Source: Rhodospirillales bacterium (GTDB lineage: Bacteria > Pseudomonadota > Alphaproteobacteria > BOG-932 > Roseiterribacteraceae). Taken from it: a DNA stretch of 35,914 nucleotides. Under the pieces are notes generated by a model. That model was not told the DNA's origin. It searched no databases and saw only the letters and a program-made list of their open reading frames with translations. Positions within the stretch are counted from its first letter, which is position 1. The number at the start of each line of letters is the position of its first letter. Positions 1-35,914 of this stretch are shown piece by piece. The stretch is from positions 1 to 35,914 of the forward strand of contig JAQGIE010000264.1 of NCBI GenBank assembly GCA_028291365.1, read 5' to 3'. Made by a program: the position numbers and the translations under genes.

Positions 1-87
1 GTCTATGAAGTGAAGGTCGCCAACGGCGACAAGACCCAGAAGGTCCAGGTCGACGTCAATACGGGCAAGATCGCCAGCAGCAAGTAA
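1..87 (+). CDS. PepSY-like domain protein, C-terminal fragment
   Basis: Only the last 28 codons are present; the 5' part lies outside the window. The visible peptide reads VYEVKVANGDKTQ followed by VQVDVNTGKIASSK and a TAA stop. The pattern of beta-strand, short turn, 'V(D)xxTGKI' and end is that of a PepSY domain C-terminus. PepSY proteins are small periplasmic proteins, thought to inhibit proteases or bind ligands, and in alphaproteobacteria they often sit beside an OmpR-type two-component system, as here (942-3098). It is followed by a strong hairpin, so it is probably transcribed separately from the PAP2 gene. The domain call rests on a short stretch and is moderate. Confidence 0.6.
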   Translation, partial: VYEVKVANGDKTQKVQVDVNTGKIASSK

Positions 88-101
88 ACCCAGACGGTTC
101 G

Positions 102-140
102 TGCGCCGGTGCATCTTCGAGGCACCGGCGCATCCGTTTT
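102..140 (+). terminator. Intrinsic terminator after the PepSY-like gene
   Basis: A perfect 11-bp stem (TGCGCCGGTGC at 102-112 with GCACCGGCGCA at 122-132) and a 9-nt loop are followed by TCCGTTTT. It lies 14 nt after the stop codon of the PepSY-like gene and separates it from the PAP2 gene. Confidence 0.8.
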
Positions 141-213
141 CGCCGGCCGGCGGCGGGGATGAGGGACGGGGTATGTTGATTCAACCGCCGTCCAGCATGC
201 GCTAGGCTGCGGA

Positions 214-906
214 ATGATTTCCGCCCGCTTCATCCCGCGCGAGCCGTTGCTGCTCACCGCGATGGGCATTCTCACCGGCGCGCTGGTGTTGTTCCTGCGT
301 CTCGCCGACGAGGTTGCGGAAGGCGAAACCCGCGCCTTCGATTTCGCCGTCCTGCGGGCATTTCGCGACCCTGCCGATCCATCACGTCCGATCGGCCCAC
401 CCTGGCTGCAGGACATGGCCCGGGACTTCACCGCGCTGGGCAGCACCGGCGTGTTGAGCTTCGTGGCGCTGGCCGCGATTGCGGCGCTGTTGCTGGCCAA
501 ACAACATCGCGCGGCGCTGACCACCGGCATCGCGATCGGGACCGGCACGATCCTGAGCAGCCAGCTCAAATATGCGTTCGAACGCGGACGGCCCGAATGG
601 GCGGCGCATGCCCCTTATGTCGATTCCTACAGCTTCCCCAGCGGCCATGCGATGATGAGCGCCATCGTGTTCCTGACCTTGGGCGCGCTGCTGGCGCAGC
701 GGCGCAAGGAACGGCGGCTCAAGCTGTTCATTCTGGGGATCGCAATCCTGCTTGCCCTGGTCGTCGGCATCACCCGCATCTATCTCGGTGTGCACTGGCC
801 GACCGACGTGATCGCCGGCTGGACGGCGGGTAGTTTCTGGGCGTTGCTGTGCTGGCTCGTCGCCGATCGGCTGGCGCGGCACCGCGCCATTGAGTCGCCG
901 AGCTGA
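214..906 (+). CDS. PAP2-family membrane phosphatase
   Basis: A 230-residue integral membrane protein of the type-2 phosphatidic acid phosphatase superfamily, which removes phosphate from lipid phosphates (phosphatidate, undecaprenyl diphosphate or lipid A) at the membrane. All three signature motifs are visible: K119-x6-R126-P127, P142-S-G-H145, and R188-x5-H194-x3-D198 in 'TRIYLGVHWPTD'. Hydrophobic segments lie near residues 13-30, 80-96, 100-118, 148-162, 170-188 and 203-218. The gene starts at an ATG with only a weak ribosome site and ends 35 nt before a response regulator, so it may be the first gene of an operon with the two-component system. The substrate cannot be told from sequence; lipid A or undecaprenyl-PP phosphatase are both reasonable. 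Confidence 0.9.
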   Translation: MISARFIPREPLLLTAMGILTGALVLFLRLADEVAEGETRAFDFAVLRAFRDPADPSRPIGPPWLQDMARDFTALGSTGVLSFVALAAIAALLLAKQHRAALTTGIAIGTGTILSSQLKYAFERGRPEWAAHAPYVDSYSFPSGHAMMSAIVFLTLGALLAQRRKERRLKLFILGIAILLALVVGITRIYLGVHWPTDVIAGWTAGSFWALLCWLVADRLARHRAIESPS

Positions 907-941
907 ACAATTCATCTCTTTGTCAGGATCCAGATCCGACC

Positions 942-1727
942 ATGCCGGGCATGAACCCGTCTTTCCTGCTGCCGCGTGCCGACCGGCCGACACCGGTCCC
1001 TGCCCCGGGCCTCAAAACGCAGCACGATCATGTCGACGAGATCGCGATCGCGTTGCCGATCTTCGTCGTCGAAGACGATCCCAGCCTGACCGAGCTTCTG
1101 CGCTCGCGCCTGACCGAGTTGGGCTTCACCACCGAAGCCACCGCCAGCGGGCACGCCGCGCTGTCGCGGCTCGCGGTCGGGTCGTGTGCGCTGGTGATCC
1201 TCGATCTCGGCCTGCCGGACCTTGACGGTGCCGCGTTGCTGGCGGTGCTGCGTGCGCGTGGCGACGCGACGCCGGTGATCGTCCTGACTGCGCGCGATGC
1301 GATCGAGGAGCGCGTTGCCGCGCTCGCGGCCGGCGCCGACGACTATGTCACCAAGCCGTTCGAAACCGACGAGCTGGTGGCGCGCATCCGCGCCGTGCTG
1401 CGCCGGCACGACGCGCATGCCAAGGATACGTTGCGGCTGGGCGGCATCCAGCTCGAACGCCCCGGCGGGGAGGTCTTCGTGCGCGGGCGCCGGCTGCAGA
1501 TGGCGCCGCGCGAAGCGTCGCTGCTCGAAGTGCTGCTGAGCGGCGCGCGCCGCGTGCTCTATCGCGAGGCGATGATGCAGGCCGTGTTCGGCGACGACGA
1601 AGCCGGCTTCAACGCGCTCGAAGCTTTGGTATCGCGTCTGCGCAAGCGTCTGGCCGAGGTCGACGCCGGCATCGTCATCCACACGGTGCGCGGTGTCGGG
1701 TATCTCGCCACCGATGACATTGACTGA
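942..1727 (+). CDS. OmpR/PmrA-type two-component response regulator
   Basis: A 261-residue cytoplasmic transcription factor. The receiver domain covers about residues 39-153, with acidic pocket D45/D46, phospho-acceptor D88 (ILDLGLPD), T116 and K138 (TKPF). The winged-helix DNA-binding domain covers about 162-257 and ends in 'VSRLRKRL...VRGVGYL', typical of OmpR/PhoB regulators; the overall style is QseB/PmrA-like. About 38 residues precede the receiver domain, which is longer than usual. The alternative ATG at 951 or a TTG near 1053 could be the true start, and the ribosome site before 942 is poor. The histidine kinase gene begins 12 nt downstream, so the two are co-transcribed and presumably a cognate pair. 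Confidence 0.93.
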   Translation: MPGMNPSFLLPRADRPTPVPAPGLKTQHDHVDEIAIALPIFVVEDDPSLTELLRSRLTELGFTTEATASGHAALSRLAVGSCALVILDLGLPDLDGAALLAVLRARGDATPVIVLTARDAIEERVAALAAGADDYVTKPFETDELVARIRAVLRRHDAHAKDTLRLGGIQLERPGGEVFVRGRRLQMAPREASLLEVLLSGARRVLYREAMMQAVFGDDEAGFNALEALVSRLRKRLAEVDAGIVIHTVRGVGYLATDDID

Positions 1728-1739
1728 GGGCGATATCGA

Positions 1740-3098
1740 ATGACCGGTGCCCGTTCGATCGGACGCCGTCTGGTCCGCGATCTGGCAATCGTCTACGGCC
1801 TGACCCTGTCGCTGTCGGTGGCGGCGTTCATGGCGATGGTCTGGCGCGGCGGCAATGTCGAAGCCGACCGCGACCAGGGCCGGATCACCAACATCATCAC
1901 CGCCGCGCTTGCGCGTGACGACGAGGGCACGTTGCGCCTCGGCGACACCGACGAGCTGAAGGACTTCCGCGCCGGCAACCCTGAATTTCGCGTGCTGGTG
2001 ATCGACGCCGCGGACGGCACGCCCGCCATCGGTTCGTCGCCCGGCCTGATGTCGCTCGCCGAGCGCGGTTTGCGCGAAGTGGAATATGGCGAACTTGACG
2101 TGCCGCAACCGGGGCGCGGCCTGACCACCGCCGTCCTGATCACCGCCGAGACCAAGGTCGGACGCGTGCGCATCGTCACGATCGGCGCGCACCATCAGCT
2201 TTACGATGTGCTGCATTGGATCTGGGCCGAGCTTGAAAACGAACTTCTGCCGCTGCTGGTGCCGCTGATCGTGGGATCGCTGGGGCTGGCGCCGTGGATC
2301 GTGCGGCGCGGACTGCGCCCGCTGACGCGGCTCGAACGTGAGGCGGAAGCGATCACGCCGACCAATCTCGAACAGCGCCTCGACGCCGGCGCCGCGCCCG
2401 ACGAGGTGCGCGGCCTGATCCACGCGGTCAACGCCGCGCTCGAACGCGTCGACAGGGGGTTTCGTACCCAGCGCCGCTTCATCGCCAATGCCGCGCACGA
2501 GCTGCGCACGCCGATCGCGGTGCTGCGCGCGCGGCTGGACCAGATCGCGCAGCCGCGTCTCGCCGCCGAGCTGAAACACGATCTGCGGCGCATGACCATT
2601 CTGGTCGATCAGCTTCTGTCGCTGGCGCGGCTGCAGACGCAGCAGCAACCGCTGCAACGGCTGGAGCTGGTCGAGCTGGCACGCGGCGTCGTCGCCGAAC
2701 TGGCACCCCTGGCGCTGGCGCGCGGTTCGCAGATCTCGCTCGACGCGGACGATGTGCCGATCTTCGTCGCCGGCAGCGAAGACGGGCTGGCCGCCGCGCT
2801 GCGCAACGTCGTCGACAATGCGCTGCGCCATGCCGGCGCCGGCGGCTCGGTCGAAGTCACCGTCGATCGCGCCGGCCACATCGACGTACGCGACACCGGC
2901 CCCGGCGTCAGCGAGGCCGATCGCGCGCGCATCTTCGAGCCGTTCGAGCGCGGCCTGAGCCCGGTGGGCACCGGATCGGGGCTGGGCCTCGCCATCGCGC
3001 GCGAAGTGCTGGCCCTGCATCAGGGCGCGATCGAGGTCGAGAATCTCGAGGGCGGCGGCGCGGTGTTCCACATCACCCTGCCGACGCTGGCGGCGTAA
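1740..3098 (+). CDS. Sensor histidine kinase (cognate of the upstream regulator)
   Basis: A 452-residue inner-membrane kinase. Transmembrane segments lie at about 14-34 and 168-188 and flank a periplasmic sensor region of about 130 residues that I cannot assign to a known sensor fold. A HAMP-like linker follows ('RPLTRLEREAEAI', about 193-240). The HisKA dimerization helix carries the phospho-histidine H253 in AAHELRTP. The ATPase domain has an N box (NVVDN 356-360), a G1 box (D385-T-G-P-G389), an F box (IFEPFERG) and a G2 box (GSGLGLA at 412). Start ATG 1740 has GAGGG eight bases upstream. It ends at a hairpin shared with the convergent TonB receptor gene. The signal is unknown; the neighbouring PAP2 and PepSY genes suggest envelope state. 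Confidence 0.94.
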   Translation: MTGARSIGRRLVRDLAIVYGLTLSLSVAAFMAMVWRGGNVEADRDQGRITNIITAALARDDEGTLRLGDTDELKDFRAGNPEFRVLVIDAADGTPAIGSSPGLMSLAERGLREVEYGELDVPQPGRGLTTAVLITAETKVGRVRIVTIGAHHQLYDVLHWIWAELENELLPLLVPLIVGSLGLAPWIVRRGLRPLTRLEREAEAITPTNLEQRLDAGAAPDEVRGLIHAVNAALERVDRGFRTQRRFIANAAHELRTPIAVLRARLDQIAQPRLAAELKHDLRRMTILVDQLLSLARLQTQQQPLQRLELVELARGVVAELAPLALARGSQISLDADDVPIFVAGSEDGLAAALRNVVDNALRHAGAGGSVEVTVDRAGHIDVRDTGPGVSEADRARIFEPFERGLSPVGTGSGLGLAIAREVLALHQGAIEVENLEGGGAVFHITLPTLAA

Positions 3099-3100
3099 AG

Positions 3101-3127
3101 GCCGGCGGCGAACGATCCGCCGCCGGC
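3101..3127. terminator. Shared hairpin between convergent genes
   Basis: A perfect 10-bp stem (GCCGGCGGCG at 3101-3110, CGCCGCCGGC at 3118-3127) with a 7-nt loop fills the 38-bp gap between the stop codons of the histidine kinase (+) and the TonB receptor (-). There is no T-tract on either side, so termination is inferred from stem strength and position. Confidence 0.6.
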
Positions 3128-3136
3128 GACCCGTGT

Positions 3137-5347
3137 TCAGAAGTTGACGCGGAACTGCACGCCGATCAGGCGGGGGTCGTTCACCATCGCGGTGAGGTTG
3201 TTGAAGTCGATCGCGCTGACGGGCCGGATCTGGTCCAGCAGGTTGCGCACGAAGAAGGCTGCTTCGTAATTCCTCGTATAGGATTTGTAGCCGAGGCGGA
3301 TGCCGCCTTCGACCAGCGCCTTGCCGCGGAATTCCTTCGCTTCATAGAGGAAGAAATTGACCTCGCTGCGATAGGCCCAATCGGTAAAGGCGAATACTTC
3401 GCCCGACGAACCGACGGGGACCGCGTAGCGCGCCGTCACGTTCCAGATCCATTGCGGTGCTTGCGGCAGCGGGTTGCCGTCGATCAGCGCGCGGCCCGCC
3501 GCGTTCAGCGGGTCGGTGACGGTGCAACCGCCGCCGCACGGATCGACCGACAGGCCGGGCGATTTGATCTCGGTGTAGTTGTAGCTGAGCCCCGCGGTCA
3601 GATTCAGGTGCTCGACCGGGGCGGTTTCGAACTCGACTTCGAATCCATACCCGAGCGCCTTGTCGGCGTTCAGCAGACGCGCCGAATTGTCGGCGCCGCC
3701 GACCGCGGTCAGCTGGATGTTGCGCGTGATGGCGTAGTAGCCGGTGAGATCGAGATGCGCCTTGTTGTTGAACAAGGCGGTCTTCACGCCCGCCTCGTAC
3801 GAAGTCGTCGTCTGCGACTTGGCGGTCGAGATCGTGTTGCCGAAGCCGACGCGATCCTGGATTGCCGGGCCGAGATACCCGCTCGCCACGCGCGCGAACA
3901 GGCTGACGTCGCGATTGGCCTTGTACGTCGCGCTGGCGTCCCACGAGACTTTGTCGTCATTGACCTTGGTGGTCGCGAGCAGCCTGCCCAGCCCGACGCT
4001 GTTCTGTTCGCGGTTGGTCAGGTTGGTCTTGTCGTCGCTGGAAAAGCGCAGCCCGCCGCGAAAGGTCAGCTGGTCGCTGAGTTCGTATTCGGCCGAGGCG
4101 AAAATCGCCTTGGTCTCGTTCTCGTCCTTGTGCGCGACTGTGTCGGTGATGCGGCCGCTGAAATCGTAGCTCAGCTCGCTGATATAGAGATCCTCGTGGA
4201 AGTAATAGGCGCCGAGCTGAAAGCGGAACTTGCCGATCGGATCGAAGGCGAGGCGCAGCTCCTGGCTGAATTCGCGCGGCACGGCGCCGGTCGAAGTCTC
4301 GACCGGGAACGGGATGAAGCCCGGACCGAAAGGCGGCGCAAAGGACGCGCCGAAACCGCCGTCGATGTCGCCGCGGCTGAACGTGTTGGAGCGTTCGTAG
4401 CCGGTGACCGAATGCAGGGTCGCGCCCGCGAATTTGTACTGCATGCGCAGGTTGACGCCGTAGCTGTTCAGCGTCTGCTGGTTGTCGCCGTCCTGCGCCA
4501 CCTTGTCGACGTCGAATCCGTCGACGAAATCGTTGGTGCCCTTCTTCACGATGTTGGCGCGGAAGACGCGGGCCGTTCCGTCCAGGATGCGGCCGTGCAC
4601 GTTCAGCAGCGCGTCGAACTTGTCCGTCGTATAGAGCAGCTGAATGCGGCCGGCTGAATCGTCGTAACCTTCGAGGTCGCGCCGGTACCTGGTCGCCGGA
4701 TTGGTGTTGTGGACGAAGTCGTCGCGATGCTGCTGCAGGCCCGAAATGCGGAACCGCAGCACGTCCGAAATCGGACCGCCGACGGCGCCCTCGCTGTTGA
4801 TCGTATTGTCGGTGCCCCAGGACACGCTGCCATAGCCGCTGAACGTGTCGCCGGGCCGGTTCGAGTTGAGCGAGATCACGCCCGCCGGCGTGTTGCGGCC
4901 GAACAGCGTGCCTTGCGGTCCGCGCAGCACTTCGACGCTGGCGAGGTCGAATACCGGGAAGGATTTCAGCACCGGATTTTCGAGCACGACTTCGTCATAG
5001 ACGACCGAGACCGGTTGGGCCGCGTTGGGATCGAAGTCGGTGTTGCCGAGGCCGCGAATATAGAAGCGCGGGAAGGTGCGGCCGAACGACGATTCGACCA
5101 GCAGGCTCGGCGTGCGCGCCGACAAAAAGCGAATGTCGAGGCCGCTCGAATTCAGTACGTCGAGTTTCTCGCCCGAGATCGACGAGACCGCCACCGGCAC
5201 ATCGATGGAGCGCTCGGCGCGGCGCGACGCGGTGACGAGGACTTCTTCGAGCGCGGGCGCGGTTTGCGCCGCGCCTGGTTCAACCCAGCCGATCGAAAAG
5301 ACGGTGCCGGCCAACGCGGCGCAGCCAGCTTGCAGGCGACGACTCAT
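3137..5347 (-). CDS. TonB-dependent outer-membrane receptor
   Basis: A 736-residue outer-membrane active transporter that would take up a siderophore or other ligand using TonB-ExbBD energy. A signal peptide (about 1-28, ending GAAQ) is followed by a TonB box EEVLVTA at 34-40 and a plug domain to about residue 165, with the hallmark VEVLRGPQGTLFGRNT and a conserved YIRGLG. The rest is a 22-strand-type barrel rich in alternating aromatic strands, ending in the classic C-terminal phenylalanine (FRVNF). ATG 5347 has a G-rich ribosome site (GGTTGGGGGG) just upstream. The length is usual for the family. No adjacent gene reveals the substrate, and the sequence style matches the large sphingomonad/caulobacter receptor families. 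Confidence 0.95.
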   Translation of the reverse strand: MSRRLQAGCAALAGTVFSIGWVEPGAAQTAPALEEVLVTASRRAERSIDVPVAVSSISGEKLDVLNSSGLDIRFLSARTPSLLVESSFGRTFPRFYIRGLGNTDFDPNAAQPVSVVYDEVVLENPVLKSFPVFDLASVEVLRGPQGTLFGRNTPAGVISLNSNRPGDTFSGYGSVSWGTDNTINSEGAVGGPISDVLRFRISGLQQHRDDFVHNTNPATRYRRDLEGYDDSAGRIQLLYTTDKFDALLNVHGRILDGTARVFRANIVKKGTNDFVDGFDVDKVAQDGDNQQTLNSYGVNLRMQYKFAGATLHSVTGYERSNTFSRGDIDGGFGASFAPPFGPGFIPFPVETSTGAVPREFSQELRLAFDPIGKFRFQLGAYYFHEDLYISELSYDFSGRITDTVAHKDENETKAIFASAEYELSDQLTFRGGLRFSSDDKTNLTNREQNSVGLGRLLATTKVNDDKVSWDASATYKANRDVSLFARVASGYLGPAIQDRVGFGNTISTAKSQTTTSYEAGVKTALFNNKAHLDLTGYYAITRNIQLTAVGGADNSARLLNADKALGYGFEVEFETAPVEHLNLTAGLSYNYTEIKSPGLSVDPCGGGCTVTDPLNAAGRALIDGNPLPQAPQWIWNVTARYAVPVGSSGEVFAFTDWAYRSEVNFFLYEAKEFRGKALVEGGIRLGYKSYTRNYEAAFFVRNLLDQIRPVSAIDFNNLTAMVNDPRLIGVQFRVNF

Positions 5348-5540
5348 ACGGACCCCCCAACCTTTGAGTCCTCCCCCGGCCTCGTTGCCGTCCCCAGTTG
5401 GCCTGGGGTTCAGGAGTTGACCCTATCGGGGTGAAAGCGCCGCGACCGATGAAAATCGCCATCTTCAGGAAAAGGCGCCGCGCTGTGTTCCGGCGGCAAC
5501 GGCGCGCAGCGCACTGCAGGCGCGCATCGACGAAGTCGCG

Positions 5541-6398
5541 CTAGAACTCGCCGGCCGAGAAGCGGATGCGCGACGCAGCCGCCTGGAATGGGCCGGGTTT
5601 GTTGATTTTCGCCGGCGGTTTGGCCGCCGGCACGAATGCGCCCAGCGCAGTGATTTCCTGCGCCAGCTGCGCCGTCGCTGCAGGCGCCTTTGCCTGCAGC
5701 CGCTCGCGGCGCACGTCGAACCAGGCCTTGGTGGCGAGATAGAAGCCACGCGCATCCTGATATTCGGTCGGGTTCACGACGCGCGTGCCCTTGGCCGAGT
5801 CGTTGAATTCATGCGCCGCCTGGTCGAGCACGCCGCCGATCACGCGCACCTGCGAAGCTTCGTCGAGCGTCTCGCCTTTCGCTTCGGCGGCGTCGATCTG
5901 CGCCGTCACCGCGAGCTGCAGCGTGCGGATTTCGTCAAGCGGCGCCTTGCGCAGCGCCGCCGCGACGAGACGATCGAGCCCCTCTTTGAACGCCGGCGCG
6001 TTGCGCTTGGCGAGCTCGGCCTCGAGCCAGCCATAGAGTTCAGCCGAAGGATGCGCGAAATGTTGCGCGGCGGTTTCGCGATCGCCGCCGGCATAGAGTT
6101 CGAGCCCGACCGCGAGATGCCCGCGCGAAAGCAGCAGGCGCCCGACATATTGCTCGGGCGGCGACGAGAAGGCGAACGCGTCCTGATCGGTCCCGCCCTC
6201 GCCGCCTTCGCCGCCTTCGCTGCTCTCGCTGCCGCTGTCTTTGGTCTCCGCCGGCGGCTTCGCCACCGGCGCCTTGGCGGCCGGCGACGCCGCTACGGGG
6301 CCATGAACATGCGCCGTCTGGGCGATCGCGGCGTCGAGCGGCGCGACCAGCGCGAAGGAACTCATGCCGACCCAAAGCTTCAAGCGGCGCGTAGCCAT
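5541..6398 (-). CDS. Exported alpha-helical protein of unknown function
   Basis: A 285-residue protein I do not recognise. An N-terminal signal peptide (basic RRLK, hydrophobic stretch, cleavage near AIAQ-TA at 27) is followed by an Ala/Pro/Lys linker and an acidic Ser/Glu/Gly run (about 55-70, GGEGGEGG). The remaining 200 residues look helical and include 'RLLLSRGHLAVGLELY' (about 87-102) and 'HFAHPSAELYGWLEAELAKR'. The pattern GHLxVGxELY...HxxHPxxELY hints at a conserved periplasmic family. Start ATG 6398 gives the best signal peptide, but a terminator-like hairpin ends 1 nt before it. Met12 (6365) is the alternative, but that would leave a poor signal peptide. An AAATGAGAAT half-site resembling a Fur box lies just upstream (6431-6440), so an iron link is possible but unproven. 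Confidence 0.75.
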   Translation of the reverse strand: MATRRLKLWVGMSSFALVAPLDAAIAQTAHVHGPVAASPAAKAPVAKPPAETKDSGSESSEGGEGGEGGTDQDAFAFSSPPEQYVGRLLLSRGHLAVGLELYAGGDRETAAQHFAHPSAELYGWLEAELAKRNAPAFKEGLDRLVAAALRKAPLDEIRTLQLAVTAQIDAAEAKGETLDEASQVRVIGGVLDQAAHEFNDSAKGTRVVNPTEYQDARGFYLATKAWFDVRRERLQAKAPAATAQLAQEITALGAFVPAAKPPAKINKPGPFQAAASRIRFSAGEF

Positions 6399-6399
6399 G

Positions 6400-6428
6400 A
6401 AAAAACCCCGGCTGGTGAAGCCGAGGTT
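6400..6428 (-). terminator. Terminator-like hairpin directly before the 6398 start codon
   Basis: Read on the minus strand, AACCTCGGCT pairs with AGCCGGGGTT (10 bp including one G-U pair, loop TCACC) and runs into a T-tract of six, ending one base before ATG 6398. The G-U pair makes the hairpin better on the minus-strand RNA than on the plus-strand RNA. It either terminates a short upstream transcript or acts as an attenuator that also masks the only candidate ribosome site (GGGG). Confidence 0.65.
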
Positions 6429-6430
6429 CT

Positions 6431-6440
6431 AAATGAGAAT
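6431..6440. promoter_or_regulatory. Possible Fur-box half-site
   Basis: AAATGAGAAT matches one half of the classical Fur/Irr-type operator (TGAGAAT arm), but the second half (TGGTCGCA) is poor. It lies upstream of the exported protein gene starting at 6398, where a promoter would be expected. This is a weak suggestion only. Confidence 0.25.
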
Positions 6441-6478
6441 TGGTCGCAACCGCAAGACGGGGCAGCTGATTTCCCGGG

Positions 6479-6664
6479 TTATTTCAGCAAAAGGCTGCCT
6501 TTGAGCCAGAACTCGGCCTGGAGCCGCTCGAGCTGGGCGTGTTCGCTGAGGGAAGCGCGATGCGGCTCGCTGCGCAGCGAGCCTTCTCGGGCCCCGCCGA
6601 TACGGGCCACGTCGCGCCGATGCAGCGCCGGGTCGAATACAGATGGCAACTCGAGAACCCTCAC
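6479..6664 (-). CDS. Possible small protein, 61 residues
   Basis: This small reading frame starts at GTG 6664 and ends with TAA; no clear ribosome site precedes it. Codon use over most of its length is typical of real genes here (third positions largely G/C, e.g. CTC GAG CGG CTC CAG GCC GAG TTC TGG). The C-terminal half looks helical: HAQLERLQAEFWLKGSLLLK. It lies in the 393-bp space between tamB and the exported protein, bounded by two minus-strand terminators (6694-6714 and 6400-6428), which would make it a self-contained short transcript. No family is recognised. It could also be a chance frame. Confidence 0.3.
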   Translation of the reverse strand: MRVLELPSVFDPALHRRDVARIGGAREGSLRSEPHRASLSEHAQLERLQAEFWLKGSLLLK

Positions 6665-6693
6665 ATTGGAAGTGTGCGATTACTCCGACGGCT

Positions 6694-6714
6694 AAAACGT
6701 GGCACGCAGCCACG
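6694..6714 (-). terminator. Intrinsic terminator after tamB
   Basis: On the minus strand CGTGGC-TGCGT-GCCACG forms a 6-bp stem followed at once by TTTT. It lies about 78 nt beyond the tamB stop codon and in the right direction. Confidence 0.6.
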
Positions 6715-6791
6715 GGTTCCGCAGGTGCAGAGTGCCGCACCCCAACGGCCGGCCTGCGTTTACAACCGGCGATGCCGACCTGGCGCGGGTT

Positions 6792-9700
6792 CTAATAGTC
6801 CCGCTTCCATTCGATACCGACGCCGGTGCCGCTCTGCCCGGCGCCGACGCTCGAGGTCGCATTGATCGACGGCGTGATTTCGATTTCGACACGCGCCCGC
6901 GTCCCAGCGCCACCGCTGGTGCCCTGCTCGACACCGACATAGACGCCGTCGGCGATGTAGCGGCCGCCCGACACGGTCGTGCCCGTGGTGCGGTTGGCGT
7001 CGCCGGCGCCGATATCGAGCCGGTCGAGTCCGATTCCCTGCCGGATCTTGTCGAGGAAACCGGGTCCGCCGCCGCCGGCCAGCTCGCGCGCCGCGGCGGC
7101 GAGCTGCAGCCCCTGAATCGGCGAGATCTGGCCGACATTCTTGCCGAACAGCACGCGCGCCAGCACCTCGTCCTGCGGCAGCGGCGGCGTCGAGGTGAAG
7201 GTGATCTTCGGCCCGCTGGCGCGGCCGGTGATCAACGCCGTCGCGGTGACGTCGTTGGCAGTCGCTTCGGCCGCGACGTCGAGCTGCGGATCGACCTTGG
7301 CGCCGCCATCGAATTCGATCACGCCGCGCGTCAGGTTGAAGTCCTTCCCCAGCAACGCCACGTGCCCGCGCACCACTTCGAGCTTGCCGCGCACGTCGGG
7401 CGCAGCGGTGCTGCCGGTGACTTTCACGTCGCCCTTCCACTCGCTGTCCAGCCCGCGTCCACGCACATAGGCGCGGGCCGGCACGGACAGGCCGACATCG
7501 AGCGCGACGGTGAAGACCGGTTTCTTGGCGCTCGTCACCGGCGCGCGCTTGCCTTTGCGACTGTCGATTTCGATCACCTCGATGGTCGGCACCGACGAGG
7601 GAAGTTTTTCGGGAATGCGCAGCTCGGCCTCGGGCCGCGTGGTCACCGTGCCCGCGGCGCGCGCCGCGGCGAACGAGCCGGTCAGCGCCAGCTCGCCATC
7701 GGCCGCAACATTGGCGTCGTCGCGCTTGGCGACGCGAAACCCGTCGAGCTTGAGCCGGAAGTCCAGGGTCGGCGACGGCGACGCTGCGAGATCGATCGCG
7801 CCCGACGCGCTGACGCGGCCGCTATTGCCGTCGTTGCCGGCGAAGCGCGCCAAGCTCAGATGTTCGCGGTCGCCCTGCAGTTCGATCTGCGTATCGCGCA
7901 GCTCGGCGCCCGAGGCCTGGTTGACGTAGCGACCATTGGCGATGGCGACGCGACCCCCGGCCAGCGGGCGTGCAACGGTTCCGTCGACGCGAAGATCGAC
8001 GTCGTAGCGACCTTCGACTCGGTCCTCGCCGATCGGCAGCAGGTCGGCCACGTCTTCGAGCGTGCCGCCGCCCGCCAGCCGCATCGCAAGCGCGCCGTCC
8101 TGCGGCAGGCCGAACTTGTTCTGCTGCAGATCGATCAGCAGCGGCGCGCGTCCGGTCAGGGCCAGGCGCGCGCCGGTCGGGCTCGTCGCGGCGCCATCCA
8201 GCGTCACGACGCGGCGCGCCAGCGATGCGTCCAGCGCGACCTGCAGCGGCTTGGCGTCGGGCCGCAGCGCGGCCGCGAGATTCAAGTCGCGCAGCGCGAA
8301 ATGCAGCCGGCCGGTGGGATCGGCGCGCGCGCCGTCGAGCGCGAGATCGGCTTCGACCACGCCGCCGGCGCCGCGCATCTCGCCGAACTCGGCCAAGGTC
8401 GCGACGCGCAGGTTGCGCAGGCTCGCCTTGGCCGCGACGCGCGCACCGGCGACCAGCCCCGATGCGTCGAGCTGCGCCGTGCCCCAACGCAACGAAAGCC
8501 CGTCGAGCCGCGCCCCGTCGCCCTGCTGCGCCAGCGTCGCGGTCCGCGCCAGCGCGAGTTTCTGCCCCGCCACCTCGCCGTCGAGCCGCGTCAGACTTAA
8601 TGCGCGCGCCCCTTGCGTCATGCGCAGCCCGGCGCCGAGCGCGAGCTGGAACGGCTTGCCCGCGTCGCCGCTGGCGTCGAGCGCGAGCGTGACTCGCTCG
8701 CTCCCCGCCGGTGTCGCGGTCGCGCGCAGCCGCGTCACCGCGACTTCGCCGAGCGCCGCCTTGTCGACCAGCAACGTCGCGCGTCCGGTCGGCGCCGTCA
8801 TGAGCCCGCTGAGATCGGCGTCGAGCGTCGCGTGCTGGACCGTGTTGCCACCGAGCGCGAACGCGTCGGCCCGCGCCGCGACACGCGCGCGTTGCCCGTC
8901 GGCACCGCGCAGCGTCGCATCGACCGAGACCCGCCCTGTCATCGTGGTGCCCATCAACGGCGCCCACGCAGCCAGGTTGGGCGCGTCGAGCCGCAGCGTG
9001 CCGTCGGCACGCCCGGCATCTGCGATCGTCAGGTCGGCGTCGAGCCTGGCGCCGCCACCTGTCGCGTGCGCGACGAGCTTGGTCGCGTCCTGCTGCCGCG
9101 CCGCATCGGCGACGAGACGCGCGGTCAGCGCCTTGCCGTCGAGCGTTGCTTCGACATGACCGGCGGGCGCGCGGGTCGCGCCCGCGACATGCGCGGTGAC
9201 GCTGGCGCTGCCGTCGAGGCCGGGACGGACCGAAGCCATGTCGGTGACACGCAGCGTCGCGTCGGCGTCGATCTGCTCGCCCTGCAGCGTGCCCTTGGCG
9301 GTGACGCGCGCCTGGGACGACGCTAGTTCGAGCGTGCGCGCGGTGACGCGGTCACCGTTTTTCGTCGCGTCGAGCACGACCGACAGGCGCGGCCCCAGCA
9401 GCGCATCGAGCGCCGGAATGCCGAGCGAGAGGCGTTGCGCCTCGCCGCGCGCAGTCGCGGTGAGCTCGCCGCTGCGGTTCGCCACCGTGCCGTCGAGCGA
9501 CAACGAGCCCGCCAGCGGCCTGCCGGCGAGCGGCGCCAAGGTCGCCAGATCGGCAACGCGCAGCGTGGCGGTGCCATCGCCGCTGCCGCCGCGGGACGTG
9601 CCGGTGGCGTCGAGTTCGACCCCGAGCCCGCTCAGATGCAGGCGATCGAGTTGCAGCGAGGCCAGATCGCGATCGGCGGCGCCCGCCGCCTCGAGCACGA

Positions 9701-11015
9701 GATCGCCCCTCGGCGCCTCGGCGGTTGCGCCGAGCGTGACGCCGTTGGCGCGAAGCTGCGCGGTGCCGGCGTAGCGTCCATCGGCGGCGCGGCGTTCGCC
9801 GGTCACGTCAGCTTCCACCGACGCGATGCGCGCGGCACCGGCTCCGACGTCGGTGCCGGTGATCCTGGCCGCGACGCGCGGTGCGGCGCCGGTGCCGCTG
9901 AATTGCGCGTCGACGATGAGCGCACCCGAAAGCGCTTCGCCCGCCAGCGCGCTGAACGCGGCGAGACGCTGCGCGGTGATGGTCAGCGTGCCGGTGATCG
10001 GCCGGTCACCCGGCGCACCGCGAAACGCGCCCGCCAGCACGATCGACGGCGCGGTGATGCGGCTGGGCTCGATCGCGACGGTGCCGTCCTGCAGCAGCCG
10101 CGCGGTGAGATCGATCGCAGCCGGACCGCCGAGCGAGTCGGCGATGCGCGGGTCGAAGATCGCACCTGTCGTCGCGCTGCCGGTCGCGTGCAGCGACCGG
10201 TCGTTGCCGGCAGGCTCGATCGCCAGCGCCAGATCCAGCGCGGCGCGGTTGGGATCGTTCTCGGCACCGGCCGAAGCGCTGAGCTTGCCGCGCCAATGAT
10301 CGTCGGGTCCGTCGCCGGACAGGTTCAGCGCGAACGGCACCGGCGCGTCGCGGCCGAGATTGCGCGCCAGCACGCGCCCGGTCGGCTCAGAGACGGCAAG
10401 CTGGATCGCGGTGCGGCCCTTCTCGTAGCGCGTGACCAGCTTGATGCCGCCGGCCGATCCGTCGCTGCGTTCGAGCGCGAGATCGGCGTCGGCGCTCTGA
10501 TCGACGCGCACGTGGCCATTGAGCTTGTAGGTCACCGCCTCGCCCAGGAACGGCGCGGCCAGTGCGATCACCGGCACCGACAGGTGATCGACCGCGATCG
10601 CGACCGGCAGCTTCGGCAGGATGAAACGGATTTCGCCGGGCGCCTGCGGCTCGGTCGACGGTGCCGGCGCGCGCGCAAGGTCGATGCGCGCAGCCGTGAG
10701 CTCGGTCAGGCGCGCGCGCCGCGACAGCAGCGCCAGCGCCGCAATGTCGACCCGCACGTCCTGCGCCACCAGCCACACGCCGTCGCGATCGCTGAGCGCC
10801 AGTCGTTCGATGCGTGGGTGAAACGGCAACGTGCCGCCGATGCGGCCGAGTTCGATCTTGCGGTCGGGCCCCTGCACCAGGCTCGCGAGAGTCGCGCCGA
10901 CGACGCTGCGTCCCCACCCGGTCTGCAGCCAGATCCAACCGCCGATGACGAGCAGCAGCATCAGCACCAACGGTACGCCGACGATCCAGGCCGCAATTTT
11001 CGCCGGGCGGTTCAT
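6792..11015 (-). CDS. tamB: TamB, translocation and assembly module subunit
   Basis: A 1407-residue AsmA/TamB-type protein anchored in the inner membrane and spanning the periplasm. A single N-terminal transmembrane helix (MNRPAKIAAWIVG, about residues 7-30) is followed by a long run of repeating beta-strand segments, the lipid-carrying groove typical of the family. The conserved C-terminal DUF490/TamB domain includes 'GRVGIVH'-type elements (VRGHVALLGKDFNLTRGVI), 'ARVLFGKNVGQISPIQGLQLA' in part, and the barrel-like tail ending EWKRDY. It works with TamA in outer-membrane protein insertion and phospholipid transport. I chose ATG 11015, with GGTGGAG upstream, over the ATG at 11078, which would add 21 hydrophilic residues from within a repeat element. 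It lies 133 bp downstream of tamA on the same strand. Confidence 0.93.
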   Translation of the reverse strand: MNRPAKIAAWIVGVPLVLMLLLVIGGWIWLQTGWGRSVVGATLASLVQGPDRKIELGRIGGTLPFHPRIERLALSDRDGVWLVAQDVRVDIAALALLSRRARLTELTAARIDLARAPAPSTEPQAPGEIRFILPKLPVAIAVDHLSVPVIALAAPFLGEAVTYKLNGHVRVDQSADADLALERSDGSAGGIKLVTRYEKGRTAIQLAVSEPTGRVLARNLGRDAPVPFALNLSGDGPDDHWRGKLSASAGAENDPNRAALDLALAIEPAGNDRSLHATGSATTGAIFDPRIADSLGGPAAIDLTARLLQDGTVAIEPSRITAPSIVLAGAFRGAPGDRPITGTLTITAQRLAAFSALAGEALSGALIVDAQFSGTGAAPRVAARITGTDVGAGAARIASVEADVTGERRAADGRYAGTAQLRANGVTLGATAEAPRGDLVLEAAGAADRDLASLQLDRLHLSGLGVELDATGTSRGGSGDGTATLRVADLATLAPLAGRPLAGSLSLDGTVANRSGELTATARGEAQRLSLGIPALDALLGPRLSVVLDATKNGDRVTARTLELASSQARVTAKGTLQGEQIDADATLRVTDMASVRPGLDGSASVTAHVAGATRAPAGHVEATLDGKALTARLVADAARQQDATKLVAHATGGGARLDADLTIADAGRADGTLRLDAPNLAAWAPLMGTTMTGRVSVDATLRGADGQRARVAARADAFALGGNTVQHATLDADLSGLMTAPTGRATLLVDKAALGEVAVTRLRATATPAGSERVTLALDASGDAGKPFQLALGAGLRMTQGARALSLTRLDGEVAGQKLALARTATLAQQGDGARLDGLSLRWGTAQLDASGLVAGARVAAKASLRNLRVATLAEFGEMRGAGGVVEADLALDGARADPTGRLHFALRDLNLAAALRPDAKPLQVALDASLARRVVTLDGAATSPTGARLALTGRAPLLIDLQQNKFGLPQDGALAMRLAGGGTLEDVADLLPIGEDRVEGRYDVDLRVDGTVARPLAGGRVAIANGRYVNQASGAELRDTQIELQGDREHLSLARFAGNDGNSGRVSASGAIDLAASPSPTLDFRLKLDGFRVAKRDDANVAADGELALTGSFAAARAAGTVTTRPEAELRIPEKLPSSVPTIEVIEIDSRKGKRAPVTSAKKPVFTVALDVGLSVPARAYVRGRGLDSEWKGDVKVTGSTAAPDVRGKLEVVRGHVALLGKDFNLTRGVIEFDGGAKVDPQLDVAAEATANDVTATALITGRASGPKITFTSTPPLPQDEVLARVLFGKNVGQISPIQGLQLAAAARELAGGGGPGFLDKIRQGIGLDRLDIGAGDANRTTGTTVSGGRYIADGVYVGVEQGTSGGAGTRARVEIEITPSINATSSVGAGQSGTGVGIEWKRDY

Positions 11016-11030
11016 CGACCCGCACTCCAC

Positions 11031-11122
11031 CTCGTCATGTCCGGCCTCGTGCCGGGCATCCACGCGACTGCGCTGCATCGGCAGGCACGCAGCGACGTTG
11101 TGAGGGCGGCGTGGGCATGACG
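11031..11122. repeat. Palindromic intergenic element between tamA and tamB
   Basis: The element begins with CGTCATGTCCGGCCTCGTGC and CGGGCATCCACG (11034-11064), the motif seen many times in alphaproteobacterial genomes. It ends with the inverted terminus GGGCATGACG (11113-11122). The left arm contains its own hairpin (CCGGC-CTCGT-GCCGG). It lies in the tamA-tamB gap, so in RNA it would fold between the two coding regions. The assignment to the family is from memory of the motif. Confidence 0.6.
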
Positions 11123-11148
11123 ATCAAGGAGTATGCCGAGCAACATCA

Positions 11149-13080
11149 TCAAAACGCCTGCCCCAGCGACACGTAGAGTTGGAACGCGGCGTCCTGCGGG
11201 CGTTTCTTCAGCGGCACGGCGATGTCGAGACGAACCGGGCCGAACGGCGTGTAGTAGCGGGCGCCAATTCCGGCGCCCGGCAGCAGGTCGCTGAAACTGG
11301 GGAATTGCGATGGGTAGGCACGCCCCGCATCGAGGAACGGCACGATGCCGATCGTGTCGGTGATTTTGACGCGCATCTCCATGCTCAGCTCGACCGACGA
11401 GAGGCCGCCGCGCGGGTCGCCGAACCGATCGAAATCACCCGCCTTCTGGTAACCGTACCCGCGCACCGAGCCGCCGCCGCCGGCATAGAAACGTTTGTCC
11501 TTGGGCAGGTCGTCGAGCGGGATGCCGCTCGATCCCGCGACCGCACCCAACACGGCGAAGATGTAGCGTCCCTTGTCGTCGAACTTGCGGTACCAGCTCG
11601 CCGTCGCCTTGGCCTGGACGAAGCCGGGCAGTCTCGACACGCCGGGCAGATACGGCGTCACGGTGATCTGCTGGCGATCGCCGCGGGTCGGGTTGAGCAG
11701 ATCGTCGGTGACGTCGCGGCGCAGGAACAGCGGCAGGCCGACCAGCGTGTAGCTGCGCGTCCGATCCTTCTCGGTGACATGGCCGCGTTCGAACTGCGCG
11801 CCGCCGCCGACCGAGAGCTGCTTGGAGAATTTATATTCGACGCCGCCGTACAGCCTGATCCGGCGCGAATCGTAGGCGTCGACCAGCTCGCGCGTGATCG
11901 ACACGCTGGCCAGCGCGTCGAGATCCTTGATGCGGAAGATATCCGGCTTCCGGTAGTCGGCAATAAGCCCGTAGAGGCTCTGTCCCGTCTCTGCGGTCAG
12001 GCGCAGCCGCTCGGCGCCGCCGAACAGGTTGCGATGTTCCCACGTGGCCTTGGCCGAGATGCCGATGGTCGAATCCCATTGCGCGCCCGCCGACACTGAG
12101 CGGCGCAGACGCTCGGTGGTTTCGATCGCGATCGGCGCTTCGCCGTTTGCGAGAACCTCCTGCGGCGTCAGCGTGACGGTGCCGAACAAGGCGGTGTCCA
12201 CCAGCGCCTCCCGGCTCGCTTCGATTTCGCGCACGTCGTAGGGCGCGCCTTCGACCCAGGTGACGCGCCGCTCGACATAGGCGGGATCGAGCCGCTCGAG
12301 TCCACCCACCAGCGCCGGGCCGAACAGCGCGTACGGTCCGGGCTCGAGTTGCAGCGTCAATTCCATCGACCGGTCGGCGTGATCGACGATCGCGGTTCGA
12401 TCGGCGATGCGGGCCCGCGGATAGCCGTTCTCCTGATAGGCGCGCGTGATCTTGTCGTCCTGCGCCACGATCGGCGCCGCGGCGGCGACGTCGCCCGGCG
12501 CCACGCCGAACGAACCGGCGGGGAACCGATCGTCGAGCGGCGGGCGCTTGCCGTCCGGCGTCGTCAGCGTGATCGACTTGATGCGATACGGCTCGCCCGG
12601 CTCGATCTCGACGATCACGCTGCGCTGCACATCATCGCCGAGCGGCGCGCCGGCGCCAGCGTCAGGCTCCAGCCGATAGGTCAGCTTCGCGTCATAGAAT
12701 CCGAAGGAGCGGAGGACGCGCTCGAGCCGCTCCAGGTCGGCGTCGGCGCGCCGCCGCAGGGCGGCCTCGGTCGGCGGCTCGGTATCCTGGTCACCCTCGA
12801 GCGACTTCAGCCGCGATGCGGACTCGACGGCCTTCGCAAGTTCCCCATCAACGCCCTGGAATTTCGTCGTGTAGGTGACGGCCGCAGCCGGACGCGACGC
12901 GAAGACGCAGAGCGCAAACAGAAGCAGCGCAAGGGCTGGTGCGATCTGAATGCTGGATCCCCGGATACGAGCGGCACGCGTTGAACAAATGCCCTGCGAG
13001 CACCGTTCCTCTCGCGAGCGGAACGAAGACCCAAGCCCGCCGTTTGGGCTGTGAATTCCGGCAGCAAATAATCGCCCCAC
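11149..13080 (-). CDS. tamA: TamA, Omp85-family outer-membrane assembly protein
   Basis: An outer-membrane Omp85/BamA-superfamily barrel with N-terminal POTRA domains, partner of TamB. The hydrophobic signal segment is IAPALALLLFALCVFASRPAAA; mature POTRA regions follow (about 'FYDAKLTYRLEP', 'GEPYRIKSITLTTPDGKRPP', 'YDVREIEASREALVDT'). The surface-antigen barrel has the conserved GGGGSVRGYGYQ loop (VRGYGY is the Omp85 lock motif), then GPVRLDIAVPL and a C-terminal phenylalanine. The start is uncertain. The only GTG/ATG/TTG codons in frame near the signal peptide are GTG 13080 (used here, about 43 residues before the hydrophobic core) and ATG 13113. An ATT at 12951 has GGGGA six bases upstream and would give a compact signal peptide. 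Identity is firm; the 5' end is not. Confidence 0.9.
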   Translation of the reverse strand: MGRLFAAGIHSPNGGLGSSFRSREERCSQGICSTRAARIRGSSIQIAPALALLLFALCVFASRPAAAVTYTTKFQGVDGELAKAVESASRLKSLEGDQDTEPPTEAALRRRADADLERLERVLRSFGFYDAKLTYRLEPDAGAGAPLGDDVQRSVIVEIEPGEPYRIKSITLTTPDGKRPPLDDRFPAGSFGVAPGDVAAAAPIVAQDDKITRAYQENGYPRARIADRTAIVDHADRSMELTLQLEPGPYALFGPALVGGLERLDPAYVERRVTWVEGAPYDVREIEASREALVDTALFGTVTLTPQEVLANGEAPIAIETTERLRRSVSAGAQWDSTIGISAKATWEHRNLFGGAERLRLTAETGQSLYGLIADYRKPDIFRIKDLDALASVSITRELVDAYDSRRIRLYGGVEYKFSKQLSVGGGAQFERGHVTEKDRTRSYTLVGLPLFLRRDVTDDLLNPTRGDRQQITVTPYLPGVSRLPGFVQAKATASWYRKFDDKGRYIFAVLGAVAGSSGIPLDDLPKDKRFYAGGGGSVRGYGYQKAGDFDRFGDPRGGLSSVELSMEMRVKITDTIGIVPFLDAGRAYPSQFPSFSDLLPGAGIGARYYTPFGPVRLDIAVPLKKRPQDAAFQLYVSLGQAF

Positions 13081-13093
13081 GAGGAGAGTTTCA

Positions 13094-13747
13094 ATGACCA
13101 AGTTCGCAAGCATCTTGGCTGCGGCTGGCCTGCTGGTCGCGTTGCCAGCGGTTGCCCAGACCAGCAGCAGCACGCAGCCGCGCACCACCACGACCGGCCA
13201 GCCTCCGGGCACCGCCCCGTCACTGAGTGATTCCAATTCGACGACGGACAAGGCCGCCAATCCCGCGCCCCTCGCCAACACGCAGGGCGCGACCCCGGGC
13301 ACCAGTTCGCCCAGCAGCGGTACGAGCAGCCGTTCGTCGAAGGCCACCACGGAGGGCGCGACCAGCGGCTCGACCGGCTCGTCGGCCGACACCGGCACGA
13401 GCGCGACGGATGACACCGCCGCGAAGAAGCCCACCAAGAAGAGCACCAAGCACAAGAAGAGCACGCAAAGCTCGTCAGCAGACGACAACATCGCCGACCA
13501 GCTGAACGCACGCGTGCTCGCCGGCGATACGCCGACCGGTTCGAGTGGTTCGTCGTCGATGAGCGGCAGTTCGTCGTCGTCGAGCGACAGCTCGGCGATG
13601 GGCAGCAGCTCGTCTTCGATGAGCGGCACCGCGCCTTCGACCGGCACTCGCACCGATTCCTACGATCGTAGCGGGCGCAGTCAGGGTTCGATGTCGCAGG
13701 ATTCCACCGGCCCGAGCCCGAGCCAGGCCAATCCGGCTCGCCAGTAA
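13094..13747 (+). CDS. Exported Ser/Thr-rich low-complexity protein
   Basis: A 217-residue protein with a clean signal peptide (MTKFASILAAAGLLVALPAVAQ, cleavage after residue 22). The mature part is dominated by Ser, Thr, Gly, Ala and Pro, broken by a lysine-rich patch (residues 111-122, KKPTKKSTKHKK), a short ordered-looking segment (DDNIADQLNARVL, about 130-142), and poly-Ser runs at about 149-176. ATG 13094 has a strong GAGGAG ribosome site at 13081-13086. It is divergent from tamA with only 13 bp between the start codons, so its promoter must lie inside the tamA 5' region. I do not recognise a function; an envelope or matrix role is a guess. Repeated AGC/TCG codons explain the long open frame on the opposite strand. 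Confidence 0.8.
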   Translation: MTKFASILAAAGLLVALPAVAQTSSSTQPRTTTTGQPPGTAPSLSDSNSTTDKAANPAPLANTQGATPGTSSPSSGTSSRSSKATTEGATSGSTGSSADTGTSATDDTAAKKPTKKSTKHKKSTQSSSADDNIADQLNARVLAGDTPTGSSGSSSMSGSSSSSSDSSAMGSSSSSMSGTAPSTGTRTDSYDRSGRSQGSMSQDSTGPSPSQANPARQ

Positions 13748-13766
13748 CCGCCTGCGGTTCTGACGT

Positions 13767-13800
13767 CGAACGGCGCAGCGATTTCTCGCTGCGCCGTTCG
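13767..13800. terminator. Strong bidirectional hairpin between convergent genes
   Basis: A perfect 15-bp stem (CGAACGGCGCAGCGA at 13767-13781, TCGCTGCGCCGTTCG at 13786-13800) with loop TTTC sits between the stop codons of the Ser-rich gene (+) and the nitroreductase gene (-). There is no T-tract. Confidence 0.7.
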
Positions 13801-13832
13801 CGTATCTGGATTTCGCGAGATCACGATCGCGA

Positions 13833-14414
13833 TCAGATTTCGACCGGACCCGACCAGCGCTCGGTCACCTGCGCCACGCTTTTGCGCGGCCGGTCTTCGG
13901 GCTGTGCCGTCGGCGTGCCGACGAAGATGAAACCCGCGATGTCGTCGCGTGCATGACCCAGCGCCGCTTTGACGTGGGTGTCGTAGGCCGGCCAGCCGGT
14001 CAGCCAGTTGGCCGCGAAACCCATCGCGTGCGCCGCGAGCAGCAGGTTCTGACAAACCGCACCGGCCGACAGGATCTGTTCGAACTCCGGGATCTTGTGC
14101 CCGGCCTGCCGCACCGACCAGACGATCAGCAGCAGCGGCGCCTGTTGCGGACGCTTGCGTTCGAGTTCGATCTGTTCGGGGCGGGGATCGGGATAGGTTT
14201 CGGCGAACAGGCGCGCATACAGATCGCCCAGCGCGGCCTGGCCGTTTTTATCGACGATCTGGATGCGCCAGGGGCCGAGCTTGCCGTGATCGGGCACACG
14301 CAGCCCCGCTTCCAGCAGCTTCTCGAGCTGGGCTTCGTCGGGGCCCGGCTCGACCAGATCCCGGGCCGCGACCGAACGGCGCGTGCGTAGCAGGTCGAGC
14401 GTAGCGTCGGTCAC
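13833..14414 (-). CDS. Nitroreductase-family protein, YdjA-like
   Basis: A 193-residue flavin (FMN) oxidoreductase of the single-domain YdjA type. It shows the N-terminal 'LRTRRSV' motif, the 'GLRVPDHGKLGPWRIQIV' segment that matches the family's xAPxHGKLxPWR pattern, and 'GAVCQNLLLAAHAMGFAANWLTGW' spread over residues 115-140, typical of the FMN-binding core. Family members reduce nitro or other acceptors with NAD(P)H; the true substrate is usually unknown. ATG 14414 is preceded by AAGGAGA at good spacing. It stands alone on the minus strand between hairpin-separated plus-strand genes. Confidence 0.92.
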   Translation of the reverse strand: MTDATLDLLRTRRSVAARDLVEPGPDEAQLEKLLEAGLRVPDHGKLGPWRIQIVDKNGQAALGDLYARLFAETYPDPRPEQIELERKRPQQAPLLLIVWSVRQAGHKIPEFEQILSAGAVCQNLLLAAHAMGFAANWLTGWPAYDTHVKAALGHARDDIAGFIFVGTPTAQPEDRPRKSVAQVTERWSGPVEI

Positions 14415-14662
14415 GGAAATTCTCCTTGGACGATCTTCTTGGCTGCGTTCAATGCACCAGGCGGGCGCGAGTCAAGAACTCCGCCGCAAGCAAGGGACCC
14501 ATGCAGGGGCCGAGGATTGGCCCAAAGATCGAGGAAATGCCTCGCTTCGTCTGCGAATTCCGCGGCGATTTGAACGGGCGCCGCTTTAACGCCGGATTTA
14601 GCGCTATCCTCGATCCTGATCGAGCAAGAACGAAAAACCAGGACCGAGGGAAGGAGGCGCCC

Positions 14663-14908
14663 ATGCGCATCGAGCGCAACGTGGCGATCGACAATTGCTA
14701 TATCCGCATCAGCGATGCGCCCGCCGAACAGGCGCGCATCCTGGCACCGCATCTCGCGGTCGATCTCGACCACGAAGGCAACGTCGTCGGCTGGGACGTG
14801 CACGACGCGTCCGCGAACGAGGATCTGATCCACTTCCTGCAGCACGCGCCGGCCGAGAGCACGCTGGTCGAAATGGTGGCCCGCAACGAGGCGCGACAGG
14901 CTGCCTAG
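14663..14908 (+). CDS. DUF2283-family small protein
   Basis: An 81-residue protein. ATG 14663 has a near-perfect ribosome site (AAGGAGG at 14651-14657), which fixes the start even though the frame is open further upstream. The sequence 'NCYIRISDAP...LAVDLDHEGNVVGWDVHDAS' follows the DUF2283 pattern (D..LYI.l.d...v..D.d..G.vvGiei). The C-terminal third (about 50-81) is an added helical part not typical of the shortest family members. No biochemical role is known; DUF2283 genes sometimes sit next to toxin-antitoxin-like genes, but none is evident here. Confidence 0.75.
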   Translation: MRIERNVAIDNCYIRISDAPAEQARILAPHLAVDLDHEGNVVGWDVHDASANEDLIHFLQHAPAESTLVEMVARNEARQAA

Positions 14909-14922
14909 AATCGGATCCGATT
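14909..14922. repeat. Perfect 14-bp palindrome after the DUF2283 gene
   Basis: AATCGGATCCGATT begins on the base after the DUF2283 stop codon. It is fully self-complementary, so it could be a dimeric protein-binding site or a weak 3' structure. Confidence 0.4.
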
Positions 14923-15250
14923 CAGTTGGATCTCGACCGCTCGGTTGAGAGTCCGGTTTCCAGCGCTTCCCAGATTGCAGCGTCGCCGTGCGCCACGCGA
15001 GCGTGGCAATCGACGCGCATGAAAAGCTTCTCCGTTGTTTGCAACGCGGCCACAGCTTCGAAGAGTCGACCGCAAATACCGATCGATGTGGCCAGCCATG
15101 GCCATGCCTGGCCCGCGCCGGCAAGATTAACGAAAGAGATCCTGCCTCAATCGGCAGGACGAACCCGGCGCCGTTCGGTTCGTTACCAGCGCGTCATTGC
15201 GGCGCTTTCAGGATCCGTGGTGGACTGTTGCGGATTGCATGGAGAGATCG
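14923..15250. other. Gene-poor stretch between the DUF2283 and DUF6624 genes
   Basis: No confident gene. It holds a short hairpin TCCTGCC-TCAATC-GGCAGGA (15140-15159) without a T-tract. On the minus strand a 32-codon frame (15020 down to 14922) has a GGAGAAG ribosome site but no recognisable homology. The promoter of the DUF6624 gene must lie in the right half, but I cannot point to convincing -35/-10 boxes. Confidence 0.4.
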
Positions 15251-15988
15251 ATGCGCCGATGGGTGTTGTTCGCTGCGCTGACCGCGTCGCTCACCGCGAT
15301 GGCGGCGCGCGGCGGCGCGGCCGAGCGCGCTCCTGGCGATGCAGCGGGCGACGCGGTCGAGCGCGAGCTTCGCGCCTATGACCAGCTGCTGCAGCCGACC
15401 GCTGACGCGCTGGCGGCGGTTCACTGCGACACGCGCGAATGCGTCCCGGCACTGCTCACCGCCATGCGCGGCCACGACCGGGCGATGCGTCACGGCGTTC
15501 AGACGATCCAGATGGAATGCGCGCGGCTCGATGCCGGCGCCAGGCAGCGCTGCGCCGAAGGCGTGCAGCGCCGGTTCGATGAACTCGACCGCGCCAACAC
15601 CGAACGGCTGAAGAACATCGTCGAACGCTATGGCTGGCCGTCGACCAGGAATTTCGGCGAGGCGGCCGAACAGGCGGCGTGGCTGATCGCGTTGCACGCC
15701 GATCTCGACCGGCCGTTCCAGCATCGCGTGCTGACCCTGCTCGAGGCCTCGACCGAACAGGGCGAGTCGCCGCCGCGCCACCTCGCCTATCTCTATGACC
15801 GGGTCGCCGTGGCCGACCACAAGCCGCAGCGCTGGGGCACCCAGGGACGCTGCGTCGCCGAAAAGTGGGAGCCGTTCCCGATCGAGGACCCGGCCGGGGT
15901 CGACCGCCGCCGCGCCGCCGCCGGCATGGCGCCCATGGCGGCCTATCGCACCTCGTTCGATCCCGCCGGCTGCGCCGGCAAAAACTGA
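15251..15988 (+). CDS. Exported DUF6624-like protein
   Basis: A 245-residue protein starting at ATG 15251, chosen because GGAGAG lies five bases upstream and the reading then opens with a signal peptide (MRRWVLFAALTASLTAMAA). The C-terminal half has the DUF6624 signature in order: 'YGWPSTRNFGEAAEQAAWLIALHADLD', split over about 134-160, then 'HLAYLYDRVAV', 'QRWGTQG' and 'PIEDPAGVDRRRAAAGM'. This family has no known activity and is mostly cytoplasmic or secreted in bacteria. Two cysteines (CDTRECV) in the N-terminal part are close enough for a disulfide. The gene stands alone; no partner is evident. Confidence 0.75.
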   Translation: MRRWVLFAALTASLTAMAARGGAAERAPGDAAGDAVERELRAYDQLLQPTADALAAVHCDTRECVPALLTAMRGHDRAMRHGVQTIQMECARLDAGARQRCAEGVQRRFDELDRANTERLKNIVERYGWPSTRNFGEAAEQAAWLIALHADLDRPFQHRVLTLLEASTEQGESPPRHLAYLYDRVAVADHKPQRWGTQGRCVAEKWEPFPIEDPAGVDRRRAAAGMAPMAAYRTSFDPAGCAGKN

Positions 15989-16106
15989 CCCGATTGCGCC
16001 GGGCTGAGCCTGGTTCTTCCGACGCCGCCGAGAAAAATCGCCCAGTAACCATTCCGATGGGACCAGGTTCCGGAACTTTCCTATCCCGCCGGGCGTCCCC
16101 CTCCGC

Positions 16107-17123
16107 ATGCCGGTCACCACCCCCGCCCAGGAATCCGCCCTCCGCTCTAGCAGGTCGCATTCCGTTCCGCCGGTCTCGCCCGATGCACATGACGGGGAGG
16201 CCTTCCCGAAAGCGCCATCGCAACTGATGCCGACCAGTGCCGCCGAGGCACGTGGGTTGGCTCCGTTGCTCGCCGAGACGCCGCGTCCAACCTCCAAGAC
16301 GCTGCGCCCGATCCGCGCCTTGCTGCGCGGGCTCGACGCGTTGCGCGTGCTCAACATGCGCAACGGCGCCACCGTGACCGACGTCGCGCTGGCCACCAAG
16401 CTGCCGCGCACCACGGCGCATCGCGTGCTGGAAACGCTGTGCGTCGGGGGCTACGCGGTGCGGGACCCGTCGGACGAGCGCTATCGCCCGACCATCGCGG
16501 TCAAAGGCCTCAGCGACGGGTTCGGCGATGAGAGCTGGATTCGCGAAGTGGCGAAGCCGCTGATCGACCAGCTGACCCAGAAGATCATCTGGCCGACCGC
16601 CATCGCGACGCCGATGGGCACCTCGCTGCTGGTGCGCGGCACCACCGACAAGGACAGTCCGCTGGCGCTCGAACGCTATTCGGCAGGGCTGCGGGTGCCG
16701 CTGCTCGCCAGCGCGTCGGGCATCGCCTATCTCGCCTTCTGCGCCGCCGACTATCGCTCGGCCCTGCTCGACATCCTGGCCCGTTCAACCGATGCGGCCG
16801 ACGCCGAAGCCAAGAATCGCGTCAATGTCGAACGGCAGCTCGATCAGGTCCGCCAGCGCGGCTACGTCGTGCATGAATGGTCGCCGACGCGGCAGGCTTC
16901 GCTTGCCGTTCCGGTGCTGGCCGGGCCCCAGGTCGTCGCCGTCCTCTCGATGCGCTGGATCACCTCGGCCCTGACCGAGAAACAGGTGATCGAGCGCTAC
17001 CTGCCGGCCTTGCAGGAAACCGCCCGCCGCATCAGCGATGCCTATCTCCGCCACCAGACGCAGTCAGGTGCAGGCGAGCATGCGCTGGGCCCGATCAGCC
17101 ATGAGGCCACCAGCGCCGGCTGA
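16107..17123 (+). CDS. IclR-family transcriptional regulator
   Basis: A DNA-binding regulator with an N-terminal winged helix (about residues 66-130; 'IRALLRGLDALRVLN', then 'TVTDVALATKLPRTTAHRVLETL') and a C-terminal IclR effector domain ('GTSLLVRGTTD', 'VPLLASASGIAYLAF', 'RQRGYVVHEW', 'ASLAVPVL' and so on). The style resembles the MhpR-like branch that controls aromatic catabolism, but no catabolic operon is present. The first 60 residues are a Pro/Ser-rich tail with no domain. ATG 16227 (MPTSAAEARG) is a likely alternative start, and neither has a good ribosome site. A strong hairpin terminator follows. The downstream carboxymuconolactone-decarboxylase-like gene could be a target. Confidence 0.88.
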   Translation: MPVTTPAQESALRSSRSHSVPPVSPDAHDGEAFPKAPSQLMPTSAAEARGLAPLLAETPRPTSKTLRPIRALLRGLDALRVLNMRNGATVTDVALATKLPRTTAHRVLETLCVGGYAVRDPSDERYRPTIAVKGLSDGFGDESWIREVAKPLIDQLTQKIIWPTAIATPMGTSLLVRGTTDKDSPLALERYSAGLRVPLLASASGIAYLAFCAADYRSALLDILARSTDAADAEAKNRVNVERQLDQVRQRGYVVHEWSPTRQASLAVPVLAGPQVVAVLSMRWITSALTEKQVIERYLPALQETARRISDAYLRHQTQSGAGEHALGPISHEATSAG

Positions 17124-17152
17124 CGCCCGGCCATTCTCGACCGAAGCATGCG

Positions 17153-17184
17153 ACGCCGCGGCTCTGCCGCGGCGTTTGCATTTG
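17153..17184 (+). terminator. Intrinsic terminator after the IclR-type gene
   Basis: A 10-bp perfect stem (ACGCCGCGGC at 17153-17162, GCCGCGGCGT at 17166-17175) with a 3-nt loop is followed by TTGCATTTG. It separates the regulator from the PAS_5-like gene. Confidence 0.7.
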
Positions 17185-17290
17185 TAGAGCGGCCGGGCGG
17201 CAAAGCCGCGGCACTTGGGGTACCGGACCGATCGCCATCGGCCGCGTTTGCGCTTGCGCGGCGCGCGTTCCGGGGCGACCGTCGCGCCCC

Positions 17291-17824
17291 GTGCACGACA
17301 CCGAATCGAACGCCCTGCGAAGCCGCCGCCGCCAACGCGCCGAAGCGGATATTCGCGTGTTGCTCGAAACCTGGCGCGATCTACGCGCTTCGGGTGAAGA
17401 CTTGCCGCTATGGAGCCGGTTCGATCCGGTGCTGTGCTTCCCGTATCTGGTCGGAAGCCTGTTCGTGCTGGCGCTCGAACCGTCGGGCTGGCGCGTCCGG
17501 CTGGTCGGCTCGGCCCTGCGCGGCACGATGGTCGGCGCTGCCGGCAAGATGCTGCACGAGATCTATCCCCCGTACCTGATGCAGGTCTTCGCGCCGCGGC
17601 TCGATCAGATCGTCGCGGCGCGGGAGCCGATGCAGATCCGCCAAGCAGCGATGTATGACCGCGTCCTGCACTCGCTGAGCCTGGTGTTGCCGTTCCATCA
17701 AGGCGAATTCCTGGTCACACGTCTCGTCGCAGCGACCTTCTATCTCGACGAGTTCGTGCCGGCAGGTGCGCTCTTCGCCCTGAGCAGCGAGATTGAAAGC
17801 ACCGAACACGACCTGGTCGAATAG
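17291..17824 (+). CDS. PAS_5-like domain protein
   Basis: A 177-residue soluble protein. The central part has the layout of the alphaproteobacterial single-domain PAS_5 family: 'LPLWSRFDPVLCFPYLVGSLFVLALE' in pieces over about 38-64, 'WRVRLVGSALRGTMVGAAGK' (67-86), and 'LPFHQGEFLVTRLVAATFYLD' over 133-153. These proteins are thought to sense or bind ligands but have no output domain of their own. The start is the GTG at 17291; no good ribosome site is visible and a later start is possible. The next gene begins 9 nt after its stop, so the two form a unit. Confidence 0.7.
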   Translation: MHDTESNALRSRRRQRAEADIRVLLETWRDLRASGEDLPLWSRFDPVLCFPYLVGSLFVLALEPSGWRVRLVGSALRGTMVGAAGKMLHEIYPPYLMQVFAPRLDQIVAAREPMQIRQAAMYDRVLHSLSLVLPFHQGEFLVTRLVAATFYLDEFVPAGALFALSSEIESTEHDLVE

Positions 17825-17833
17825 AGAGCACCG

Positions 17834-18394
17834 ATGTCCACCGATCGCATGCCGCCGCTGGCGGATCAGGACCTGACCGAGGACCAGCGCGACGCCGCCG
17901 AAGAATTCGAATCGGCGCGCGGCACCAAAGTTTTCGGACCGTTCGTGCCCTTGCTCCGCAGTCCCGAGCTGCTGCGCAACGCGAGCGCGATGGGATTACA
18001 TCTGCGCTATCGCTCGGCCCTGCCGCACAAGCTCAGCGAGATGGTGATCCTGCTGATCTCGCGCGCCTGGACGCAGCAGGTCGAGTGGCGGATCCATCAC
18101 CCCGCCGCGCTCAAGGCCGGCCTGTCGCCCGCAATCGCCGACGCCATCGCCGAAGGACGCCGCCCCGACGCGATGGATGCCGAGGAAGCCGTGGTGTGGG
18201 AGTTCTGCCGCGAGCTGCGCGACAACCGCGCCGTCAGCGACGCAACCTACGCGAAGGCGCTGGCCCTGTTCGGCGAGCAGGGCGTCATCGATCTGTGCGG
18301 CCTCAACGGCTATTACACGCTGATCGCGATGACGATGAACGTCGCGCGCACCCCGACCGACGACGGATCGGCGCCGCTGAAACCGTTGCGCTGA
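17834..18394 (+). CDS. Carboxymuconolactone decarboxylase-family protein
   Basis: A 186-residue AhpD/CMD-fold protein. The segment 'LPHKLSEMVILLISRAWTQQVEWRIHHPAALKAGLS' (in parts, about 56-92) is the family core, with the W..Q.EW..H pattern of CMD-like proteins. It lacks the CxxC of AhpD-type peroxidases, so a thiol-reductase role is unlikely; decarboxylase or unknown lyase-like functions are the usual annotation. It starts 9 nt after the PAS_5-like gene. Beyond its stop lies a cluster of palindromic repeats, not another gene. Confidence 0.88.
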   Translation: MSTDRMPPLADQDLTEDQRDAAEEFESARGTKVFGPFVPLLRSPELLRNASAMGLHLRYRSALPHKLSEMVILLISRAWTQQVEWRIHHPAALKAGLSPAIADAIAEGRRPDAMDAEEAVVWEFCRELRDNRAVSDATYAKALALFGEQGVIDLCGLNGYYTLIAMTMNVARTPTDDGSAPLKPLR

Positions 18395-18402
18395 AAGCAA
18401 GC

Positions 18403-18598
18403 TTCTCGTCGTCCCTGCGGAACGCGGTGACGGCAGAGCCGTCAAAGCAGGTGCCCATTCTCGTCGTCCCTGCGAAAGCAGGGACCCAGGAGTCAGCGCA
18501 TCGGAATTGCTGCAATTCCATCGTTGATGTTCCTGGATCCCTGCGTTCGCAGGGATGACGAATTAATTTGGCAGCCGTTCTCGTCGTCCCGTGCGAAG
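18403..18598. repeat. Cluster of palindromic 'CGTCGTCCCTGCG' repeats
   Basis: The stretch holds TTCTCGTCGTCCCTGCGG at 18403-18420, a full hairpin GTCCCTGC-GAAA-GCAGGGAC (18466-18485), its inverted mate ATCCCTGC-GTTC-GCAGGGAT (18537-18556, followed by GACGAA), and a further decayed copy TTCTCGTCGTCCCGTGCG at 18579-18596. The middle pair form one mosaic element with an inner inverted repeat GGAATTGC-T-GCAATTCC (18503-18519). Together they fill the space between the CMD-like gene and the alpha/beta hydrolase. Confidence 0.8.
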
Positions 18599-18686
18599 AC
18601 ATTTCGGCGCTCGCCGAAACGATGCCGCGTGACCATGTCGGCGTGACCGAGCAACTTCGCCCGCTCATCAAGCGGGAGATTTCGAC

Positions 18687-19673
18687 ATGCTGGCTTCGAC
18701 CCTGAGCGCGCTGCTGCTGGCGACGGGGATCGCGACCGAGCGCCTCGAAACGCTGCCCGACATGCCGACGCAGCCGTCGCTGCTGCTGCGTCACACGCCG
18801 GGCGACGGGCCCAGCGTCGTCTATGTGCACGGCGCAACCTTTCCGTCGGGCTCGTCGATCTCGTATCGCATCCACGGGAAATCCTGGGCCGACGATCTCG
18901 CCGCGCGCGGCTTCGACGTGTGGGGATTCGACCTTGCCGGCTATGGCGGATCGGGACGCCCCGGCGCGATGCGCGAAGCGACCGGCGCACCGGTCGGACG
19001 CAGCAGCGAGGTGGTGCTGCAGATCGCGCGTGTCGTGCGGCACGTGCTGGCGAGTCGAGGTGGGACCAAGGTCGCGGTCCTGGCCCATTCCTGGGGCACG
19101 ATTCCGGCCGGCGCCTTCGCCGCCGAACATCCCGAGCTGGTGCAAAGCCTGGTCCTGTTCGGCGCCGTCGCGCAGCGCGACGGAAAGCGCGCGCCGACCA
19201 CCGTGCCCTCGCTGCAGATCAGTGAGGACGACCAGTGGCGATCGTTCCAGTCGGGCGTGCCGATCGGCGAGGCCTCGCCGATCGCGGCCGAGACCTTCCG
19301 CCAATGGGCGCTCGATTATCTCGCCACCGACGCGAACAGCGCCTCGCTGACCCCGCCCAGCGTGCGCGTACCGTCGGGGCCGCAAGCCGACATCGACGAC
19401 GCCTGGTCGGGGCGGTTCCCGTACGACCCGTCGCGCGTGCGTTGCCCGACTTTGCTCGTGCGCGGTGTGTGGGATCCGGTTTCGACCGACCGGGATGTGG
19501 CCTGGCTGGTGGCGCAGCTTCGCAATGTCGAAGGCGGCGCACGTAGCGTGGTGCTGCCGCGCGGCGCCCATCGCATGCATCTCGAAAGCAACCGGCAGGT
19601 GCTGTTCGACGCGGTCGGCGAATTCCTGACCGCGACGCTTCAGCCGACGACTGCGCGCAACCCTTCACGATAG
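18687..19673 (+). CDS. Alpha/beta-hydrolase fold protein
   Basis: A 328-residue hydrolase. Elements in order: oxyanion strand YVHGATF (about 46-52), 'VWGFDLAGYGGSGRPG', nucleophile S135 in the degenerate elbow AHSWG, acid D263 (RGVWDPVS), and histidine H295 or H298 (GAHRMHLE). A hydrophobic N-terminus (residues 3-15) may be a signal peptide. ATG 18687 has GGGAG nine bases upstream; the GGG of that site is part of a small hairpin (CCCGCT 18660-18665 with AGCGGG 18671-18676). The 3' end overlaps the convergent epimerase-like gene by 34 bp. Substrate unknown; esterase or haloalkane/epoxide hydrolase-like roles are all open. Confidence 0.88.
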   Translation: MLASTLSALLLATGIATERLETLPDMPTQPSLLLRHTPGDGPSVVYVHGATFPSGSSISYRIHGKSWADDLAARGFDVWGFDLAGYGGSGRPGAMREATGAPVGRSSEVVLQIARVVRHVLASRGGTKVAVLAHSWGTIPAGAFAAEHPELVQSLVLFGAVAQRDGKRAPTTVPSLQISEDDQWRSFQSGVPIGEASPIAAETFRQWALDYLATDANSASLTPPSVRVPSGPQADIDDAWSGRFPYDPSRVRCPTLLVRGVWDPVSTDRDVAWLVAQLRNVEGGARSVVLPRGAHRMHLESNRQVLFDAVGEFLTATLQPTTARNPSR

Positions 19674-20467
19674 GTGGGAAAAGCGAGCTGCACGCCGAGC
19701 TCGTTCTTGATGCGCGCGTTCGAAACGCGGCGGCATTCTTCGTAGAAGCTGCGCGCCATCTCGCTCATCGATGGCGCCGCCTCGTCGAACGCGATCGCCG
19801 GCGGCGGCTCGATGCCGAGCATCGAAGCCGCGAGCTCGATCACCTCGGCCGACGACGCCGGCTCGTCATCGGCAACGTCGTAGATCGCGCCCGGATTGGG
19901 CCGCTCCATCGAGGCCAGCAAGGTGCTGCCGATGTCGTAGACGTGGCAGCGCGAAAAGACCTGACCCGGCTTGACGATGCGGCGCGTGGTGCGGCCGTGG
20001 CGCAGATCGTCGATCGCGTTGCGGCCGGGGCCGTAGATGCCGGCAAGGCGAAAGATCTGCGCGCCGACCGTCAGCCATTCTTGCTCGGCTTCGACGCGGC
20101 GGCGCGCGCGTTCGGTCAGCGGCGCGACCGGCGTCGACTGCGCGTCGACCCATTCGCCTTTGCGATCGCCGTAGACGCCCGTGGTCGAGAGATAGGCGAG
20201 CCAACCGATCTGGCGCAGCGCGTCCAGATGACGTTCGACGATCGCTTCTGGCGGCGGCACCGACACCAGCAGGTGCGTGACGCCTTGCAGCGCCGCCACC
20301 GGCAGCGTGCCGCTTCCGTCATAGGCGTACGCGTCGACGCCGAGCGCACCCAGCGCAGCGGCGCGCGCCGGATCGCGGACCGTGCCCGCGACCTTCCAGC
20401 CCTTGGGCGTCAGCCGCGCCGCCAGCCGCCGCGCGACGTCGCCATAGCCGAAGCAGAAGAGATGCAT
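19640..20467 (-). CDS. NAD(P)-binding epimerase/dehydratase-like protein (YeeZ-type)
   Basis: A 275-residue Rossmann-fold protein with an N-terminal nucleotide motif FGYGDVARRLA (G7-x-G9-x-x-A12), then 'LAYLSTTGVYGDRKGEWVDA' in parts (S94-T-T-G, Y99-x3-K103), 'FRLAGIYGPGRNAID' and 'RCHVYDI'. This is the atypical extended SDR group that includes E. coli YeeZ; the true reaction is unknown. ATG 20467 has GGGGA five bases upstream, and that ribosome site is supplied by the arm of the palindromic repeat ending just before it. The stop lies within the end of the convergent hydrolase gene. Confidence 0.85.
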   Translation of the reverse strand: MHLFCFGYGDVARRLAARLTPKGWKVAGTVRDPARAAALGALGVDAYAYDGSGTLPVAALQGVTHLLVSVPPPEAIVERHLDALRQIGWLAYLSTTGVYGDRKGEWVDAQSTPVAPLTERARRRVEAEQEWLTVGAQIFRLAGIYGPGRNAIDDLRHGRTTRRIVKPGQVFSRCHVYDIGSTLLASMERPNPGAIYDVADDEPASSAEVIELAASMLGIEPPPAIAFDEAAPSMSEMARSFYEECRRVSNARIKNELGVQLAFPTYREGLRAVVG

Positions 20468-20572
20468 CTCATTCCCCGCGAACGCGGGGATCCATGTCGG
20501 AGCCGCCGCAATATCTGCGTTCAGTGACGAGCATCCCGGCGGCGGATGAATGGATCCCCGCCTTCGCGGGGA
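20468..20572. repeat. Palindromic element filling the gap between two genes
   Basis: Left hairpin CCCCGCG-AA-CGCGGGG (20474-20489), right hairpin CCCCGC-CTTC-GCGGGG (20556-20571), and outer arms GGGGATCCAT (20486-20495) with ATGGATCCCC (20550-20559) form one mosaic palindrome. It begins on the base next to the epimerase-like start codon and ends one base before the stop codon of the 79-residue gene, so the whole intergenic space is repeat. Confidence 0.8.
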
Positions 20573-20812
20573 CTATTCCGTGTCGGCGAGAATGCGCTTG
20601 GCCCGCTGCAGCGCGTCGCGGAAATGCCGCGGCTGCGCGTCGTGCGGCAGGATCGCCTGCGCATGCATCACGAAGTACCCGAAATGATGGCGCACCATGT
20701 CGGCCTCTTCGAGCTTCGAGGCGAGCGTCAGCAGGAAATCCGCCTCGTCCTTGTTGCCGGCCGCCTGCGCCTTCTGCGCGCGCTCATGCAGCTCGGTGAT
20801 CGACTTGCTCAT
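20573..20812 (-). CDS. Small conserved-looking helical protein
   Basis: A 79-residue soluble, probably all-helical protein: 'ITELHERAQKAQAAGNKDEADFLLTLASKLEEADMV', in parts, resembles a helical hairpin, followed by 'HHFGYFVMHAQAILPHD'. It starts 4 bp after the pheT stop codon, with GAGGAG inside the end of pheT as ribosome site, so it is translated with the pheST operon. I do not recognise a family; the position suggests a house-keeping role, or simply read-through expression. Its stop codon abuts the palindromic element. Confidence 0.75.
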   Translation of the reverse strand: MSKSITELHERAQKAQAAGNKDEADFLLTLASKLEEADMVRHHFGYFVMHAQAILPHDAQPRHFRDALQRAKRILADTE

Positions 20813-20816
20813 CGCC

Positions 20817-23195
20817 TCAGCTCCTCAACGTTGCGCCAAGTTTGGCAGCGGCCGCGACCACCTTGGCCGCGATCGCTTCGATCTCTGCGTCGGTCAGCGT
20901 GGCGCGCACCGGCTGCAACACCACTTCGACCGCCATCGACTTCTTTCCGGCCGGCACGTTCGTGCCCTGATAGACGTCGAACAGCGACGTCTCAACGATC
21001 AAGTCCTTGTCGGCCTGACGCACCGCCTTGAGCAAGGCCTCAGACGTAACGCCGTCATCGACCAGGAACGCGAAGTCGCGCCGCACCGGCTGGAATGGCG
21101 ACAACGCCAGTAGCGGCGTCGCCGTCCCTTTTTTCTTCGATGCCGGCGCGCGGTCGATCCAAAGCTCGGCCGCGGCGACCGGGCCTTCGAGTTCGAGCGC
21201 CTCCATGACGGTCGGATGCAGTTCGCCGAACACCGCCAGCACGGTCGGTCCCAGCCGCAACGTGCCGGAGCGGCCGGGATGGAACCAGGCGGGCGCATCG
21301 GCGGTGACGCTGAGATTCGCGGTCGGCGCACCGATCGCGGCCAGCACCGCCAGCGCGTCGCCCTTGACCGCGAACAGGTCGGCCGCTTCCGCCTTGCCGC
21401 GCCACCAGCGCGGACGGACCGAACCCGCGCGCACGATGGCGGCAACGCGGTCCTGGCCGGTCGGCGACGCGTCGCGATAGACCGGCCCGACTTCGAACAG
21501 GCCGGCATCGGCGAAACCACGCGCCGCGTTGCGCGACGCGGCGCGCAGGAGGTTGGGCAGGACCGACGGGCGCAGCTGATCGAGATCAGCCGCGATCGGA
21601 TTGACCAGGCGAAGCTCGGCCGGCGCGCCGCCGAAAGTTTCGGCGGTGGCACGGTCGAGGAACGACCACGTCACCGCTTCCGACAGGCCGCGCAGCGCCA
21701 AGGCGCGGCGCGCCACGACGGCACGACGCTGCGTATTGTCGAGCGCGGTCCGCGTCACGGCATGGAGTCGCGGCAGCATCACCGAGGGAATCTTGTCGTA
21801 GCCTTCGATGCGCAGCACTTCTTCGACCAGGTCGGCTTCGATCGACAGGTCGGGGCGCCAGGACGGCACCGTCACCGTGGTGCCGGCAACCTTGCAGCCG
21901 AGCGCGGTCAGGATTTCGTGCTGTCGCGCCACGGGCACGTCGACGCCGCCGAGGCCGAGCACGCGTTCGGGGCGGAACGCGATCGTGCGCACCGGAACGT
22001 CTTCGCGTCCTCCGACCGTGATCTCGCTCGGCGTGCCGCCGCAGAGATCGAGGATCATCTGCGTCGCGAGCTCGAGGCCGGGGCGCACGAAGGCCGGATC
22101 GACGCCGCGTTCGAAACGGTAGCGCGCATCCGACATGATCTGCAGGCTTCGGCCAGTGGCGGCCGTGCGCACCGGATCGAACAGCGCGCATTCGACGAAC
22201 ACGTCGGTCGTCGTCTCCGACACCGAGGTCGACTCGCCGCCCATGATGCCGGCGATGCCGAGCGCGCCGCTGGCATCGGCGATGACGGTCATCTCGGCCG
22301 TCAGCTCGTAGGTCTTGCCGTTGAGCGCCGCGACGGTCTCGCCGTCCTTGGCGCGGCGCGCGAAGACGCGGTCGCCGGTCAGCCTGGCCGCGTCGAACAC
22401 GTGCAGCGGGCGCGCCGCGTCGAGCGTGAAGAAATTGGTGATGTCGACCAGCGCCGAGATCGGGCGCAGCCCGATGGCGCGCAGCGAATCCTGCAGCCAG
22501 GCCGGGCTGGGCCCGTTCTTCACGCCGCGAATGTGGCGGCCGAGAAAGAGCGGGCATGCCTGCTCGTCATCGGTGCCGGCGCTGATCGTCGACTTGAACG
22601 CGGCGGGCACCGGTTTGGCATCGAGCTTCTTCAGCGTGCCGAGACCGGCGGCGGCTAGATCGCGCGCAACGCCGAGCACGCCGGCGCAGTCGCCGCGATT
22701 GGGCGTCAAGGCGATTTCGAGCACCGGATCTTCGAGGCCGAGCGCCGCCGCGGCCGGCGTTCCCGGCGGCAGATCGGTGACCAGATCGATGATGCCGTCA
22801 TGGTCGTCGCCAAGCTCGAGCTCGCGCGACGAGCACAGCATGCCGTTGGATTCCTCGCCGCGAATGACGCCCTTCTCGAGCTTCTTCTTGGTCGCGGGAA
22901 TGACGACGCCGGACGGCGCGAACACCGCTTTCATGCCGGCGCGGGCGTTGGGCGCACCGCACACGACGTTGAGCAGCGTGCCGGTACCGGCATCGACCTT
23001 GCAGACGCGCAGGCGGTCGGCGTTGGGATGCTGCTTGGCTTCTTTGACCTCGGCGACGACGAAACCGTCCAGCGCCGCGCCGCGATCCTCGATGGCTTCG
23101 ACTTCAAGGCCGATGGCGGTGAGACGTTCCGACAGCGCGTCGAGCGACGCGCTCGTGTCGAGATGGCGCTTGAGCCAGGAGAGAGTGAACTTCAT
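20817..23195 (-). CDS. pheT: Phenylalanyl-tRNA synthetase beta subunit
   Basis: A 792-residue subunit of the alpha2-beta2 enzyme that charges tRNA-Phe. The N-terminal tRNA-binding (EMAP-like) domain is seen in '[23 protein letters not shown]' (in parts, about 46-68) and '[21 protein letters not shown]'. B3/B4 editing and B5 domains follow ('[10 protein letters not shown]' and '[16 protein letters not shown]'). A catalytic-like core and a C-terminal FDX-ACB anticodon-binding domain ('[16 protein letters not shown]', '[24 protein letters not shown]' in parts) complete it. The start ATG overlaps the pheS stop codon (ATGA), so the subunits are translationally coupled. Confidence 0.98.
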
Positions 23196-24271
23196 CGCCC
23201 CAACCCCGTCGCCAGATCCGGCTGTTCAAGAATCGAGAAGCCGTAATGGCGCAGCCAGCGCAGATCGGCTTCGAAGAAGGTGCGCAGATCGGGGATGCCG
23301 TATTTCAGCATCGCGATCCGCTCGATCCCCATGCCGAAGGCGAAGCCCTGATATTTGCTCGAATCGATGCCGCAGGCTTCGAGCACTTTCGGATGCACCA
23401 TGCCGCAGCCGAGAATCTCGAGCCAATCGCCGTACGGACCCAACACCAGCTCGCCGCCCGAGCGGCGGCAGCCGATATCGACTTCGGCCGACGGCTCGGT
23501 GAAGGGGAAGAAGCTGGGGCGGAAGCGGATCGGCAGGTCGTCGATGCGGAAAAAGGCGCGCGCGAATTCCAGAATGGTGCCGCGCAGATGGCCCATATGC
23601 GTCGCCTCGTCGATCACCAGTCCTTCGACCTGGTGGAACATCGGCGTGTGCGTCTGGTCGTAATCCGAGCGGAAGGTTCGTCCCGGCGCGATGATGCGGA
23701 TCGGCGGCTTGCTGGTCAGCATCGTGCGCACCTGCACCGGTGAGGTGTGGGTGCGCAGCACGCGGTTCGCCCCATCCGGCGCCGGCGGCAGATAGAACGT
23801 GTCGTGCATCTGCCGCGCCGGATGTTCGGGCGGAATGTTGAGCGCGCCGAAATTATGGAAGTCGTCTTCCACGTCGGGCCCTTCGGCAACCGTGAAGCCC
23901 ATATCGGCGAAGATCGCGGTCAGTTCGTCGATCGTCTGGCTGATCGGATGAATGCGGCCCGGCGTTTCGGGCGCGACCGGCAAGCTGACGTCGACCCGCT
24001 CCGACGCGAGACGCGCATCGAGCGCGGCGCGCTTCAACAGCGTCTGTCGCGCTTCGATCGCAGCCGAAACGCGTTCCTTGGCGACGTTGAGCGCCTGCCC
24101 CGCTTCCTTGCGTTCGTCGGGCGACAGGCCGCCGAGCTTTTTCATCAGCTCGGTGATGGCGCCCTTCTTGCCCAGCGCATCGACGCGCGCCGCGTCGAGG
24201 GCGGCGAGATCGCTTGCCGCTTCGACGCGCTGCAACGCGCCCGACGTCAGGCCTTCGAGTTCACCCAGCAT
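23192..24271 (-). CDS. pheS: Phenylalanyl-tRNA synthetase alpha subunit
   Basis: The 359-residue catalytic subunit, class II aminoacyl-tRNA synthetase. The N-terminal coiled-coil (about 1-90, '[24 protein letters not shown]' in parts) precedes motif 1 ('[19 protein letters not shown]'), motif 2 ('[18 protein letters not shown]') and motif 3 ('[17 protein letters not shown]'). I chose ATG 24271 over the TTG one codon upstream: it overlaps the stop of the YbjQ-like gene by one base (TGATG), and GGAGAAG is well spaced. It ends in the pheT start (ATGA). Confidence 0.98.
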
Positions 24272-24609
24272 CAAATCTTCTCCACGACGACCGCGGTGCC
24301 GTAGGCCAGCACCTCGGCCGCGTTCTGCATCAGTTCGTTGGCGTCGTAGCGCACGCCGAGCACCGCGTTGGCGCCGCGCTGGCCGGCATTGTCGAGCAGC
24401 TGCTCGAAGGCGCGCTCGCGGCTCTGCTCGGCGATCTTCACATACTCGTCGATCTCGCCGCCCAGGATGGTGCGCAGCCCGCCGAGGATCTGGTTGCCGA
24501 TATGCGGCGAACGCACCGTGATGCCGCGCACCACGCCGAGCGAGCGCACGGCGCGATAGCCGGGCAGGTCGAACGTGGTCGACGTCATGTCGTGAGCGAC
24601 AGGGGCCAT
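24271..24609 (-). CDS. YbjQ/UPF0145-family protein
   Basis: A 112-residue protein of the YbjQ-like fold, named for a possible heavy-metal-binding beta-alpha unit, with no proven function. The motif run is '[20 protein letters not shown]' then '[22 protein letters not shown]', '[14 protein letters not shown]' and '[11 protein letters not shown]'. The start is ATG 24609, with TTGGAGG at ideal spacing. The open frame continues upstream to 24699, but that stretch contains the rplT terminator. It is coupled to pheS by a TGATG overlap, an unusual partner for a tRNA synthetase. Confidence 0.85.
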
Positions 24610-24658
24610 GAAATCCTCCAACGGAGCGCGGTCGTAGGTAGCCGGTAACGCAGACGCG

Positions 24659-24684
24659 AAAAAGGGGCCCGTCAGGCCCCTTTT
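24659..24684. terminator. Strong terminator after rplT
   Basis: AAAAGGGGCC at 24660-24669 pairs with GGCCCCTTTT at 24675-24684 around CGTCA, with A/T tracts on both sides, so it works in both directions. On the minus strand it ends the rpmI-rplT transcript and sits 50 bp before the YbjQ-like start. Confidence 0.9.
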
Positions 24685-24700
24685 ATGCTCGTCGCCCATT

Positions 24701-24758
24701 CGATGACGTCTCGCGTCATCGAGGCTATCCGGCCAGGTAGCGGCCCCTTGCGGGCCGC
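24701..24758 (-). other. Two further hairpins in the rplT 3' region
   Basis: CGATGACG-TCTCG-CGTCATCG (24701-24721) and GCGGCCC-CTTGC-GGGCCGC (24740-24758) lie between the rplT stop codon and the main terminator. With the terminator they make three hairpins in a row, which may protect the mRNA 3' end. Confidence 0.5.
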
Positions 24759-24768
24759 GGCAGGAGAG

Positions 24769-25140
24769 TTAGGCGGCTGCCGTCTCTCCCAGCGCCTGCT
24801 TGGCCTGGGCGACGAGCGCCGTAAACGATTCCGGCATGTTCATCGCGAGATCGGCGAGAACCTTGCGGTCCACTTCGATGCCGGCCTTCTTCAGGCCGTT
24901 CATGAACTGCGAGTAGGTCAGGCCTTCGGCCCGGACACCGGCGTTGATGCGCTGGATCCACAGACCGCGGAACTCGCGCTTCTTGTTGCGACGGTCGCGA
25001 TAGGCGTACTGCAGACCCTTCTCGACCTTTTCGAGCGCGATCCGGTAGGCCTTCGACGAACGGCCCCGATACCCCTTGGCGAGGTCGAGAACCTTCTTGT
25101 GACGGGCGTGGGCGGTAACGCCGCGTTTGACGCGTGCCAT
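24769..25140 (-). CDS. rplT: 50S ribosomal protein L20
   Basis: 123 residues, the normal length. The strongly basic N-terminal half is typical: '[18 protein letters not shown]', '[15 protein letters not shown]', '[21 protein letters not shown]' in parts, then '[19 protein letters not shown]'. L20 is an early 23S rRNA-binding assembly protein. ATG 25140 has GGAGGT seven bases upstream. It lies 14 bp downstream of rpmI and is the last gene before the terminator. In other bacteria L20 represses its own operon by binding the leader or rpmI mRNA; a leader hairpin upstream of rpmI could serve that here. Confidence 0.99.
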
Positions 25141-25154
25141 GTCTCAGACCTCCG

Positions 25155-25358
25155 TTAGCGCAAGTTCGGCAGCCAGTACGTGAGTACTTTCTTGCCGTCT
25201 TGTTCTGCGAGGATCTGGGTGCCGCGATTGCGGACCTTGGCGGACTTGCGCTTGCTGACCAGGCGGTGGCCCGTGAAGGCAGACTTGCACTTCACCTTGC
25301 CGGTGCCGGTCACCGAGAAGCGCTTTTTGGCGCCGCTCTTCGACTTCATTTTGGGCAT
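25155..25358 (-). CDS. rpmI: 50S ribosomal protein L35
   Basis: 67 residues, very basic: '[20 protein letters not shown]', then '[19 protein letters not shown]', the standard L35 sequence. ATG 25358 has GGAG eight bases upstream; the open frame before it is non-coding leader. It is the first gene of rpmI-rplT. infC, often the upstream member of this operon, is not adjacent; a methyltransferase-acetyltransferase gene is there instead. Confidence 0.98.
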
Positions 25359-25379
25359 TTGGGTCTCCGTAATTTTGAG

Positions 25380-25399
25380 GCGACCCCGAAAAGGGTCGC
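25380..25399 (-). promoter_or_regulatory. Leader hairpin upstream of rpmI
   Basis: GCGACCC (25380-25386) and GGGTCGC (25393-25399) form a 7-bp stem with a 6-nt loop in the predicted 5' leader, about 21 nt before the rpmI start codon. It could be a ribosomal-protein control element, but no T-tract follows on the minus strand. Confidence 0.4.
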
Positions 25400-25450
25400 G
25401 AGAGGCGGTTGGGCATGCCCTACAGGCCGTGGCCGCCAAGGAAGCCGGGG

Positions 25451-25479
25451 TTTTTACGGGTCGGAGCCCTGGGGGTCAA
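25451..25479 (-). promoter_or_regulatory. Predicted sigma-70-type promoter of rpmI-rplT
   Basis: On the minus strand TTGACC (25479-25474) and TAAAAA (25456-25451) are separated by exactly 17 bp, a good match to the house-keeping consensus. The -35 box contains the TGA stop codon of the upstream methyltransferase-acetyltransferase gene. Transcription would start near 25444, giving a leader of about 85 nt. Confidence 0.55.
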
Positions 25480-27404
25480 GGCTGGCGGGCGTCGACCCGG
25501 TCGACGCGGCCGGCTTCCGGCCGTCCCTTGGGGCCCCCTGCCGCTCTCGGCCAATGGTTCGGCGACAAAGCGTGCCGAAAAGCGGTCGCCGTCCCCGTCA
25601 GGCTGGCCCGGCGAGGCGCGGTGATGCCGTAATGCTGGCGGCGGCCGGTCACCCAGGATCGTTTGTAGGGGTCGTCGCCGCGCCCAAGTTCGAGGCACCG
25701 CAAGGGCTCGCGCCCGTCCAAAAAGGCGATCATGCGGGCGGTCAGGATCGTGCCGGGCGACCAGCGGTCATAGGCCGGATCGTGGGTCAGCTTGTGGACC
25801 ACCGCGACCCCGTCGGTCGCCGTCCAGATCTGGGCCGCGACCGGCTGGTCGGCGACCGACAGCAGGCCGATCGACAGGCCGGCCCCGCTGCCCATCCGGT
25901 CGACCAGCGTCGTCTGAAAGGCTGGGAACGGCTCGGGCGGCTTCCAGCTGCGCGCATAGAGCTCGTTATAGAGTTGAACCGCGCGTGCGAGCCGGTCGGG
26001 TTCGGTGGCGATCTCGATCGCAACCGGCCCCCGCTCGGCCAGCCTGCGCGTCTTGCGCCGGACGATCTCGCGCAGCCAGCCGGGGCGCGCCTTCCAATAT
26101 TCATCGTAGCCGCCGGCCGGAAATCCGCCCTGCCAGTAGCCGTACTCGTCGTGGCTGAGCACGAACCGCCCGGCTTCGCGCAATCCCGCGAGCAGCCCTT
26201 CGCTGGCAGGATCGTCGGGCGCCAGACAGTCGAGCGCGACAAGGTCCAACGCGCTGTCCTCGCCGATGCAGCGTCCCAGCTCGATCCCGGCGCGCCAGGA
26301 ATCGATGTCGCGCGCCACCAACGGGCGATACCGGCCGGTGTAGCAGTTGGTCAGCCCGTGCAGCGCCAGGCGGCCCCCCTCGTGGTGCTCGCTGCGGCAG
26401 GGCAACAACGCGATCGGGCGCAATCCCTCGGCGAGGACGGCATAGGTCGGCAGGCTGCCTGCAGGTAGCCCGGCGCCTTCCATGGTTGCGAACCAGGCGC
26501 GCCGCGCGAACACATCGTCATGTCCGGCCTCGGCCAGGATCGTCGCGCAGGCGGCCGGCAGATCGCGCTCGCTGCCGAACCAGTGCACGCGCGGCGCGAC
26601 CACCGGCGCCACGCGCGGCGCCGTCCGGATCGGCGCTACGCGCGCGACGAAATGCACGCTGGAGCTGGCGCTGAAATCATCGGCGGCGGCGGGTCGCCGG
26701 CGTCCTTCATGATCGACCAGGCTCAGCGTCTCGAAGCCGGCGCCGTGCAGCTGCGCGAGCTGATCCCCCACCGCGATGTAGTAGGTCAGCATCGAGAAGC
26801 CCGCGCCGTCGTCATTGATGATCTCGTAGGTCGGATCCACCTGCTCGCGGCGGCGATAGACCAGCGAATTGTACAGGTGCTCGAACTGCCGCTTGAGCGA
26901 CCGCGGCTGCAAGGTCGGCTGCAGCGTCGGCCGGCGCACGATGCTGTGATGGTCTCGATTGTGGCTGGAGAAGAGGAACAGCCCGTCCGGCTTCAGGACG
27001 CGGCGGATTTCGGCCAGCACGCGCAATCGGTGCGTGTGCTGCACGCAATCAATGCCGTTGAAGGAGAAGAGCACGAAATCGAAGGACCGATCCTCGGCCC
27101 ACCAGAGATCGCCGGCATCGCCATTCACGAAGCGGGCATTGGTGCGATCGCCGAAACGCCGCCGGCAATGCTCGATCATGGCGCCGGCGTAATCGACGGC
27201 GACATAGCTTTGCACGCAATCGATCAGGCGCTCGGTCGTGCGCCCGGCGCCGCAGCCCAGGTCGAGCAGAGCCGCACCGGGCAGCCGGTCGGCGATCGAC
27301 TCCAAGATCGCCCGCTCGGCCGGAAACAGCCCATCCAGCCGCTGATAAGCGGCCAGGACCGAGGCGGATTCATAGCGTTCGCGATTGCTCTCCATCGTCC
27401 TCAC
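25476..27404 (-). CDS. Methyltransferase / CelD-type acetyltransferase fusion protein
   Basis: A 642-residue two-domain protein. Residues about 20-255 are a class I SAM-dependent methyltransferase: motif I LLDLGCGAG (46-54), acidic D71 (VAVDYAG), motif 'FVNGDAGDLWW', and post-core 'RVLKPDGLFLFSSHN'. Residues about 275-610 are a GNAT of the BioF2-like/CelD group: 'YWQGGFPAGGYDEYW', 'RKTRRLAERGPVAIEI', 'NELYARSWKPPEPF', 'GLLSVADQPVAAQIW', 'VVHKLTHDPAYDRWSPGTIL', 'CLELGRGDDPYKRSW'. CelD-like domains are common in exopolysaccharide and surface-lipid gene sets. The start is GTG 27404 or ATG 27395. The gene stands between gpt and the ribosomal genes; its target is unknown, and the last 40 residues are Pro/Arg-rich and probably disordered. 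Confidence 0.85.
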   Translation of the reverse strand: MRTMESNRERYESASVLAAYQRLDGLFPAERAILESIADRLPGAALLDLGCGAGRTTERLIDCVQSYVAVDYAGAMIEHCRRRFGDRTNARFVNGDAGDLWWAEDRSFDFVLFSFNGIDCVQHTHRLRVLAEIRRVLKPDGLFLFSSHNRDHHSIVRRPTLQPTLQPRSLKRQFEHLYNSLVYRRREQVDPTYEIINDDGAGFSMLTYYIAVGDQLAQLHGAGFETLSLVDHEGRRRPAAADDFSASSSVHFVARVAPIRTAPRVAPVVAPRVHWFGSERDLPAACATILAEAGHDDVFARRAWFATMEGAGLPAGSLPTYAVLAEGLRPIALLPCRSEHHEGGRLALHGLTNCYTGRYRPLVARDIDSWRAGIELGRCIGEDSALDLVALDCLAPDDPASEGLLAGLREAGRFVLSHDEYGYWQGGFPAGGYDEYWKARPGWLREIVRRKTRRLAERGPVAIEIATEPDRLARAVQLYNELYARSWKPPEPFPAFQTTLVDRMGSGAGLSIGLLSVADQPVAAQIWTATDGVAVVHKLTHDPAYDRWSPGTILTARMIAFLDGREPLRCLELGRGDDPYKRSWVTGRRQHYGITAPRRASLTGTATAFRHALSPNHWPRAAGGPKGRPEAGRVDRVDARQP

Positions 27405-27540
27405 GCGAGCGGCCCCAGCAAATTGGGCCGACCGCGTACGAACGCGCGAGTTGGTGACTCATCACCACATGGCGACGGCCGGCGCGTGCAGCGTGATTTG
27501 CGCGGCCGCGGAGGAAGGCGACGATCGAAGCGCTGCGCGT

Positions 27541-28032
27541 TTAATCGCGCGCGCCTTCCTTGATCGGCTTGGCGTATTGCGCTTCGAGATCCCAGGGGAA
27601 ATGGATCCAGGTGTCCTGGCTGACCTCGGTGACGTAGGTGTCGACCAACGGTTTGCCCGCAGGCTTGGCGTAGATCGTCGCGAGGTGCGCCTTGGGCAGC
27701 ATCTTGCGGATCTCGATTGCGGTGGCGCCGGTATCGACCAGATCGTCGACCACGACCCAGCCGGTGCCGTCGCCGATGCCGTCGGCCTGGGCAGGTTTCA
27801 GTACGCGCAGGCCGCGCTGGGTCTGGTGGTCGTAGGACGAGATGCAGACCGTATCGACGACGCGCAGATCAAGTTCGCGCGCGACGATCGCGGCCGGCAC
27901 CAGCCCGCCGCGCGTCACTGCGATGACGCCATGCCACGAATGCAACTCGAGCAGACGCCAGGCCAGCGCCTTGGCGTTGCGGTGCAGCTCTTCCCACGAC
28001 ACCGGGAAGGTTCGTTTCGAAGTCTCGTTCAT
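27541..28032 (-). CDS. gpt: Xanthine-guanine phosphoribosyltransferase
   Basis: 163 residues, closely matching E. coli Gpt in pattern: '[17 protein letters not shown]', '[20 protein letters not shown]', '[17 protein letters not shown]', the PRPP motif [13 protein letters not shown], and '[20 protein letters not shown]', '[10 protein letters not shown]'. It salvages guanine and xanthine by transfer of phosphoribose from PRPP, in the cytoplasm or at the membrane. ATG 28032 has only a weak ribosome site. The gene is probably monocistronic: 88 bp separate it from the divergent DUF1223 gene and 136 bp from the downstream methyltransferase-acetyltransferase gene. Confidence 0.96.
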
Positions 28033-28120
28033 GTGTTTCCGATTCCAGGTCCGGCCGGTCCCGGATCACGTCCGGGGCAGAGGTTGTAACCGCCGCTGGC
28101 GACGGCGCGAAGTCTATTCC

Positions 28121-28819
28121 ATGCGCACCGTCGCCGCCGCTCTTCTGGTCTTGCTCGGACTCGGTTCACACGCCCGCGCCGACACGCCGGTCGTGGTCGA
28201 GCTGTTCACCAGCCAGGGTTGTTCGTCCTGCCCGCCCGCTGACGCGGTGCTGGCCGATCTCGCCGAACGGCCGGGCGTCATCACGCTCGCCTGGCATGTC
28301 GACTATTGGAACCGTCTCGGCTGGCGCGATCCGTACGCCAGCGCCGAAGCGACCAACCGCCAGCGCGCCTATCGCAACGCGCTGAAGCTGCCCAACCTCT
28401 ACACGCCGCAAACGGTGGTGCAGGGCGTGCACGACATCGTCGGGACGCAGGGAGTCGAGATCAATCGCGCCGTCGATGCCGCGCGCAAACAGGACGGCGT
28501 CGCGATCCAGGCGCGCTGGCGCGACGACGGATCGCTGGCGATCGAAGTACCGGCCGCCGCCGCGTCGGGAACGGTGCGCGTCGTGACCTACGACCGCGCG
28601 CAATCCAACGACGTCACCGCAGGCGAGAATGCCGGCCACAAGCTCGGCACCACCCACCCGGTCAGCGCCAGCACGGTGCTCGCGCGCTGGCAGGGCGACG
28701 CCACGACGATGACGGCGCGTCCGGTCCTGACGCCGACCAGCGAAGGCATCGTGGTGATGCTGCAGGGCGACGATCTGCGCGTGCTGGGTGCAACGGCGTT
28801 GAAGGTGCCGCCGGGTTAG
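28121..28819 (+). CDS. DUF1223 thioredoxin-like exported protein
   Basis: 232 residues. A signal peptide (MRTVAAALLVLLGLGSHARA, cleavage about 20) is followed by 'VVELFTSQGCSSCPPADAVL' with a CxxC redox pair (C34, C37). Then come 'AWHVDYWNRLGWRDPYAS', 'NRQRAYRNALKLPNLYTPQTVVQG' in parts, and a beta-rich C-terminal domain. This is the DUF1223 family, periplasmic and of unknown partner, probably a thiol oxidoreductase. The start is ATG 28121, just after an apparent promoter gap shared with gpt. It ends by overlapping the polA stop codon by 4 bases (convergent). Confidence 0.93.
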   Translation: MRTVAAALLVLLGLGSHARADTPVVVELFTSQGCSSCPPADAVLADLAERPGVITLAWHVDYWNRLGWRDPYASAEATNRQRAYRNALKLPNLYTPQTVVQGVHDIVGTQGVEINRAVDAARKQDGVAIQARWRDDGSLAIEVPAAAASGTVRVVTYDRAQSNDVTAGENAGHKLGTTHPVSASTVLARWQGDATTMTARPVLTPTSEGIVVMLQGDDLRVLGATALKVPPG

Positions 28820-31623
28820 TGCGCATCGGCCCAGCTGCGGCCCCAGCCCGCTTCGGCGACCAGCGGCACGCCGAGATTGGCGGCGCGCTCCATCTCGGTG
28901 CGCACGATCGCGGCGGTCGCTTCGGCGTGGGTCTCGGGGACTTCGAACACCAGCTCGTCATGGACCTGCAGCAGCATGCGCGCGGGCGAGCCGGCGCGTT
29001 CGAGCGCGCGCGCGACGTGCGTCATGGCACGGCGCATGATGTCGGCGGCGGTGCCCTGGATGCGGCCGTTGATCGCCTGACGTTCGGCGAAGCTGCGGCG
29101 GGCGGGATTCTTTTCGCCGATTCCCGGCACGTGGCATTTGCGGCCGAGCAATGTCAGCACGTAGCCGTGCTTGCGCGCGAAGGATTTGGTTTCCTCCATA
29201 TAGGCGCGCAGCTCGCTGAACCGTTCGAGATATTTCTTGATGTAGTCCGACGCCTCGCTCTGCGGAATGCCGAGCTGGCGGCCGAGACCAAAGGCCGAGA
29301 TGCCGTAGATGATGCCGAAATTGATCGCCTTGGCGCGGGCGCGGATTTCCTTGGTCATCTCCGCCATCGGTACGCCGAACACCTGGCTCGCGGTCAGCGC
29401 ATGAATGTCGTCGCCGTTGCGGAAAGCGTCCTGCAGCGCCTGGATTCCAGCGATCTCCGCCACCAGACGCAGCTCGATCTGCGAATAGTCGACCGACAGC
29501 AGCACGTTGCCCTCGCTCGCGACGAAGGCGGTGCGGATCTGCTTTCCTTCTTCGGTGCGGATCGGGATGTTCTGCAGGTTGGGATCGGTCGAGGACAGAC
29601 GGCCCGTGTTGGTCGCTGCCAGCGCGTAGGACGTGTGCACCCGTCCGGTCTTCGGCTGGATCTCCTGCTGCAGCGCGTCGGTGTACGTCGCCTTCAGCTT
29701 GGCGAGCTGCCGCCAAGCCTGAACCAGCGAAATGATCGGGTGCGACTCTTCGATCTCGTCGAGCACCGACGCGTCGGTGGTCCAGGCGCCGCTTTTCAGC
29801 TTGCGCCCGCCCTGGAGCTTGAGCTCGTCGAACAGCACTTCGCCGAGCTGCTTCGGCGAGCCGAGATTGAACGGCCGCCCCGCCAGCCGGTGGATCTCGG
29901 TCTCGAGCTGCGCCATGCGCTCGCCGAAGCGCTGGCCCATGCGCGCGAGCGCGTTGCGGTCGATGAGAATCCCGGCGCTTTCCATGGCCGCGACGACGCG
30001 CACCAGCGGCCGGTCGATCGTCTCATACAGCGTGGTCATGTGATCGGCGAGCAGGCGCTGCTTGAACAGGCGCCACAGCCGCAAGGTCACGTCGGCATCT
30101 TCGGCTGCGTAGGCCAGCGCGCGATCGAGCGGCACGCGATCGAACGTGATCTGCGCTTTGCCGCTGCCGCAGATCTCGGCGAAGGAGATGGTCTTCAACC
30201 CGAGATGGATCGAGGCGAGCTCGTCCATGCCGTGCCCGTGACTGCCGCCGTCGAGCGCGTAGGACATCAGCATCGTGTCGTCGATCGGCGTCACGTCGAG
30301 CCCGAGACATTGCATCACCTGCAAGTCGAACTTGCCGTTATGCGCGATCTTGAGCACCGACGGATCGGTCAGCAGCAGCGCCATCGCCGCTTTGAAATCG
30401 TCGAGCGGAATCTGTTGCGGCTTGGCGGTCTGCGCCAGATCGAGTTCGCTCTTTCCCGCTTCGGGATCGACATGGCAGAGCGGGATGTAGCAAGCCTCGC
30501 CCGGCGCCACCGCGAGCGACATGCCGACCAGGCCGCACACGCACGCGGTCAGTGAATCGGTTTCGGTGTCGAACGCGACCGAGCCGACCTGCTGCGCGCG
30601 CGCGATCCAGCGCTGCAGCGACGGCAGGTCCTGCACCAGCTCGTACCGCGCCTCGACCGGCGTTTCGGTGACCGGTTCGAGCGCACGGGCCGCCGCGGCG
30701 GCAACTTCGACCGGCAGGTCCGGATGTTCGACGACCTGGCCTTCTTCGCGCAGCCGCGTCGTGACGCGGTTCAGCAGCGTCTTGAATTCCATGCGCGCGA
30801 GATACGCCGTCAGTTTGGAACTGTCGGGTTCGCGCGGACGCAGCTCGTCGATCGGCGTGGTGACCGGCACCGCTTCGTCGAGTTTCACCAGCAGCTTCGA
30901 GACGCGCGCCTTTTCGGCGTGCTCGATCAGGCTTTCACGCCGTTTGGGCTGTTTGATCTCGCCTGCGCGCGCCAGCAGCGTTTCGAGATCGCCGTATTCG
31001 TTGATGAGCTGCGCCGCCGTTTTGACGCCGATGCCGGGCACGCCCGGAACATTGTCGACGCTGTCGCCGGCCAGCGCCTGCACGTCGACGACCTTGTCCG
31101 GCGTGACGCCGAATTTTTCGAACACTTCCGGTTCGGCAATGGTGCGGGCCTTGATCGGGTCCCACATCGTGACGCCGTCGCGGACCAGCTGCATCAGATC
31201 CTTGTCCGACGAGACGATCACGACTTTCTGGCCACGCGCGACCGCCTGTTTGGCATAGGTCGCGATCAAATCGTCGGCTTCGAAGCCGTCGAGTTCGAGA
31301 CATGGCAGGCAGAAGGCGTCGACCGATTCACGGATCAGGCTGAATTGCGGAATCAGTTCGTCGGGCGGGTCGTCGCGATTGGCCTTGTAGTCGGCGTAAA
31401 TCTCGTTGCGGAAGGTCTGCTCCTTCGCATCGAAAATCACCGCCACCTGCGCCGCCGCGAAATCGGTCAGCAGTTTGTAAAGCATGTTGGTGAAGCCATA
31501 GACGGCATTCACCGGCACGCCGTCGCCCCGCGTCATCGGCGGCAGGGCGTGGAAAGCTCGAAAAATGAAACCCGACCCGTCGACGAGGTACAGGTCGGGA
31601 TGCGTTGGGGCCGGGCTCGTCAT
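28816..31623 (-). CDS. polA: DNA polymerase I
   Basis: 935 residues, the full three-domain repair and Okazaki-processing enzyme. The 5'-3' exonuclease covers about 10-290 ('YLVDGSGFIFRAFHALPP', 'GFEADDLIATYA', 'IVSSDKDLMQLV', 'GDSVDNVPGVPGIGVKTA'). The 3'-5' proofreading domain is intact, with D352/E354 (FDTETDS), D433 (HNGKFD) and Y505-x3-D509. The polymerase core has motif A D712 (VDYSQIELRL), motif B 'RARAKAINFGIIYG' (R761, K765, Y773) and motif C H888-D889-E890. ATG 31623 is the likely start; an in-frame extension to 31707 lies in a repeat and is probably not coding. Confidence 0.98.
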   Translation of the reverse strand: MTSPAPTHPDLYLVDGSGFIFRAFHALPPMTRGDGVPVNAVYGFTNMLYKLLTDFAAAQVAVIFDAKEQTFRNEIYADYKANRDDPPDELIPQFSLIRESVDAFCLPCLELDGFEADDLIATYAKQAVARGQKVVIVSSDKDLMQLVRDGVTMWDPIKARTIAEPEVFEKFGVTPDKVVDVQALAGDSVDNVPGVPGIGVKTAAQLINEYGDLETLLARAGEIKQPKRRESLIEHAEKARVSKLLVKLDEAVPVTTPIDELRPREPDSSKLTAYLARMEFKTLLNRVTTRLREEGQVVEHPDLPVEVAAAAARALEPVTETPVEARYELVQDLPSLQRWIARAQQVGSVAFDTETDSLTACVCGLVGMSLAVAPGEACYIPLCHVDPEAGKSELDLAQTAKPQQIPLDDFKAAMALLLTDPSVLKIAHNGKFDLQVMQCLGLDVTPIDDTMLMSYALDGGSHGHGMDELASIHLGLKTISFAEICGSGKAQITFDRVPLDRALAYAAEDADVTLRLWRLFKQRLLADHMTTLYETIDRPLVRVVAAMESAGILIDRNALARMGQRFGERMAQLETEIHRLAGRPFNLGSPKQLGEVLFDELKLQGGRKLKSGAWTTDASVLDEIEESHPIISLVQAWRQLAKLKATYTDALQQEIQPKTGRVHTSYALAATNTGRLSSTDPNLQNIPIRTEEGKQIRTAFVASEGNVLLSVDYSQIELRLVAEIAGIQALQDAFRNGDDIHALTASQVFGVPMAEMTKEIRARAKAINFGIIYGISAFGLGRQLGIPQSEASDYIKKYLERFSELRAYMEETKSFARKHGYVLTLLGRKCHVPGIGEKNPARRSFAERQAINGRIQGTAADIMRRAMTHVARALERAGSPARMLLQVHDELVFEVPETHAEATAAIVRTEMERAANLGVPLVAEAGWGRSWADAH

Positions 31624-31669
31624 GGCGGCGGACCTTGCCGCCACGCGACCGGAGAGTCGAGCATCGCGC

Positions 31670-31725
31670 GAAGGCGCGCCGCTAAATATGCGAGGGCGCG
31701 CCTTCAAATGATGCGAAGGCGCGCC
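31670..31725 (-). repeat. Three-armed inverted repeat upstream of polA
   Basis: The 11-mer GAAGGCGCGCC occurs at 31670-31680 and 31715-31725, and its exact complement GGCGCGCCTTC lies between them at 31695-31705. The middle arm can therefore pair with either flank, giving two mutually exclusive hairpins. It lies between the polA start (47 bp away) and the stop of the small exported gene, both on the minus strand. No T-tract follows. It may be a transcription end or a switch-like leader. Confidence 0.75.
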
Positions 31726-31741
31726 GCGCGTTCTCGTCGTG

Positions 31742-32077
31742 TTACTGGCTGCGCGCCTTGAACACGCGCAGCTGCACGTTGAAGGCGTTGGCGACTTCTT
31801 CCATCTTGTCGACGGAGTTGTTGTACTGCGTCAGCCAGACGCGGCGCTGGTCTGTGGTGGTGTCGGGCGGTGCGTCGGAATCCTGCTTCTTCAGGCAGGC
31901 CTGGTAGGTTTCCAGCCCTTTCACATAGGCCTTCACCGCCACCGATGCGTTGCTCATCTGGTCGCCCGTCGCGGTCTTGCCGTCGGGAATTCCCGGCGGA
32001 GCCGGCGACAGGCATGCCGCTTCGGCGGCACTCGCAACGAAAATGGCCAGTGCGGCCGCAGCCACGATCCTCAACAT
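31742..32077 (-). CDS. Small exported protein of unknown function
   Basis: 111 residues. A signal peptide MLRIVAAAALAIFVASAAEA (cleavage about 20) is followed by C22 and a 'PPGIPDGKTATGDQM' segment, then a helical stretch 'AVKAYVKGLETYQACLKK' with C61, which could pair with C22. The P-x-IPDG-x-x-A / M-x-x-A-x-x-x-VK-x-Y / Y-x-x-CL pattern recurs in small alphaproteobacterial periplasmic proteins, but I know no function. ATG 32077 is preceded by AAGGGGAA. The gene lies between polA and the CHCC zinc-finger gene, with its own intergenic hairpins on both sides. Confidence 0.8.
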   Translation of the reverse strand: MLRIVAAAALAIFVASAAEAACLSPAPPGIPDGKTATGDQMSNASVAVKAYVKGLETYQACLKKQDSDAPPDTTTDQRRVWLTQYNNSVDKMEEVANAFNVQLRVFKARSQ

Positions 32078-32129
32078 CTTTCAGTTCCCCTTGCGTCCTG
32101 TTCGGCTTTGCCTGCTCTTCGATCGTGGC

Positions 32130-32147
32130 CCAGTTTGGGCAAACTGG
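32130..32147. other. Intergenic hairpin after the zinc-finger gene
   Basis: CCAGTTT-GGGC-AAACTGG forms a perfect 7-bp stem 10 bp beyond the stop codon of the CHCC zinc-finger gene (minus strand). No T-tract follows, so it is only a possible 3' structure. Confidence 0.35.
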
Positions 32148-32157
32148 ACGGAGCGAC

Positions 32158-32391
32158 CTAGTGTCCGTGCCCGACCCGCGCGCCGTGCTTGAGCTGGAAG
32201 TGCCGGCTGCAATAGGGGCAATCGGCAGTACCGTCGGGACCGAGCGGCAGATAGACCAGCGGATGGCCGAGCGGGCCGCCGCCGCCATCGCATCCGACGG
32301 GCGAGGTCTCGACTTCAATGGTCTCCGGCGCATCTGTCACGAATCTGGCTTTCTTGACGGGTCGAGAGGCGGCCGGATGATAGCGATCCAT
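32158..32391 (-). CDS. CHCC-type zinc-finger protein (NDUFS6-like)
   Basis: 77 residues. The zinc motif is C34-x8-H43-x14-C58-x2-C61 (GC...GHPLVYLPLG...CPYC), the zf-CHCC fold shared with the NDUFS6 accessory subunit of respiratory complex I in alphaproteobacteria and mitochondria. The conserved H-P-x-V-Y-L pattern is present. ATG 32391 has GGGG touching it and no spaced ribosome site; the internal GTG before 'TDAPETIEV' is an alternative. The gene is divergent from the ABC ATPase with only 36 bp between start codons, so promoter elements must overlap. Confidence 0.88.
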   Translation of the reverse strand: MDRYHPAASRPVKKARFVTDAPETIEVETSPVGCDGGGGPLGHPLVYLPLGPDGTADCPYCSRHFQLKHGARVGHGH

Positions 32392-32427
32392 CCCCTGTGA
32401 TCAATTCCACCGGAAGAACCTGAAGCG

Positions 32428-33432
32428 ATGTCCGCCCCGAATCCGCAAAAAAACCATCCGCAAAGAACTGGGCCGCAAAAAACCGGGCTGCCCGCAAACG
32501 CGGTCGAGGTGTCAGGTCTGGTCAAGACCTACGCCGGCTCCAAGAAAACCGGGCCCAAGACCGCACTCAAGGGCATCGACCTGGCGATTCCGCGCGGCGC
32601 GATGTTCGGTTTCCTCGGGCCCAACGGCGCCGGCAAGTCGACCCTGATCAACATCCTGGCCGGGCTGGTGGTGAAGACCGCGGGCCAGGCCAAGGTCTGG
32701 GGGTTCGACATCGACCACGACACGCGCCGCGCCAAGGCGTCGATCGGCGTGGTGCCGCAGGAGCTCAATCTCGACCCGTTCTTCACGCCGCGCGAAATCC
32801 TCGAAGTGCAGGCCGGGCTGTACGGCGTGCCCAAGGCGGAACGTCGCACCAACGAATTGCTTGCCGCGGTCGGCCTCGCCGACAAGGGCGACGCCTACGC
32901 GCGCACGCTGTCGGGCGGCATGCGCCGCCGCTTGATGGTGGCCAAGGCGATGGTGCACGCGCCGCCGGTGCTGATCCTCGACGAGCCTACCGCGGGCGTC
33001 GACATCGAACTGCGCCAAGCGCTGTGGCGTTACGTGCGCGAGCTCAACGCGCGCGGCACCACCATCGTGCTGACGACGCATTACCTGCAGGAAGCCGAAG
33101 AACTCTGCGATACGATTGCGATCATCAATCACGGCGAGGTCGTCGCCTGCGAACCGACGCAGACGCTGCTGTCGCGCACCGACGCCAAGGAATTGTGGCT
33201 GACCTTGGATCGCGACCTGGCTTCGCTGCCGCCCTCGCTGGCTTCCTTGTCGGCCGAGCTGCCGTCGCCGCGCCGTCTGGTGATCCGCTACCAGCCGAGC
33301 CGCGCGCAGGTCGGCGAGGTCCTGGCCGCGGTCGCGGCGGCGGATCTGCGCATCGTCGACCTGTCGACCAAGGAAACCGATCTCGAAGACGTCTTCCTGC
33401 AACTGGTACGCGAACAACCCCGAGCGGCATGA
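32428..33432 (+). CDS. ABC transporter ATP-binding protein (no adjacent permease)
   Basis: A 334-residue ATPase. Walker A GPNGAGKS (64-71), Q-loop Q111, signature LSGGM (161-165), Walker B VLILDEP with E186, and H-loop H218 are all intact. An extra Lys/Pro/Gln-rich N-terminus of about 24 residues and a C-terminal accessory region (about 240-334, 'VVDLSTKETDLEDVFLQLV'-like ending) match the ABC-2/YadG-type exporters. Such ATPases are normally followed by an ABC-2 membrane gene; here the next gene is a lipoprotein hydrolase that overlaps it by 4 bases. The permease must be elsewhere, or the pairing has changed. Confidence 0.95.
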   Translation: MSAPNPQKNHPQRTGPQKTGLPANAVEVSGLVKTYAGSKKTGPKTALKGIDLAIPRGAMFGFLGPNGAGKSTLINILAGLVVKTAGQAKVWGFDIDHDTRRAKASIGVVPQELNLDPFFTPREILEVQAGLYGVPKAERRTNELLAAVGLADKGDAYARTLSGGMRRRLMVAKAMVHAPPVLILDEPTAGVDIELRQALWRYVRELNARGTTIVLTTHYLQEAEELCDTIAIINHGEVVACEPTQTLLSRTDAKELWLTLDRDLASLPPSLASLSAELPSPRRLVIRYQPSRAQVGEVLAAVAAADLRIVDLSTKETDLEDVFLQLVREQPRAA

Positions 33433-34403
33433 AGCAATTCGCCTTGCTGGCCTTGCTGCTGCTGCTCGGCGGATGCGTCGCGCGGCTGCAGCCGGCCGGC
33501 CCGGCCGTGGCGACGCCCTCGCTCGCAACCGAACGACTGGTCGCCAGCGACGGCGCCGAATTGCCGTTGCGCGTCTGGGGGCCGGCGAATGCACGCACGG
33601 TGATCGTCGCGCTGCACGGGTTCGGCGATTATTCGTACGGGTTCGAACCCGCCGCACGCGCCTGGGACGCGGCGGGGATTCGGACCTACGCCTATGACCA
33701 GCGCGGGTTCGGCCAGGCTCCCAACCCAACCATCTGGGCCGGCACCGAAACGCTGATCGAAGACGCCGCGGCCGCCGTGCGCGCCGCGCGCGCAGCGCAT
33801 CCCGACGCGAAGCTGTTCCTGCTCGGCGAAAGCATGGGCGCGTCGGTCGCGCTGCTCGCTTCCGTGCGCATGCCGTCCTTGCCGATCGACGGGCTGATCC
33901 TGATGGCGCCCGCAGTCTGGGGCGAACAGACCATGCCGTGGCATTACCAGGTCGCGCTCGAACTGGGCCGCCGTTTCGTACCGGGCTGGTATCTCGAACC
34001 GCCCAAAGGTCTCAAGATTCGCGCCAGCGACAATATCGCTGCCCTGCGCGCTTTGCGCGACGACAGGCTGGTGCAGAAAGGCGCGCGCGTCGACACCACC
34101 GCCGGGCTGGTCGATCTGATGGGCGCTGCGCTCGATGCCGCCCCGCGACTCGCGCGGCCGGCGCTGGTCGCGTATGGCGCGCACGAGCAGATCGTCCCGA
34201 AAATGGCCGCCGACGAATTTCTCGATCGCCTCCCCAGCCACGTGCGCGTCGCGATCTACCCGGATGGCTGGCACTTGCTGTTACGCGACCGCCAGGCCGC
34301 AACCGTCTGGCGCGACATCGTGAACTGGACCCAGGGCAGCGCCTTGCCGAGCGGCGCCGACGGCCCTGCCCAAGCCCGGATCGAGCCGACGCCGGACTAT
34401 TGA
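33429..34403 (+). CDS. Lipoprotein alpha/beta hydrolase (monoacylglycerol lipase-like)
   Basis: 324 residues. The N-terminus MKQFALLALLLLLGGC is a lipoprotein signal (lipobox LGGC, lipidated C16). The serine-hydrolase core follows: HGFGD (63-67), 'TYAYDQRGFGQ', nucleophile S135 in GESMG, and H282 (PDGWHLLLRD). The acid position reads GAHEQIVP (E253) where Asp is usual, so the triad may use Glu. The layout is of the Hydrolase_4/monoglyceride-lipase group. ATG 33429 overlaps the ABC ATPase stop (ATGA), so translation is coupled. It presumably acts at a membrane surface facing the periplasm. Confidence 0.9.
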   Translation: MKQFALLALLLLLGGCVARLQPAGPAVATPSLATERLVASDGAELPLRVWGPANARTVIVALHGFGDYSYGFEPAARAWDAAGIRTYAYDQRGFGQAPNPTIWAGTETLIEDAAAAVRAARAAHPDAKLFLLGESMGASVALLASVRMPSLPIDGLILMAPAVWGEQTMPWHYQVALELGRRFVPGWYLEPPKGLKIRASDNIAALRALRDDRLVQKGARVDTTAGLVDLMGAALDAAPRLARPALVAYGAHEQIVPKMAADEFLDRLPSHVRVAIYPDGWHLLLRDRQAATVWRDIVNWTQGSALPSGADGPAQARIEPTPDY

Positions 34404-34416
34404 GCCCGGCTACTGG

Positions 34417-34456
34417 AGAAGCGGTGCCGGTCCCGGTACATTCGCGCCGCTTCTTT
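34417..34456 (+). terminator. Possible terminator before the wbpM-like gene
   Basis: AGAAGCGG (34417-34424) pairs with CCGCTTCT (34447-34454), enclosing a small inner CCGG-TC-CCGG hairpin, and is followed by TT and a C/T-rich run. It lies between the lipoprotein hydrolase stop and the next ATG at 34470. Confidence 0.45.
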
Positions 34457-34469
34457 CGATCGAGACTCG

Positions 34470-35914
34470 ATGTCAAATCGTTCCAGCCGGCTGCTGCCGG
34501 CACTCGCGTTCGCGCACGACGTCGTCATGGCGACCATCGCCTATCCGGCGGCGCTGTATCTGCGCGTCGGCGACGCGATGTTCGATCGCTGGTACGAAGC
34601 GCTCGAGGCGGGTTGGCCGTTGTGGGTCGCGATCGCCGCGGTCTCGTTCCTCGCCTCGCGACTCTATCGCGGCGTGTGGCGCTACGCGTCGATGCAGGAT
34701 CTGTGGGCGGTGGCGCAGGCGGTGACGATCGCGGTGCTCGCCTTCGTGCCGGTGATGTTCCTGGTCGACCGGCTCGAATCGCTGCCGCGCTCGGCGCCGC
34801 TGATCCTGGGTTTGTTGCTGCTGGTGCTGCTGGGCGGTCCGCGCTTTCTCTATCGCATCGCCAAGGACCGGCGCATGGAGCGCAGGCGCGCATCGCGGCG
34901 CATTCCGGTGCTGCTGATCGGTGCCGGCGACGGCGCCGAATTGTTCATCCGCGCCATGCAGAACGATCCGCTGGCGCCGTACGAGCCGGTCGGTGTCATC
35001 GACGATCTCGGCCGCCGTGTCGGACGCGACATTCACGGCGTGCGCGTGCTGGGTGGCGCACCGGACCTGGAGCGGATCGCGCGCGAGCTCGCCGACAAGG
35101 GCAAGGCGCCGCAACGGCTGATCGTCACCCGCGTCAACGCACCGATTGACGGCGTCGTCCTGCGCCAGCTTTTCGATGCGGCCGACCGGTTGGGCATGAC
35201 CTTGGCGCGCATGCCGTCGCTCGCCGATCTCGACGAGACCGACGGCGAGAACCGCATCCGGCTGCGCCCGATCGCGATCGAAGATCTGCTCGGCCGTCCG
35301 CAGGTGCTGCACGACGAAGAAGCGGTGCGCGCGCTGGTCAAGGGCAAGCGCGTGCTGGTCACCGGCGCGGGCGGCACGATCGGTTCGGAATTGTGCCGTC
35401 AGCTGGCTGGCTTTGCCCCGGCCAAAATGGCGCTGCTCGAAAGCGGCGAGTTCAATCTGTACGCGATCGAAATGGAGCTGGCGGAACGGCCGGACGCACC
35501 GCCGCTTGCCGCCTGGCTCGCCGACGTGCGCGACGCGCCGCGTCTCAGGACGGTGTTCGAGACCGAGCGACCCGAGCTGGTGTTCCACGCCGCCGCGCTC
35601 AAGCACGTGCCGCTGGTCGAATCCAACCCGGCCGAAGGCGTGCTCACCAACGTGATCGGCACGCGCAACGTCGCCGACGCGGCGCGCGCGGTCGGGGCGC
35701 ATGCCATGGTGCAGATCTCGACCGACAAGGCGGTGCGCCCGTCGAGCATCATGGGCGCGGCCAAGCGCGTTGCCGAGGAATATTGCCAGTCGCTCGATCT
35801 CGACAGCGAGACGCGCTACGTCACGGTTCGGTTCGGCAATGTGCTGGGCTCGACCGGTTCGGTGGTACCGCGCTTCGAGCAGCAGCTGGCCAAAGGCGGC
35901 CCGATCACCGTCAC
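34470..35914 (+). CDS. WbpM/CapD-type nucleotide-sugar dehydratase/epimerase, 5' part
   Basis: 481 codons are visible; full-length relatives have about 600-660 residues, so the end lies outside the window. Four transmembrane helices fall at about 12-32, 50-66, 81-100 and 108-122. A first Rossmann-like domain follows (LIGAGDGAELF, about 149-159; 'YEPVGVIDD'), then the catalytic domain with NAD(P) motif TGAGGTIG (298-305), 'VFHAAALKHVPLVE', the active-site S-T-D-K (417-420) and MGAAKR (428-433), and 'VRFGNVLGSTGSVVP'. Family members convert UDP-GlcNAc to 4-keto-6-deoxy sugars for capsule, O-antigen or exopolysaccharide. A surface-polysaccharide cluster probably continues to the right. Confidence 0.95.
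   Translation, partial: MSNRSSRLLPALAFAHDVVMATIAYPAALYLRVGDAMFDRWYEALEAGWPLWVAIAAVSFLASRLYRGVWRYASMQDLWAVAQAVTIAVLAFVPVMFLVDRLESLPRSAPLILGLLLLVLLGGPRFLYRIAKDRRMERRRASRRIPVLLIGAGDGAELFIRAMQNDPLAPYEPVGVIDDLGRRVGRDIHGVRVLGGAPDLERIARELADKGKAPQRLIVTRVNAPIDGVVLRQLFDAADRLGMTLARMPSLADLDETDGENRIRLRPIAIEDLLGRPQVLHDEEAVRALVKGKRVLVTGAGGTIGSELCRQLAGFAPAKMALLESGEFNLYAIEMELAERPDAPPLAAWLADVRDAPRLRTVFETERPELVFHAAALKHVPLVESNPAEGVLTNVIGTRNVADAARAVGAHAMVQISTDKAVRPSSIMGAAKRVAEEYCQSLDLDSETRYVTVRFGNVLGSTGSVVPRFEQQLAKGGPITV

What the first reader, a model, noticed from the sequence alone, without database searches (positions are those of the whole stretch)
25476..27404. Fusion of a SAM methyltransferase with a CelD-like acetyltransferase
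One uninterrupted frame carries both complete domains. CelD/BioF2-like GNATs usually work on surface carbohydrates or lipids, and a methyltransferase in the same chain suggests a bifunctional tailoring enzyme that methylates and acylates one acceptor. It lies 7 kb from a WbpM-like polysaccharide gene, with no obvious partner next to it. This is the best candidate here for an undescribed activity.
Basis: partly seen in the sequence, partly recalled or inferred. Interest (0 to 1): 0.6.

Follow-up and report, generated by a model that had tools for sequence, protein, structure and literature searches.

The report
Fused methyltransferase and FemX-like acyltransferase
One bacterial gene joins two sugar-tailoring enzymes, a methyltransferase and an acyltransferase, that other bacteria make as separate neighbouring proteins in surface-polysaccharide gene clusters, so it is probably a two-step polysaccharide decorating enzyme, in an arrangement that no other genome searched here showed.

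Summary
Minus strand 25476-27404 is one open frame of 642 codons (ATG at 27395 is the likelier start). Residues 1-255 are a complete class I SAM methyltransferase (MT); residues 274-613 are a complete PF13480 acyltransferase, whose modelled fold is a FemX-type tandem GNAT. An Ala/Pro/Val/Arg-rich linker joins them. The gene fills the gpt-rpmI gap; a same-genus genome has other genes there. No second fused protein turned up in about 780 genomes or among the 80 best MT relatives. The halves have separate origins: the GNAT is sister to GNATs of its own family's XrtA/PEP-CTERM exopolysaccharide loci; the MT belongs to a patchy, glycan-cluster MT family. That MT family lies next to a PF13480 GNAT in 13 of 87 loci (12 same strand), scattered over its tree, and those pairs are enriched for sugar de-N-acetylases (9/13 against 9/75, p = 4e-5). 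Best reading: a bifunctional tailoring enzyme for a polysaccharide precursor, possibly N-methylating and N-acylating one deacetylated amino sugar, as NodB/NodS/NodA do for Nod factors. Shared acceptor, acyl donor and product are inferred. Main doubt: a dinucleotide slip in CGCGCG at the junction would split the frame; reads are needed.

The parts
25476..27404 (-). MT-GNAT fusion gene, 642 aa from GTG (639 aa from ATG at 27395)
26640..27404 (-). Methyltransferase domain, residues 1-255 (LDLGCGAGRTT, FSFNGID, FSSHNR motifs)
   Evidence: Pfam; alignment with 27 invariant columns; model block-mean pLDDT 85-98
26586..26639 (-). Ala/Pro/Val/Arg-rich linker, residues 256-273, with a +1-frame TAG at its start and no Shine-Dalgarno-like sequence
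   Evidence: sequence
25566..26585 (-). PF13480 acyltransferase, residues 274-613, FemX-type tandem GNAT
25479..25565 (-). C-terminal Arg/Pro-rich tail, residues 614-642, low model confidence
   Evidence: segment 348-376 of that model below pLDDT 50; role unknown
27541..28032 (-). gpt-like phosphoribosyltransferase, the upstream edge of the insertion slot
   Evidence: Pfam Pribosyltran; DNA homology to G001 ends here
25155..25439 (-). rpmI (ribosomal protein L35), the downstream edge of the insertion slot
   Evidence: sequence; DNA homology to G001 resumes at about 25460

Best explanation
A bifunctional polysaccharide-tailoring enzyme. The C-terminal FemX-type tandem GNAT acylates an amine on a cytoplasmic polysaccharide precursor, and the N-terminal class I methyltransferase methylates the same precursor. 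It arose when an EPS-type methyltransferase was joined to a divergent copy of the lineage's own XrtA/PEP-CTERM-locus GNAT, and it now occupies an accessory slot between gpt and rpmI. Shown: the fused frame, both complete domains, their kinship, and the repeated genomic coupling of the MT family with PF13480 GNATs and sugar deacetylases. Inferred: the two activities, that both act on one glycan, and that the acceptor is an amino sugar freed by a deacetylase encoded elsewhere.
For: Intact frame with both domains. GNAT fold matches FemX at Z 20.9 over 298 residues, then MprF synthase domains. The GNAT is sister to its own family's GNATs (SH-aLRT 99); in G001 that gene sits with TIGR03013, PrsK, PrsR and PrsT above their cut-offs and DUF218. 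MT-GNAT adjacency in 13 of 87 loci, 12 same strand (binomial p 0.0017), with only 3 more loci having a GNAT farther away in about 11 kb, scattered over the MT tree (11 changes). The order MT then GNAT with TGACATG coupling occurs in L039. Deacetylases co-occur. The own genome has a separate PIG-L, GT4, GNAT, MT operon on C136. HfsK, a FemX-like GNAT of Caulobacter, modifies holdfast polysaccharide (PMC5362036).
Against: No second genome carries the fusion, so conservation cannot be tested. The GNATs next to MTs elsewhere are only about 15% identical to this one and lie outside its clade, and the fusion's nearest MT relative, L015, has no GNAT beside it. No deacetylase or glycosyltransferase flanks the fusion. 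The MT fold matches N-, O- and C-methyltransferases alike. Neither activity was tested.
Confidence: 0.6

Rival explanations
1. The two domains act on different positions of the repeat unit (for example O-methylation of one sugar and N- or O-acylation of another). Fusion only secures co-expression or co-localisation at the membrane, with no shared acceptor atom or channel.
For: The MT family also occurs without a GNAT neighbour in most loci (74 of 87 have none within 600 nt), so it works alone on glycans. GNAT-only relatives are common in XrtA loci. The MT fold gives no N- versus O- preference.
Against: The deacetylase enrichment around MT-GNAT pairs points to amine chemistry, though the GNAT alone would explain it.
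Confidence: 0.35
2. Two separate genes in the living cell: the assembled frame has lost a CG pair in the CGCGCG run at codons 254-256, so the MT would end at the TAG and the GNAT would start about 50 nt later at a GTG.
For: The +1 frame has a TAG exactly where related MTs end. The assembly is a 271-contig draft. All homologues are separate proteins.
Against: Only a 1-base gain or 2-base loss in a few bases would do it. The supposed intergenic stretch has no Shine-Dalgarno-like sequence and reads as an Ala/Pro/Val/Arg linker with GC-rich third positions. The insert fills the gpt-rpmI gap.
Confidence: 0.12
3. Cell-wall or lipid amino-acyl transfer: the FemX/MprF-like fold uses aminoacyl-tRNA to modify peptidoglycan or phospholipid, with the MT methylating that product.
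For: The best fold matches are FemX, FemA and MprF synthase domains.
Against: Closest sequence relatives sit in EPS loci. The family model is PF13480, and tandem GNATs with other donors share the fold (mycothiol synthase Z 14.2, glucosamine N-acetyltransferase Z 13.9).
Confidence: 0.08

Closest known systems
HfsK (CC3689) of Caulobacter crescentus, a FemX-like tandem GNAT that modifies holdfast polysaccharide (PMC5362036)
   Same: FemX-type tandem GNAT; homologues coupled to EPS synthesis; proposed to act on amines exposed by the deacetylase HfsH
   Different: No methyltransferase domain. HfsK carries a C-terminal extension needed for membrane association and involved in c-di-GMP binding, and no equivalent was tested here. 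I did not have its sequence to compare.
GNATs of XrtA/PEP-CTERM exopolysaccharide loci in the same bacterial family
   Same: Sister clade to the fusion's GNAT half (support 99, 33-38% identity)
   Different: Stand-alone proteins of about 350 aa, next to DUF218 and (in G000 and G001) a glycosyltransferase, with no methyltransferase attached
MT-GNAT gene pairs of polysaccharide clusters (Reyranella L115, L039, L040, Luteitalea L127, Chelatococcus L035)
   Same: Same MT family beside a PF13480 GNAT, several with a de-N-acetylase
   Different: Two separate genes, and the GNATs belong to other PF13480 branches (about 15% identity)
NodB-NodS-NodA module of Nod factor synthesis (PMC5080398)
   Same: Deacetylase, SAM methyltransferase and acyltransferase logic; the MT half scores just above Pfam's NodS cut-off (25.2 against 24 bits)
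   Different: Many other MT models score far better, the acyltransferase is PF13480, and nothing here makes chitin oligomers

Membership tests
PF13480 Acetyltransf_6 (CelD/BcsL-like) | Score above Pfam's curated cut-off over the domain | tested here: met
   96.2 bits against 22, profile positions 4-143 of 143
PF13480 Acetyltransf_6 (CelD/BcsL-like) | Role in cellulose or EPS synthesis | not testable with these tools
   Only kinship to XrtA-locus GNATs is shown
FemABX-type tandem GNAT fold | Two GNAT lobes aligning along the whole FemX chain | tested here: met
   Z 20.9, rmsd 4.0, 298 aligned of 335, model range 7-344
FemABX aminoacyl transferases | Aminoacyl-tRNA as donor | not testable with these tools
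   Fold match alone does not show the donor
Class I SAM-dependent methyltransferase | SAM-binding motif and full Rossmann domain above curated cut-offs | tested here: met
   Methyltransf_25 72.8 bits against 27; LDLGCGAGRTT conserved; fold Z about 21
NodS N-methyltransferase | NCBIfam NodS equivalog cut-off | tested here: not met
   NF041650 24 bits against 300
XrtA/PEP-CTERM EPS GNAT clade | Groups with GNATs located in XrtA EPS loci | tested here: met
   Six-row clade, SH-aLRT 99; locus markers above cut-off in G001
XrtA/PEP-CTERM EPS GNAT clade | Located inside such a locus | tested here: not met
   The fusion lies between gpt and rpmI
HfsK-type c-di-GMP effector | c-di-GMP binding through C-terminal arginines | not tested
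   An Arg-rich tail is present but binding is unknown

The most novel reading that the evidence does not exclude
A single enzyme that N-methylates and then N-acylates the same deacetylated amino sugar of an exopolysaccharide precursor: a fused counterpart of NodS and an acyltransferase. Together with the scattered deacetylase/MT/GNAT gene sets it would mark a widespread module that makes N-methyl-N-acyl amino sugars.
Probability: 0.2. Interest if true: 0.6.

Novelty: new variant of a known kind. Interest (0 to 1): 0.4.

Why it matters
FemX-like GNATs are common in exopolysaccharide loci, yet their acyl donors and acceptors are unknown even for HfsK. A fusion that ties one to a methyltransferase, plus the repeated MT-GNAT-deacetylase gene sets in unrelated phyla, gives a concrete and testable guess about the chemistry: amine modification of an amino sugar. 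If right, it would predict N-methylated, N-acylated sugars in bacterial matrices, where they would alter charge and hydrogen bonding and so cohesion and adhesion.

Tried and rejected
Chance or shadow frame: rejected. Chimeric assembly: unlikely, since the insert runs from the gpt stop to just upstream of rpmI and the flanks are syntenic with G001. Homologous descent from the MT-then-GNAT operons such as L039: rejected, as the GNAT half groups with XrtA-locus GNATs instead. Synteny with polA as in L015: only polA matched besides the fusion, so not pursued. The first genome-contig scan with the single protein found nothing because the patterns were too specific. The first structure job used an alignment in which the GNAT rows had slid onto the MT part, so its GNAT half was uninformative; the second job repaired this. 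A profile of the GNAT against PDB sequences gave only noise. Papers on N-methylacetamido sugars turned out to describe chemical methylation analysis, not natural sugars. Searches for papers on PIG-L with MT and GNAT returned none. An attempt to search the Acidobacteriota failed on the tool's handle rule.

Full report
OBSERVATION. On the minus strand, 25476-27404 is one open frame of 642 codons. It is the only place in its genome with both domains in one frame. Pfam gives a class I methyltransferase (Methyltransf_25, residues 47-141, E 3.7e-20) and PF13480 Acetyltransf_6 (445-582, E 2.5e-27), both over their cut-offs. Third-position GC stays at 0.75-0.95 over the whole frame. The likelier start is ATG at 27395, matching relatives' N-termini.

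IS IT A TRUE FUSION? Relatives' methyltransferases end at about residue 255 of this protein, and stand-alone GNATs begin at about 273-282. Between them lies VAPIRTAPRVAPVVAPR, a typical linker composition. The insert runs from the gpt stop to about 20 bases upstream of rpmI: DNA similarity to the same-genus genome G001 stops at window 27545 and resumes at 25460, and G001 carries unrelated genes there. One weakness remains: the +1 frame has a TAG at codon 256, behind a CGCGCG run, so a 2-base loss or 1-base gain in a few bases would have created the fusion artificially. There is no Shine-Dalgarno-like sequence before the candidate GNAT start. I give the artefact about 12%.

STRUCTURE. The MT half models at block-mean pLDDT of about 85-98 over residues 1-260 and matches many small-molecule methyltransferases with Z near 21, both N- and others. 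The GNAT half, modelled alone (mean pLDDT 77.9, pTM 0.78), is a two-lobed tandem GNAT: FemX Z 20.9 over 298 residues, FemA 19.3, aminoacyl-tRNA-dependent peptide synthases 19.8, MprF synthase domains 16-18, then mycothiol synthase 14.2 and glucosamine N-acetyltransferase 13.9. These act on amines (FemX, mycothiol synthase, glucosamine N-acetyltransferase) or on lipid hydroxyls (MprF), by established knowledge of those families. The two domains were not modelled together with a useful alignment, so a shared channel is untested.

ORIGIN OF THE HALVES. In a tree of 52 GNATs the fusion's GNAT is sister to the five GNATs of its own bacterial family (SH-aLRT 99), including one in its own genome (contig C86, 37% identity). 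In G001 that GNAT lies beside DUF218 and near TIGR03013, PrsK, PrsR and PrsT, all over their NCBIfam cut-offs, with a glycosyltransferase resembling TIGR04063 (below cut-off): an XrtA/PEP-CTERM exopolysaccharide locus. The MT half belongs to a family with FSFNGID and FSSHNR motifs; its nearest relative is a lone MT in another alphaproteobacterial family (L015, 45%, SH-aLRT 95). The family is rare in the class: 6 of 384 genomes.

COUPLING ELSEWHERE. No other protein carries both halves: 385 class genomes, 398 phylum genomes, and the 80 best MT relatives from a scan of 84,980 species. As separate genes, however, this MT family is directly beside a PF13480 GNAT in 13 of 87 loci, 12 on the same strand (p 0.0017), while only three more loci have one elsewhere in the held flank. 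Both orders occur. In L039 the MT stop and GNAT start read TGACATG. The loci lie in Acidobacteriota, Bacteroidota, Verrucomicrobiota, Pseudomonadota and an archaeon, and the label needs 11 changes on the MT tree, so the pairing arose repeatedly. Named plasmid records show glycosyltransferases, a polyprenyl glycosylphosphotransferase and MurJ-type flippases around.

DEACETYLASES. PIG-L de-N-acetylase sits directly upstream of the MT in L039, L040 and L115, and PF01522 deacetylases near the pairs in L086, L127 and L128. Among GNAT-adjacent MT loci 9 of 13 have a deacetylase in the held flank, against 9 of 75 others (Fisher p 4e-5; 5e-4 after collapsing three close relatives). I chose this test after seeing the first examples, and flank lengths vary, so treat it as suggestive. 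The own genome also has a PIG-L, GT4, GNAT, MT operon on contig C136, with other branches of both families.

MECHANISM. Established precedents: HfsK, a FemX-like GNAT, modifies holdfast polysaccharide and may acylate amines exposed by the deacetylase HfsH (PMC5362036). In Nod factor synthesis deacetylation precedes N-methylation by NodS, and acylation by NodA comes late (PMC5080398). The best reading is therefore a two-step tailoring enzyme for an EPS precursor (0.6). That both act on one nitrogen is the more daring version (0.2). Donor, acceptor and product are unknown.

VERDICT. Real, apparently unique in the genomes searched, made of known parts: a new variant of a known kind. Interest 0.4.

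Noticed in passing
25460-27545: The gpt-rpmI gap is a variable slot: the fusion here, but in same-genus G001 (L154:4580-7114) three tandem paralogues of a predicted secreted protein (shared stretches such as RQIYQCL and RLRAEGFRDDG).
   Followed up: partly
L022:15-3940 (own genome, contig C136): A separate operon-like set of PIG-L deacetylase, GT4 glycosyltransferase, PF13480 GNAT and methyltransferase, all minus strand, echoing the chemistry proposed for the fusion.
   Followed up: partly
L129:418-2565: A 716-aa protein with two PF13480 matches, a GNAT-GNAT tandem fusion in another family of the phylum.
   Followed up: partly
L065, L083, L108, L117: Tandem duplicate copies of the FSFNGID methyltransferase lie side by side in several unrelated genomes.
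   Followed up: no
L112:3978-4919: Next to an MT-GNAT pair in an Acidobacteriota genome is a bacterial protein matching GINT1_N (glucosamine inositolphosphorylceramide transferase, E 1.2e-64), which also points to glucosamine transfer.
   Followed up: no
34470-35914: WbpM-like gene (Polysacc_synt_2) is cut off by the contig end, so its polysaccharide cluster cannot be read here; a DrrA/NodI-like ABC ATPase (32428-33432) lies upstream.
   Followed up: partly
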